A stretch of DNA of 64,000 nt. It comes from Pseudomonadota bacterium. Lineage in GTDB: Bacteria; Pseudomonadota; Gammaproteobacteria; Burkholderiales; Casimicrobiaceae. The translations under genes were made by a program, and so were the position numbers. The DNA lies in contig WQUA01000005.1 in the NCBI GenBank assembly GCA_009786025.1, positions 1-64,000 of the forward strand, read 5' to 3'. The notes beneath the pieces are model-generated. The model worked only from the letters and a program-made list of their open reading frames with translations, did not search any database and was not told the origin of the DNA. Positions 1 to 64,000 of this stretch are shown in pieces (within the stretch, counting starts at the first letter, position 1; every line of letters begins with the position of its first letter).

Positions 1-233
1 GTATCTCTGAGTAATAACCACGGATGCACCAATGGCAGGTCGGCAAATACGAGGCCGCAATTGACATAGAACGAGCGACCCCACGGACCGTTCCACTGCG
101 AGGATTGAATATTGAATAGCTCTGTATGGGTTGTGTGTTGTCGAGAGAATGTTGCCCCCTTTTTGAGAAAACCAACAGGTTTCAGCACAGTTTTGTGCAG
201 TAAGGAAAGTGAGGCGGAAAGAGCCTTGTCCAT
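1..233 (-). CDS. DUF4304-like small protein (partial, runs off window edge)
   Basis: Not in ORF track. Reverse-strand reading from ATG at 233: MDKALSASLSLLHKTVLKPVGFLKKGATFSRQHTTHTELFNIQSSQWNGPWGRSFYVNCGLVFADLPLVHPWLLLRD, open to the edge; GFLKKG..F...NIQ.S...G..FYVN resembles DUF4304 proteins. Confidence 0.6.
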   Translation of the reverse strand, partial: MDKALSASLSLLHKTVLKPVGFLKKGATFSRQHTTHTELFNIQSSQWNGPWGRSFYVNCGLVFADLPLVHPWLLLRD

Positions 234-239
234 AGTCTA

Positions 240-1073
240 GAACCTATCTCAAAATCGTTTAAGCAGCATAGTAATGGAAGCGAGCTGCACGAAACCGAGG
301 AAATTGGCAGCGTAATACTCCCAGCGGACCAACAAGCGACGTTTCCACTGCATCCACGCAAAATAGCGTTCGACCAGCCATCTTCGGGCGTAGCGGCGTA
401 GTTTACGACCGTCCTGGGTCTTCAGCTTTCGGTTTGAACGATGTGGCGCAATCATCTCAACACCTTCTCGGGAAAGCTCTTCGTCCAGAGAATCACTGTC
501 GTAAGCACGGTCGCCTATCAGGTGGTCGGGCTTGGCTTCCAGCATGTAGAACTCAAAGCTCAGTTGCACCAGGGTGACTTCATGGTGGTTGGCCGCATGG
601 GTACTTACCGATAACGGCAGGCCGTGCCGATCCACGATCGCCAGAATCTTGACTCCTTTACCCCGTTTGGTCTTGCCAATCTCTTCTCCACCACCCTTGG
701 CGCTGGCAAAGGTAGCATCTATGTAGCTCTCGCTTTCGTCAATCATGCCAAGATCGCGCAGATCGTTCGCCAACCGAATCAAAATATCGCGCAGAACTTC
801 TTCTTCACACCATTGCTGAAAGCGGCGATGAACCGTCTTATAGTTCGGATAGCACTGGGGAAGCATGTGCCACTGGGCGCCTGTATTCAGTATCCACAAA
901 ACTGCCTCTAGAATACTCCGTGCTGGAACCGGCTTACGCCCAGCCCGACTCGTCGGATGGTTCTCCTCCGGAAAATATCTCCGGATGCGCTCCCATTGTT
1001 CATCACTCAGTTTTAGCATGAACGGTATTGTAGGCAGACATTTCTTTCCGTACAATAATTTTGAGATAGGTTC
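240..1073 (-). mobile_element. IS5-family insertion sequence with perfect 16-bp terminal inverted repeats and TA duplication
   Basis: Left end gaacctatctcaaaat (240-255), right end attttgagataggttc (1058-1073), flanked by TA at 238-239 and 1074-1075; encloses a transposase ORF. Confidence 0.92.
249..1055 (-). CDS. IS5-family DDE transposase
   Basis: 268 aa; LSDEQWERI..., YIDATFASAKGGGEEIGKTKRGKGVKILAIVDRHGLPL, HLIGDRAYDSD, RRWLVERYFAW signatures. Confidence 0.93.
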   Translation of the reverse strand: MYGKKCLPTIPFMLKLSDEQWERIRRYFPEENHPTSRAGRKPVPARSILEAVLWILNTGAQWHMLPQCYPNYKTVHRRFQQWCEEEVLRDILIRLANDLRDLGMIDESESYIDATFASAKGGGEEIGKTKRGKGVKILAIVDRHGLPLSVSTHAANHHEVTLVQLSFEFYMLEAKPDHLIGDRAYDSDSLDEELSREGVEMIAPHRSNRKLKTQDGRKLRRYARRWLVERYFAWMQWKRRLLVRWEYYAANFLGFVQLASITMLLKRF

Positions 1074-3628
1074 TATATCTGAAGCGGATCGACATCAATC
1101 GCCCAACGCACCTGTTTTGTCCGAAGGGCGTCGAGCGCTGGCTGCCAGGCTGTCAGGAAATGTTGTAACGCGCGGCGATCGTGGCTCTGAACGACGATTT
1201 GGGCGCGGTGATAACCGGCGCGGCGCGCCAGCGTTGCCGGAGCGGGTGAGTAAATGTGAACGGCGTCGTTGGGGTTATCGAGCTTGAGCGCCCGTTGATG
1301 GGCATCGCGCAAAAAGGTATTGAGGATGTGGTCGTCGCGCGCCTCGGCGGCCAGCAAGGCCAGCGCCGAGAACGGCGGCAAGTGCGCAGCGCGACGCTCG
1401 TCGAGCAAGGTGCGCACGAAGGCGTCATAGTCGTGGTGAACGAGGGTTTCGTACAACGGATGGTTCGGAAAATCGGTCTGAACGATCACTTCTCCGGCAA
1501 GAGCGCTGCGGCCAGCTCGCCCCGCCACTTGATGCAAAAGCGCGGCCAATCGCTCGGTGGCGCGGAAGTCGGCACTGTACAGCGCGTTGTCAGCGCCGAG
1601 TACACCGACCAGCGTGACGCGCGGAAAATCGTGCCCTTTGGCCAGCATCTGGGTGCCGATCAGAATGTCGATCTGGTGGTCAGCCATCTGGCGATGAAAC
1701 GCGCCGAACGCATGGCGACGGCGGGTACTGTCGCGGTCAATGCGAGCGATGCGGGCGTTCGGGAACGCTTGCGCAAGAGTAGCTTCGAGCCGCTGGGTGC
1801 CGTGACCGCGCGGCAGAAGATCGAGATTGCCGCACGAGGGGCAACGCTCCGGCGCTGGTTGAGCGTGACCACAATGGTGGCAGCGCAAACGTGTTGGCCT
1901 CGTGTGTAGCACGAGGCGTGCGGAGCAGTGCGGGCATTGCGCTTCCCAAGTGCAGGCATTGCATTTGAGTGATGGCGAGAAGCCGCGGCGGTTGATGAAA
2001 ATGAGCGATTGTTCGTGGCGGGCGAGCCGCGCTTCAATGGCTTTCCACAACAGCGGCGCGATGCCCTGGCGGTGGTCGTCGTTGGCGGTGCTGAAAAGGG
2101 CGTTAAAGTGGTTTTGTGAAGGCGCGTTGTGATTTTCGGGGCGCCCTTCCCCGCCAGGGGGGAGGGGGAAAAAGGATTGCGCCTGGGCTGAAATCGCTCC
2201 GACATCGTGGCGGGCAGGCGTTAAAAGCAATCGCGGCAATGTCGCTTGCGGATCGGCGCGTTGCTGGATGCGCAAATGTTGATAGCGGCCGTTTTGCGCA
2301 TGGTAATAACTTTCCAGCGACGGCGTGGCGCTGCCTAGCACAATCGGCGCTTGTCGCGCGCGGGCACGCCAGACGGCGAGATCGCGGGCGTGATAACGAA
2401 CATTGTCCTGCTGTTTGAATGATGGATCGTGCTCTTCATCGACAATGATGAGCGCCAGCTTCGGCAATGGTGTGAACAACGCCAGTCGCGTGCCGAGCAC
2501 CAGTTGCGCTTGCCCTTCAGCGGCGCGTCGCCAGTGGTACAAACGCTCGCCGTCGGGCAAACCGCTGTGCAGAAGTGCGACCTCGACGCCCGGCAAGCGC
2601 GTGTGGATACGCGCCAGAAATTGCGGCGTCAGGTGGATTTCCGGCAGCAGGATCAACACTTGTCCGCCCTGAGCCACGATGTTGCGCGCCAGCGTGAGAT
2701 AAACCTCGGTTTTGCCACTGCCAGTGATGCCTTGCAAAAGGAACGGCTGGAAATTGCCGAGCGCTGCTTCAATGGCAGCGACGGCGGCGCGTTGTTCTTC
2801 GTGTAGCGGTGGAAAGTGCAGTGATGGAAACTGCGGCGGTGGAAATGCTGCGGCTTCATTTGAGCCGTTTGGGTTTAAATGGGCGCCTTCCTGTGAAGGT
2901 GCGCCACGATTTGCACCCCTCTCTCCTTGCGGGAGAGGGACTGGGGGAGGGGGGGAAGCTGAAACCCCGCCCCCACCCTTCTCCCCTTGAAGGGGAGGGC
3001 TTTCTATAGCATCGGCAGGAACCAGCCAACCGGCGGCGCACCAATCGCGGAGGTGTTTTTTTTGAGAGGCGGAGCAAGCCTGCTGCTGTGCGACATGGAC
3101 CACGCCGCTGGTATTTATGATTTCCCACAGCGCGCGCCATGCCGACGCCGGACGTTTGCCGAGTTGCTTGAAACGGGCGCTCAGTTGCTCGCGGCCTGCT
3201 TCGGTTAGAACAAGCGGCTCGTTGGCGCTTTTCGGCGGCGTCGGTTGTGCCGACAGTGGCGGCACGGCCAGTGAGAAAGCCAGGCCGATCTGCGTTTGAT
3301 AGTAGTCACTTACGAACGCGGCGAGGCGACGGATGTCGTCGGGCAACGGTCGTTGCGAGTAAACAGTTTCGAGAGACAGCAATCGGGCGGGGTCAATCTC
3401 GGTGTGGGTGGATAGCCCAACAACGACGCCGACATGTTTTCGTCCAGCTAACGGCACTTGAACCAGACTGCCGGGAAGAACCGTCTGACCGGACGGAATC
3501 CGGTAATCGAAGGTCTGCGACACCGCAACCGGCAATGCCACGTGGGCAATCGTCGGTGTTTCCGTCTGGCCAGATGACGAAGAGGTGGACAGCAGGGCGG
3601 CGGATGGCAGGGACGGCAAGGCTGGCAT
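1073..3628 (-). CDS. priA: Primosomal protein N' (replication restart helicase PriA)
   Basis: GITGSGKTEVYL Walker A, VDEEHD, GSATPSLESY, zinc-binding cysteines, C-term WAIDVDPLQI; contains two repeat-derived in-frame insertions. Confidence 0.95.
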   Translation of the reverse strand: MPALPSLPSAALLSTSSSSGQTETPTIAHVALPVAVSQTFDYRIPSGQTVLPGSLVQVPLAGRKHVGVVVGLSTHTEIDPARLLSLETVYSQRPLPDDIRRLAAFVSDYYQTQIGLAFSLAVPPLSAQPTPPKSANEPLVLTEAGREQLSARFKQLGKRPASAWRALWEIINTSGVVHVAQQQACSASQKKHLRDWCAAGWLVPADAIESPPLQGEKGGGGVSASPPPPVPLPQGERGANRGAPSQEGAHLNPNGSNEAAAFPPPQFPSLHFPPLHEEQRAAVAAIEAALGNFQPFLLQGITGSGKTEVYLTLARNIVAQGGQVLILLPEIHLTPQFLARIHTRLPGVEVALLHSGLPDGERLYHWRRAAEGQAQLVLGTRLALFTPLPKLALIIVDEEHDPSFKQQDNVRYHARDLAVWRARARQAPIVLGSATPSLESYYHAQNGRYQHLRIQQRADPQATLPRLLLTPARHDVGAISAQAQSFFPLPPGGEGRPENHNAPSQNHFNALFSTANDDHRQGIAPLLWKAIEARLARHEQSLIFINRRGFSPSLKCNACTWEAQCPHCSARLVLHTRPTRLRCHHCGHAQPAPERCPSCGNLDLLPRGHGTQRLEATLAQAFPNARIARIDRDSTRRRHAFGAFHRQMADHQIDILIGTQMLAKGHDFPRVTLVGVLGADNALYSADFRATERLAALLHQVAGRAGRSALAGEVIVQTDFPNHPLYETLVHHDYDAFVRTLLDERRAAHLPPFSALALLAAEARDDHILNTFLRDAHQRALKLDNPNDAVHIYSPAPATLARRAGYHRAQIVVQSHDRRALQHFLTAWQPALDALRTKQVRWAIDVDPLQI

Positions 3629-3959
3629 AAAACGTGTTCAACCTGTGGACAACTTTGTGAGGAACTTGGCTACCGCTTTGTTAACTAACGGCTGAGCGAA
3701 GTTTAATATAGTTGCTGCGCCCCCTATTTTCCAGTTAAACTCTTTTGAAATCAATGAGATATTGTTTTACGTTAAACCAATGCTGACGATAATCGCGCTA
3801 ACTTGGCTTGACAACTTTAATGTGAATAACCTGAACGGTTCGACGCCCTCAGGGCGTAGCGAAGCCCTCACTATTCCGTAAATTGCGTCTGACCGTAAGT
3901 TGGCGCGGCTTCAGTTCAAACGTCGTCCCTTTTTCTCCCCTTTTTGTGGGGGGGCGCCG

Positions 3960-5024
3960 TCACGCTGACGTCTGGCGCATCGCGCGCGACACCCGATGCA
4001 CCGTCTCTACCAGTACTGCGACATTTTCCGGCGGCGTTTCCGGCACGATCCCATGTCCCAGGTTAAAAACATGCCCCGGCGCTGATCCGGCGGCGCGGAG
4101 GATCGCTTCGGTGGCGCGGGCGACCGTGACGGGATCGGTCAGTAACGTCAGCGGATCGAGGTTGCCCTGCAAGGCGACGCGCTGGCCGACACTTTTGCGC
4201 GCCTGCGCCAGATCGATCGTCCAGTCGAGGCCAAGCGCATTGGCGCCGCTGTTCGCCATCTCGTCAAGCCAGACGCCGCCGCCTTTGGTGAAAAGAATCG
4301 TCGAGACTTTTTCTCCGGCGGCGTTAGGCTTTAGCCCTTCCAGTACGCGGCGCATTGCAGCCAGCGAAAATGTCCGGTATTCCGCCGCCGGCAACAATCC
4401 GCCCCAGGTATCGAAAACCATCACGGCATCGGCGCCAGCGGCAATCTGCTCGTTCAGATAGGCGGTGACGGCTTCAGTATTGATGTCGATCAGCCGTCGC
4501 ATCAAATCGGGGCGGCTGTAAGCGAGACGGCGCACATTGGGAAAGCCGTCGCTGCCGCCGCCTTCGATCATGTAACACGCCAGTGTGAACGGGCTGCCGG
4601 AAAAACCGATCAGCGGTACGCGTCCGTTCAGCGCCTTTTTGATCTGCGCCACCGCCTCGAAAACGTAGCGCAACTTGTTCATGTCGGGAGTGGCCAGCGC
4701 CTGGATGGCGGTTTCCGAGTCCATTTTGCGTTCAAAGCGCGGCCCCTCGCCGGCGGCAAACGACAGACCCAGTCCCATCGCGTCGGGAACCGTCAGAATG
4801 TCGGAAAACAAAATTGCGGCATCGAGCGGAAAACGCTCCAGTGGCTGTAACGTCACCTCAGTCGCCAACGCTGGGTTCATTGCCAACCGCATAAAACTGC
4901 CGGCTTGGGCGCGCGTCCGGTTGTATTCGGGCAGATAACGCCCGGCTTGCCGCATCAGCCAGACGGGCGTGTGGGAGGTCGGTTCACGGCGCAGCGCGCG
5001 CAAAAAAGTGTCGTTCTGAATCAT
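3960..5024 (-). CDS. hemE: Uroporphyrinogen decarboxylase
   Basis: 354 aa from [26 protein letters not shown] motif. ORF-track start at 5333 adds an unlikely N-terminal extension. Confidence 0.95.
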
Positions 5025-5463
5025 CGGTTCGGTCTTTTGGAAAGGTTTTTGCGCCCAAGCGGGCATCTGGAGTTGCGCCAAATTCGCATTGTCGCCCAAG
5101 CCCGCGTTGCAGGCAAATAAAAAAGGAAATGAAAAGAAAAATGAGAGGAAAAATGAAAAGAAAGACGAGGGAAAAGGCGTGCCACAAGCAATTTCCCCTT
5201 CTTCCTGAAAAATTACAAAAGTTGGAGAAAAAAGACGCCATGGAAGCAGGTTGTGATATTCGCGGCAGGCGAGGATGGCAAATACGCAAGTATGGCAAAT
5301 GCACAAAAACCAACACATGCGTTCCAGGATCATGGAAATGTAAAAAATTCTTGCTTCTGTCCGCCGACTTGATGTCTAATCTCAGGGAGTGCCCCTATCT
5401 GCCTGTTCCAGCGACTTTTTTGGCATTTCGGGCGTCTTTTAAAACATCTTCAGGAAGGTGACC

Positions 5464-6744
5464 ATGTTTTCACGCGCTTTCTCAAAAATCGGTTTGCTGC
5501 TGGCGATCTTCGTTGCGGCGCTTATGACTGCCTGCGGCGGCGGCAGCGGCAGTCCTCAGCAACCTATAAAACTGTATCTTAGCGAATCAAAGATATCCTA
5601 TGGGCCGATTACGCTAGAGATTTACGGTGGTAGACCGCCTTTTCAAATAAGAACGAATTCATCGGCTGTTGAATTTCCGACGGAATCGGATTCCAGAACC
5701 GTTCATGGCTTTGTTTATCCGACTTCGGATGATGGGACAGGTGTGGTTTCAGTTTGGGATGTTCTCCAAGGCCCTACATCTCCAACGGTGATCACTTTTG
5801 AAGCCCCAGGAGCGAAATTTGATCCTTCGGTGCTGACAGTGACGGCCACCAATAATACTGGATGCACAACGGGGCAAGGCGGTAATTACACCCAAATTTG
5901 TGCAGGCTCGCCGGGCATTGCCGAATTGCAACTCAATGGGATGGGCGGCGCAGTTAACGGTGCGGCGGTTCAATTTAATGTTTTGTTGGGAGATTATCAG
6001 ATCCGGGCGGACAGCAATTCCGCTTGGGGAACTTCCGTTGTGACGATGACAGACAGCGCAGGGAAAGCGCAGGTCGCCATCCAGACGCGAACTGGCGCCT
6101 CAACGCAAATGGCAGTGATCGGCGTAAAAACGAGCGGTATTGTTCTTAACGCAACCTTCGTTATCGTTGGCTCCAATTTTATGATATTGCCGGGTTCAGT
6201 CTCCTGGCAAAGTCCGACAACAACCTGCCCAGCGAAAGCGGCGTCTTTTTCGGTTTTTGGGGGCACGCCTCCTTATACAATGCTTTCGGCAATTGGAACG
6301 CCAACCCCGTCAACCGTGGCGGCAAGCGGCGGCTCTGTGGTTCTGTCGGTAGCCCAGTGCGGAAGCGGTGAGCTAACGGCGCGCGATGCAGTGGGCAGCA
6401 CGGCGACGGCGACGATCGAATATGCAGCATCGACAAGTACGCCGACACCGACACCGACGCCTGTCGTTGTAACGCCAATCGGTGGTACGACGGCTTGGGG
6501 TTCCTCAACGGCGCGGGTGTCGTGTGCGGCCGGCGCGACCTTTACGTTTACAGTGACGGGGGGGAAATCGCCCTATAACGCATTTGCGGTTCCTGCCGGC
6601 GCGAATCCGACGGTTACGGCATCGGGAGCGGTGGGACAGGTGACATTTGCTGCTCCACCGGCGGCGAACTCCAATTTTGCGATTTACGTGGTGGACAGCG
6701 ACGGGTCGATGAGCACGACAACGCCGATAATCTACTGTCAGTAA
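5464..6744 (+). CDS. Putative secreted lipoprotein with Ig-like repeats
   Basis: Signal peptide with lipobox LMTACGGG, TPTPTPTP linker; SD aggaagg upstream. Confidence 0.7.
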   Translation: MFSRAFSKIGLLLAIFVAALMTACGGGSGSPQQPIKLYLSESKISYGPITLEIYGGRPPFQIRTNSSAVEFPTESDSRTVHGFVYPTSDDGTGVVSVWDVLQGPTSPTVITFEAPGAKFDPSVLTVTATNNTGCTTGQGGNYTQICAGSPGIAELQLNGMGGAVNGAAVQFNVLLGDYQIRADSNSAWGTSVVTMTDSAGKAQVAIQTRTGASTQMAVIGVKTSGIVLNATFVIVGSNFMILPGSVSWQSPTTTCPAKAASFSVFGGTPPYTMLSAIGTPTPSTVAASGGSVVLSVAQCGSGELTARDAVGSTATATIEYAASTSTPTPTPTPVVVTPIGGTTAWGSSTARVSCAAGATFTFTVTGGKSPYNAFAVPAGANPTVTASGAVGQVTFAAPPAANSNFAIYVVDSDGSMSTTTPIIYCQ

Positions 6745-6762
6745 GCAGACAGTGGTACACCT

Positions 6763-6794
6763 TAAAAAACGGCGCCTTCGGGCGCCGTTTTTTT
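6763..6794 (+). terminator. Rho-independent terminator
   Basis: aaaaaacggcgcc-ttcg-ggcgccgttttttt. Confidence 0.9.
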
Positions 6795-6969
6795 GCGTGG
6801 TTGTCGGATGCCCCATGGTTTTCCCTTTTCTTGCCACAACGAAGTCATGATTGGCGGCGACAATCGCAAACAACCGCTCTCATTGATCTTTTTGTCACGA
6901 AAAATATTTGCCACCTGCCGGATAGGAGTTTTCTCTATAATGGACGCCTTTCGCGTACTTTCAAAAAAG

Positions 6970-8223
6970 ATGTTTCCCATGTTGCGTTTCCTGATGATTT
7001 CCTTTGCCGCATTGACGTTATCGTTAACAAGTATTGTCGCGCAAGCCAAACCCCATGCTCATGCAGGGAAGCCACCAGCGTCTCGCCCATCGGTTTCTTC
7101 TTCAGTCGTCCCCTCGTCGCTGGTTTTGCCGTTGTCTGTTTCTCTGCCGATCCCGGGCGCTGTTCCGGCGCCGACGATCGCTGCGTCGTCGTACCTTCTT
7201 CTTGATATGGCCAGCAATCAGGTGCTGTTGTCTGCTGATGCCGATGTAGCGCGCGAACCGGCATCGCTGACCAAGCTGATGACAGCGTATCTGGCTTTCA
7301 GTGCGCTGCGCGACAAAACGATTCAGTTCGATCAGAAGGTTTCGATCTCGGAGCACGCCAGGAGCGCGATCGGTTCGAGAATGTTTGCCGATCCGCGGGT
7401 GCAGGTAAGCGTCGATGATTTGTTGCACGGGATGATCATCCAGTCGGGGAACGACGCTTCGGTCGCGTTGGCAGAATTGATTGCGGGCGATGAAACGGCC
7501 TTCGCGGCGATGATGAACACGCAAGCGCAAAAAATGGGGATGACGAAGACGCATTTCGTCAACAGCACCGGCCTGCCGGATACCCAGCATTATTCGACGG
7601 CGGCGGATCTGGCGAAGCTGGCGGCGGCATTGATTCGCGATTTTCCGGAGTACTATCCGTTGTATTCGCAAAAGGAGTACCGCTATAACAACATCACGCA
7701 GAAAAATCGCAACCTCTTGTTGACCATGGACCCTTACGTCGATGGCGTCAAAACGGGATATACTGACAACGCTGGTTGGTGCCTGATCGCTTCGGCAAAG
7801 CGCGGTGAGCGACGGATGCTCTCCGTTGTTCTCGGCGCGACTTCCGATACCGCTCGCGCTTCGGAAAATCAAAAGCTGCTGAACTGGGGTTATCAGGCGT
7901 TCGATGTGGTGCAGTTGTATCCCGCTGGTCAGCCTGTGTCGAAGTTGCCGGTATGGAAGGGCAGCGCACCGGAAGTTGCGGCTGGTTTCCTGGAAGATCG
8001 CTATTTGTCGGTACCGAAAGGACAGGGTGACAAGTTGCAAGTGAAGCTGGTGGCGCAGGAGCCGCTGACGGCGCCGATCGGGAAAGGGCAAAACGTCGGC
8101 ACGATACAAGTGCAATTCGGCGGCGCGCGGGTAGCGGAGTTTCCGCTGGTGGCGCAGGAAGAGGTGGCAATCGGCAGCTGGTGGCGCCGCAGTTGGGATG
8201 CAGTGCGTTTGTGGTTCAAATAG
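6970..8223 (+). CDS. D-alanyl-D-alanine carboxypeptidase (PBP5/6 type)
   Basis: Signal peptide, ASLTKLMTAY (SxxK), QSGNDA (SxN), VDGVKTGYTDNAG (KTG); exact start uncertain. Confidence 0.93.
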   Translation: MFPMLRFLMISFAALTLSLTSIVAQAKPHAHAGKPPASRPSVSSSVVPSSLVLPLSVSLPIPGAVPAPTIAASSYLLLDMASNQVLLSADADVAREPASLTKLMTAYLAFSALRDKTIQFDQKVSISEHARSAIGSRMFADPRVQVSVDDLLHGMIIQSGNDASVALAELIAGDETAFAAMMNTQAQKMGMTKTHFVNSTGLPDTQHYSTAADLAKLAAALIRDFPEYYPLYSQKEYRYNNITQKNRNLLLTMDPYVDGVKTGYTDNAGWCLIASAKRGERRMLSVVLGATSDTARASENQKLLNWGYQAFDVVQLYPAGQPVSKLPVWKGSAPEVAAGFLEDRYLSVPKGQGDKLQVKLVAQEPLTAPIGKGQNVGTIQVQFGGARVAEFPLVAQEEVAIGSWWRRSWDAVRLWFK

Positions 8224-8392
8224 TGGGCGTTTAACTGCAAAGAGCGCGAAGAATGGCGCCGTTCCCCCCTTCAAGGGGGCGGGATCGGGCAACCGGATCG
8301 CTTCGCTTGCAATGAAGTGTTCTTCTTTGTGGTCTGGGTGTTCTTTTGCGACTCATTGAATATAGGGCTAAACGGAGAGAGAGGAGAAGGTT

Positions 8393-9235
8393 ATGAATCA
8401 GGATTCCATTGCTTATCTGAACGGTACGTTTCAGCCGCTGTCGGAAGCTAAAATTTCTGTGCTGGATCGTGGCTTTATTTTCGGCGATGGCGTGTATGAA
8501 TTTGTGCCGGTGTATCACCGTCGGCCGTTCCGCCTGGCGCAACATTTGCAGCGACTGGACAACTGCCTGAAAGCGATCAAGCTGTCCAATCCGAAAAGTG
8601 CTGCCGAATGGGAGGCGCTCTTTCAGGAAATCATCAGGCGTGCGCCTTACGAGCAGCAGGCGGTATATTTACAGATCACTCGTGGCGTTGCGCCGCGCGA
8701 CCATCCGTTTCCGCAGGGAGCAACGCCGACGGTGTTCATGATGGTCAATCCGTTGAAATTAGCGTCGTCGGAGCAAATCGAAAACGGCGTGGCTTGTGTT
8801 TCGGCAGATGATTTTCGCTGGCACCGTTGCGACATCAAAAGCATTTCGTTGCTGGGAAATATATTGCTGCGACAGGTTTCGGTTGAAGCAGGGGCAATGG
8901 AGACGGTGCTTTTCCGTAACGGCTTTTTGAGCGAAGCGTCGTCGTCGAATGTTTTTGCCGTCAAGAATGGCGTGATTCTGGCACCGTTGCGTGATCATCT
9001 GATTCTGCCGGGCATTACTTACGATGCCGTGCTCGAATTCGCGCCGAAGATCGGGATACCCGTCGAAACACGCCCCGTGTCGCGCGCCGAAGTGCTGACG
9101 GCGGATGAACTGTGGTTGACATCGTCGGGTAAAGAGGTGCTGGCGATCACGACGCTTGATGGTAAGCCCATCGGTGACGGTAAACCAGGAGCAGCGTTTA
9201 AAAAGATGTGGGCGTATTATCAAACGCAGAAATAA
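8393..9235 (+). CDS. D-amino acid aminotransferase (class IV PLP)
   Basis: LDRGFIFGDGVYEFVPVYHRRPFRLAQHLQRL; FLSEASSSNVFAV. Confidence 0.9.
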   Translation: MNQDSIAYLNGTFQPLSEAKISVLDRGFIFGDGVYEFVPVYHRRPFRLAQHLQRLDNCLKAIKLSNPKSAAEWEALFQEIIRRAPYEQQAVYLQITRGVAPRDHPFPQGATPTVFMMVNPLKLASSEQIENGVACVSADDFRWHRCDIKSISLLGNILLRQVSVEAGAMETVLFRNGFLSEASSSNVFAVKNGVILAPLRDHLILPGITYDAVLEFAPKIGIPVETRPVSRAEVLTADELWLTSSGKEVLAITTLDGKPIGDGKPGAAFKKMWAYYQTQK

Positions 9236-9262
9236 ATCGTTGTAGGCCAGGCAGCGGAGCCG

Positions 9263-9988
9263 ATGAAGATGTGGGCAATGAGAACTGCGGTGGCGATCTC
9301 GTTGCTTATGGTGCTGCCGGCCTGGAATGTTGGCGCCGCTGTGCTGGCGGAGAGTTCGCGTTCCAAAGCGGCGATAGCGCGGGTGAAGCCGGAATTGCAA
9401 CAGGCGCTGGCGAAAAAGAATCTGCAATTCGGCGCGCCCGTTTTCATCCGTATCTTCAAGAAAACAAAAGAACTGGAAGTCTGGCTGCGCTCAACCGACC
9501 AACGCTATGTGCTGTTCAAAACATACCCGATCTGCACTTTTTCAGGTGATCTCGGCCCCAAGCTGAAGGTCGGCGATAGCCAGGCGCCCGAAGGTTTTTA
9601 TCGGGTCGCAGCGGCACAGATGAATCCGTACAGCAATTATCATTTATCGTTTGATTTGGGCTACCCGAACGCTTACGATCGTGCCGAACGGCGTACCGGC
9701 AGCGCGTTGATGGTGCATGGAAATTGCGTGTCCATCGGCTGCTATGCGATGGGTGACGACGGCATCGAGGAAATCTACGCGCTTGCCGACGCAGCGTTGC
9801 GCGGCGGGCAAACGGCGTTTGATGTTCATGTATTTCCTTTCCGGTTGACCAACGAAGCACTGGAATCTTATAAAACGCATCGCTGGCACGCTTTCTGGCA
9901 GGAGCTTAAAACAGGCTACGACGCTTTTGAAAAAATGCACATACCGCCAACCGTTATCGTGCGCGACAAACATTACGTTGTTCAATAA
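9263..9988 (+). CDS. YafK/DpaA-like L,D-transpeptidase domain protein
   Basis: PEGFYRV...MVHGNCVSIGCYAMGDDGIEEIY catalytic signature. Confidence 0.88.
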   Translation: MKMWAMRTAVAISLLMVLPAWNVGAAVLAESSRSKAAIARVKPELQQALAKKNLQFGAPVFIRIFKKTKELEVWLRSTDQRYVLFKTYPICTFSGDLGPKLKVGDSQAPEGFYRVAAAQMNPYSNYHLSFDLGYPNAYDRAERRTGSALMVHGNCVSIGCYAMGDDGIEEIYALADAALRGGQTAFDVHVFPFRLTNEALESYKTHRWHAFWQELKTGYDAFEKMHIPPTVIVRDKHYVVQ

Positions 9989-9989
9989 A

Positions 9990-10592
9990 ATGCGTTCTCT
10001 TTGTGTTTTCTGCGGTGCGGCGTTCGGGACGCGACCGGTTTACATTGAAGCCGCCGAAGCTCTGGGTCGGTATCTGGCTGTGCACGAAATCGAGGTAGTG
10101 TGGGGTGGCGGGCAGGTGGGATTGATGGGGGCGCTGGCTGATGCGGCAATCGCTGGTGGTGGTCGGGCTTACGGCGTTATCCCCCGCTTCATGGTGCGGC
10201 GTGAGTTGGCGCATTCGGCGGCAACGACGATGGTGACCGTCGATTCGATGCACGAACGCAAAGCGGCGATGGTGGCGCGCGCCGATGGCTTCGTTGCTTT
10301 ACCGGGCGGCTTCGGTACGCTCGACGAACTGTTTGAAGTCATTACTTGGGCGCAACTGCACATTCATGCCAAACCCATCGGGCTGCTCAATGTCGAAGGC
10401 TTCTTCGATCCGCTTCTGACCATGATGCGGCATCTGGTCGCGGAAGGCTTTGTGTTGCGCGCCCATGTTGACATGCTGCATGTGGCGTCAACGCCGGAGG
10501 CATTGCTGGCTGCGATGCGCGGCCACCGCGCGCTTGATGGCGACTGGGCCGGCAAGGTCGCGCGGACGCGACCGGTATCCGGCGGGGGTTGA
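9990..10592 (+). CDS. LOG/TIGR00730 family Rossmann-fold protein
   Basis: CVFCGAAFG, PGGFGTLDELFEVITWAQL motifs. Confidence 0.92.
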   Translation: MRSLCVFCGAAFGTRPVYIEAAEALGRYLAVHEIEVVWGGGQVGLMGALADAAIAGGGRAYGVIPRFMVRRELAHSAATTMVTVDSMHERKAAMVARADGFVALPGGFGTLDELFEVITWAQLHIHAKPIGLLNVEGFFDPLLTMMRHLVAEGFVLRAHVDMLHVASTPEALLAAMRGHRALDGDWAGKVARTRPVSGGG

Positions 10593-10662
10593 GGCGGCAG
10601 ATCAAAAAAATAATGCCCGAAGCCGATTTCCGGCTTGATTTTCGGCGTTGCCGCCCTTATTA

Positions 10663-10689
10663 TTAGCACTCGAGTCGCGTGAGTGCTAA
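10663..10689 (+). promoter_or_regulatory. CIRCE operator (HrcA binding site)
   Basis: ttagcactc-gagtcgcgt-gagtgctaa, exact TTAGCACTC-N9-GAGTGCTAA, upstream of groES. Confidence 0.97.
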
Positions 10690-10786
10690 CAGCGCATGGG
10701 CAATTTTCTCTTGATCCCTCGTGTTTGGCACATCACTGCGAAATCTCCCCTTATTTACAGGCAACTTAACAGGAGTGAGTGCTAAC

Positions 10787-12761
<1,975 letters not shown>

Positions 12762-12800
12762 TCGGAAGCAAGAGCTTCGATTACCGTTGTATTCCCAAAT

Positions 12801-12835
12801 AAAAAAGGGCGGGTTTTCAAACCCGCCCTTTTTTT
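12801..12835 (+). terminator. Rho-independent terminator of groESL
   Basis: aaaaaagggcgggtttt-caaacccgcccttttttt. Confidence 0.93.
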
Positions 12836-12984
12836 ATCACGCGGAGAAATGAACTCCCCTCTCCCGCTTGCGGGAGGGGGGTTGGGGGAGAGGGGACTAG
12901 AGCGCTGGAGAGAACGGGTTAAACATGCTACGATGCGCTCCTCCCGCCGCGTGCCTCAACCGGTCGTTGCGGGTGTCATTTCCC

Positions 12985-13074
12985 GGAAGCGTGGCAGAGT
13001 GGTTGAATGCACCGGTCTTGAAAACCGGCGAGGGTGCAAGCCCTTCGTGAGTTCGAATCTCACCGCTTCCGCCA
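12985..13074 (+). tRNA. tRNA-Ser(UGA), CCA encoded
   Basis: ggaagcg...cgcttccGCCA acceptor, anticodon loop cttgaaa (TGA), variable arm, gttcgaatc T-loop. Confidence 0.95.
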
Positions 13075-13152
13075 GCGCGTGGCTGTTTGCGTTAATGCAA
13101 ATATTCCTTTTCCGCTTACTTGCAAAACAGCTTGCACATGCAAACCGCGCAA

Positions 13153-13455
13153 TCAAGAGTGCTTATCCTCAACCCTTCGCATCAGCTCCGCCCGCTCGTC
13201 CGCCCCGAGCCGATGAAACCACGTTAGCAGTTTCGCTTCCTCGTCGTTTTCCGCGTAAAAATATGAAACGGGCATATTCAGCGCACGGGCAATTCGCCCC
13301 ACCATCGAGAAATCCGGCTCGTGCTTGCCCCTCTCGTACTGATTCATCCGAGCGCTTGCCGACATTTCATCAATCCCCGCCAGCACACCAAGTCGCTCCT
13401 GAGACAAACCTGCCTCGCATCTTGCTTCCTTGAGACGCTTCGAGAAGACAGCCAT
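13153..13455 (-). CDS. XRE-family HTH transcriptional regulator
   Basis: RLKEARCEAGLSQERLGVLAGIDEMSASARMNQYERGKHEPDFSMVGRIARALNMPVSYFY. Confidence 0.92.
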   Translation of the reverse strand: MAVFSKRLKEARCEAGLSQERLGVLAGIDEMSASARMNQYERGKHEPDFSMVGRIARALNMPVSYFYAENDEEAKLLTWFHRLGADERAELMRRVEDKHS

Positions 13456-13476
13456 TCTTAGCCTCCGCTGTAGAGA

Positions 13477-13525
13477 CTAAGATGATCTTAGGGTTATGTT
13501 GACTTAACACTAAGGGTTACTTAGT
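13477..13525. promoter_or_regulatory. Paired operator palindromes with TTGACT-N17-TAGTAT promoter
   Basis: ctaagat-g-atcttag (13477-13491) and actaag-ggtta-cttagt (13509-13525); -35 13499-13504, -10 13522-13527. Confidence 0.75.
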
Positions 13526-13555
13526 ATTGCCTACATCGCATAAAGGAGACGGGTC

Positions 13556-14116
13556 ATGCAAAAATCATTTTTTGTTCTAATAACGTTATTGTGCTTTGGT
13601 CTGACTGGGTGTCAAACGATTGAGTTGCCAAGCAACGCTTCAGTTACTACGGGCGACAGACCTTATTTGGACAAGGTGACGTTCATCTATAAAAGCAATG
13701 CTGGTTTTTCAAAGCGAAAAGTTTGCATCGCCGAAAATCTGCAAAACAGGTCTGTCAGGCTTCAGGATGCGTCGTTAATGGTGGGCACCAGAGGTATTAC
13801 AAGGCAGTCCGTTGAACCCGGGGGAGAGTTTTTCAAATTGATCGACGAGAAAAGCGAAACGCTGATAGCTACGGGAGTAGAAGCATATACCTCCATGCTT
13901 CTGACCCGCTTCGCAAAGTTCGATGTGAAATCTGCATCTTCCAATGGTTCAACAACGCTTGTCTTCAGCAATATCACTTGGGCTCAGCAAAGCACTGGAT
14001 ACTTGATGAACGATGGTTTTAATCCAGCTTCTGCGCTTCCCGGAGGGCCGGCGGCTGAAATATATGAAACGCTAAGCAGGGTTTCAGACAAAATAAAATC
14101 TTGCGAACAGCAATAA
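13556..14116 (+). CDS. Small predicted lipoprotein, unknown function
   Basis: Lipobox GLTGC; strong SD aaaggag. Confidence 0.7.
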   Translation: MQKSFFVLITLLCFGLTGCQTIELPSNASVTTGDRPYLDKVTFIYKSNAGFSKRKVCIAENLQNRSVRLQDASLMVGTRGITRQSVEPGGEFFKLIDEKSETLIATGVEAYTSMLLTRFAKFDVKSASSNGSTTLVFSNITWAQQSTGYLMNDGFNPASALPGGPAAEIYETLSRVSDKIKSCEQQ

Positions 14117-14486
14117 AATCGTTATATGAAATTTGAGGCGTACTGATATGAAATGTGCGGGCGGCAGATTGCCTCCCACACGCCACTATCGGTGCGCCCT
14201 ATTTGCGGGGCATGGATTCTGCGACTCCGCTTCACTCCGCACAGAATGACGGCTTTTCGTCCGCGCACTCCGCGTGAGATATTCTTTGCGCTCTATGCGT
14301 TCTTTGCGGTCAAATAATGTTTTTTGATTCCCGGATGGCGCTTCGCTTATCCGGGCTTGCTTGGCGAAGAAGGCGCACGACCGAAGCGAATGCGGTACAA
14401 GGGATTGAAGTATAGATTGGCGATGAGCGAAGCGATGACGCAGAATCCATAACCCCATCCCCATCGCCGGCTCTGATTCCTGTATC

Positions 14487-15869
14487 TCACCGCTCCCCGG
14501 TCTTGTACTCCACATACGCGCGGTCGCGTGTTTGTTGGAGGAAGTCTTCAAACGCTTCGTCGCTCTTGCGTTGTCGCAATGCTTGTCGCGCTTGTTCGTG
14601 CTGGTATTCTGCGGTGACGTCTTGTTGGCGGCGCTCAAGGACTTCGACCAGGTGCCAGCCGAACGGTGAGCGGATGGGTACTGATATTTTTCTCTGTTGC
14701 AGCGCGTTCATCGCTCGCTCGAAATCGGGTACGGTGTCGCCGGGGTTGATCCAGCCGAGATCGCCGCCGCGCGAACTGGAAGCGTCTTCGGACATCAGCC
14801 GCGCGATGGTCTCGAACGATTCGCCTGCTTCGAGCCGTTGGGCGGCGCGTTCGATTTTTTGTTTGGCGTCGTCTTCAGAGACGGTTTCGGAGACGCGCAC
14901 CAGAATGTGGCGGGCGTGGGTTTGTTCGACCACTTTCGGTTCGTTACGGCTGCGCGAATCGTTCAGTTTCAGGATGTGGAAGCCGGCCGGGCTGCGCAGG
15001 ATGTTCGAAATTTGATCTTTTTTCATGGCGCGCACGACATCGGCGAACAATGTCGGCAGGCGCGCCGGCGTGCGCCAGTCGAGTGTGCCGCCGGTCAGGG
15101 CGTCGGAGGCGTCGGACATGGCGACGGCGGTTTGCGCAAAGTCGGCGCCATCGTTCAGTTTTTTGAGAATGTCTTCGGCGCGGGCGTGGCGCGCATCAAC
15201 GACTTCGGGAGTTGCCTGGCTGGGAATGCTGACGAGGATGTGTGAAATCAGGTATTCGGTTTCGCCGTCGGTTTGAGCATTGACCAGTTTGAGGTAGGCG
15301 TCAACTTCGGCGTCAGTGACGACGATGTGGCTGTCAACTTCGCGTTCGCGTACCCGTTGCAGGGTGAGTTGACGACGCAATTCTTCGCGGTAGAACGGGA
15401 ACGGGATGTTTTCGCGCGCCAGCGCGGCTTTCAACTCGTCAAGAGACAGATTATTTTCCTGGGCGACGCGGCCGATCGCGCGGTCGATCATCGTATCGTC
15501 AACGCGAATGCCTGTTTCTTTGGCAAATTGCATCAGCGCTTTTTCGGTGATCTGTCGCTCGATGATTTGATGTTCAAGCTCGTTATCGGGGGGCGGCGTG
15601 ACGTTGGCGGTTTTCATCCGTTTGAGGATGGTGTTTTTTTGTGATTCGATGTCGTGTCGGGTAACGGCTTCTTCATTGACGGTCAGCACGATACGATCGA
15701 GCGTAACAAGCTTGGCGGGAGATGTTGATGCTGGAGAGGGCCGCGCCGACGAGGCTGAAGGCGCGGAAGGCGCTTGGGCAAGGGCATGGCCGCCGAGCAG
15801 CGACATGCCGACGAAGACCGCGAGCACGGTGTTGAACGGAGAAGAAAAAAACGTGCTGTGTAGTTTCAT
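14487..15869 (-). CDS. surA: Peptidylprolyl isomerase / periplasmic chaperone SurA
   Basis: SurA N-domain LDRIVLTVNEEAVTRHDI and two parvulin domains. Confidence 0.95.
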   Translation of the reverse strand: MKLHSTFFSSPFNTVLAVFVGMSLLGGHALAQAPSAPSASSARPSPASTSPAKLVTLDRIVLTVNEEAVTRHDIESQKNTILKRMKTANVTPPPDNELEHQIIERQITEKALMQFAKETGIRVDDTMIDRAIGRVAQENNLSLDELKAALARENIPFPFYREELRRQLTLQRVREREVDSHIVVTDAEVDAYLKLVNAQTDGETEYLISHILVSIPSQATPEVVDARHARAEDILKKLNDGADFAQTAVAMSDASDALTGGTLDWRTPARLPTLFADVVRAMKKDQISNILRSPAGFHILKLNDSRSRNEPKVVEQTHARHILVRVSETVSEDDAKQKIERAAQRLEAGESFETIARLMSEDASSSRGGDLGWINPGDTVPDFERAMNALQQRKISVPIRSPFGWHLVEVLERRQQDVTAEYQHEQARQALRQRKSDEAFEDFLQQTRDRAYVEYKTGER

Positions 15870-15878
15870 GGTGAAGCC

Positions 15879-18320
15879 TCAGAATCCAGGGTAAGTCGTA
15901 TAACCGGGGGTGGGGTCGCGCCGCGCCGGATCGCCGTAGGTTGTGTAACCAGGAACGCTGCGGCGCAATACTTCAAGCGGCGACGGGCCGATGCGTCCCA
16001 AACCGCCCAGTTCCAGTTGCAGGAAAAAGGAGGTGTTGGTTTGCTTTGTGGTTGTCGCCAGTCGGTGGATGGCGGCGCGTATCACCCAGCAATCGGCATT
16101 GTATTCGACTCCGGCGATGGCTTCCAGTATTTTTGAATCGACGAGCGAATAATTCAGGCGCCCTACCGTGCTCCAGCGCAGCGACAACGGCCACTGCGCA
16201 GCAATGTCGAATTGTTTCAGTTCGGTTAAGCCCAATTCCGGGTCCTGATACTGTCGCGTGTAACGCCAGCTTCCGGACAACACTTTCCCCGGCGCCGGCA
16301 TCCAGCGGAGGCTGGCGTTGAAGCGTTCATATTGGGATGTATCGAAGCTGTACTGGGTGAGAACCGAGGCCGACCAGGTGCGCGACAGCTGCGCGTCTGC
16401 GCCAAACAGGAAGTCGGAGCTGTTGGCAGAACGCGGCGCTTCGCCGGGTAACACGACCCGTTGATCGGAAAAGTAAAAACGCTGACCGGCCATCACGCGC
16501 AATATTTCGGCGCCACTTTCGGCCAGAATGCGCGAAGTCAACGCCAGTGTCAGTTGATTGGCGTCGCCGAAACGGTCGGAACCGATGTAACGATTTTCGC
16601 TGAATAACTGGGAGAAATTGAAATCGTCGATTGTGGTGTCGAATACCGGCAGCTTGCTCTGATTGCGGTAAGGAACGTAAACGTAGAATATACGCGGCTC
16701 CAGCGTTTGCACATACTGGGATCCGAAGAGTGAGCCCTCGCGCTCAAAGATAAGGCCGCCGTCAAGGCTCACCACCGGAATGGTGACGCCCAGCGTTTTA
16801 TCGGGCGTCGGCGCAGAAGCATTGGGGTCGAGCCAGTAATTGCGCTGCTGAACACCGGCGCGGGCAATGCTGAACCATCCCAGTTCCTGTTTTTTCCAGG
16901 CGAGCGTCGGCTGGATCACGAAGCGTTGTCCCTGCGTCAGATCAATATGGGTGAAACGGGTGTATTCGGCCGAGCCCGAAAGACTGAGGTCAAAGGGGCG
17001 CAGGCTTGGCGTCATCCAATCGTTCATGGCAACCAACACCTGCGGCGCGCGGTTGTACGGCGGCTGGATATAAGCGTTGCTGTCCTGAAGGGTCTGGAAG
17101 TTTTGCACGCGCGCCAAGACGGAAAAAGGGCCTTGCCATGCGCGAAGGCCGGCCTCGCGCGACAATGTGGTCTGCGAGGTGATAGACAAGCGGTCGGCGA
17201 GGTCGGCAAAATAATTGTCGTCGGAAACTTTGGTCGCATCAACGTAAGCATTCATCCACGGCAACAAACCCTGTTGGTGTTTCCACGACATCAGGTAGCG
17301 CGATTGCCCGGCTTGTTGGTCGTTCGGCAGGTATTCGCCGTTGAATTCTCCTTGCATCGACCACGGGCCGCCCAGCAGATAGCGGAATTGCCCACCCAAT
17401 TGCAACCCACGGTTGGTCATCAGGCGCGGCGCAATCGTAGCGTCGTAGTTAGGCGCAAGATTGAGATAGTAGGGCGTGGTGAACTCGAAACCGCGGGCGT
17501 TCGACGAACCGAAGGTCGGCGTCAGAAAACCGGATTTGCGGTTATTGTTCAGCGGGAATTCCATCCAGGGCGTGTAGAAGAGCGGCACGTTCATGAATCG
17601 AATGGATGCGCCATAGGCAGTGCCGACCGAACGCTGGGTGTCGATCTTCATCGTATCGGCGTACAGAAACCAATCGTTGCGCGGTGCCTGACAAGTGGTG
17701 AAGCGGCTGTCGCTTAGCGTGTAGCTGTCGGGGCCGTCGAAAACCAGCGTCTGTGCGTCGCCGCGACCACCGACCTCATCAATGTAAAACGATGGCAATT
17801 GCAAGGTGCCGGTTGCGGTGCTGCGCGCGTAATCAATGTCCGGACCGGTTACCCAACTGCCGTAGCGGCGCACTACGACATTACCGCGAGCGTGTAAGGT
17901 GTCGGCTTCTTGATCGTAGCGCATCCAGTCGGCGAGCACTGTTTCACGATGCGCGCGCAGCTCGACACGACCGCTGGCTTCGATTTGCTGGCGCGTGCCC
18001 TCGGTGCGGTCGGCACGCAGAAAAACCACGCCTTGAGCGTCTTTTGCGGGCGAGAAAGCATGGGGGTTGAGCAGTGGCGTCGCGTGCTGTTTTGTCGTTT
18101 GCGGCAGCGTTGTCTGCTGCGTTGTTTCAAATGGCGATAATTCACGCGCTTCACGCAGCTTGAGTGAAGAAGGCGCGGCATCGGCGGACTGCGCCAGTGC
18201 AGCAGGCGCCGGAGCAAGCAGACAGACGACGCTTGTCGCGACGAAAAATGCCTTCCGAATTTCTCGTTGAACTGCCCGCTGTAATACCCGCCGCAATGAC
18301 ATGAAGATCGACGCCGACAC
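15879..18320 (-). CDS. lptD: LPS-assembly protein LptD
   Basis: OstA-like domain, beta-barrel, adjacent to surA. Confidence 0.95.
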   Translation of the reverse strand: MSASIFMSLRRVLQRAVQREIRKAFFVATSVVCLLAPAPAALAQSADAAPSSLKLREARELSPFETTQQTTLPQTTKQHATPLLNPHAFSPAKDAQGVVFLRADRTEGTRQQIEASGRVELRAHRETVLADWMRYDQEADTLHARGNVVVRRYGSWVTGPDIDYARSTATGTLQLPSFYIDEVGGRGDAQTLVFDGPDSYTLSDSRFTTCQAPRNDWFLYADTMKIDTQRSVGTAYGASIRFMNVPLFYTPWMEFPLNNNRKSGFLTPTFGSSNARGFEFTTPYYLNLAPNYDATIAPRLMTNRGLQLGGQFRYLLGGPWSMQGEFNGEYLPNDQQAGQSRYLMSWKHQQGLLPWMNAYVDATKVSDDNYFADLADRLSITSQTTLSREAGLRAWQGPFSVLARVQNFQTLQDSNAYIQPPYNRAPQVLVAMNDWMTPSLRPFDLSLSGSAEYTRFTHIDLTQGQRFVIQPTLAWKKQELGWFSIARAGVQQRNYWLDPNASAPTPDKTLGVTIPVVSLDGGLIFEREGSLFGSQYVQTLEPRIFYVYVPYRNQSKLPVFDTTIDDFNFSQLFSENRYIGSDRFGDANQLTLALTSRILAESGAEILRVMAGQRFYFSDQRVVLPGEAPRSANSSDFLFGADAQLSRTWSASVLTQYSFDTSQYERFNASLRWMPAPGKVLSGSWRYTRQYQDPELGLTELKQFDIAAQWPLSLRWSTVGRLNYSLVDSKILEAIAGVEYNADCWVIRAAIHRLATTTKQTNTSFFLQLELGGLGRIGPSPLEVLRRSVPGYTTYGDPARRDPTPGYTTYPGF

Positions 18321-18425
18321 GTAGGTGAAAATGCGTTATTCTAGCCGACCCGATGCCTTTCGTTGTGATCAATAGCGCCAGCGGGCAAGCGCAATACCGG
18401 ACATCAAGCCACTTTTTGAATTTTC

Positions 18426-19487
18426 ATGCCGAATTTACCTCTGAATTTGCCTCTTACAACCGCAACCGGGCTTTCCCGTTCTGCTGCGTTGGCCTCCTGG
18501 CTGGATGCGTTGTTCTGTGGCGCCGCCCACGCTATGACACCTGCTTCGTCCGACGCCAGTTTCCGCCGCTATTTCCGTATCGCATTCCAGACGCCGCCCG
18601 TGCTGCTCATGCCACATGTGGCAGGGCTGCTTTCGCTGATCGTGATGGATGCGCCGCCCGACAAGGAAGATTGCCGCCCGTTCATCAAAGTTGCGGGCCT
18701 GCTGCGCGGTTGCGGCGTCAATGCGCCGAAGATTTATGCGCAGAATTTGGCGCAAGGATTTTTGTTGCTCGACGATTTGGGCGATACCACCTACCAAACC
18801 GCATTGGAACGCGGCGCCAATGCACAGGCGCTGTATCTGGATGCGATCGCGGCGCTGGTGGCTTGGCAGTGTGGCACGGAAGCACAAGCGTTGCCGACTT
18901 ACGATGAGGCGTTGCTGCGGCGTGAGCTTGATCTTTTTTCCGACTGGTTTGTTGTCAAACATTGCGGGCACGAATTGCGCGATACCGAACGGGCGATGCT
19001 GGAGCGCACGTTTGCGCTGCTGATTGCTGCCGCACGGGCACAGCCGCAGGTGTTCGTGCATCGTGATTACCATGTTCGCAATTTGATGGATGTAGCGGAA
19101 AACCGCCCCGGCGTACTCGATTTTCAAGATGCCGTGGTCGGGCCGATCGCCTACGACCTGGTGTCGTTGCTGCGTGATGCATATGTGGCGTGGGACGAGG
19201 AACAACAACTCGATTGGGCGATCCGTTACTGGGAGCGCGCCCGCGCTGTCGGTTTGCCGGTGGCCGCGCGTTTTGATGATTTCTGGCGCGACTTTGAGTG
19301 GATGGGTGTGCAGCGGCATCTGAAAGTCGTCGGAATTTTTGCGCGTCTGTGGTATCGAGATGGTAAAGACGCTTACCTCGCCGATATACCGCGTGTGCTT
19401 GGTTATCTGCGGCATGCCTGCGCGCGTTATAGCGAACTGGTGCCGTTGCTGTATTTTCTTGATGCGATCGAAAGAAAAACAATTTAA
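18426..19487 (+). CDS. amgK: N-acetylmuramate/N-acetylglucosamine kinase AmgK (APH fold)
   Basis: VFVHRDYHVRNLM and VLDFQDAVVGPIAYDL; adjacent to murU. Confidence 0.9.
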   Translation: MPNLPLNLPLTTATGLSRSAALASWLDALFCGAAHAMTPASSDASFRRYFRIAFQTPPVLLMPHVAGLLSLIVMDAPPDKEDCRPFIKVAGLLRGCGVNAPKIYAQNLAQGFLLLDDLGDTTYQTALERGANAQALYLDAIAALVAWQCGTEAQALPTYDEALLRRELDLFSDWFVVKHCGHELRDTERAMLERTFALLIAAARAQPQVFVHRDYHVRNLMDVAENRPGVLDFQDAVVGPIAYDLVSLLRDAYVAWDEEQQLDWAIRYWERARAVGLPVAARFDDFWRDFEWMGVQRHLKVVGIFARLWYRDGKDAYLADIPRVLGYLRHACARYSELVPLLYFLDAIERKTI

Positions 19488-19489
19488 CT

Positions 19490-19712
19490 GCACGAAAAAA
19501 GCCTCACGCGAAGGCGCGAAGCCGCGAAGAAGAATCGCCCCTCTCCCGATTGCGGGTGAGGGGCGGGGGAGAGGGCGATCTGATACCTGACCTCTGAAAA
19601 ACCCATCCCCACCCCGGCCCTCCCCTTGAAGGGGAGGGAGCCTCGTTCCTTCGCGTCTTCGCGTGAGATATTCTATGTGCTCTAAGCGTTCTTTGCGGTT
19701 AAAATGGTTTTT
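19490..19712. repeat. Composite dispersed repeat with inverted ends between amgK and murU
   Basis: Left cctcacgcgaaggcgcgaag, right cttcgcgtcttcgcgtgagatattct...gttctttgcggtta; core cccctctcccgattgcgggtgagggg and ccctccccttgaaggggaggg. Confidence 0.8.
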
Positions 19713-19737
19713 TTAAATAAGCAATGCTCCCAGGAAA

Positions 19738-20466
19738 ATGAAAGCACGCGCCATGATTCTGGCAGCCGGTCGCGGTGAGCGAATGCGACCGTTGTCCGAT
19801 CACACGCCAAAACCGTTGTTGATAGCGGGCGGCAAACCTTTGATCGTCTGGCAAATCGAGGCGCTGGCGCGCGCCGGATTTCACGAGATTGTGATCAACG
19901 TTGCCTGGAAAAGTGCGCAGATCGAAGCGGCTCTTGGCGATGGTGCGGCCTGGCAGGCTCGCCTTCTTTATTCGCGGGAACATCCGGCGCTGGAAACGGC
20001 GGGCGGTATCGCACGCGCGTTGCCGCTGCTTGAGCCCGGACCGGTGTTGGTCGTCAGCGCCGATGTCTGGTCGGCTTACGATTATCAGACGCTTCTGCCG
20101 CGCATCGATGCGATGCGTGAACATGAAAATGCTGTGCAGGCGCATTTGGTGATGGCGCCTAATCCGCCGTACCATCCTGAAGGCGATTTCGCATTGGACG
20201 AACAGGGTGTGCTGCGTATGGACGGTGAACGGCTGACTTTCGGCAACATTGGGATTTACCATACGCAGTTGTTTGCAAATGTGAATCCCGACGTGCCGCA
20301 GAAACTGACGCCGTATTACCGGCAATGGGTGGCGCAGGGCATTGTTTCCGGTGAACGCTACGACGGAGCGTGGTTCAACATCGGCGCGCCGGAAGATCTG
20401 GCGGCGCTGAATGCTTTCTTTGCGGCTAAAATATTCAAAAAACCTTTCTTCGCCACTAATCCATAA
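19738..20466 (+). CDS. murU: N-acetylmuramate alpha-1-phosphate uridylyltransferase
   Basis: MILAAGRGERMRPLSDHTPKPLL nucleotidyltransferase motif; adjacent to amgK. Confidence 0.92.
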   Translation: MKARAMILAAGRGERMRPLSDHTPKPLLIAGGKPLIVWQIEALARAGFHEIVINVAWKSAQIEAALGDGAAWQARLLYSREHPALETAGGIARALPLLEPGPVLVVSADVWSAYDYQTLLPRIDAMREHENAVQAHLVMAPNPPYHPEGDFALDEQGVLRMDGERLTFGNIGIYHTQLFANVNPDVPQKLTPYYRQWVAQGIVSGERYDGAWFNIGAPEDLAALNAFFAAKIFKKPFFATNP

Positions 20467-22520
20467 TGAACAATCCTCTACTGGTTTCCTCGGGGCTTCC
20501 CTGTTTTTCTGATGTGTGCCCTGAACATGTCGCGCCAGCGTTGGCGCAGCGTTTGCAGGAAGCACGCGCTGCTGTTGAACAGGTCGTCGCTTGTGACACG
20601 CCGCCGACTTGGGAAAATCTGGCGGCGCCGCTCGCGGAGGCGTTCGATCGCCTCGAACAAATGTGGGGCGCGGTGTCGCATCTGAATGCTGTGGTCAATA
20701 CACCGGCGCTGCGCGATGCATACAACACCGGCTTGCCGTTGTTGACGGCGTTTCATAGCGAAGTGTCGCAGGATGCGCGTTTGTTTGCGCGATACCGCGC
20801 ATTGCGTGACGGCACTTTATTTGCAACGCTCCCGGAAGCGCAACAGAAAGCGATTGATAACGCGCTGCGGGATTTTCGCTTAGGTGGCGTCGATTTGCCG
20901 GAGCCGCAGCGCGTACGCTTCAAGGCGTTGCAGGAAGAAATAGCGCAGCTGTCGGCAACCTTCGATGATCACCTGCTTGACGCGACGCAAGATTTTTCAT
21001 TGCTGGTTACCGACGCGAAAGAGCTTGCTGGCCTTCCACCCGATGTGATTGCCGAGGCGCGTGCGCAGGCGGAGAAGAACGGGCAAACGGGTTGGCGGTT
21101 GACGTTGCTGGCGCCGTGTTATCGACCGGTGATGCAATACGCTGAACACCGGCCGCTGCGGGCGGCGCTGCATCGTGCTTACGCGACGCGCGCGTCTGAG
21201 TTGGGCGTCGATCCGACGCGCGATAACGCGATGCTGATTCGTCGGCTGCTGGCACTGCGCGCCGAGGAGGCGGATCTGCTGGGCTACCCGCACTATGGCG
21301 CGGTTTCGTTGGTGCCGAAAATGGCCAATAGTGTTGATGAAGTGCTGGCGTTTCTCGGCGATTTGGCGAAGCGGGTGCGGCCTTTTGCCGAGCACGATGT
21401 GGAAGCGCTGCGAGCTTTTGCGCGTGAAAAGCTTGGGCTGGATGAGCTGATGCCTTGGGATGTGGCGTTTGCTTCGGAGAAAATGAAGCAACGCGATTAC
21501 GCTTTTTCCGATCAGGAAGTGCGTGCGTATTTTCAGGAAGAAAAGGTATTGAGCGGTTTGTTTCGGATGATTGAAACCTTATTCGGTTTGACGGTTCGCT
21601 CAGCTCCAGCAGAAACCTGGCACCCTGATGTTCGCTATTTCGAGTTAAGTGACAAAACGAATGATAAAGAAAACGGTGAAGTGGTCGGGCGTTTCTATCT
21701 CGATCTCTATGCACGCGAGAAAAAGCAGGGTGGCGCCTGGATGAATGGCGCGTTGCCGTTACGAGTGAAGCGTGATCATATACAGAAGCCGGTTGTATAT
21801 TTGACCTGCAATTTTCCAGCGCCGGTCAGTGGCAAACCAGCGACGTTTACCCACGATGACGTGCTGACGCTGTTCCATGAGTTCGGCCACGGCCTGCATC
21901 AGTTGTTGACGCGTGAACCGACGCCGGGCGTATCCGGGCTTGAGGGTTTTGAATGGGACGCGGTGGAATTGCCCAGTCAGTTGATGGAGAATTTTTGTTG
22001 GGAGTGGAGCGTGGTCGAGGCGATGAGCGGGCATGTTGAAACAGGAGCGCCTTTGCCACGCACATTATTCGACAAAATGCTGGCGGCGCGACATTTTCAG
22101 GCGGGGTTGATGTTGCTTCGGCAAATCGAATTCGGCTTGTTCGACATGCGGCTGCACGCGGCGCGCCCGGCGCCTGATGCGCGTGCTGTGTTGAACGGCG
22201 TACGCCGTGAGGTCGCGGTGTTGCCTTATGCCGATTATGATCGCTTCGAGAACAGCTTCGGACACATTTTTGCGGGCGGTTACGCGGCCGGTTATTACAG
22301 CTATTTGTGGGCGGAAGTGCTGTCATCGGACGCCTACAGTTTGTTCGAGGAGGCGGGCGTGCTTTCAGCCGAGATCGGTCGTCGGTTACGCGACGAAATC
22401 CTCGGGCGCGGCAGTGTGCGAAATGCGCTACAGTCGTTCATTGCGTTCCGCGGTCGCCCCCCACAAATGGGGGCTTTTTTGCGCCACAATGGCATCATAG
22501 AGGTAGCCGAGGAGGTGTGA
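20466..22520 (+). CDS. prlC: Oligopeptidase A (M3 family)
   Basis: TLFHEFGHGLHQLL zinc motif; 684 aa. Confidence 0.95.
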   Translation: MNNPLLVSSGLPCFSDVCPEHVAPALAQRLQEARAAVEQVVACDTPPTWENLAAPLAEAFDRLEQMWGAVSHLNAVVNTPALRDAYNTGLPLLTAFHSEVSQDARLFARYRALRDGTLFATLPEAQQKAIDNALRDFRLGGVDLPEPQRVRFKALQEEIAQLSATFDDHLLDATQDFSLLVTDAKELAGLPPDVIAEARAQAEKNGQTGWRLTLLAPCYRPVMQYAEHRPLRAALHRAYATRASELGVDPTRDNAMLIRRLLALRAEEADLLGYPHYGAVSLVPKMANSVDEVLAFLGDLAKRVRPFAEHDVEALRAFAREKLGLDELMPWDVAFASEKMKQRDYAFSDQEVRAYFQEEKVLSGLFRMIETLFGLTVRSAPAETWHPDVRYFELSDKTNDKENGEVVGRFYLDLYAREKKQGGAWMNGALPLRVKRDHIQKPVVYLTCNFPAPVSGKPATFTHDDVLTLFHEFGHGLHQLLTREPTPGVSGLEGFEWDAVELPSQLMENFCWEWSVVEAMSGHVETGAPLPRTLFDKMLAARHFQAGLMLLRQIEFGLFDMRLHAARPAPDARAVLNGVRREVAVLPYADYDRFENSFGHIFAGGYAAGYYSYLWAEVLSSDAYSLFEEAGVLSAEIGRRLRDEILGRGSVRNALQSFIAFRGRPPQMGAFLRHNGIIEVAEEV

Positions 22521-22522
22521 TC

Positions 22523-23137
22523 ATGATTGTTTTCCCTTCGCCTTTTTTTTCGTTTTTGGGGCGTGCGATGTTGATGGTCGTGGTGTTGATGTTGGCGCTG
22601 AGCACGACAGCCCAGAATCTTTACCGCTACGTTGATGCCGACGGCCGTGTCGTCTATTCCGACAAACCGCCGCCGCCTTCCGCCAAGGAAACACAGGTCA
22701 AGCGCGCGGGCGGTAATGTCGTTGAGACCGACAAAATTTCTGCGAGCACGCGACAAGCGATGGAGCGCTTTCCGGTAACACTGTATGCGTTCTCGTGCGG
22801 AGCGTTGTGCGAAGACGCCGAGGCGTTGCTGCAAAAACGCGGCATCCCCTACTCTTATGTCAATACGCAGAACGAGGACGGCGCTGGCAAGCTGAAGAAA
22901 CTGACTGGCGAACTTCAGGTGCCGGTGTTGCAGGTGGGCACTGAATTTCGCAAAGGGTTCAACGAGGCTTCCTGGCAGCAGTTGCTCGATCGCGGTGGCT
23001 ACGCCAAAGACGCCGGTGTAAAAACGCCGACGAAGCACACGGCAACGCCATCGCCTTCATCAACGCCAACGGCGGGGCAGCAGGGCTCTGATGCTGACGA
23101 GGCGCCGCCGGCTGCTCCTGATGAGCCGAAAGCCTGA
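22523..23137 (+). CDS. DUF4124/glutaredoxin-like domain secreted protein
   Basis: NLYRYVDADGRVVYSDKPPP (DUF4124) followed by PVTLYAFSCGALCEDAEALLQKRGIPY. Confidence 0.85.
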   Translation: MIVFPSPFFSFLGRAMLMVVVLMLALSTTAQNLYRYVDADGRVVYSDKPPPPSAKETQVKRAGGNVVETDKISASTRQAMERFPVTLYAFSCGALCEDAEALLQKRGIPYSYVNTQNEDGAGKLKKLTGELQVPVLQVGTEFRKGFNEASWQQLLDRGGYAKDAGVKTPTKHTATPSPSSTPTAGQQGSDADEAPPAAPDEPKA

Positions 23138-23337
23138 GGACGGGATCAAATCTTGTTGGGGTGGGTTCCGAACCTGCCTACGTGTTTTACGTGAAGGCGC
23201 GGGGAAGAGCAAACGCTCTCTCCTGTATCACTCTTTCGCAAGCGGGAAGAGAAGCGGTTTTCTTCGTGGTTTCGCGTGAGAATTTCTTTGTGTTCTTTGT
23301 GGCTGAAAAACGCTTGTAAAACGAGAACAAAACAAAC

Positions 23338-24216
23338 ATGAAAATCGCCGCCTGGAACGTTAATTCGCTAAATGTGCGCTTGCCGCGCTTGTTGGCCTGG
23401 TTGAAAAAGCAGACGCCAGACATTGTGTGTTTGCAGGAAACTAAATGTGAAGATACCCGTTTTCCGCGCGACGTTTTGCTTGAAGCCGGTTACCGGAGCT
23501 GCTTTTACGGGCAGAAAACGTATAACGGCGTTGCGATTCTGGCGCGGCAGGAAATGCCGATCACCGAGGTCTGTTGCGGGATCGAGGATTACGACGATCC
23601 GCAGGCGCGGGTGATCGCGGCGACGGTGGCGGGGATCAGAGTGGTTTGCGTTTATGTGCCGAATGGGCAGGTGGTGGGCAGCGAGAAATTCGAATACAAA
23701 ATGCACTGGTGCCGCCGTTTGCGGCGTTATTTGCAGGAAGCATTGGCGCAATATCCGATGCTTGTTGTTGCCGGTGATTTCAATATCGCGCCGGAGGATC
23801 GCGATGTTCACGATCCAGAAGCGTGGCACGGCCAAATTTTGTGCTCCGATGACGAGCGCGCTGCATTCCGGTCGTTTCTTGCGCTGGGGCTTGTTGACAG
23901 CTTTCGCTTGTTTGAACAGCCGCCGAATATGTTCAGTTGGTGGGATTACCGGCAACTGGGGTTCATCAAAAACCGGGGCTTGCGTATCGACCATCTGTTG
24001 ATTTCCGAAGTGCTGCAGCCGCAGTGTGTTGCCGGAACGATCGACCGCGAAGAACGCAGGGGAGAAAAGCCGTCGGATCACGCGCCGGTGATAGTGGAGC
24101 TGCGATCAGAGATCAGAGGTCAGAAGAATTTAACCGCAAAGAATACAAAAAAGTCAGCTTTATTGCGAGGAACGATAGTGACGAAGCAATCCAGAGAAAT
24201 CCCGCCCTCACCCTAA
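23338..24216 (+). CDS. xth: Exodeoxyribonuclease III
   Basis: MKIAAWNVNSLNVRLPRL, QETK, SDHAPVIVEL; C-terminal tail is repeat-derived. Confidence 0.95.
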   Translation: MKIAAWNVNSLNVRLPRLLAWLKKQTPDIVCLQETKCEDTRFPRDVLLEAGYRSCFYGQKTYNGVAILARQEMPITEVCCGIEDYDDPQARVIAATVAGIRVVCVYVPNGQVVGSEKFEYKMHWCRRLRRYLQEALAQYPMLVVAGDFNIAPEDRDVHDPEAWHGQILCSDDERAAFRSFLALGLVDSFRLFEQPPNMFSWWDYRQLGFIKNRGLRIDHLLISEVLQPQCVAGTIDREERRGEKPSDHAPVIVELRSEIRGQKNLTAKNTKKSALLRGTIVTKQSREIPPSP

Positions 24217-24244
24217 CCCTCCTCCCTTGAAGGGGAGGGCGTGG

Positions 24245-25408
24245 CTACGCTTCGCGTCCTCGCGCCTTCGCGAGAGAAGGTTTTTCTGATCCCTGATCCT
24301 TTGCCTCTGATCCCTGCTCTTCGTCTTCTTCAGTCAGCCATTCGCGCCAGATCGCCACCAGCAGCGCCATCACCACCGGGCCGACGAACAAGCCGACCAG
24401 CCCCATTGTTTGAACGCCGCCGACCAATCCGAACAGGGTTGGCAAGAACGGCAGCTTGACCGGGCCGCCGACCAGTTTCGGGCGGATGGTTTTATCGACA
24501 ACGAACAGCTCGACCGCGCCCCAGGCGAACAGTCCCAGTCCGTGCCAGGGATAACCACTTCCGACCAGATAGATCGACACCAGCGACATTGCGGTAGGCG
24601 CGCCGCCCGGAACCATCGCCATGAAGCCAGTGATGACGCCGAGCGCCAGTGGCGACGGCGCGCCGACAATCCAGTAAGCGATTCCAAGCACGACACCTTC
24701 GCCGATAGCGATGATCGTCATGCCGGTGACAGTGGAACTGACCATCGTCGGCGCCACCCGCGAAACACGATGCCAGCGTTTCGGCAAAATACGTTCGCCG
24801 ACTTTGTCGAGTTGTTGCGCGAGCGTGCGCCCGTCCTTATAAACGAAGAAAAGCGTGATTAACATGAACACCAACGCCAGCAGAACCGAGAATAATTGAC
24901 CGCCGAATGTGATTGCGATTCGGGAGATGTTGGCGAGTTGTCCCAGACCAATCAACTGCGACAGATCGCTGATGGCGTGCGGATGGTTCAGCGTTTCGTT
25001 CCACCATTCCGTCAGGAAAGAACCGACGCCCGGTAATTGCGTCACCCAGGCAGGCGCCTCGGCGCCGTAACGGTTAACGGAAAGCAGCCAGGTAATCCAT
25101 TGCTGAACTTCGCGGGCGGTGTAGAGCACCACGACGATCAGCGGCACGATAATCAACAGAAGCACAAGAAAGGTAGCGATGCCGGCTGATAGCCAGGTTT
25201 TTCCGTGGCAGCGTAAGGCCAGTTTCTCGTATAAAGGCCAGGATGCAAAAGCAATAATCAGCGCCGCCAGAATCGGCACCAGAAAGCCGTGAAAGAAATA
25301 CACGCCGACCGCCAGGACAAACAGAATCAGCCAGCGGGCAACCGGATGGGCGGCGATAGGGGCGTTGATGGGCATGGTCGGCGTGAGTAATCGGTGAAGC
25401 ACCATCAT
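24245..25408 (-). CDS. AI-2E family (PerM/UPF0118) transporter
   Basis: Multi-TM protein with typical fold; repeat-derived C-tail EQGSEAKDQGSEK. Confidence 0.9.
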   Translation of the reverse strand: MMVLHRLLTPTMPINAPIAAHPVARWLILFVLAVGVYFFHGFLVPILAALIIAFASWPLYEKLALRCHGKTWLSAGIATFLVLLLIIVPLIVVVLYTAREVQQWITWLLSVNRYGAEAPAWVTQLPGVGSFLTEWWNETLNHPHAISDLSQLIGLGQLANISRIAITFGGQLFSVLLALVFMLITLFFVYKDGRTLAQQLDKVGERILPKRWHRVSRVAPTMVSSTVTGMTIIAIGEGVVLGIAYWIVGAPSPLALGVITGFMAMVPGGAPTAMSLVSIYLVGSGYPWHGLGLFAWGAVELFVVDKTIRPKLVGGPVKLPFLPTLFGLVGGVQTMGLVGLFVGPVVMALLVAIWREWLTEEDEEQGSEAKDQGSEKPSLAKARGREA

Positions 25409-25530
25409 AGCAAGTTTGCGGTTCTGCCGACAGGAATGGGGCGTCAGGGATCAGAAATCAGGGGCCAGAGGTCAGATACGTACCGTCATTTCTACGAAAG
25501 CGAAGGGTTGGGGCATTTTCGCGCACACAA

Positions 25531-25562
25531 AAAAATTGCCGGTGCAAGGCCGGCAATTTTTA
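25531..25562. terminator. Bidirectional rho-independent terminator
   Basis: aaaaattgccgg-tgcaag-gccggcaattttt. Confidence 0.8.
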
Positions 25563-25615
25563 TACGATTTAAGAGAGTTGGCGAATTTTGGTCAGCGCAA
25601 ACTTCGTCGGAGTTA

Positions 25616-26245
25616 TCAAAGGTCTCTTGCTGCCTCTCTAGCTCTTTCTCTTCTCAGCCTTTCCTGGTCGATGCCGGCGAATGTTCCGGAAACCAGACGG
25701 ACAGCCGCTGCCTCGATACCGGCGCCGCGCTCTTCTATTTGCACGAAATCGTTGCCGAGCTTCCAGGTCGCCATATGGTTTTCGATATTGTCGCCGAACC
25801 GGTTTTGAACAGTTTCCATTTTTTCATTCGCTTGCGAACCGTATTTTTCAACCAGCGCATCGCGGACATCCCGGTACCAGTTGGAATGGAAAATAACAGA
25901 CACATAGCTCAGTTTGTCGCTCTCGAATTTGGCGATATAGACCTGAACCGCCGCCGGGCCGTACCTCATCTGGTTCCGGTATTCGCGCTGGCAATCCAGA
26001 GTTCTTCTGATGTCTATAATGTCCTTCGGGTCGTTGTTCCTGACGCTCAAACATTTTTTTTCGGCCTCGGTATCAACATAAAGATTGCAAGTTCCCCCTT
26101 CGCATTTGAAGTCCGGGAATTTCTTGAGGAGAGCCTCCTGCGAAGCTCCGAAAGGAATGCCCTTGAACTCGACCCCGGCGGCACCGGCAAACAGCGACCA
26201 AGCGAACAGTGTCGCGCTTAAGAGCGCAAACAGAGTTTTTTTCAT
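25616..26245 (-). CDS. Secreted protein of unknown function
   Basis: Signal peptide MKKTLFALLSATLFAWSLFAGAAG; GIPFGASQEALLKKFP. Confidence 0.7.
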   Translation of the reverse strand: MKKTLFALLSATLFAWSLFAGAAGVEFKGIPFGASQEALLKKFPDFKCEGGTCNLYVDTEAEKKCLSVRNNDPKDIIDIRRTLDCQREYRNQMRYGPAAVQVYIAKFESDKLSYVSVIFHSNWYRDVRDALVEKYGSQANEKMETVQNRFGDNIENHMATWKLGNDFVQIEERGAGIEAAAVRLVSGTFAGIDQERLRRERAREAARDL

Positions 26246-26979
26246 AATGATTCCTTGGTTAAATAAAAATCCCCAGTTCCACATCTGTATCCCACTCTTC
26301 CGATCATCGGAACGGCGTTAGCGCCACTCCCGATCCATTCAAATATCGACTTCCCGAGCGGGTTGTCGCTCTGCGCATACAAATCATCCGGCACTACAAA
26401 CAGGCACTCCACCGGCTTTTCTCCGCCGTCAACAGGGGCAAACACACGGCCCACAACCGGGTTCCGTGTTTTCGGCCGGTTGATGACTTTGGTATCGCTG
26501 CTAAAAAGCCGAGTTCCCATGTTGCAATCTATTACTTTAACAGTTAACCGATTTTTTGGCTTGGCTTTAAGCTGTCGTAAACCATCCGCCGAAAGGGGGA
26601 GACGTTTGCCCGCCAAAGCATTCCATTGTTTTTTTTCACCATCGGAGGGCAGCCACGGGCAGTTTGATAGGGTGCGCAAGCCCGATCCCGTCGATGGGTA
26701 TGTAACAGGCTGAACGCAAATCGGGGCGGGTGACGGAGATGCAGCGCAGCGATCAGCAGCGATCCTGCCCCGCGGTTTTCTTGGCATGCGCTTGATTTTT
26801 CCTGCGGTATCGTCCCTAACCCCCATTGTCTTGCCCGTTTTTTGCTCTACGACATTGTTTTCGAGTTGACTGATGTATGACGGAGACACTTCTGCATTTT
26901 TGGTGAAAACATCAATACCGCCTTTTCGAGCAATCGCCGAAAGCGGGTAGTCAAGTCGAATTTTTTCCGATGTTTTCAT
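26242..26979 (-). CDS. HTH-domain protein with uncharacterised C-terminal region
   Basis: MKTSEKIRLDYPLSAIARKGGIDVFTKNAEVSPSYISQLENN; exact start inferred. Confidence 0.5.
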   Translation of the reverse strand: MKTSEKIRLDYPLSAIARKGGIDVFTKNAEVSPSYISQLENNVVEQKTGKTMGVRDDTAGKIKRMPRKPRGRIAADRCAASPSPAPICVQPVTYPSTGSGLRTLSNCPWLPSDGEKKQWNALAGKRLPLSADGLRQLKAKPKNRLTVKVIDCNMGTRLFSSDTKVINRPKTRNPVVGRVFAPVDGGEKPVECLFVVPDDLYAQSDNPLGKSIFEWIGSGANAVPMIGRVGYRCGTGDFYLTKESL

Positions 26980-27310
26980 TATAACATTCTGCGTCAATCC
27001 GCTAACCCATGAAATGCAGGGAACACTTGGCTCCGAATTCTTGAATCGGCAATCCGATAACATGAATCTTCGCTTTTACCTCGTTCAAAAACAGCAGCAA
27101 GGAGCGCCCGTACCGATATGGGCGACGTGATGACGCGGCCGCGCGCAAGCCAAACGGCATATTGCGTTTTCTCGGCGGGCGTATCAAGCGGCATAGTTGA
27201 GACACGTGTTCAGATAAGGGCTTACTGTAACGCATTTTGGAAATAATCGTCACCAAAATTCGGGGTTGCCGTCGGGGCAGACTGAAAGAGTGTCTCGTGT
27301 ATGGTCAAAA

Positions 27311-27340
27311 CAAAACAAGGAGCCGCGGCTCCTTGTTTTC
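27311..27340. terminator. Rho-independent terminator
   Basis: aaaacaaggagccgcggctccttgtttt, downstream of purC. Confidence 0.85.
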
Positions 27341-27360
27341 AAGGCGTTAACAATTCCGGT

Positions 27361-28083
27361 TTAAAGCGGCACACCGATTCGCATGGCCACTTCACGGTAA
27401 TGCTCGATAACTTCGCCGAGATCGCGGCGAAAACGGTCTTTATCCATTTTTTCGCCGGTCTTGATATCCCATAAACGGCAGCCGTCGGGGGTGAATTCGT
27501 CGCCCAGAAGCAGTGGTCCTTCGGGATCGTCAACGGCGCGGCCAAATTCGAGCTTGTAATCGACGAGATCAATGCCGGCGTTGGCGAACAGCGGCTGTAG
27601 TATCTTATTGACGCGACGGGTCAGAATACGCATCCGCTGAACGTCGTCTTCGCTGGCCCAGCCCAGCACGCGGATATGATCGTCATTGACCATCGGGTCG
27701 TGCAACGCGTCGCTTTTGTAGAAATATTCGAAAATCGGTTCCGGCAGGCGAACGCCTTCCTCGATACCGAGGCGCTTGCTCATCGAGCCGGCGCAGACAT
27801 TGCGGACAACACATTCGACCGGCAGCATTTTCATCGCGCGCACCAGCGATTCGCGCTCGTTCAGCAGCTTGCCGAAATGGGTTTTGATACCGGCTTCTTC
27901 GAGCTTACCCATGATAAAGGCGTTGATTTTGTTATTGGTTTCGCCCTTCTTGGTGAGCTGCGCGAGTTTGGCGCCGTCGAAGGCGGAAACGTCATCGCGG
28001 TAGTGCATGATGACCCAGTTCGGATCGTCGGTGGCGTAAACGGTCTTGGCTTTGCCGCGATAAAGCTCTTCGCCTTTCATCAT
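27361..28083 (-). CDS. purC: Phosphoribosylaminoimidazole-succinocarboxamide synthase
   Basis: ELYRGKAKTVY, VLVECVVRN-like motif, VDYKLEFGR. Confidence 0.96.
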   Translation of the reverse strand: MMKGEELYRGKAKTVYATDDPNWVIMHYRDDVSAFDGAKLAQLTKKGETNNKINAFIMGKLEEAGIKTHFGKLLNERESLVRAMKMLPVECVVRNVCAGSMSKRLGIEEGVRLPEPIFEYFYKSDALHDPMVNDDHIRVLGWASEDDVQRMRILTRRVNKILQPLFANAGIDLVDYKLEFGRAVDDPEGPLLLGDEFTPDGCRLWDIKTGEKMDKDRFRRDLGEVIEHYREVAMRIGVPL

Positions 28084-28255
28084 GATGTCTGCCCTTTTTG
28101 TAAATCGGAAAGAATAATTTTAACCGCAAAGAACACAAAGAGCGCAAAAAAGATTGGAAACATCCCTGCCATCAGGCCGGCCAAAAACCATGGGACGCTA
28201 CGCTAAACGTATGAAAAGCCAAGAGTTCTTTGCATTCTTTGCGGTTAAATAGTGC

Positions 28256-29023
28256 TTACATGCTGCGCCAGTCAAACCCTTCGTCCTGATCGGCGACACC
28301 GATCCAGTCGGGCGCACAATCCAGAGCCTGCGCCAGCGCGGCGCGCGCCTTATCGGGGTGGTTGTTGTGCCGTGATAAATGCGCTGCGATGACGTGTTTC
28401 AGGAACGAACGGTCAATTGCTGCCAGCAGCGCAGCGGCGGCTTCGTTGTGTAAATGGCCGAAGCGGCCGCTGATCCGTTGTTTGAGAGGGTACGGGTAGG
28501 AGGGGTTGTTGTACAACAGGTCGAGGTCGTGGTTGCATTCGAGCACCAGTGCATCGCAACCGCTGATCTGCGCTTCGATATGGGGAGTTGATGCGCCGAT
28601 GTCAGTGAGCGAGACCAAGCGATGAGCGCCGTCGCTGACGATGAATTGCACCGGCTCGCGCGCATCGTGCGGCACGGGCAACGCTTGCACTTGCAGATCG
28701 CCGAGAACGAGCGTGGCGTGGCTGTCGAAGGTGCGCAGACGTTCGAGTTTGTCGAGCTTGCCGCTCAGTGCTGCGTGGGTGCCGTAACTCATCCATACCG
28801 GGATTTGAAATTTTCCGGCGAATGCAACAACGCCATTGACGTGATCGGTATGCTCGTGAGTAATAAAGATCGCATCAATCGTCTCGGGTTCGACGTTGAG
28901 ACGTTGCAAGCGGCGCACGGTATCGCGCAGACCGAATCCGCAGTCGATCATCAGGCGGGTATTGCCCGCTTCGACGAGCAGGGCATTGCCGCTGCTGCCG
29001 GAGCCTAGCGAAGCGAAACGCAT
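28256..29023 (-). CDS. MBL-fold metallo-hydrolase (YycJ-like)
   Basis: FASLGSGSSGNALLVEAG, THEHTDHVNGV. Confidence 0.93.
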   Translation of the reverse strand: MRFASLGSGSSGNALLVEAGNTRLMIDCGFGLRDTVRRLQRLNVEPETIDAIFITHEHTDHVNGVVAFAGKFQIPVWMSYGTHAALSGKLDKLERLRTFDSHATLVLGDLQVQALPVPHDAREPVQFIVSDGAHRLVSLTDIGASTPHIEAQISGCDALVLECNHDLDLLYNNPSYPYPLKQRISGRFGHLHNEAAAALLAAIDRSFLKHVIAAHLSRHNNHPDKARAALAQALDCAPDWIGVADQDEGFDWRSM

Positions 29024-29120
29024 GACGCTGTTTCTTGAGGACGGAACATTGAGTCGATCATTCCCGTGAACTCACCCCCTCTTCCGCCCGGCGAAAGAGG
29101 GGAAGATAATACGTGCGCCG

Positions 29121-30245
29121 CTATTTCAGTTGCCCCTGTAGAACGTTCAGAATTTGTTCGGCGTCGCTCGACTGTACTGCGGCGCCGGTTTCGCCGGCGA
29201 TAGTCACGATACTTTGTTCATTGCTGACGGCGACATGGACTTGATAATTTTGAGGGCGAACTTCGTCTTTGCGCCAGAACGCCAATTTGGACAACCAGCC
29301 GCCGGAATCGGCTTTGGCGACATCGGTATCGGGGTCGGCATAGCGGACGTAGTAAACGCCTTGTGAGCGGTCGCGGTCGGTCACGGTGAAGCCGGTACGG
29401 TCGAGCGCCAGGCCGACGCGTCGCCAGGCGCGGTCGAAATCATCGACCAGCATCAACTTCGTCTCGCCGCCTTCTTTGATCAGATTGGCGCGTGGTTGGC
29501 CATCGGTATTTTGCACGATGGCGGTTTTGGCCTGCTCTTCGGTCGCGCCGAAACGAACCATAATGCGCATTAACATTTCCGCTTCCAGCTCGGGGTTGGG
29601 CGGCAACACCGCCCAAGCAAACGCGGCCGGTGTCGCGTTGTCGATCTTGGTGGTTGGCACCTGTTCCATGCCGCGGTGTGATAAATAAATTTCGACCGTA
29701 TCCGGTTCCCGACCTTTTTCAATGCGAGTACGGAATTTGTCGCGTTTGTACGTCGAGAAGAAAATATCGAGATATTTACCGACGGTGCTGCTCAAAAAGC
29801 CTTGCGGCATCTCCGCGCGGTTTTCAGCCCAGTCGGTTTCCATGATACCGATCATCGGTTTTTCTTCGGCAAGAACGAAACCGGTGTCGATCCAGAATTT
29901 CCGCAGGGTTTCCCAAGCGTTGGTCGGCGAAGTCTTGACGACTAACCAGCGTTCACTGCCGGCGCGCTCGAGGTGAGCGAGCGGAACGCTCGGCAGGACG
30001 GCTCTTTCGCGGGCTTCAGCGCGCGTGTTGCGGTTGGCGAGATCGGACGCCGAAGCGACGGTATAGCGATCATCGTATTGCGGCGACGAAAGGTCCGGCG
30101 GAATTTCCAGCGGCGGCGTCGAGCGTGTCGATTTGTAATCAATACGCTTGCCGGACAAAAGGTCTTGTGTGGAACTGCAACCGGCCAGCGCCCACAACAC
30201 AACCGCGACGGCGGCCACAACACGCATTTTTGAACAACGAATCAT
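29121..30245 (-). CDS. bamC: Outer membrane protein assembly factor BamC
   Basis: Lipobox ALAGC, DYKSTRSTPPLEIPPDL; next to dapA. Confidence 0.93.
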   Translation of the reverse strand: MIRCSKMRVVAAVAVVLWALAGCSSTQDLLSGKRIDYKSTRSTPPLEIPPDLSSPQYDDRYTVASASDLANRNTRAEARERAVLPSVPLAHLERAGSERWLVVKTSPTNAWETLRKFWIDTGFVLAEEKPMIGIMETDWAENRAEMPQGFLSSTVGKYLDIFFSTYKRDKFRTRIEKGREPDTVEIYLSHRGMEQVPTTKIDNATPAAFAWAVLPPNPELEAEMLMRIMVRFGATEEQAKTAIVQNTDGQPRANLIKEGGETKLMLVDDFDRAWRRVGLALDRTGFTVTDRDRSQGVYYVRYADPDTDVAKADSGGWLSKLAFWRKDEVRPQNYQVHVAVSNEQSIVTIAGETGAAVQSSDAEQILNVLQGQLK

Positions 30246-30269
30246 CCTGTCAACTTTCGAGAATGGAAA

Positions 30270-31160
30270 TTAAGCAAAGCAACCTGCCGCACGCAATGCT
30301 TGCCGCAGCGGTTCATGAAAAGGCTCGGACAACGGCGCCAGTGGCAACCGGATACCGGCGGAAATCAAACCCATCTCCGCCATCGCCCACTTGACCGGCA
30401 CCGGATTACCTTCGACAAACAGTTTGCGGTGCAACGGCAACAATGAGTCGTTGACGGCGCGCGCTTTAGCGATGTCGCCGCGCGCAGCGGCCGCGCACAT
30501 CGCGGCGATCTGTTGGGGCGCGACGCACGCGGTCACCGAAATCACGCCGTGTCCGCCCAGCAACAGAAACGCCAGACTGGTGATGTCGTCGCCGCTGTAA
30601 AGCACGAAATCTTTTTTCCCGGCTTCGTTCAACGCCTTGATGAGTTCGGTCGCGCGGCCGATGTCGCCGGTCGCGTCTTTCAAACCGATGATGCCCGGCA
30701 CTTGCGACAAGCGCAGCACCGTCTCGTTCGCCAGATCGGCAACGGTGCGCCCGGGCACATTGTAAAGCACCAGCGGCAGATCGACCGTTTCGGCAATCGT
30801 TTTGAAATGACGGTACAAACCTTCCTGCGACGGCTTGTTGTAGTAAGGAACGACGGACAGGCAGCTGTTGGCGCCGACTTTCTTGGCGTAGGCGGTCAAT
30901 TCAATCGCTTCAGAAGTCGAGTTACTGCCGGTGCCGGCCATCACAGGAACGCGGCCGGCGACATGATCGACCGTCGCCTTGATCAGCGCGTGGTGCTCCT
31001 CGAAGTCGATCGTCGGCGATTCGCCGGTAGTGCCGACGATAACGATTCCCGCCGCGTCATGGGCGATGTACCAGTCGATCAATTTTCTTAGTGCCGCAAA
31101 GTCCAACGCGCCGTCAGGCGTCATCGGAGTGACAATCGGCACCAGACATCCGGTCAGCAT
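30270..31160 (-). CDS. dapA: 4-hydroxy-tetrahydrodipicolinate synthase
   Basis: GTTGESPT, YNVPGRT motifs; SD gaggaag precedes ATG at 31160. Confidence 0.96.
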   Translation of the reverse strand: MLTGCLVPIVTPMTPDGALDFAALRKLIDWYIAHDAAGIVIVGTTGESPTIDFEEHHALIKATVDHVAGRVPVMAGTGSNSTSEAIELTAYAKKVGANSCLSVVPYYNKPSQEGLYRHFKTIAETVDLPLVLYNVPGRTVADLANETVLRLSQVPGIIGLKDATGDIGRATELIKALNEAGKKDFVLYSGDDITSLAFLLLGGHGVISVTACVAPQQIAAMCAAAARGDIAKARAVNDSLLPLHRKLFVEGNPVPVKWAMAEMGLISAGIRLPLAPLSEPFHEPLRQALRAAGCFA

Positions 31161-31572
31161 AGCGCTTCCTCGTAAGGGCAACTTGTTCATTTTACCTGAA
31201 TCTGTATCAGAGGTCAGAAATCAGGGGTCAGAACTACGTCATTCTTCGCCGCCTCCGCGTGAGCGCTTTCCTTCTGGCCTTTGACCTCTGACGTCTGATC
31301 CCTGTTGTGTTATGTTAACGGTTGTTCGGAGGGGGCGTGCGTTATTCTTTTTCTTCAAATTCAGCCAATATTGATACGACATTCGATTCCGGCGCGACAA
31401 TGCTCGACTGGCGGGGGCGCGATGTCGTGCTGGCGTTAATGATCGGCGGGGTGCTGGGGGTGGCGCTGTTTTCTCTGTTGTTGCCGCTGGGCGGCAGCAA
31501 CGACGGCGTAAAAAAGGGCGGCGCGACGATATTCACCGGATTTTTTATATCTACATGTTGGCAGAAAAGCAT

Positions 31573-32598
31573 ATGCAATTGAACGAAGACCGTGTCGCGG
31601 TGATCATTCCCTGTTACAAGGTGACTCGTCACATTTTGGGAGTGCTGGAAGCTATTGATAACCGTGTCTGGCGCATTTATGCGGTCGATGATGCATGCCC
31701 TGAAAAGAGCGGAGCACTTATTGAAACGCGATGCCGCGATCCGCGAGTTAAAGTGCTTTATCACGAACGTAACAGAGGTGTTGGCGGTGCAGTTATGAGT
31801 GGTTATCGTGCCGCGATTGCCGATGGCGCGACGGTACTCGTCAAGATCGATGGGAATGGCCAAATGTCGCCGACGTTGTTGCCTGATTTCGTGATGCCGA
31901 TTCTGACGGGCATCGCAGATTATACGAAAGGCAATCGCTTTTACGATCTTGCCAAAATCAAGCAAATGCCGCGAGGGCGGATTTTTGGTAACGCGGTACT
32001 GTCGTTGCTTGCGAAACTGTCGACCGGTTACTGGGACTTGTTTGACCCGACCAATGGATATACGGCCATCCATGCGGAAGTTGCGTGTCGCCTTCCATGG
32101 GAACGGATCAGTGAACGCTATTTTTTTGAGAGCGATATGTTGTTCCGGTTGGGAACATTCCGTGCGGTGGTCGTTGATGTTCCAATGGACGCTTGCTACG
32201 GAAATGAGATAAGCAGCCTCAGAATCAAGGACATATTCTGGGAATTTTCCTGGAAGCTGGCGCGTAATTTTTTCAAGCGTATTTTTTATAATTACTTTTT
32301 GCGTGATGTGTCGCTGGCTTCTTTGGAGTTACTGCTCGGGACAATTCTTGTTGTGTTCGGTGGTATTTACGGTGCCTGCCATTGGGCGCAATCAGCGGCG
32401 CTGGGGGTTACGACGCCCGCAGGCACGGTTATCGTAGCGGCGGTGTCGCTACTGGTTGGGCTACAATTGTTGTTAGCGTTTTTAGGTTACGACATCGCCA
32501 ATGTTCCGCGACGCCCATTGCATCGCTTTTTTATGGCAGGTGCAGCATGGCGATACGATAAATCAGGGAAAAAGCCAAGTGATAATGAGGGTATCTAA
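31573..32598 (+). CDS. Family 2 glycosyltransferase (dolichol/polyprenyl-phosphate type) with C-terminal TM helices
   Basis: VAVIIPCYKVTRHI...YAVDDACPE...RNRGVGGAVMSGYRAA; C-terminal hydrophobic segments. Confidence 0.9.
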   Translation: MQLNEDRVAVIIPCYKVTRHILGVLEAIDNRVWRIYAVDDACPEKSGALIETRCRDPRVKVLYHERNRGVGGAVMSGYRAAIADGATVLVKIDGNGQMSPTLLPDFVMPILTGIADYTKGNRFYDLAKIKQMPRGRIFGNAVLSLLAKLSTGYWDLFDPTNGYTAIHAEVACRLPWERISERYFFESDMLFRLGTFRAVVVDVPMDACYGNEISSLRIKDIFWEFSWKLARNFFKRIFYNYFLRDVSLASLELLLGTILVVFGGIYGACHWAQSAALGVTTPAGTVIVAAVSLLVGLQLLLAFLGYDIANVPRRPLHRFFMAGAAWRYDKSGKKPSDNEGI

Positions 32599-34690
32599 GC
32601 AACATTGTTTATCGTGGCTATCGATTACGCTGTTTTTCCTGAGTGCTGTGCTGTTGTTGGCAGGATTTGCGATAACAGATATCAGGGGCGCTTGGGTTCC
32701 GAGGCGCGCGGCAGAAATGCTTTTCATGGTGTTGATGGTCGGTGTACCCTGCGTAATGCTGGCTTGGTGGCGGTGTTGGCCATTATGTAATCTCCTGCTT
32801 ATTGTTTGGGGGCTGTTGGCATTGCTTCACCTAGGGTTGACGATGGTGTTAACAGCAGGGTTGTTGAGCGCTGCCGCAGTGGGGCTTGGTTCTTTTCTAA
32901 CGAAAGGAACAGGGCGTTGCCGATGGGCTCTATCCTGGTTGATCGGCTTGTTGATGATCGGCGGCACCCTGGGCTGGCTGCTGCCTTGGCCAGTTCATTA
33001 TCGAAGCATTTACCTCGTTATTCTAATTGCTATCGTGCTATGTCGCTTTCGAGTTCTTCTCCGCGCATGGCGCGATACGTGGGCGGCCTGGCAACTAGCT
33101 ACCCGGCGCGCGCCTTACATGGCGTCAGCCGCATTGTCGGTGACGGGGCTGGCATCCATCATGCTATGGCTGCCGACACTTCAGTTTGATGATGCGGTGT
33201 ACCATCTTGGATTGCCGACACAACTGTTAAACAGCCACTATTATCGCTTTGATGTATCGTCTCAGATCTGGGCGTTGGCGCCGTGGTTGGGTGATACGCT
33301 GCAAGCGGTGGTAATGGTGATCACCGGAGCAGATGGACGTGGCGCAATGAACGGTGTGTGGTTAGTGTTGCTGCTGTATTTTGTATGGGCGTTGGCGCGA
33401 GCACTAGATCTGGATCATCGTGAGCGCTGGCTTGCGGTCATGTTGGTTGCCAGTCAGCCGGGATTGTTTGCGTTGCTCGGCGGTATGCAGATGGAACTGC
33501 CGTTGGCGGTATATTTGACGGCAGCGGTAGTATTGGTTTTGCGCGAGAAGCAGAAAGCACAGTGTGTAAACACGATACCGTCCGGTTTGATACCGCTGAT
33601 GCTGGTGACAGCGGGATTGTTGGCGTTCAAGGCTTCGCCCGTTGTCTGGGCCGTGCCTTTAGCCATCTGGGCATTATGGGGGCGACATCTGCGGCACGAT
33701 CTCAAGGCGCTTGGAGCAGGCATTCTTCTTTGTGTTGTGTGTGTGGGGTCGAGCTACGCTTACGCTTGGGGACTGACGGGCAATCCGGTGTTGCCGCTGT
33801 TTAACGATATTTTCCAATCTCCTTACGCACCTCCCTTCCGCTTGACGGATGCGCGCTGGTTTGATGGCATTCATTTAACCCTTCCTTGGGATCTGGTGTT
33901 CAAAACAGACCGGTTTATCGAGGCCTACCCGGGGGCAATCGGCTTTGGCACTTTGGTGTTGGCGGCGGGAGGAGGTATGGCGATGGTGGCGTCAACAGCG
34001 GCGCGGACGTTGCTGGCCTTTTTTCTGGTGGCGTTTTTCGCGATGTTTCTTAATATTCAGTATGTGCGTTATGTGTTTCCCGTGTTAACGCTGTTAATTC
34101 CGCTGGCCATAGTGGGTTATACGACGTTTTTGTCACAGGGAAAAAAGGAAGTGGTTATAGCGGGATTAGTGATGTTGGTGGCGCTGAATCTGGCCTTTTA
34201 TTCAAATAGCTGGTATGGCTATCGCAGCGATATGCTGTGGGCAGTGTTCACACTTAGAAAATCAGAGGAGAAGATTTATCAAGAGTTCCTTCCTGAACAA
34301 TTTTTTGTGGGTTATTTACGCGCACATGGCGGCGAAGACGTTAGTGTATTGCTTGTCGATCCGGAAAGACCGTATGGCGGGTTGTTCGCCGGGCATGCTA
34401 TGACCTGGAGTTTTTATGATTTTGAGTTGGCGCCTATGATAAAGGCCGCAACGGAGGATTCGAGCGGCTCTACATGGGCGCAAGTATTGAAGGCGCAAGG
34501 GCTGACGCATGTGTTGCTACCGGAGAAAGGGGCTAATCCCGCGTTGATAGAAGGTTTGACACAATTGTCTGCAACTCCTATTTATCGGGCTTACGGGATA
34601 GCGTTGTGGTCATTGCCCGCTGAGCAGCAGACGCTTCCTTTGTTATTCGCGCGCAGGGATGAGGCACAAAGGCGCTTGTGGCGACGTTAA
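32585..34690 (+). CDS. Polytopic membrane protein, GT39/ArnT-like glycosyltransferase
   Basis: ~12 TM segments, overlaps the end of the upstream GT2 gene. Confidence 0.7.
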   Translation: MRVSKQHCLSWLSITLFFLSAVLLLAGFAITDIRGAWVPRRAAEMLFMVLMVGVPCVMLAWWRCWPLCNLLLIVWGLLALLHLGLTMVLTAGLLSAAAVGLGSFLTKGTGRCRWALSWLIGLLMIGGTLGWLLPWPVHYRSIYLVILIAIVLCRFRVLLRAWRDTWAAWQLATRRAPYMASAALSVTGLASIMLWLPTLQFDDAVYHLGLPTQLLNSHYYRFDVSSQIWALAPWLGDTLQAVVMVITGADGRGAMNGVWLVLLLYFVWALARALDLDHRERWLAVMLVASQPGLFALLGGMQMELPLAVYLTAAVVLVLREKQKAQCVNTIPSGLIPLMLVTAGLLAFKASPVVWAVPLAIWALWGRHLRHDLKALGAGILLCVVCVGSSYAYAWGLTGNPVLPLFNDIFQSPYAPPFRLTDARWFDGIHLTLPWDLVFKTDRFIEAYPGAIGFGTLVLAAGGGMAMVASTAARTLLAFFLVAFFAMFLNIQYVRYVFPVLTLLIPLAIVGYTTFLSQGKKEVVIAGLVMLVALNLAFYSNSWYGYRSDMLWAVFTLRKSEEKIYQEFLPEQFFVGYLRAHGGEDVSVLLVDPERPYGGLFAGHAMTWSFYDFELAPMIKAATEDSSGSTWAQVLKAQGLTHVLLPEKGANPALIEGLTQLSATPIYRAYGIALWSLPAEQQTLPLLFARRDEAQRRLWRR

Positions 34691-34792
34691 AGTGTCTTTG
34701 ATTTGATGTGCTGGATGTTTGACGGGCGACAGAAATTAAAGGTTTCTTGGACTGCGCTTCGCTTGCCCAGGCTTCCTGACCTCAGACCCCTG

Positions 34793-35176
34793 CTACCGAT
34801 ACACCCAGAATTTCGATAGCAGAAAACCGAATACGGCAAGCAACGCATCGAAGAATGGCTTGACGAGCCAGGCGAAATAAAGCCCTTCTGCGCCTTCGGC
34901 CAGAGTGACAGCAGCGGTGCTGGCGGCGGCGGTGAGACTCCACATCACGATGAAGCGCGCCAGATGCGCGGGGCGCAGTTTACCCTGCGTCGTCACGCCG
35001 AAAGTATGTTTGCCGTTGAGCCAGAAGCCAAGCAGCGCGCCGCTGACCCGGGCGATCAGGTTGGCGGGAACCGGCGTCATTCCGAACCAGGTCAGCGCGA
35101 CGAAGCACAACCAATCGACGATGAGTTGTATCAGCCCGAAAATGATGTAAAGCGCGCTTTGGCGGGCGAGGCTCAT
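34793..35176 (-). CDS. GtrA-family membrane protein
   Basis: Four-TM protein with GtrA-like [13 protein letters not shown] and [10 protein letters not shown]. Confidence 0.85.
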
Positions 35177-36693
35177 TTAAAGCGCTCTCGCAAAGGGTCG
35201 TTTTGGGAGTCTGATACCCCATCCCCACCCGACTCCTCCCCTTGAAGAGGTGGGCTTAAACGCTCCCTCCTCAAAGGGGGCGCCGGCGAAACCGACGGAG
35301 GTTTGTCTCGGCCATTCTCTCCCACAGCAGCAGGCTCAAACACCGCTATTGATTCGACGTGCGCGGTGTGCGGGAACATGTTGACGACACCGGCGGCGCG
35401 CAACACGTAGCCTCGCTCGTGAACGAGCACCGCCGCGTCGCGTGCCAGTGTTGCCGGATTACACGAAACATAAACGATGCGGCGCACGGCAACATTTTTA
35501 TCGCTTGTATCGCTTCCGTGCGGTAGCGCCTTCACCAGTTCAATCGCGCCCTCGCGCGGCGGGTCGATCAGAATTTTGTCGAGCGGCAACAGCGGCGCCA
35601 GTGTTTCCGGTGTTGCCTCAAACAAGTTGGCGCAGCGGAACGCACAACGATCAGCCAAACCGTTTCGCTGTGCGCCTTGTTCGGCGCGGCGCACCAGCGC
35701 CGGGCTGCCTTCGATACCGGTGACGCAGGCGCCGCAACGGGCAATCGGCAGCGTGAAATTGCCGAGACCGCAGAAAAAATCGGCAACCCGTTCGTCGGGT
35801 TGCGGATCGAGCAGCGCCAGTGCGCGGCGTACCAATACACGGTTGATGTCGTGGTTGACCTGCGTGAATTCGGTCGGCGCGAAGGGCAACACGACAGTGA
35901 ATTCCGGCAGCGAATACGCTAACGCAGAATCCTGTGGATGAAAAGGACGAGCTGTATCAGGCCCGCCGGTTTGCAGCCAGAACGCAATACGGTGGAGGTC
36001 AGCAAATTCGCGCAGCAAAGTTTTGTCGTTGTCGCTCAAGGCTTCGAGAATGCGCAGCACCAGGACACAGGCCAACGAATCGTCAGAAGTTTGCGAAGAA
36101 GGGTTCAGCGGCTCACCGACGGCGACTTCGATTTGCGGCAATCGGTCGCGGATCGATAAAGCTTCAACCAGTTCGCGCAAGGGCAGCAGCAACGCTGAAA
36201 CCATCGGCGGCAGCACGTGGCATTCGCGCATGTCGGCAACGTAGCTCGATTTGCGTTCATGAAAACCGACGAGCACGCCGCCTTTCTTGAACACATGTCG
36301 TACCGACAGGCGGGCGCGGTAACGGTAACCCCATGCGGGCCCGTGAATCGGCGGCAGCAGTTGATCGGCGCGCACATTGCCGAGACGTCGCAACGCTTCT
36401 TCCAGCACGCGCTGCTTGGCGGCAACCTGCAACGCGGGGGTGGCGTGTTGCAACGAGCAGCCGCCGCAGACGCCGAAGTGCGGACAGCGCGGCGGCACCC
36501 GCGCAGGGCTGGCGATGAGCACTTGCTCGGCGCGCGCCAGTTCCCAAGACGGCTTGCGTTTCAGCGTTTGCGCGATGACGGTTTCGCCGGTCAGCGCGCC
36601 TTCGACGAAAACGGTTTTCCCGTCAAGGCGGGCGATGCCGCGACCTTCCTGGTCGAGCGATTCAATGGTGGCGGTAAAGAGCGAAGATGACAT
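35173..36693 (-). CDS. rlmD: 23S rRNA (uracil-5-)-methyltransferase RlmD
   Basis: TRAM domain, [14 protein letters not shown] cluster, [25 protein letters not shown]; repeat-encoded tail. Confidence 0.95.
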
Positions 36694-36923
36694 GAAAAAC
36701 AGCGAGGCGTTCCAAAGGAAGGCGTACATTGTACCGGGATCGGGAGCATGAATCCGTTTGCGTACAGTCTGGTTTTCGGAAACGGCCACGTATTCAGGAT
36801 AAACCGGTAACCCCTCTTTCGCAAAGAGAGAGAATTTTCTTTTCTGTGTTTGCACAGGAATGACGGAAGCCTGCTCTCTGATCCCTGTACAATGCGCGTT
36901 GCGCCGCTTTTCAAAATAACCCC

Positions 36924-37655
36924 ATGAATTCCGCTTCAAATGATCCCATCGACAGCTCCGCTATCCCTGGCGCCCGTGCCGAGTTTCTGGCCGGGGTGCG
37001 GGCGGAAATGCCGCTGTTGCTCGGCATCGTGCCATTCGGATTGATTTATGGCGTGCTGGGGTTGGCGGCGGGATTACCGGGCTGGGCGATTGTGGCGATG
37101 TCGGTGATCGTGCTCGGCGGTTCATCGCAAGTCGTTTTCGTGCAGTTGTGGGCGGTGGCGACGCCGTTCTCAGTGATCGGCGCGACGGTCGGCGTTGTTA
37201 ACCTGCGGCATCTGCTTTACAGCGCCGACATGGCGCCGTATCTGAGTTCATTGCCCTGGCGCTGGAAATGGTTGTTGTCGTACCTGCTGACTGATGAGGC
37301 GTACATGGCGGCGGTGCGACGCTTCCGCGATGGCCCGGCGACAGCGTACCGACACTGGTTTTTGCTGGGAACAGGTGCAACGTTGTGGACGGGTTGGGTG
37401 ATTTCGACCTTCGTCGGCGTTTTTGTCGGACGGGCGATCCCGGCCAGTTGGTCGCTGGAATTTTCGATCGCGCTGACCTTCATCGCGCTTCTGGTGATGT
37501 CGGTGCGGCGCAAGAGCGAGATTTGCGCGGCGTTGGCATCGGGCGCGGCGGCACTGGCGCTGCAATCATTGCCGCACAAGTTGTGGATCCTGGCGGCGGC
37601 GGCGATCGGGATGGCCGTTGGCCTGGTGGTGCACCGCTGGTGGGATGAAAAATAA
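36924..37655 (+). CDS. azlC: AzlC-family permease
   Basis: [17 protein letters not shown]; followed by azlD. Confidence 0.92.
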
Positions 37656-37676
37656 AAAGACGAAGGCAAAAAGAAA

Positions 37677-37994
37677 ATGGATATTCTTTTCATCATGGTC
37701 GTATGCGGAGCGCTGACGTTTTTGCTGCGTTTTTCGTTTATCGCCGGCGGCCGCTTACTGCCGCAAAGCCCTGAATTACGGCACTTGTTGCGCTATGTGC
37801 CGCCGGCCGTATTGGCGGCGTTGATCGCGCCGGAAATTTTTGTACACAACGGAACGTTGTCGCTGGGGTTTGACAATATTCGGTTGTGGGCGGCGCTCGC
37901 GGCGATGGCGGCGGCGTATCTGACACGGCATGTGCTGGCGACCATCGCGGCCGGCATGGCGGCGCTGTGGTTTTTGCAGGCGTTTTTTTCCTGA
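37677..37994 (+). CDS. azlD: AzlD-family protein
   Basis: Small TM protein, TFLLRFSFI...LLRYVPPAVLAAL. Confidence 0.9.
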   Translation: MDILFIMVVCGALTFLLRFSFIAGGRLLPQSPELRHLLRYVPPAVLAALIAPEIFVHNGTLSLGFDNIRLWAALAAMAAAYLTRHVLATIAAGMAALWFLQAFFS

Positions 37995-38046
37995 GAAGAT
38001 TTGTTCATCGCGTCACTGACAAGTACGGCGGCGGTAAAATAACATC

Positions 38047-38766
38047 ATGTCTATCCTCGCTCTGGAAACTTCCACACAATGGTTGTCGGTCACTGTTGGC
38101 GATGCGGCGGGCTGGGTGACGCGCGATGTCGAAGTCGGCCCCGGACATTCCGGGCAGATTCTGCCGCTGGTTCAGGAGACGCTGGCAGAGGCGGGAGTGT
38201 CGTTGAAACTACTCGATGCTATCGCTTTCGGCGCCGGGCCGGGATCATTCACCGGCGTGCGTATCGCTTGTAGTGTCGCGCAGGGATTGGCGTTGGGTGC
38301 AGGCGTACCACTAGTGCCGGTGTGCAGCTTGCTGGCGATTGCCGAAGCGGCGCGAATGAAGTTCAGCATCGAGCGCGTTTGTACCGTGACCGATGCGCGG
38401 ATGCGGGAAGTGTATGCAGCGGCCTGGCAGTATCAGGCGGGCGCTTGGCAGGAAGTGATGACGCCGATGGTGGCGCGCCCGGAAGAAGCGATAGCGTACT
38501 TTCGGAAGACCATCGAAACGGAAGAGAACAAAGAAGCGTGGAGTATCGCCGGCGATGGGCTTGTTGTTTATCCTGAACTGGGTTCCATTTTGCCCTGGCA
38601 AATCGCAGCGGCAGAGACACGCCCCACGGCGCAGGCTGTGGGCGCGCTGGCGTTGGCGGCATGGGCGCGTGGCGAAGCCGCCGCTGCAGCCGAAGCGGTG
38701 CCGCTGTATGTGCGTCAGCGGGTCGCGTTGACCAGCGCCGAGCGGGCGGCAGGAGAAGTGTTGTGA
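38047..38766 (+). CDS. tsaB: tRNA t6A biosynthesis protein TsaB
   Basis: ILALETSTQWLSV, GPGSFTGVRI. Confidence 0.95.
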   Translation: MSILALETSTQWLSVTVGDAAGWVTRDVEVGPGHSGQILPLVQETLAEAGVSLKLLDAIAFGAGPGSFTGVRIACSVAQGLALGAGVPLVPVCSLLAIAEAARMKFSIERVCTVTDARMREVYAAAWQYQAGAWQEVMTPMVARPEEAIAYFRKTIETEENKEAWSIAGDGLVVYPELGSILPWQIAAAETRPTAQAVGALALAAWARGEAAAAAEAVPLYVRQRVALTSAERAAGEVL

Positions 38767-39266
38767 AAGTATCAGAACACGGCACGATCGCCTGTCCGTC
38801 GGGATTTGTTTCGCGGCTGATGCTGAGAAGCGATGTACCGAAAGTTCTGGAGATCGAGCGCGAAGCGCATTTCACGCCTTGGGGAGAGAAGGCGTTTCTC
38901 GACGCGATAGAGACGGGCGATGTGCTGCCCATCGTCTTGGTGGATAAGGAAGTGGCCGGATACGGCGTACTCAAAGTCCTTTGGCGTGAAGCCGAACTGC
39001 TCAATCTGGCCATAGCGAAACCCTGGCGACGGCGAGGATTAGGGCATTTTCTGGTCGCTACGTTATTGCAGTCGGCGTTGCGTTACGGCGCGCCGCAAGT
39101 GTTTCTGGAAGTGCGCGAGTCAAACACGGGAGCGCAGGCATTGTATCGGCAAATGGGGTTTGAAGTCGTCGGGTCACGCAAAGCGTATTACGCTTGCCCC
39201 GAAGGAAAGCGTGAAGACGCCTGGGTGATGCGCTGGCAGGAAAAGAGGGGGCGAAATGCAGCGTGA
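38763..39266 (+). CDS. rimI: Ribosomal-protein-alanine acetyltransferase RimI
   Basis: GNAT fold; GTG start overlapping tsaB stop (GTGA). Confidence 0.92.
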   Translation: MKVSEHGTIACPSGFVSRLMLRSDVPKVLEIEREAHFTPWGEKAFLDAIETGDVLPIVLVDKEVAGYGVLKVLWREAELLNLAIAKPWRRRGLGHFLVATLLQSALRYGAPQVFLEVRESNTGAQALYRQMGFEVVGSRKAYYACPEGKREDAWVMRWQEKRGRNAA

Positions 39267-40164
39267 CGAAATGCTGAACGCGCTGGGGCTGACCTTGTGG
39301 CGATTGCGCGGAACGGTAACGCCGATAGCTGGCGCTGATACTCCCACGCCACTGCAAGAACATCAACGGGCAGCAGAGGTTGTTGAGCCCGGCGCATCTT
39401 CGTCTCGAGTACACACGCGTTTCACCCCCTCCCTTCACGGGAGGGGGCGCCCCGAAGAGGTGGGAGAGGGGGAAAATAAAACCCCTCCCCTTCAAGAGGT
39501 GGGATTGGGCGGGGATGGGGTTTCATTTTCTCCTCCTCTTTCCGCTCCTTTTCCACGAGGAGAGAAAGAGGCTTCACCAGGCACGCGTGCGCAACGAATC
39601 GCGCAGTTATTGTGGGACGATTTTGCCGCCGATGTTGCTGCCTGCACCTCTTGCGATTTGTGCAAAACACGAACCAAGGCAGTACCCGGCGTTGGCGATG
39701 TTCGCGCGCGTTGGCTGTTCGTTGGCGAAGGGCCGGGCGCTGAGGAAGACAAAAAAGGCGAACCGTTTGTCGGTCAGGCGGGCCGCTTGCTCGATCAAAT
39801 GTTGGCGGCGCTCGGAATGAAACGCGGCAACGATGTTTACATCGCCAACGTGCTCAAATGCCGGCCACCGAACAACCGCGCACCGACGCCGCAGGAAGCC
39901 GATGCCTGTCGCCCTTATCTCGAACGGCAGATTGCGTTGATCCAGCCGGAAATCATCGTGGCGCTGGGCAAGAGCGCGGCGATGTTGTTGCTGAATACCG
40001 ATGCCAGCATCGCCAGTTTACGCGGGCGTGTACATCGTTATCGGGAAGTGCTGCTGGTGGTGACCTACCATCCGGCGTATCTGTTACGTAACCCGGCGGA
40101 TAAAGCAAAGTCGTGGGAAGATTTGGTGTTTACGAAAAAGATTTTAGCTGCAAAGAGCGCGTAG
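39256..40164 (+). CDS. Family 4 uracil-DNA glycosylase
   Basis: CTSCDLCKTRTKAVPGVGD, GEGPGAEEDKKGEPFVGQAG, CRPPNNRAP; repeat-derived linker. Confidence 0.94.
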   Translation: MQRDEMLNALGLTLWRLRGTVTPIAGADTPTPLQEHQRAAEVVEPGASSSRVHTRFTPSLHGRGRPEEVGEGENKTPPLQEVGLGGDGVSFSPPLSAPFPRGEKEASPGTRAQRIAQLLWDDFAADVAACTSCDLCKTRTKAVPGVGDVRARWLFVGEGPGAEEDKKGEPFVGQAGRLLDQMLAALGMKRGNDVYIANVLKCRPPNNRAPTPQEADACRPYLERQIALIQPEIIVALGKSAAMLLLNTDASIASLRGRVHRYREVLLVVTYHPAYLLRNPADKAKSWEDLVFTKKILAAKSA

Positions 40165-40338
40165 AGCGTAAAAAAAGCGGGGGCAAACCCGCCCTTGTAT
40201 CTCACGCGAAGGCGCGAAGCCGCAACGAAGACAGAAACGTCCTCTTCTTCAAGGAAAGGCCCTCTCCAGCTTGAGAGAGGGGGCAGAAGGGATGGGGTTC
40301 TTCTTGCCGTGATTCCACTTCGTTTCGCCCAGGCAGGA

Positions 40339-40773
40339 TCAACAGCCAGTGGCCGCAAAATCTAGCCTTTCAAAATTCACCGCCGACATATCCTTTATGA
40401 TGCAGTGCAATACAAAGTCTCCTTCCAAAGAAAGCAACATCGAATATTTTGATTGACGAAGCCCAAATGCCAAAGAAAATCCATCTCTGACACTTCTCAT
40501 GAGTCCAATGAAATCACGGGGTGGCATGTAAACACCATTCTCGGCGAGAAGGAAATCCTCCAATTTAACCGCAGAGATGGAGAATACGTAATTAACGTCG
40601 TCACGTATTTCTTTTAGAGTTGTCTGAAGACATTCGGTTTCCACGGAAACTCCATAATGCTCACCTTCACCATTTACAAAATTTAATAAAATCTTGCCGG
40701 AATGGTATTGAAAACGCTTCAATCTCGACTCTGCCGACATTGATATCATGTGTGTTTTTTCATCAACATCCAT
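40339..40773 (-). CDS. Hypothetical protein, immunity-array-like
   Basis: 144-aa ORF, co-oriented with following small ORFs. Confidence 0.6.
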   Translation of the reverse strand: MDVDEKTHMISMSAESRLKRFQYHSGKILLNFVNGEGEHYGVSVETECLQTTLKEIRDDVNYVFSISAVKLEDFLLAENGVYMPPRDFIGLMRSVRDGFSLAFGLRQSKYSMLLSLEGDFVLHCIIKDMSAVNFERLDFAATGC

Positions 40774-40831
40774 TCATTGGTTTCCTCTTAATGCAGCGGG
40801 TTGGGAAAAAGCGTAGCGCAATTTCAGCGGG

Positions 40832-41662
40832 CTACCAATCGCGCCATTCGTCAATAGCGCTGATCAAATCCGGTTGGCGGGTTACGATCACAATGAGTTC
40901 CAGAGCCTCAAAAATATCCTCTGCGTGAGTGGTCTGGATGAAAGGGTTTACCGCGTCCAGTCGATTAAACGCTTCGACACAAGAGCGAAGATGGCGCCGA
41001 ACGACGGCCTTGGACAGCTTGGGAGCTGAGTGTAGCGTGTGGACAAGCTCTGTAATCAATCGCTGAGATTCATCGCGGCCGGTTATTTCCCGCTCTGAGT
41101 CCCATTTATCAAACCATCGTCGCTTCAAAAGGCTGTCGAGCGTTGTTGTTCGCAGTATTTCCGCTCGCTTTTCAGCAAAGATCCGACCTCTTTCGATTGT
41201 TTTCTGACGCTCTGCGGCCTCTTCAAGCAGGAGGCTCTCGCGATCGTGATCCCACCTCCACTGTTTGAGGGGTTGAACGCAGAGGCTCTCCCAATCGCCA
41301 TAAGCGGCTGAATCAAAGGCTTCATCTTCTTCTGTGACTTGAAGATTCCCTGCGAACAGGAAATTAACGGGGGGCGGCTCACAGATCCAACTGGCCTCGG
41401 GTTTATTCTTCCAGGAATGATGGTTCAAGACCAACACCTTCCGAATTTCCTCATCAGCCGGGCGTTTTGCTTCAGCGCCCACCCACGGAGATGAGATGAC
41501 GAGAACCATGGCAGAGATGACTTTTTTTGACGCAGTGGATTCTGTCGGATCCACTGCTGTCCTTCGTCTTGCAACCCTGGCTATGCTGAATTTTCCGTCC
41601 TGCAAAGGCACAAAGAACAGGCTTCCTGGAGTGGGCAGGTCTTCTTCAGAGTATGGATTCAT
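40832..41662 (-). CDS. Hypothetical protein, possible Imm26-like N-terminus
   Basis: TPGSLFFVPLQDGKFSIARV start resembles Imm26; 276 aa. Confidence 0.5.
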   Translation of the reverse strand: MNPYSEEDLPTPGSLFFVPLQDGKFSIARVARRRTAVDPTESTASKKVISAMVLVISSPWVGAEAKRPADEEIRKVLVLNHHSWKNKPEASWICEPPPVNFLFAGNLQVTEEDEAFDSAAYGDWESLCVQPLKQWRWDHDRESLLLEEAAERQKTIERGRIFAEKRAEILRTTTLDSLLKRRWFDKWDSEREITGRDESQRLITELVHTLHSAPKLSKAVVRRHLRSCVEAFNRLDAVNPFIQTTHAEDIFEALELIVIVTRQPDLISAIDEWRDW

Positions 41663-41741
41663 AGAACTAATGACTTTGCTGGTCTGACGCTAAAATTAAT
41701 CGGTGGCGTTGAGGATGCCCAATTCGCCATCTCCTGTTTTG

Positions 41742-42191
41742 TCAGCAAGCGGCCCCAACGCGGCGCTGTCGTTGCCTGGTGGAAGACAGTATTTTGATTG
41801 CTTTGATTGTATCTTGGAAAGTTTCATCATCAATAATGAAGCCAAAAGGAAATCGACCATATTCTTCAGCTTCTTTTTGTGTTCTTTGGCTAAAAATTTC
41901 TTTCTGCTTTTCAATTTTATCGAGGTGTTTTTTTCTAAATTCAAAATAGCAGGTCAGTTGCCCTGGGCCTAAAAACAGATGTATTTGTATAAATTTCTTA
42001 TATATATAATAGCCATGAAAGTATTTCCCTCTACGCGACCCGTCATCCCATCTTTCCAAATCAGGGGCGAACGATGAAATAATAGTTTCAGATAAAATTT
42101 TATAATGCTTAAAAAATTTCTCGCCAAGCAAATCCGTAAGCTCCTGATCGCCAGGAATAGTAATGTGGGGACTCATTACTTCAGTTTTCAT
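41742..42191 (-). CDS. Hypothetical protein
   Basis: MKTEVMSPHITIPGDQ start; sequence upstream is repeat-derived; C-terminus may be frameshifted. Confidence 0.5.
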   Translation of the reverse strand: MKTEVMSPHITIPGDQELTDLLGEKFFKHYKILSETIISSFAPDLERWDDGSRRGKYFHGYYIYKKFIQIHLFLGPGQLTCYFEFRKKHLDKIEKQKEIFSQRTQKEAEEYGRFPFGFIIDDETFQDTIKAIKILSSTRQRQRRVGAAC

Positions 42192-42205
42192 TGATTTTTG
42201 ATCTC

Positions 42206-42290
42206 TTGAGTGCGGCAGGGATGGGGTATAACGCAATCTCAGTTTTGAGTGGTGAATATCTGGATTCCACTTCATTCCGTTCTAACCCGA
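42206..42290. repeat. Array repeat copy (~85-100 bp)
   Basis: cagggatggggtataacgcaatctcag...ctggattccacttcattccgttctaaccc. Confidence 0.7.
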
Positions 42291-42312
42291 ATAAATGTTA
42301 GATCCCATGTGC

Positions 42313-42546
42313 TCACACTTCTACAACGATAATGTCTGGCCATTCCTCAGGCCATGGCCTATCCTCATCTTGTGCGTGGGCATGACCGAATTTGCTTCCC
42401 ATCGTATCCATTTCATCCGCCTGCTTCATCAAGAACGAGGCAACGCGCCGAAGCGTCTGAGCGTCTGTTGCGAACGAAACCTCGACCAGTTCGACCAACC
42501 CATGTTCGTTCAAAGGGGCGCCTGCGGGGTAGCCATATACTTTCAT
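42313..42546 (-). CDS. Imm32-like immunity protein
   Basis: MKVYGYPAGA..ELVEVSF..LRRVASFLMKQADEMDTMGSKFGHAHAQD....WPDIIVVEV. Confidence 0.65.
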   Translation of the reverse strand: MKVYGYPAGAPLNEHGLVELVEVSFATDAQTLRRVASFLMKQADEMDTMGSKFGHAHAQDEDRPWPEEWPDIIVVEV

Positions 42547-42589
42547 AAGACCTCATGCTTGAATTAACTGGTACGCTTTAGCGCGGTAA

Positions 42590-42676
42590 GCCGGGATGAA
42601 GCATAGCGCAATCCCGGTGTTTGGATTCCTGATGATGCTCGAAGCTGGGGTTCCACTTCGTTCCGTTCCGGCCTAT
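42590..42676. repeat. Array repeat copy
   Basis: gccgggatgaagcatagcgcaatcccggtgtttggattcc...ggggttccacttcgttccgttccggcctatgcgggct. Confidence 0.8.
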
Positions 42677-42684
42677 GCGGGCTA

Positions 42685-43035
42685 TTAACACCCACTTTCA
42701 AATCCACACAAACCCATCGGTGATTTTTCACCGTTCTGAACGAAGTACCAACGCCCCAATTTTTCATCAGCGAAGCGCAAGAAAATTTCAGCTTCGGGGA
42801 GGGTGACGTTAATCTCCAAAGAAGCGCCGGTGTCGTTGGTGACACAGGAAAATTCTTTGAGTTTGTTCTCTTGCAGAAAAATACCTAATGGATGCTCAAA
42901 AAGTTCTGCGTTTTCCGGAACGCCCATAATAATGCAATCATGAGAGGCCGTGCCGGTCGGAATTTCGCCGTCTCCGGCGAGCAGTAAAAACGCAAGAAGC
43001 TCTTGTTTTTCGGTGAGTAGTGCAATGCTGGCCAT
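42685..43035 (-). CDS. Hypothetical small protein, immunity-like
   Basis: MASIALLTEKQELLAFLLLAGDGE..., upstream in-frame extension is repeat-encoded. Confidence 0.6.
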   Translation of the reverse strand: MASIALLTEKQELLAFLLLAGDGEIPTGTASHDCIIMGVPENAELFEHPLGIFLQENKLKEFSCVTNDTGASLEINVTLPEAEIFLRFADEKLGRWYFVQNGEKSPMGLCGFESGC

Positions 43036-43185
43036 TTCTGAGTGATCTCCCGATGGGTAACTGAACGCGCCCGGCCTCCAAGGCCAGCCGCCAGCCAAAG
43101 GCTGTGTGCTTGACGCGGGGGCAGGCGTAAGTCGTTTTAAATGCACAACGTGGCACAGGCGCGAATACTTCCAAAGCGCGGCAGG

Positions 43186-43276
43186 CCGGGGTGAAGTATA
43201 GCGCAATCCCTGTGCCTGGATTTCCGATGAAGTTGAAGTCGGGGTTCCGCTTCGCTTCATTCCAGCTTACGCGGGC
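43186..43276. repeat. Array repeat copy
   Basis: ggccggggtgaagtatagcgcaatccctgtgcctggatttccgatgaagttgaagtcggggttccgcttcgcttcattccagcttacgcgggct. Confidence 0.8.
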
Positions 43277-43893
43277 TTCTTCCAATGCTCTATTATTTGC
43301 GATGCTTCTTGGCAAAATTCATGTGGCAGCTTGTTTTCAAGCATCCATTTGTTGAAGTGTTCAGTATCATGCAGATGTAAATCCAGCGCCAGCAGCTCTC
43401 GCCAATACTCAGACTTTTTTCTTCCCCAGCCGTCACTGAAACGCCCCTGAGCCAAATCATCACGCCACGCGTCAGGGGTAAGAAACATGTCGAAAAATGG
43501 CAGGATGGTGCTTTCAATAAAGCGCAAAAGCTCTTCCGGCAGCCCTGCGGGTACAGGTTGGCTGATATTGATCTCCCACGTTCCGCGCCCTCCACCGGGA
43601 AAAGGCAAGCCTTTCATGTGCGCTCGGTTATGGCTGTTTTGTCTGATGCTGATGCTTTCAATGCCCGCAGCTTGCAACGCCTCGGGCGCAAGGGTGAAAT
43701 TACGGCTGAAATACAGTGAGAAATCAACCCAGGGCGAAAACTTTGCTACGCTGTCGAGAATGATTTCCTGATCGCCGTAATTATCTTTTTTAATAAAAGT
43801 CATCCGGGATTTATAAAATCGCCAGTCGGCGCCTAACCGTTGATGCAACCTTGCGCCTAACTCATCTCGATAAGCCTTTAATGGGGATGCCAT
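43267..43893 (-). CDS. Hypothetical protein (DUF4304-like flavour)
   Basis: 208 aa, MASPLKAYRDELGARLHQRLGADWRFYKSRMTFIKK. Confidence 0.6.
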   Translation of the reverse strand: MASPLKAYRDELGARLHQRLGADWRFYKSRMTFIKKDNYGDQEIILDSVAKFSPWVDFSLYFSRNFTLAPEALQAAGIESISIRQNSHNRAHMKGLPFPGGGRGTWEINISQPVPAGLPEELLRFIESTILPFFDMFLTPDAWRDDLAQGRFSDGWGRKKSEYWRELLALDLHLHDTEHFNKWMLENKLPHEFCQEASQIIEHWKKPA

Positions 43894-43972
43894 GAAACGC
43901 TCCGTAATTTGGTCGGGGGCAGCCTAACACATAAGTTAACCGGAGGAGAAGCTGTCCGGGGTGGGCGCAATG

Positions 43973-44437
43973 TCAGGCTCGGCGGCATAAATAAGCAAGC
44001 CCTTGAGGAGAGAACTGCACCGCTTGCGCTTGCTCCAAACTCCATAAAAGAGGTCCTTCATCGTCAAATAGAAAGTTACGCCAGCATTCGCAGAATACAG
44101 CCCAGGATGTTTCCACGGAGGACGAGGCCGACCATGTGAAGATGATGGGGGTCGCGTCCGGCCACGGTAAGGCCGCACGAAGCCAACTGACGAAAGCGGT
44201 GCTGGAGTCGTCGTGCCAGTCATCATCCCACCGCGCGAAGATGCCCGAATCGGTTGGCCAAAAATCTCCGGACAACTGCATGGGATGAAAAATATCGGAA
44301 CTGATGAACTCACGCCAGAGTTCGTTGGCAGACGCTTCCGTTAATGGATGTATCTGCGACAAACAGGCTGCCGACACCGGGCAATCCGGTACGTAGAAAT
44401 TCCAGTCGTTCTCTTGGTTAGGGCTACGATATTTCAT
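43973..44437 (-). CDS. DUF2947-like protein
   Basis: MKYRSPNQENDWNFYVPD...ETSWAVFCECWRNFLFDDEGPLL; family recalled, not searched. Confidence 0.5.
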   Translation of the reverse strand: MKYRSPNQENDWNFYVPDCPVSAACLSQIHPLTEASANELWREFISSDIFHPMQLSGDFWPTDSGIFARWDDDWHDDSSTAFVSWLRAALPWPDATPIIFTWSASSSVETSWAVFCECWRNFLFDDEGPLLWSLEQAQAVQFSPQGLAYLCRRA

Positions 44438-44449
44438 CGAAATGTGTCT

Positions 44450-44530
44450 GCTTAGCGCTCGATCACCCGGCGCACTTTGGATTCTCGATGAGGTTGAAGC
44501 CGGAATTTCACTTTGTTTCATCTCAATCGC
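44450..44530. repeat. Array repeat copy (diverged)
   Basis: cacccggcgcactttggattctcgatgaggttgaagccggaatttcactttgtttcatct. Confidence 0.65.
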
Positions 44531-44547
44531 ACAGGCTGAGGCAGTTC

Positions 44548-44811
44548 CTATTTGAAGCATTTGCAAAGGCTATAAAAATGCAAGAGCGTCTCTAAAATAA
44601 ACGGAGAGGTGGCACATAAAATCGCGATTAAAAACCCCTTCATAAAAGCGCTTGAATTCCTAGAAAAATGGTAAACAAGAAAAGACAGTGATACGTATAA
44701 AGAGGTTACTAAAACGGAAATAAAGAAAAGTCCCCCATCAAGCAACAATAAACCCAAACACAAGAATAAAGTTACGAATGCAAAAAAAGTTGTCAAAAAT
44801 TTTTTATCCAT
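44548..44811 (-). CDS. Small membrane protein
   Basis: 87 aa, three hydrophobic segments. Confidence 0.5.
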   Translation of the reverse strand: MDKKFLTTFFAFVTLFLCLGLLLLDGGLFFISVLVTSLYVSLSFLVYHFSRNSSAFMKGFLIAILCATSPFILETLLHFYSLCKCFK

Positions 44812-45043
44812 GGTGCGATTGTGCTAGCGCAATTGCAGCCTGGATGGCAGCGCGAGCTTGCGGGCTGTTCTTCCAACAAGTAGAGCCGACAAGAGTCGAG
44901 ACTTGAGAGACGACATCCAATACGTTGGCTTTGCTTAGTTGAGCCAACGATTCAACCCCCATTTGTTCAAGGCGAGCCACGACGGTGGGGCCAACGCCTT
45001 TCACACTCAGCAACGCCTTACGTTCTTCCTGTGAAAATGGCAT
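44804..45043 (-). CDS. Helix-hairpin-helix (Cdd1/pathogenicity-locus-like) protein
   Basis: LLSVKGVGPTVVARLEQMGVESLAQLSKA. Confidence 0.7.
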   Translation of the reverse strand: MPFSQEERKALLSVKGVGPTVVARLEQMGVESLAQLSKANVLDVVSQVSTLVGSTCWKNSPQARAAIQAAIALAQSHHG

Positions 45044-45136
45044 GAATCGTCTCCGTTTACACCTGATGCTTGAATTAACCGTTGCGCTTTATCGCGTCCG
45101 GAAGGAATGATTTATCAGGGAGCGCGTCCATGATGG

Positions 45137-45559
45137 TCAATCCCACCACACGGAATAAGGCGTCATGCCCGCTTGAAGCTCAGGCGCTTCCGGCGGCTTG
45201 CCATACATCCACTCTGGAATAACCTCGTCCGGGAGAAGGGGAGAGACCCAACTTTCAATTTCTGCCGTGGTTGCCGATGAAAGAATGTAAACCGTGTCTG
45301 TAAACGGCCACTCATCCGGATCGTCTTGCGAATAAATTCGCACCAACATATCCTGCACGTTTGGACGGTTACGGATTTCCAGAAAAGTCTCATAGAAGCG
45401 GTTGATCGACGGTTGCTCTTCTCCGAGATTGCACCCGATGGAGCCCGGATCATCGTTACCCGTGAAGAAGTCTTCCAGAGACACGACAATCTCAGCGTCT
45501 TCACCATGAGCGGCGTGTTGTTCTGCGATCCGCGCGGTCAGTTTTTCAAGATGATTCAT
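45137..45559 (-). CDS. Hypothetical protein, immunity-like
   Basis: 140 aa acidic; VVSLEDFFTGNDDPGSIGCNL...PELQAGMTPYSVWWD. Confidence 0.6.
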   Translation of the reverse strand: MNHLEKLTARIAEQHAAHGEDAEIVVSLEDFFTGNDDPGSIGCNLGEEQPSINRFYETFLEIRNRPNVQDMLVRIYSQDDPDEWPFTDTVYILSSATTAEIESWVSPLLPDEVIPEWMYGKPPEAPELQAGMTPYSVWWD

Positions 45560-45599
45560 GTGTTTCCTAACTGGGCTAGAAGTGGCCCCTGGTTTCTGA

Positions 45600-46874
45600 T
45601 CACAACGGCGGGCGTTCCTTCGGCTTCGCCATCCCGATCAAGTGCAACGCATCGCCGCGCGCTTGATTACGCGCGTGTTTGATAATGATCAGCACCGTGA
45701 GGGCGGAGAGTGTGCAACCGAAGATCACAATAGCGGCGTGAACCGACAGGCCCGACTGGATCATCACGGCGTACAGCGACAGCATCACCATGATGCCGAT
45801 GTTTTCGTTGAAATTCTGCACGGCGATCGAATGCCCTGCTCCCATCAGCACATGACCGCGGTGTTGTAGCAGTGCATTCATCGGCACGACGAAGAAGCCA
45901 GCCATGATGCCGAGCAGGATCAGCAAAGCGATGGCGATCCCAAGATGGTGGACGAAGATCATGGCGATCACCACCAATCCCATCGAGGCGCCGAGTGGCA
46001 GAATCTTGACCGAGTTTCGTAGCGAGACCATTTTGGCGGCCAGGATGGCGCCGATGGCGACGCCGATGCCGACAACGCCCTGCAAATTGGCGGCTTTCGA
46101 GAGCGAATAACCCAGCGATTCCGCTGCCCAATCAAGCACGATGAATTGCAACGCAGCGCCTGCGCCCCAGAAGAGCGTTGTCGTAGCGAGTGAGATTTGT
46201 CCCAGACGGTCGCGCCACAGCAGAAGGACGCAATGGGAAAATTCGCGGATCAGGAAGAGCGGGTTTTTGTTCGGAATGCGGTGATCGACGCCGGTGTTGG
46301 GGATAAAGGCGTTGAACAGAGCAGCGATGACGTAGCCGAACATGATGATGAACATCGCCGCTTCAGCGGCGGTACTGATGAACGGCGGCGTGACGCCGAT
46401 CACAAAATGTGCAATATGATCGCGGATCAGGGTGCCGCCGACCAGCGCGCCGAGGATGATCGACACCACTGTGGTACCTTCGATCCAACTGTTGGCGGCG
46501 ACCAACTGTTCCGGCGGCAACAACTCGGTCAGAATGCCATACTTGGCCGGCGAGTAAGCGGCGGCGCCGAAGCCGACGATGGCGTAAGCGACGAGCGGGT
46601 GCATTCCGAAAATCAGGAACAGACAACCAACGAACTTGATCGCGTTGGTAATCAACATGACCCGTCCTTTGGGCATCGCATCGGCGAACGCGCCGACGAA
46701 CGCGGCAAACAACACGTAAGACAGTGTGAACACCCACTTCAACATCGGCGACATCCACGAAGCGTCGTCCGGCAAAGCTTCGCGCAGCAACGCGATGGTG
46801 GCGATCAGCAGCGCGTTATCGGCCAGCGATGAAAAGAACTGCGCTGCAATGATGGTGTAAAAGCCGCGTTTCAT
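45600..46874 (-). CDS. lplT: Lysophospholipid transporter LplT (MFS)
   Basis: KRGFYTIIAAQFFSSLADNALLIATIALL; MFS topology. Confidence 0.92.
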   Translation of the reverse strand: MKRGFYTIIAAQFFSSLADNALLIATIALLREALPDDASWMSPMLKWVFTLSYVLFAAFVGAFADAMPKGRVMLITNAIKFVGCLFLIFGMHPLVAYAIVGFGAAAYSPAKYGILTELLPPEQLVAANSWIEGTTVVSIILGALVGGTLIRDHIAHFVIGVTPPFISTAAEAAMFIIMFGYVIAALFNAFIPNTGVDHRIPNKNPLFLIREFSHCVLLLWRDRLGQISLATTTLFWGAGAALQFIVLDWAAESLGYSLSKAANLQGVVGIGVAIGAILAAKMVSLRNSVKILPLGASMGLVVIAMIFVHHLGIAIALLILLGIMAGFFVVPMNALLQHRGHVLMGAGHSIAVQNFNENIGIMVMLSLYAVMIQSGLSVHAAIVIFGCTLSALTVLIIIKHARNQARGDALHLIGMAKPKERPPL

Positions 46875-47113
46875 CGAAAAGAACGGTGATTACTTTTTCC
46901 GTAAATGCGGGGGTACTCCCGGCTTGCGGGGGCAAGATGGGAATCTGGGCGGGAAGGCGGCAGTTGAATCAGGAGGAAACATCACGCGGCCGAATATCTG
47001 TGAAGATAACCATAGTGAGAAAAGGGTCGGCGAGAATCAAGTATCGACTGGTGATTATGAAGCAAATCGGCCAGGCGCGGTTTAGTTTATACGCCCGAAC
47101 CGGCCGCCACTTC

Positions 47114-47545
47114 TTACTCCCATTGTAGCCGGATCAATTTCCACTGCTTGTCGAGCAGCCGCCATTCGAGCCTGACCCGGTAGTGCCGGGCGTTGTCGGG
47201 CAGCAGCCCTTCACCGCCGGTCAACGCGATGTCGGCGTCGGTGAACGCGCGAACCGATGCCTGCGGGTCGATCCGGTTATTTTGCGACAACGCGGCGATT
47301 CCCACATTCTTGTAGCGCAGAAACATCAGCGCCATCGTTCGCTTGGCCCATTCGCGGTCGTCTTCCGGCTGTTGCGCCGAAAAACCAGGATGGAGCAACG
47401 CCATCACGGCATTGGCGTCCTTTTTTTCCAGCGACGTTTGAAGGTTTTTGACGGCGCTATCCAGCGCGGCTTGCGGGTCGGAGCGGCCGCAGGCGGCAAG
47501 CAGAAGGAGGCACAGCAAAAAAGGGATAAACCGTTTCAAAGCCAT
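47114..47545 (-). CDS. Small predicted lipoprotein (NTF2-like)
   Basis: Lipobox LLAACG; 143 aa. Confidence 0.7.
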   Translation of the reverse strand: MALKRFIPFLLCLLLLAACGRSDPQAALDSAVKNLQTSLEKKDANAVMALLHPGFSAQQPEDDREWAKRTMALMFLRYKNVGIAALSQNNRIDPQASVRAFTDADIALTGGEGLLPDNARHYRVRLEWRLLDKQWKLIRLQWE

Positions 47546-47857
47546 GTCGGGAGTTCGGAAATACCGGCCATAGCCCTTCTTGTATCATAAAAAAACGGCG
47601 GGAGAAAGGCGTCAGGGGAGCAGAGATCAGATGTCAGGGGGCAGGAATCAGAGGACAGAAATCAGGGGGCAGAATTCAACCCACTCCCCTTGTGGGAGAG
47701 GGTTGCCGAAGACCAGGAGAGGGGTGGTTTTGCTCCTTCCCCCTCTGGGGGAAGGCCGGGATGGGGGCACGCGGCGCTCAAAAAAATGCGGCGCCTGAGC
47801 CAGCGCCGCGCGTACCCACCCCAACCCTCCCCCGCTTCGCAGGGGAGGGAGAAAAAC

Positions 47858-49314
47858 TCAAACTTGCCGCCTGGCGTGCAACCCCGCCATGCCGAGCATT
47901 GCCAGCGCCAGCAGCGCCAGCGCCCATTGGCCCAGCGTTGGCACGGCGGTGGTGGTGGTGGGCGTGATGCCCGTCACCGTCAGCGTGGCCGGGTGGCTGA
48001 AGTAGTGGACGTAGCTGCCCGCGCCCACGTTCGTCGCGATGGCTTCGCAGACGTGCTGGTTGCCGTTCATGGCTGCCGTGACCGGCGTGCGGGTCAGGCT
48101 GGCGGCGTTCACGCCTTGCGAGGCGCCGCCAATCAGCCAATCCCAGGCCAGCGCGCCGCCGCCCGCCGCCAGGGTTGCGCTGCAAGTGAAAGTGGCGTTG
48201 CCACCCACGGCGGCTGATTGGTTGGTGGGGGCTGCGTCAAGGTGGCAAGGCCCGCGCCATTACCGCCGTCGTAACCGCCCTGGCCTATGGCCGCGCCCGT
48301 GCCGCCTGCGTTCAAGCCGCCGCTACCCGTAGCCGTGACCGTGCCAGTGGTGTCGATCGTGATCGTGCCTGCGTCGGCAGGCGTGGTGGCGTAGCTGCCG
48401 CCGGAACCTATGCCCGCGCCGCCGCCCCGGTTGGTGGCGCCGGTAACGCCGCTCATATCACCCTTGGCGGTCACATTGGCGTTGCCGGTGATGGTGATGC
48501 TGCCGCCACTGCCAGACTCGCCGCCGCCGATGCCTGCACCGGCCCAGCCCGTGGCCGTGACCGTGCCGCCGCTGATGACGATGGTGCCGCCGTTGCCTCT
48601 TTGGCCGCCGCCGATGCCTGCTGCGCCGCCCTTGGCGATCACCGTGCCGCCGGTGATGGTGATGGCGCTGCTATTGCCGCCGCGAGAGCCGCCGATGCCT
48701 GCGCTGTACGCATTGCCGGTGGCCGTGACCGTGCCGCCATGGATGGTGATGGCGCCGCTGTTGCCATCAAAGCCAGAGCCGATGTTGTTGAAGCCGCCGC
48801 CGATGCCCGCGCCGTATGATGGGCCGCCAGTGGCCGTCAGGCTGCCCGTGCTGGCGGCGGTAAGGGTCAGCGCCGCGCCGGCTGGCACGTACAGACCCGC
48901 GCAATTTGAGCCGCTGGCCAGTATGTTGGCGCCGGTGAGCGTCAGATTCACCGTCGCGCCGCGCATATCAAACGCGCAGGCGTAGGTTGTGGCGTTGACT
49001 TCGATGGTCACGCCATTGAGCGTGATATTGGCCGTGACGCCCGGAAGGACCATGATGGTGTCGGTGGTGGTGCTGGCCACCCCGTTCATGGTGAGGGTGT
49101 AGGTGCCGGAGGTGTGGATGTACAGTTTGTCGCCCGCCCAGCCCGTGCCCGCCGTGGGCGAGACCGTCAGTTGCCCCGCCGCCTGCGCCAGACCGGGCAG
49201 CAACAGCAGCGCGCCAAGCGCGAACAGGAAAGAGCGGAAACGGGAGAAGAGGGAGAGAGAAAAATGCCGTCCGGGAAAAGAGGCCGGGGAAGGGGAAAGA
49301 GTCTTATCTAGCAA
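47858..49314 (-). pseudogene. IPTL-CTERM surface protein with glycine-rich repeats, interrupted by a frameshift
   Basis: Signal peptide and GAGIGGG..GGTVTATG repeats in frame 1 (48133-49314); VPTLGQWALALLALAMLGMAGLHARR IPTL-CTERM in another frame (47858-48208); frames meet at G5 tract 48227-48231. Confidence 0.85.
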
Positions 49315-49915
49315 GTGAGCACTAACTACCGGGGAGGGGGGGTAAATGTCATGCTGATGTTATTGACAACGGAGAACATGAAGTTTCCTTTCCAAAAGAG
49401 GGCGATGAAAACGAACAATGCTAAAAATAAAGAACAAACCAAACGTTGCGGGATGCGCTCGCGGGACGCGTCAGCCCGTGTTCCGACGCGCTATTCAGCA
49501 TCAGATCGCTTGTTATATTGCCCCAAATGGGCGCCATCCGGTTGAATTGTTACAAAAATGAGAAGGATTTGGCGAGGCGTGTTTCTCTTTTGCAACTTGG
49601 CGGCGGGGATGGGGCAGGCGATGCTATTCCAGAGTTCTTTTTTTGCGTGCGAGGGGAGAATTTTTAACCACGAAAAATAGGAAGAAAAATCTTCCCTCTC
49701 TCCTGCCCCTCTCCCGCAAGCGGGAAAGGGGGATTTCTCTTCGCAGCTTCGCGCAGGGTGACGCGCTTCGCTTATCCGGTATCTACACGCTGAACAACCC
49801 CATCCCAGCCTTCCCCTTGAAGGGGAAGGAGTTTGTGCCCTTCACGGCTTCGCTCCTTCGCGTGAGGCCAAAACGTCGCGGTTTGCTGTGCTCACCACGG
49901 CCTACGTGCTCGAAC

Positions 49916-49943
49916 AAAAACGCCTCCGGGAAAACCGGGGCGG
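49916..49943 (-). terminator. Rho-independent terminator of LysR gene (minus strand)
   Basis: minus strand cgccccggttttcccggaggcgtttttg. Confidence 0.65.
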
Positions 49944-49969
49944 TTCATCGCATAGATTCTGCGATGTCG

Positions 49970-50857
49970 CTACGCTTGCCGACCTCTGACTTCTACCTCG
50001 TGCAGTTGCGTCAGCATGGTCTGTGCCGCGTTCGATAAAGTGTGCCCGCTGTGGCGGATGACGCCGAGTCGGCGCTCGATGTGCAATCCGGTCAAAACGG
50101 GCGACGCCAGGGAGTGATCCAGCATCGAGGCCGGCAACAACGACCAGCCGAGGCCGACCGACACCATCATCTTGATGGTTTCCAGATAGTTGGTAGACAA
50201 CACGACGCGCGGCTTGAGTTCGAGCGGCTCGAAGGCGTCTTCAATCAGTGTGCGGGTGAAAGTGCCGGAATCCGGCAAGATCGCCGGATGCTCGACCAGC
50301 ATGAACGGTGTAATTTTTTTGCGCGCCGCCAGCGGATGTCGGGGAGCGACAGCGACGCGTAACACGTCAGTCCATAGTGGCTCGGCCAGCAGCGGCGGCG
50401 AGCATTTGAGTGGCAGCGTGATAATCGCCAGTTCGACCTCGCCGCGCAGGATAGCGTCACCGGCGGCCTCCGAGGCCATGAAGCGCAGATCGAGCTTTAC
50501 TTGCGGCCAGGTTTTGACGAACGCACGCAACACTGGCGGTAACCGATGCAAGCCGACATGGTGGCTGGTGGCGACGCTTAACGTACCGCTGACTTGGCCG
50601 CTCAGGTTGGCCAGCGCCCGGCGGCTGTCGCCGATATCACGCAGCAGCTGTTGGGCGCGCGGCAGCAGGACGCGCCCGGCTTCAGTCAGCACGACGGTGC
50701 GCCCCAGCCGATCGAACAAGGTAACGCCGAGCAGAGATTCCAGCGTCGAGATACGTTTGCTGATTGCCGATTGGGTCAGGTACAACTGTTCGGCAGCGCG
50801 CGAGAAAGAGCCGTGCTCGGTCACGGCGAGAAAAGCGGCAAGGGCGGCAGCGTCCAT
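49970..50857 (-). CDS. LysR-family transcriptional regulator, divergent from leuC
   Basis: MDAAALAAFLAVTEHGSFSRAAEQLYLTQSAISKRISTLE. Confidence 0.93.
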   Translation of the reverse strand: MDAAALAAFLAVTEHGSFSRAAEQLYLTQSAISKRISTLESLLGVTLFDRLGRTVVLTEAGRVLLPRAQQLLRDIGDSRRALANLSGQVSGTLSVATSHHVGLHRLPPVLRAFVKTWPQVKLDLRFMASEAAGDAILRGEVELAIITLPLKCSPPLLAEPLWTDVLRVAVAPRHPLAARKKITPFMLVEHPAILPDSGTFTRTLIEDAFEPLELKPRVVLSTNYLETIKMMVSVGLGWSLLPASMLDHSLASPVLTGLHIERRLGVIRHSGHTLSNAAQTMLTQLHEVEVRGRQA

Positions 50858-50914
50858 TTTTTAAGTGATGGGTACAGTGAACTGCATTGCGACCTGGGTA
50901 TTTTACTCTTTCAT

Positions 50915-50929
50915 ATTCCTTTAAGGAAT
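50915..50929. promoter_or_regulatory. Candidate LysR-type operator
   Basis: attcctt-t-aaggaat palindrome between divergent lysR and leuC. Confidence 0.55.
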
Positions 50930-51076
50930 GGTAATCATGAAAAATATGAGTTTGCTTCATGGTTTCGGTAAGCGTAAGCTGGAATCCAAGTGCGGGCAGA
51001 GGATGTCTCAGTTGGGAATGATGATGATGTTGGGGGTTCGCAAGCCCTCAAGAAATGAGCTAAGGAGTTAAAAGCT

Positions 51077-52498
51077 ATGACAGCACAAACGCTTTATGAA
51101 AAGTTGTGGAACGGCCATGTTGTTCGCGAAGAAGCGGACGGTACGGTACTGTTGTATATCGACCGCCATCTGGTGCATGAGGTTACCAGCCCGCAAGCGT
51201 TCGAGGGATTGCGGCTGGCTGGACGGCAGGTGTGGCGGGCGGGTTCGATAGTCGCTACCGCTGACCACAACACGCCGACCGAATGCTGGAACGAGGGACT
51301 GGCAGGTATCAAAGACCCGATTTCCCGGCAACAGGTGGAAACGCTTGACGCCAACATCCGCGCCAGCGGCGCTCGCGTGTATTTTCCGTTTCTTGATCCG
51401 CAGCAGGGCATCGCCCATGTAGTCGGGCCGGAGCAGGGCGCGACGTTACCGGGGATGACGGTCGTTTGCGGTGATTCGCACACGTCAACGCATGGCGCGT
51501 TCGCTTGTCTGGCATTGGGGATCGGCACGTCTGAGGTCGAGCATGTGCTGGCGACGCAGTGTCTGGTCACCAAAAAGGTGAAGACGATGCGGGTGTGGGT
51601 GGATGGCGTGTTGCGTTCGGGCGTTACCGCCAAGGATTTGGCGTTGGTCGTCATCGGCAAGATCGGGACGGCGGGCGGCACCGGTTACACGATCGAGTTT
51701 GCCGGACCTGCCGTGCGGGCGCTGTCGATGGAAGGCCGGATGACGCTGTGCAATATGGCGATTGAAGCCGGCGCGCGCTCCGGGCTGGTCGGCGTTGACG
51801 CGACGACGCTGGCTTATCTGAAAGGCCGCCCGCTGGCGCCGCAGGGCAGCGATTGGGAAAAAGCCGAGATGGCATGGCGGGCGCTGGTATCGGATGATGG
51901 AGCTGTGTTCGATCATGAAGTGAAACTGGATGCTGCGCAAATCGCGCCGCAGGTGACTTGGGGCACATCACCGGAAATGGTGACGGGCGTTCATGGCCGC
52001 GTGCCCGATCCGGCCAGCGAAGCCGATCCGGTCAAGCGCGAGGGCATGGAGCGGGCGCTGGCGTATATGGGGCTGACTGCCAATACGCCGATCGCCGACA
52101 TCGCTGTCGATGTGGCCTTTATCGGTTCCTGCACCAACGGGCGGATCGAGGATTTACGGGCGGCGGCGGCAGTTGTGCGCGGCAAGAAGAAGGCGGCGAG
52201 CGTCAAACGGGTTTTAGTCGTTCCGGGGTCGGGGCAGGTCAAGCGGGAAGCCGAGCGTGAAGGGCTGGATAAAGTTTTCAGGGACGCCGGATTTGAGTGG
52301 CGCGAACCTGGCTGTTCGATGTGCTTGGCGATGAACGCCGACCGGCTCGGTTCCGGCGAGCGTTGCGCTTCTACCAGCAACCGCAATTTTGAAGGTCGAC
52401 AGGGCGCCGGTGGACGTACGCATCTGGTCAGCCCCGCGATGGCGGCGGCGGCGGCGATTGCCGGGCATTTTGTCGATGTTTGCGGAGAAAGAAAATGA
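51077..52498 (+). CDS. leuC: 3-isopropylmalate dehydratase large subunit
   Basis: [36 protein letters not shown]. Confidence 0.97.
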
Positions 52499-53133
52499 AA
52501 GCATTTACAACATTACATGGGCTGGTGTGCCCGCTGGATCGCGCCAACGTCGATACCGACGCGATCATCCCGAAACAGTTTTTGAAGTCGATTCATCGTA
52601 CCGGCTTTGGCCCCAACCTGTTCGATGAATGGCGCTATCTTGATCACGGCGAGCCAGGAATGGATTGCAGCGGACGTCCGAAGAACGCCGATTTCGTGCT
52701 GAATCAGCCGCGTTATCAGGGGGCGGAGATTTTGCTGGCGCGGAAAAATTTCGGCTGCGGCTCATCGCGCGAGCACGCGCCCTGGGCGCTCGACGGCTAC
52801 GGCTTTCGCGCCGTGATTGCGCCAAGCTTCGCCGATATATTTTTCAGTAACTGTTATAAGAATGGCTTGTTGCCAATTGTGCTGCCGGAAGCGGCAGTGG
52901 ATCGGTTGTTTCAGGAGACGATGGCGCGAGAAGGGTATCGACTGACCATTGATCTGGCGGCGCAGGCGGTGACGACGCCGTCCGGCGAAGCGTTCAAGTT
53001 CGACATTACCGCGCATCGCAAGCATTGTTTGTTGAACGGTCTGGATGAAATCGGTTTGACGTTGGCGCACGCTGACGAAATCAAGGCGTATGAGGGAAGG
53101 CGTTTTGTGGAAGCGCCGTGGTTGTTCGCTTAA
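52495..53133 (+). CDS. leuD: 3-isopropylmalate dehydratase small subunit
   Basis: [35 protein letters not shown] overlap with leuC. Confidence 0.97.
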
Positions 53134-53139
53134 AAGCGA

Positions 53140-53455
53140 TGGACCGCGAAAAATCTCGCGCGAAGGCGCGAAGAAAGGTTGTTAACCACGAAAAGCATGA
53201 AAGGTACGAAAGCGGAACTGGAATCAGCGGGCGGAGAACTCTGTCATTCTGCGCGGAGCGAAGCGAAGTCGCAGAATCCAGAGGGCAGGAATCAGATATC
53301 CCTTCCCGCTTGCGAAAGAGGGGTAGGAGAGCGGGAGAAGTGAAGAACCCCACCTCAGCCCTCCTCTTGAAGGGGAGCTTTCGCCTTCTTCGCGCCTTCG
53401 CGTGAGGTACTCTATGCGTTCTATCGCTCTTTGCGGCAAAAACGATTTTTGAAAT
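53140..53455. repeat. Composite dispersed repeat with inverted ends
   Basis: Left ctcgcgcgaaggcgcgaagaa, right ttcttcgcgccttcgcgtgag...ctttgcgg, GC-rich palindromic core between. Confidence 0.75.
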
Positions 53456-53479
53456 GGATTTTTGAGAGAAGGAATTGTG

Positions 53480-54559
53480 ATGGCAAAAGTTTTGGTGTTA
53501 CCGGGCGATGGCATCGGTCAGGAAATTGTGGCGGAAGCGGTGAAGGTGCTTTCCGCGTTGCAGAAAGAGGGCGTGATTGCGCTGGAAATGGAGACCGGCT
53601 TGCTGGGCGGTTGTGCAGTTGACGTCACTGGCGATCCGTATCCCGAACAAACGCAGCGCCAGGCGCGCGCTGCCGATGCGGTATTGCTTGGTGCGGTCGG
53701 TGGGCCGAAATGGGATAATCTGCCGCGTTCGCAACGACCGGAGCGCGGGTTGCTCGGCATTCGCAAGGATTTGGGTTTGTTTGCGAACCTGCGGCCTGCC
53801 GTGGTGTACCCGCAACTGGCGAATGCTTCGACGCTGAAAGCCGAAGTGGTGGCTGGTCTCGATATTCTGATCATACGCGAACTGACCGGCGATATTTATT
53901 TTGGCGAGCCGCGCGGAATTGAAACACGCGCAGTCGGTGGCGGTGAAGAGCGCTTCGGCGTCAACACGATGGTGTATTCGGAGAGCGAGATCCGGCGAAT
54001 TGCGAAAGTCGCGTTTGAGGCGGCACGCAAGCGTGGGAAAAGGCTTTGCTCGGTTGACAAGATGAATGTGCTGGAGACGACGCAGTTATGGCGCGATGTT
54101 GTGATCGAGACCGCAAAGAATTATCCTGACGTAGCGCTGTCGCACATGCTGGTGGACAATGCGGCGATGCAACTGGTGCGTAATCCGAAGCAGTTTGACG
54201 TGATTGTCACTGGCAACATGTTCGGCGATATTTTGTCGGACGAAGCGTCGATGCTGACCGGCTCCATCGGTATGTTGCCGTCGGCGTCGCTCGACGAACG
54301 CGGCAAAGGAATGTATGAGCCGATTCACGGCTCGGCGCCTGACATCGCAGGCAAGAATCTCGCAAACCCGCTGGCGACGATTCTGTCGGCAGCGATGATG
54401 TTGCGTTACAGCCTCAACAATGAAGCGGCGGCGCAGCGGGTCGAAGCGGCGGTGTCGCGTGTGCTGGACGGCGGCGTGCGCACGGCGGACATCTGGGAAG
54501 AAGGAATGAAGAAAGTCGGTACGCGCGAGATGGGCGATGCGGTGGTGGCGGCGCTGTAA
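53480..54559 (+). CDS. leuB: 3-isopropylmalate dehydrogenase
   Basis: [28 protein letters not shown]-type motif. Confidence 0.97.
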
Positions 54560-54758
54560 GCGGGAATCAGAGGTCAGGTGTCAGAGATCAGAAGTCATGA
54601 ACCGGATACCCTCTCCCGCTTGCGGGGGAGGAGAGGGAAGAGGGTAAAGCGTAAAGAGGGTAAAGCGTAAAGAGGAGAACGCTTTCCCCATCCCAACCCC
54701 CTTTTGAAAGGGGCTCCCCTTGAAGGGGAGGAAGAATTAACAAAGAGGGAAGAGAACC

Positions 54759-55871
54759 ATGAAACGGATTGGATTTGTCGGCTGGCGCGGAATGGTCGGG
54801 TCGGTGTTGATGGCGCGGATGCGCGAAGAAAACGATTTTGCCGGGTTGGAGCCTGTGTTTTTCACCACATCGAATGTTGGTGGCGCAGCGCCCGCTGTCG
54901 GCGTGGCGGCGGCACCGTTGAAGAACGCCTTCGATATCGCGGCGCTTTCGGCAATGGAAGCGATCGTGACTTGCCAAGGCGGCGACTACACCAATGAAAT
55001 CTATCCGAAGCTGCGAGCTGCCGGTTGGCAGGGCTACTGGATCGATGCGGCGTCGGCGCTGCGAATGAAAGACAACGCGGTGATTGTGCTCGACCCGGTC
55101 AATCGCGACGTGATCGAGGCGGCGCTGGATAAAGGCATCAAGGATTATATCGGTGGCAATTGCACGGTGAGCCTCATGTTGATGGCTTTGGGCGGACTGT
55201 TTCGACACGGGCTGGTCGAATGGGTGAGTTCAATGACTTATCAGTCTGCGTCGGGTGCCGGTGCGCAGCACATGCGAGAGTTGCTGGCGCAGATGGGTGT
55301 TTTGCATCGGGCGGCGGCCGGGGAATTGGCCGATCCGGCGTCGGCGATTCTCGACATCGACCGTAAAGTGACCGAAATCTTGCGCGGTAAGGCGTTGCCG
55401 ACCGAGAATTTCGGCGTGCCGCTGGCCGGAAGCCTGATCCCGTGGATCGACAAGGAGATGGGCAACGGTCAGAGCCGCGAAGAGTGGAAGGGGCAAGCTG
55501 AAACCAATAAAATTCTTGGCCTCGAAAAAACGCCGGTCCCGGTGGACGGCATTTGTGTACGGATCGGCGCGATGCGCTGCCATTCGCAGGGGGTGACGAT
55601 CAAACTGAAACACGATGTGCCGCTTGATGAAATCGAGGGCATGCTGGCATCCGCCAACGAATGGGTCAAGGTTGTGCCCAACCGCAAAGAAGACACTGTG
55701 CGCGAGTTGACGCCGACAGCGGTGAGCGGCACGCTGGCGGTGCCGGTCGGGCGTTTGCGCAAACTCAATCTCGGTAGCGGGTATCTGTCGGCGTTCACCT
55801 GTGGCGATCAACTGCTGTGGGGGGCGGCGGAGCCGGTTCGGCGAATGTTGATGATTTTGCGGCAGCGGTAA
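54759..55871 (+). CDS. asd: Aspartate-semialdehyde dehydrogenase
   Basis: [34 protein letters not shown]. Confidence 0.97.
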
Positions 55872-56241
55872 CGAAAATACGATGCCGTTTGACGCTCAAA
55901 AGTCTGGAGGATATGGCAAGGCCGAGCGATTGATTGTTGTTGATTTGGCGCTGATTGGGCGTTTCGTGCCCCCCGCCGGCTATAAAAACGGGGAATCTTC
56001 TTGCATGAATGCAACAGTCCGTGAAAAAAAGTGCCACAGGAATGGAAATACTATCCAAAGGGCTTTGCGGTAGGGCCCCCCCCAATTTATAGTAGGCAGA
56101 TGAGAGGGCGGCTTGGGCATGGTGGGGCGTGCCCGGAGGGTGTTTAAGGCTTGGGCAAAGCTCAACCAAAGGTTGAGCTTGCGAAGCTAAGTCCATGATG
56201 TTATGTTAGCTTCAGGCAATCAATTTCCCTAAGGGGTTGCA

Positions 56242-58974
56242 ATGCAGAAAAAAGATATCTTCAGGTTTGGTTTGCTGGCGGCGGCGCTGGCGCTTTCTCA
56301 GGGCGCTTGGGCTCTGGGGCTTGGGAAGCTGACGGTTCAATCAGCGTTGGGACAGCCGCTGAAGGCGCAAGTCGAATTGATGGGCACCAAGGAAGAATTC
56401 TCCGAGCTGGCTGCCAAGATCGCCGCGCCATCACTCTATCAGGACAAAGATTTAGTTTATCAGGCGGCGCTGACGCGAACCAAGGTGACGATTGAGTACC
56501 GCGCCGATGGTAGCGCCTTTCTGAAAATCATTTCATCGCAGCCGGTGACTGAACCGTACATTGATCTTTTGGTCGAGGCGACTTGGCCGACGGGTCACGC
56601 CTTGCGCGGATACACGGTGTTGCTGGATCCGCCAACGGCCGGTCAGCCTGAGCCGATAATACCGTCTCAACAGGCGACTGTTGGCGGTCGCACGCGGGCG
56701 CGCGAAGCGGCGGCCGCAACAGCGACAACGACGACGACAACTGCCCCGGCGACGGCCGCTTCGGCTACGCCGTCGACGCAGCAGGGACGCCCGCAGGCAG
56801 CGCCCACCCGCACTGGTACGGGTACGAGCAGTGCAGCGGGAGGTGATTACACCGTACAGCGCGGCGACACGCTGTCGGGGATCGCCAAAACGTATAAGAC
56901 CGATGAGATCACTTTGAATCAGGCGCTGGCGGCTTTGTACGAAGCTAATCCCAGTGCGTTTATCGGCAAGAACATGAACCGGCTGCGTAGCGGCGCGATT
57001 TTGCAAGTCCCGAGCCAGGAAGAAATGGCAGCAGTCAGCAAGCGTGAGGCCAATCACGTTGTGCATGTGCAGGTTGCCGAATGGCGCAGCTACCTTGAAC
57101 AGGTAGCCAGTCAGCCGACGTCGGTGCGCCCAAAGGCAGGGAGCACGACGGCAGAAGGCACAATTACCCCGACGCCGACGGTGGTCGAAGGGGCAGGAAA
57201 GGGGAAAGACCAACTGGTTGTTTCGACCGGCAGCGGCCAGCAGGGCGGTCGCGGCAAAGCTTCGGGCAGTGCGGCAACAGGTAAGTCGGCCGCCGAGTCC
57301 GAGGCAGCCAAGAATGCAGCGGCTGAGGAAAAGGCGGCATTGCAGAAAACGATCGACGAAGAAAAATCGCGCGTTAAAGAACTCGAAGACATCGTCAAGA
57401 AGCAGCAAAAGGCGCTGGACATCCAGAATGAGAAATTAGCCCAGTTGCAAAAACAGGCGGAGGAGAGCAGTAAACGGCTTCGTGAGTCCGCTGCCAAGCC
57501 GCAGACGGAATCGCCCAAACCGATAGAAACGTCTGCGCAGCCGGGAGCGTCCACTGTCAAACCACCGGAGTCGCCTGCTGCCAAGCCGTCGGAGGCCCCT
57601 GTTGCTAAACCGCCGGAGTCGCCGGTTGAGCCGCCCAAGTTGCCGGATACGCAGCAGACTACAACGCCGCCGCCAGCGGGGGGAGACACAACGGCGACTA
57701 CGGAGCCGCCGGTGAAACCGCCGGTGAAACGGGTGCCGCCACCACCACCACCACCGCCGGAGCGGGGACTCTTTGATATTGTCGTCGAAGCCGTTTCGGA
57801 AAATCTGTTGCTCGCTGGCGGCATTATCGTCGCCGTGCTGGGCGGGATCGTGCTTCTGGCGTATCGTCGCCGCCGTGCCGAAGAAGTCGCCGTTGACAGC
57901 CTGTTCGGCGCGACGACAACCAGCGCGACGACGACCACGGGAACCATGTCGCCGCATTCGTCGCTCAGTTCGGTCGGCGACGGAAGCGCCCACGGCACTT
58001 CAACGACGGCGAGCAGCAATTCAATTCTGAGCGAATTCAGCCGTGAGGGGTTGGGCAGCATCGATACCGGTGAAGTCGATCCGTTGGCCGAAGCCGACGT
58101 TTATCTGGCGTATGGGCGCGCTCAGCAAGCTGAGGAAATCCTGCAAGATGCGTTGAAGCGTGAGCCGAGCCGTCAGGATTTCTTCCTTAAGTTGCTGGAA
58201 GTCTATGCCGACCAGAAGAAGACGACGGAGTTCGAAACGACGGCCAAGCAATTGCACAGCTTGACCCAGGGGCAAGGCGAATTCTGGCAGAGGGCTGCCG
58301 TGATCGGTCAACGGTTGTTGCCGGGTAATGCGCTTTTTGCCGACGGTGGAGCGATGGACAGCGGGTTCTCCCAGACCAACGTAGCAACTGAACCTTTACA
58401 AATAGGTGGGCAGAAAGTTGATCCGCGCGGTTTCGCGCCGATAGAAAGCAAGTCGATTGCCGAACGAGCGGCTGATATTGCCAACCGTGCTGTCGAAGCG
58501 CGTGGCGCTTCGACTCAGCCGCCGGCGAAAGACTTTACTTTCAGCTCGGGGAGCGCGTCGGCATCCAATGATTTTGGCGTTGATCTCGATCTGGAGGAAT
58601 TAAGCCGCTTCAAGAACTACGGCAAGGCGGAAGAGCGGGTGGACATCACGTCTAAACCGCGCCAACCGGACATCGAGTTCAATCTGGATGAATTTGATAC
58701 GCCGCCGCAAATCGATGCGGAGAAGGAAGAGGAATTTCGCGCGCCCAGTTTGGACGAGTTGGATTTCTCAGACAACGACAGTATCGCCGAAGACCCGTCA
58801 CCGTCGATTCTTGAGGGGCAGTGGCACGACGCCGCAACCAAGCTTGATCTCGCTCGCGCCTATCAAGCGACCGGCGATGCCGAAGCCTGTCGCGAAATCC
58901 TGCAGGAAGTGTTGCACGAGGGCGACGACCAACAGAAAGCCGAAGCGAACGCGATTTTGCAGAACCTTTCATAG
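56242..58974 (+). CDS. fimV: FimV/HubP-like protein with LysM domain
   Basis: LGKLTVQSALGQPLKAQVEL N-term, YTVQRGDTLSGIAKTY, TM, FimV C-terminal TPR DLARAYQATGDAEACREILQEV. Confidence 0.93.
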   Translation: MQKKDIFRFGLLAAALALSQGAWALGLGKLTVQSALGQPLKAQVELMGTKEEFSELAAKIAAPSLYQDKDLVYQAALTRTKVTIEYRADGSAFLKIISSQPVTEPYIDLLVEATWPTGHALRGYTVLLDPPTAGQPEPIIPSQQATVGGRTRAREAAAATATTTTTTAPATAASATPSTQQGRPQAAPTRTGTGTSSAAGGDYTVQRGDTLSGIAKTYKTDEITLNQALAALYEANPSAFIGKNMNRLRSGAILQVPSQEEMAAVSKREANHVVHVQVAEWRSYLEQVASQPTSVRPKAGSTTAEGTITPTPTVVEGAGKGKDQLVVSTGSGQQGGRGKASGSAATGKSAAESEAAKNAAAEEKAALQKTIDEEKSRVKELEDIVKKQQKALDIQNEKLAQLQKQAEESSKRLRESAAKPQTESPKPIETSAQPGASTVKPPESPAAKPSEAPVAKPPESPVEPPKLPDTQQTTTPPPAGGDTTATTEPPVKPPVKRVPPPPPPPPERGLFDIVVEAVSENLLLAGGIIVAVLGGIVLLAYRRRRAEEVAVDSLFGATTTSATTTTGTMSPHSSLSSVGDGSAHGTSTTASSNSILSEFSREGLGSIDTGEVDPLAEADVYLAYGRAQQAEEILQDALKREPSRQDFFLKLLEVYADQKKTTEFETTAKQLHSLTQGQGEFWQRAAVIGQRLLPGNALFADGGAMDSGFSQTNVATEPLQIGGQKVDPRGFAPIESKSIAERAADIANRAVEARGASTQPPAKDFTFSSGSASASNDFGVDLDLEELSRFKNYGKAEERVDITSKPRQPDIEFNLDEFDTPPQIDAEKEEEFRAPSLDELDFSDNDSIAEDPSPSILEGQWHDAATKLDLARAYQATGDAEACREILQEVLHEGDDQQKAEANAILQNLS

Positions 58975-59000
58975 TCGTTAAATCTCCTTTTGAAAAGATC

Positions 59001-59030
59001 GCGCCGTGCTCGAAACACGGCGCTTTTTTT
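59001..59030 (+). terminator. Rho-independent terminator of fimV
   Basis: gcgccgtg-ctcgaaa-cacggcgcttttttt. Confidence 0.92.
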
Positions 59031-59375
59031 GTGTGAGAGCACAATCAGGGATCAAAAAGCCATGTCATGCGGAGGTGCGGAGATAAACATCCCCTTCCAC
59101 TTGCACTTTGAAGAGGAGGGCACATCGGATTCTCCTCCGCCGTTTCGCGCGAGACGCTTTCTATAGAGTTTGTGCCCCTCTGCGCTTCTGAGCCTCCGCG
59201 TGATCAGATTCGGTTTTGTGATGTTCATGTTTTCTGAGGCCACATATATTTTTTGGCTCCCGGGTGTCGCTTCGCTTGTCTGGGCTACGCGCCGATCCCT
59301 GATGCGGTACACTTTCACTTTTCTGTTTCTTGAAAGCGTGCACTTGCTTTTTCCCGCTTGTGAGAAAGGCTGCCG

Positions 59376-60254
59376 ATGACAGCCGTGCTATTGCCCGGCC
59401 GCTTGGCATTGTGCGTCGAATACGACGGCTCGGCGTTTTGTGGCTGGCAGCGGCAGGGAGCGGAAGGAAGCGCGCAAAGCGAAAGCTGCGGTGGCCCGAA
59501 CCATAACGCTCTGAGCTGTATTGGCGTACAGGAGGCGCTGGAGTCGGCGCTGGCAGCCGTTGCCGGCGTTCCGGTGCGTACTGTTGCCGCTGGTCGCACC
59601 GACGCCGGTGTGCATGCCAGTGCACAGGTGGTTCACTTTGATGCACCGGTGACGCGACCTTTGACGGCGTGGGTGCGCGGAGTCAATGCGCATCTGCCGC
59701 CGACAGCAGCGGTGCGTTGGGTGCAGCCGGTCGCCGCCGATTTTCACGCCCGCTTTTCAGCGACAGCCCGACATTACACGTATTGGCTGCTCAACCGGGC
59801 GGAGCGCCCCGGGCTATGGGCAGGGCGTATCGGCTGGTGCCACCGGCCGCTTGATGTGGAGGCAATGGCCGCTGCAGCGCGGTATTTGGTAGGCACTCAC
59901 GATTTTTCTTCGTTTCGGGCGGCACAATGTCAGGCGCACTCACCGGTGAAAACCCTGACGGCTTTTTCGGTTTTGCGGCGCGGCGCATTCATTCGCTTCG
60001 CGTGTTCGGGCAATGCGTTTTTGCATCATATGGTGCGTAACATCGTTGGCGCATTGCTGTGGGTTGGTGCTGGGAAACAGCCGGCAGGGTGGATCGCCGG
60101 ATTGCTGGCGGCGCGCGACCGCACAAAGGCGGCGCCCACCTTTATGGCAGACGGGTTATATTTGATTGGAATGGATTACGACGAGCGGTTCGGCTTGCCG
60201 CCAACGCGGCGGGATATCTGCTTTTTTGCCGAAGATGGCAGCGGGTTGCTGTAA
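59376..60254 (+). CDS. truA: tRNA pseudouridine(38-40) synthase
   Basis: LCVEYDGSAFCGWQRQ, AAGRTDAGVHASAQVVHF. Confidence 0.95.
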   Translation: MTAVLLPGRLALCVEYDGSAFCGWQRQGAEGSAQSESCGGPNHNALSCIGVQEALESALAAVAGVPVRTVAAGRTDAGVHASAQVVHFDAPVTRPLTAWVRGVNAHLPPTAAVRWVQPVAADFHARFSATARHYTYWLLNRAERPGLWAGRIGWCHRPLDVEAMAAAARYLVGTHDFSSFRAAQCQAHSPVKTLTAFSVLRRGAFIRFACSGNAFLHHMVRNIVGALLWVGAGKQPAGWIAGLLAARDRTKAAPTFMADGLYLIGMDYDERFGLPPTRRDICFFAEDGSGLL

Positions 60255-60460
60255 AGACGAACATGGACGGTAGCCAGAAGAGAGCATGGGGCGCAAAAAA
60301 TGCCCGCCTATTCTGTCGCCTGGAGCCGACAATGGATGCCGCTGCGAAAAACGCGGTGTAAAATACCAGCCTCGGCGAAGAAGCCGATATGGACCGGCGG
60401 GGCAAACATGCGAGGCCGGGCGGCGCAAGGTACAACGATGGCGATGGGCAAGGAGATGAG

Positions 60461-61399
60461 ATGAGCTGGTTGCAAAAACTGCTTCCGCCGCGCATCAAGA
60501 GCACGCAGGGCGAGCGTAAGGGTGTGCCTGAAGGGCTCTGGATGAAGTGCCCGTCGTGTGAAGCGGTGCTTTACAAAACGGACATCGAGAACAATCTCAA
60601 TGTATGCCCGAAGTGCCAATATCATGACCGGGTAGCAGGGCGCGACCGTATCGATCAACTGCTGGACAAAAAAGGCCGCGTCGAGATAGGTAATGAAGTG
60701 CAGCCGGTGGACAGCCTGAAATTCAAGGACAGCAAAAAATACCCGGACCGTCTGGCGTCGGCGCGCAAGTTAACGAATGAAACTGATGCGCTGATCGTTG
60801 TCAAGGGTGCGATAGCAGGGCAACCAGTGGTGCTGGCGGCCTTTGAGTTTGATTTCATGGGCGGCTCGATGGGCGCTGTCGTCGGCGAGCGTTTTGCGCG
60901 CGGCGTTCGTGCAGCGGTCGAAGCGGGTGCGCCGTTCATTTGCGTATCGGCCTCGGGTGGAGCGCGGATGCAGGAGGGCGTCGGGTCGCTGTTCCAGATG
61001 GCGAAAACGACGGCGGTATTGCAGGAGTTATCGAAGAAAAAATTACCGTTCATCTCGATCTTAACTGATCCGACGATGGGCGGCGTGTCGGCGAGCTTCG
61101 CTTTTGTGGCCGATCTGGTGTTGGCCGAGCCGGGTGCGTTGATCGGCTTCGCCGGACCGCGCGTGATTGAACAAACTGTGCGCGAAAAGTTACCGGAAGG
61201 CTTTCAGCGCGCCGAATTTTTGTTGAAAAAAGGCGCGATTGACGCGATTGTTCCCCGCCAACGACTGCGCGATGAATTGGCGTATCTTTTGGCGCTGCTG
61301 ATGCACGCGCCGTTGCCCGCAGCAACCGGCGCCGCAATCCCGCTTGCCGCGGCCAAACCCGAGACTAAGGCAACCGCAGCGGCGAAGGTAGCACACTGA
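60461..61399 (+). CDS. accD: Acetyl-CoA carboxylase carboxyltransferase subunit beta
   Basis: [46 protein letters not shown]. Confidence 0.97.
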
Positions 61400-61492
61400 G
61401 CGGGAATCAGCGGCAGGGGATCAGGCCAAGCGCCAGGGGTCAGGATTCTGTGGGCGGAACGTCTGCGCTTTTCGAAACAGGGATTTGAGAAC

Positions 61493-62794
61493 ATGTCTTT
61501 TCCTGCATCGCTCAGCGCTTGGTTAGCCCTGCTTGAGCAGCGTCAGCCGTCGCATCACATTGCGCTGGGGCTTGAGCGGGTGCGCACCGTGGCGGCGCGG
61601 TTGAAGATAACACCGCTGTGCCCAGTGATTACGGTTACCGGCACCAACGGCAAAGGTTCGACCAGCGCATTGATTGAGGCGATGCTGCGAGCAGGCGGCT
61701 ATCGCGTCGGTTTGTACATGTCGCCGCATCTGTTGCGCTACAACGAGCGGGTGCGCGTCGATGGCGTTGAGGCCAGCGATGCAGCGCTGTGCGAAGCGTT
61801 TGCGGCAGTGGAAACGGCACGGACGGCAGGATCACCGGAAAGCCCTCTCACGTATTTTGAATTCGGAACGCTGGCAGCGTTCTGGTTGTTCGCGCGTGCG
61901 CCTCTCGATGTTTGGGTGCTGGAAGTTGGCCTCGGCGGACGGCTCGATGCAGTGAATGTAGTGGATGCCGATGTTGCAGTGGTGACTGCGGTCGATATTG
62001 ATCACACCGAGTATCTGGGTTTTGACCGTGAAGCGATCGGCTACGAAAAAGCCGGAATCGCCAGACGCGGGCGCCCGTTGATTTGTGGCGACGCCGATCC
62101 GCCGACAAGCCTGCGCCGTGAAGCGGTGGCGATCGGAGCGCGAGCGTGCTATTTCGGCGTCGATTTCGGCGCGGAGAAAATAGATAACGCGCAGTGGCGT
62201 TACTGGCGGCAAGAGGGTGAAAAAAAAATTGAGCAAATATATCCACCGCCAACATTGGCCGGGGAACATCAATATGGCAATGCGGCGGTAGCGATGGCGG
62301 CGTTAGATAGCCTGAGCGACCGCTTGCCGCTCCCTGGCGTGGCCAAAGCGCAGGGCTTACACGAGGTGCGCCTGGCCGGTCGGTTGCAAATCGTTCGGCA
62401 GTCGCCGCTTGTTCTGTGCGATGTCGCGCACAACCCGCACGCCGCTCGCGCGCTGGCAGCTTACCTGCGGGCGCAGCCGCAGCGATTTTCGCGCTCGGTT
62501 GTATTGCTCGGCATGCTGGCTGACAAGGATGCGGCAGGCGTCATCGCCGGTGTGCGCGATGTGTTCGACGATTGGTGGGTGGCGCCGCTACCGGGGCCGC
62601 GCGGCGGCGGAGTCGCCCGCTTGCTCGATGCTTTGTCGGCTAACGGGATCGTAGCAGAGCGCATCCGGGTTTTCGACAGCGTGACGGCGGCGTGCGCGTA
62701 TGGCGCGTCATCGCTGGCTGGGGCTGATAGAATGGTCGTGTTCGGTTCATTTTTGACCGTCAGTGAAGCGTTGTCGTATTATGCTGTATCGTAG
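61493..62794 (+). CDS. folC: Dihydrofolate/folylpolyglutamate synthase
   Basis: VTGTNGKGSTSALIEAMLRAGG, CDVAHNPHAARAL. Confidence 0.95.
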   Translation: MSFPASLSAWLALLEQRQPSHHIALGLERVRTVAARLKITPLCPVITVTGTNGKGSTSALIEAMLRAGGYRVGLYMSPHLLRYNERVRVDGVEASDAALCEAFAAVETARTAGSPESPLTYFEFGTLAAFWLFARAPLDVWVLEVGLGGRLDAVNVVDADVAVVTAVDIDHTEYLGFDREAIGYEKAGIARRGRPLICGDADPPTSLRREAVAIGARACYFGVDFGAEKIDNAQWRYWRQEGEKKIEQIYPPPTLAGEHQYGNAAVAMAALDSLSDRLPLPGVAKAQGLHEVRLAGRLQIVRQSPLVLCDVAHNPHAARALAAYLRAQPQRFSRSVVLLGMLADKDAAGVIAGVRDVFDDWWVAPLPGPRGGGVARLLDALSANGIVAERIRVFDSVTAACAYGASSLAGADRMVVFGSFLTVSEALSYYAVS

Positions 62795-62978
62795 TCGCGT
62801 AATGCTTAGAACGTTTTTGATTCGGTTACGTGTACTTCTTGGATGTTGTTGACTTCACCCCCAGGCTTCCCCCATGTGCGGGAGACGTAAGGATGGGGGC
62901 GGCGGCGCAGGAGGCACATGGCAAAACCGAAACGGTTCCAGTGATGGGTAGGTATAATTTTTCATCGGTAGGTTCGCA

Positions 62979-63596
62979 ATGAAAGACGGCAATCTTGAGG
63001 AAACGGCGCTCATCGACGAGATGAAGCGGCGCAATCGGCGACGACTGGTCGGTGCTGTGGTGTTGGCGGCGTGTGCGGTTATTTTTGTGCCGATGCTGCT
63101 TGAAAAAAAGCCAGGGCCGCTGGGGGACAACGTGGAAATTGTGATTCCGCCGGTGGCAGGAACGAAACTTCCGGAGACGAAATTGCCGGAGGCCAAACCG
63201 CCAGAGGTGAAACCGTCGGAGACGAAACTACCGGAGACTGCGTCTCCGGAGACCGCGCCTAAGGAGGCGCCGAAAGAAATACCCAAGGAGGCGCCGAAAG
63301 AAACTCCGAAAGAGATTCCGAAAGAAGCGCCGAAGAAATTACCGCCGACGGCAGCGTTTGCCAAGGGAACTTACTCGGTGCAGCTGGCAGCCTTTACCGA
63401 TGACAAAGGCGCCAATGCGATGGTGAACCGCGTCAAGCAGGCGGGCTATCCTGCCTACAGCGAGCCGATCGATACGACGCGCGGCATGGCTTGGCGGGTA
63501 CGTGTCGGCCCATACAAAACTCGCGAGGACGCGGCTGCTGTACGTAACCGTCTGAAGAAGGACAGCTACGACGGTATGGTCGTCTCTGCCCGTTGA
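62979..63596 (+). CDS. SPOR-domain protein (DedD-like)
   Basis: N-terminal TM, P/K/E-rich linker, YSVQLAAFTDDKGANAMVNRVKQAGYPAY SPOR domain. Confidence 0.9.
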   Translation: MKDGNLEETALIDEMKRRNRRRLVGAVVLAACAVIFVPMLLEKKPGPLGDNVEIVIPPVAGTKLPETKLPEAKPPEVKPSETKLPETASPETAPKEAPKEIPKEAPKETPKEIPKEAPKKLPPTAAFAKGTYSVQLAAFTDDKGANAMVNRVKQAGYPAYSEPIDTTRGMAWRVRVGPYKTREDAAAVRNRLKKDSYDGMVVSAR

Positions 63597-64000
63597 TGTT
63601 GCAAACGTCCGGATGGCACATGCTGGATATCGTGATCGTATCGACGATCACGATTTCGGCGGTGTTTGCCGCTTGGCACGGCATCATCCGAACACTGTTC
63701 GGATTGCTTGCCTGCATTCTGGCGCTGGCGGCGGCGTTACTGTTTACTGCGCAAATAGCAGCAATCATCCCGTTTCTGAAAAACTATCCGTTGCTATCAA
63801 CGCTGGTGACGTTTGTACTGATCTTTGTCGGCGTGTTGTTGCTGGTGGGGATTCCGGGCGGGCTTCTGCATCGCCTGTTGCGTCGCTCCGGGATGGGGTT
63901 TGTCGATCGCGGTCTGGGCTTTCTTTTCGGGATTGCGCGCGGTGTCGTGATTGTGCTGGCGGTATTGTGGGTGGTAGAACTGGTGCCCGGTTTCAAGGCG
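63596..64000 (+). CDS. cvpA: CvpA family protein (partial at window end)
   Basis: MLDIVIVSTITISAVFAAWHGIIRTLFGLLACILAL; ATG overlaps upstream stop. Confidence 0.88.
   Translation, partial: MLQTSGWHMLDIVIVSTITISAVFAAWHGIIRTLFGLLACILALAAALLFTAQIAAIIPFLKNYPLLSTLVTFVLIFVGVLLLVGIPGGLLHRLLRRSGMGFVDRGLGFLFGIARGVVIVLAVLWVVELVPGFKA

Follow-up and report, generated by a model that had tools for sequence, protein, structure and literature searches.

The gene that lies on the minus strand at 47858-49314 of the 64-kb stretch of DNA analyzed here (the window) appears, on balance, to be a frame-broken member of an exosortase-H-type family of beta-helix surface proteins, in whose relatives a 5' poly-C tract would act as an ON/OFF switch and of which the window copy would be frozen OFF. 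In the relatives, translation would start at an ATG preceded by a ribosome-binding site, and the signal peptide would follow a short leader of 9-24 codons and 10-13 bases of poly-C. Export of the protein would be followed by processing of its C-terminal IPTL-type signal by exosortase H (XrtH). Slipped-strand mispairing at the poly-C would decide whether the body is read in frame and so turn the whole protein ON or OFF. Slippage and switching in the family are suggested by gene anatomy, and surface display and XrtH processing are predicted from sequence, as is the putative decay of the window copy. That copy has an interrupted, out-of-frame tract (C7-T-C4), and its sorting signal is cut off by another frame break, at a C5 run.

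The larger of the two reading frames (48133-49314, minus strand), defined from sequence and translation, opens with a signal-peptide region (49180-49314, minus strand; hydrophobic core of the translation judged by eye) and continues into a glycine-rich beta-helix repeat region (48250-48828, minus strand; Pfam Beta_helix_3, E 3e-12). Its first listed start is a TTG at 49314, which has no ribosome site. The translation of the downstream frame (47858-48226, minus strand) comprises an Ig-like domain (47957-48226, minus strand), which in the relatives aligns in one frame with the repeats, and an IPTL-CTERM sorting signal (47867-47944, minus strand; TIGR04174, PF18203). The product of this downstream frame scored 31.4-34.2 bits against TIGR04174, over the curated cut-off of 20.5 bits, and this match together with that to PF18203 bears out the preliminary description of the gene as encoding an IPTL-CTERM protein. 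In the window copy the signal peptide and the sorting signal are not in one reading frame (break at 48227-48231). Both frames have a coding-like GC content at third codon positions (0.81 and 0.87), and neither contains a stop besides the breaks.

The genome from which the window derives (G000) is a draft of 2.36 Mb in 79 contigs, with a completeness of 98% and an estimated contamination of 8.5%. A search of this genome for exosortase H, which the preliminary description had put forward as a check, found the gene (TIGR04177; G000:C73:327-794) at 195 bits against a cut-off of 86, alongside nine IPTL-CTERM matches. In named genomes the closest XrtH matches (82-92%) were in metagenome-assembled genomes including Lab288P4bin72 and Cu122P3bin14. 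The prefixes Lab and Cu denote Labiotermes labralis and Cubitermes ugandensis, both termites (PMC7024585), and we therefore take the genus for an uncultured lineage of betaproteobacteria that has members in termite guts. A search of collected genome contigs found no relatives of the window protein, and it was the XrtH search that identified the genus. Within the same genus, three relatives combine the repeats, the Ig-like domain and the C-terminal signal in a single open frame: G001:C82 (602 aa; tail of a relaxed form, 13 bits, under the IPTL-CTERM cut-off), G003:C167 (793 aa) and, as a paralog from the window's own genome, G000:C11 (893 aa; tail SIPTLNP, judged by eye). The frame break is therefore specific to the window copy or to its assembly.

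The preliminary description had the gene split at a homopolymer, and its coordinates, the tract and both reading frames were confirmed: the two frames can be joined only by a change of frame at the C5 run at 48227-48231 (minus strand), past which the larger frame continues for about 30 further codons out of frame. A coding-frame hidden Markov model (HMM) trained on the window's genome changed frame within the gene, at 48203/48204. Its remaining direct switches in the window coincide with gene junctions, except one at 22511, and no second unambiguous switch within a gene emerged. Indel errors therefore seem to be rare in the window, and general indel errors of the assembly were rejected as a cause on this ground. 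The main rival explanation is an isolated consensus error at C5, in which case the gene would be intact at its 3' end and, like several relatives, shifted in frame at the 5' tract only. We regard such an error as possible, though distinctly the less probable account: the genome is a draft of 79 contigs with 8.5% estimated contamination and both frames retain their coding composition and are stop-free apart from the breaks, but indel errors are rare here and the run is short, being one of 60 G/C runs of exactly five in the window alone.

That same count makes C5 hard to credit as a switch. The preliminary description had raised phase variation at this run, giving an anchored versus a secreted form, and the break does part the sorting signal from the body. 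However, five bases fall far under the nine that a phasome study set as its lower limit for G tracts (PMC5953494), no long tract occupies this position in the relatives inspected (an in-frame C5 lies close by in G001), and the window copy is broken at its 5' end too. We therefore rejected a C5 switch as very improbable; phase variation was a good idea for the protein family, but not at this 3' site, given the length and position of the run and the state of the relatives. The short C5 run is more likely the mark of an assembly slip or of a gene copy that is no longer functional.

At the 5' end a further frame break, overlooked in the initial reading of the sequence, comes first in the direction of translation. 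The only ATG preceded by a ribosome site lies at 49379, downstream of AAAGGAA (49385-49391, minus strand), and eight relatives have this motif, or a closely matching one, ahead of their leader ATG. From this ATG the leader frame (49326-49379, minus strand) runs for 17 codons to a stop, out of frame with the body, and the change to the frame of the main ORF falls at an interrupted poly-C, C7-T-C4 (49331-49342, minus strand), located where comparison with the relatives places their C10-C13 tracts. The HMM coding signal reaches up to 49343, i.e., it starts at this tract. In the window, as in the eight relatives, the run sits between the start codon and the body, so its length sets the frame. Neither run in the window copy (C5 or C7-T-C4) attains the approximately nine or more C or G expected of a switching homopolymer, a length that the C10-C13 tracts of the relatives do reach. 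An interrupted, out-of-frame 5' tract combined with a second, 3' break makes a frozen OFF copy in early decay the simplest reading, and the window copy is probably of this kind; as coding composition is kept in both frames, the decay, if real, would be recent.

The joins at C5 and at C7-T-C4 require a shift in the same direction, both at C runs, as might be expected if programmed ribosomal or transcriptional slippage joined the frames and the gene were functional as it is. This is highly unlikely, because the zero-frame context at C5 (CAG CCC CCA) offers no canonical X XXY YYZ heptamer (judged by eye), C5 is short for transcriptional slippage, and the relatives read to the C-terminus in one frame. 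A programmed -1 frameshift was accordingly rejected for want of the canonical slippery heptamer at the join.

Frozen OFF copy or not, it is the relatives that point to a switch. Eight relatives share the complete arrangement of a ribosome-site-preceded ATG, an open leader of 9-24 codons, an uninterrupted poly-C of C10-C12 and then a signal peptide. They are G000:C11 (C10), G001:C82 (C11), G003:C11 (C11), G003:C38 (C10), G003:C144 (C10), G004:C61 (C12), G004:C42 (C10, ahead of a truncated body) and G004:C3 (C10; its protein begins like a signal peptide and matches no family above a cut-off). Of the eight leaders, that of G000:C11 is in frame through its tract; the other seven are out of frame, as is the window copy. 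Three further contigs start just before the tract (G004:C8, C13; G004:C18, C12; G004:C67, C13) and another, G003:C136, ends inside such a tract. The paralogs have closely similar flanks and differing tract lengths, these length differences being known between paralogs and species. The likely switch of the family is this 5' poly-C, which would act on the whole protein, and not the 3' C5. In G003:C11, C38 and C144 (L157, L133, L219) an inverted repeat, CAACATAT ... ATATGTTG, flanks the poly-C, which could thus lie in a hairpin loop.

Runs of at least nine C or G are frequent in the genus (135 in 20.5 Mb, 6.6/Mb) compared with 49 other genomes of the same family (290 in 188 Mb, 1.5/Mb). In the leaders of genes over the IPTL cut-off, five tracts were observed (G003:C11, G004:C8, C18, C61, C67) against 0.12 expected (Poisson 2e-7), a post hoc enrichment calculated only after the pattern had been seen. 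When IPTL genes were compared one by one for 5' runs, the outcome was 4/49 versus 0/77 (p 0.02), which is weak because the majority of IPTL genes have no 5' tract; in two of the four tract-bearing genes the run is a poly-G outside the coding leader. The tract-centred count is the stronger of the two, though post hoc. It is rather improbable that the 5' poly-C tracts of the relatives are assembly artefacts or neutral runs, with translation starting downstream of them. Many C9-C12 runs of the genus do lie outside leaders, and C runs of 30-43 bases near contig ends in G002, G003, G005 and G010 (L144, L155, L199 and L174, respectively) look artefactual; the latter are probably products of assembly and were set aside. 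The leader tracts, however, include internal ones, have matching flanks in several paralogs and follow a ribosome-site-preceded ATG and an open leader, G000:C11 is in frame through its C10, and the pattern AAGGAA-ATG-C8 occurs at seven distinct places in the genus versus one for the reversed control.

Homopolymers were also seen at other genes. In G000:C17 (L128:3028) a gene judged by eye to be methylenetetrahydrofolate-reductase-like has an in-frame C9 between its ribosome-site-preceded ATG and its body; this run may be part of a dispersed palindromic repeat. A G9 stands immediately before CATATG in G003:C19 (L305), at the ribosome-site position of an IPTL-CTERM gene. The longest G/C run of the window is a C8 at 56076-56083, in the stretch that follows the gene for aspartate-semialdehyde dehydrogenase. 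Runs of G10 or G11 stand a short way upstream of the start codon in three G005 genes that encode beta-helix proteins with exosortase-type tails (IPV..., judged by eye). Their flank recurs at two other places, with G13 and G16, making five shared-flank poly-G loci of G10-G16 (L195:2541-2550, L196:2500-2510, L198 at 2532-2541 of the minus strand, L192 and L193).

Two poly-G tracts fall in genes outside the exosortase family. In G002:C21 an N6/N4 DNA methyltransferase gene is divided by a G10 (L151:2559-2568) into 73 initial codons and an 850-codon remainder in a different frame, and this looks like a phase-variable gene in its OFF state. In G003:C29 a G12 (L165:2734-2745) lies in frame within the signal-peptide region of a PilY1-like protein, a call that rests on a Pfam E-value of 0.006, below the cut-off, with the match beginning near the end of the stretch examined. 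DNA methyltransferases and PilY1-like proteins are classical phase-variation targets. Given the leader poly-C tracts in the relatives and the poly-G in the PilY1-like signal peptide and in the split methyltransferase, we think it fairly probable that the genus uses C/G-tract contingency loci, with exosortase-sorted surface proteins prominent among them and the PilY1-like protein and the methyltransferase as further members.

Homopolymer contingency loci are best known in host-adapted bacteria, such as Neisseria. If the proposed switch is real, it would link two systems, homopolymer contingency loci and exosortase sorting, in insect-gut symbionts, and would suggest strong selection on surface variation in termite hindguts, whether by phages, the host or competitors. 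The idea lends itself to a direct test, as the termite metagenome reads already available would yield tract-length spectra. In the literature searched, from which subscription journals were mostly absent, we found neither phase variation joined with IPTL-CTERM or exosortase substrates nor a description of a 5' poly-C tract on any exosortase substrate. The mechanism is known; its use on the exosortase-type surface proteins of termite symbionts appears to be new.

The family resembles the IPTL-CTERM (TIGR04174/PF18203) and exosortase H (TIGR04177) system in its signal peptide, C-terminal IPTL motif, transmembrane stretch and basic tail, and in the presence of XrtH in the genome, but differs from it in the 5' poly-C tract of the window gene's relatives and, in the window copy, in a sorting signal placed in another frame. 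The Neisseria pilC1/pilC2 genes, homologs of PilY1, undergo translational phase variation by a poly-G in the signal-peptide region (PMC13190605). In these genes and in the family described here, a C/G homopolymer lies within the part that encodes the signal peptide of a surface protein, or immediately ahead of it, and alleles occur in and out of frame, although the family described here is a different protein family with another sorting route and a C-strand tract, and lengths are here compared across paralogs and species. In the phasomes of Neisseria, alleles whose tract has been inactivated by mutation or has fallen below the cut-off have been described (PMC5953494). Whereas our ON/OFF states are predicted from single genomes of an uncultured termite-gut lineage, the relatives resemble those phasomes in tract lengths of at least nine and in the prominence of surface genes, and the window copy resembles their inactivated or below-cut-off alleles.
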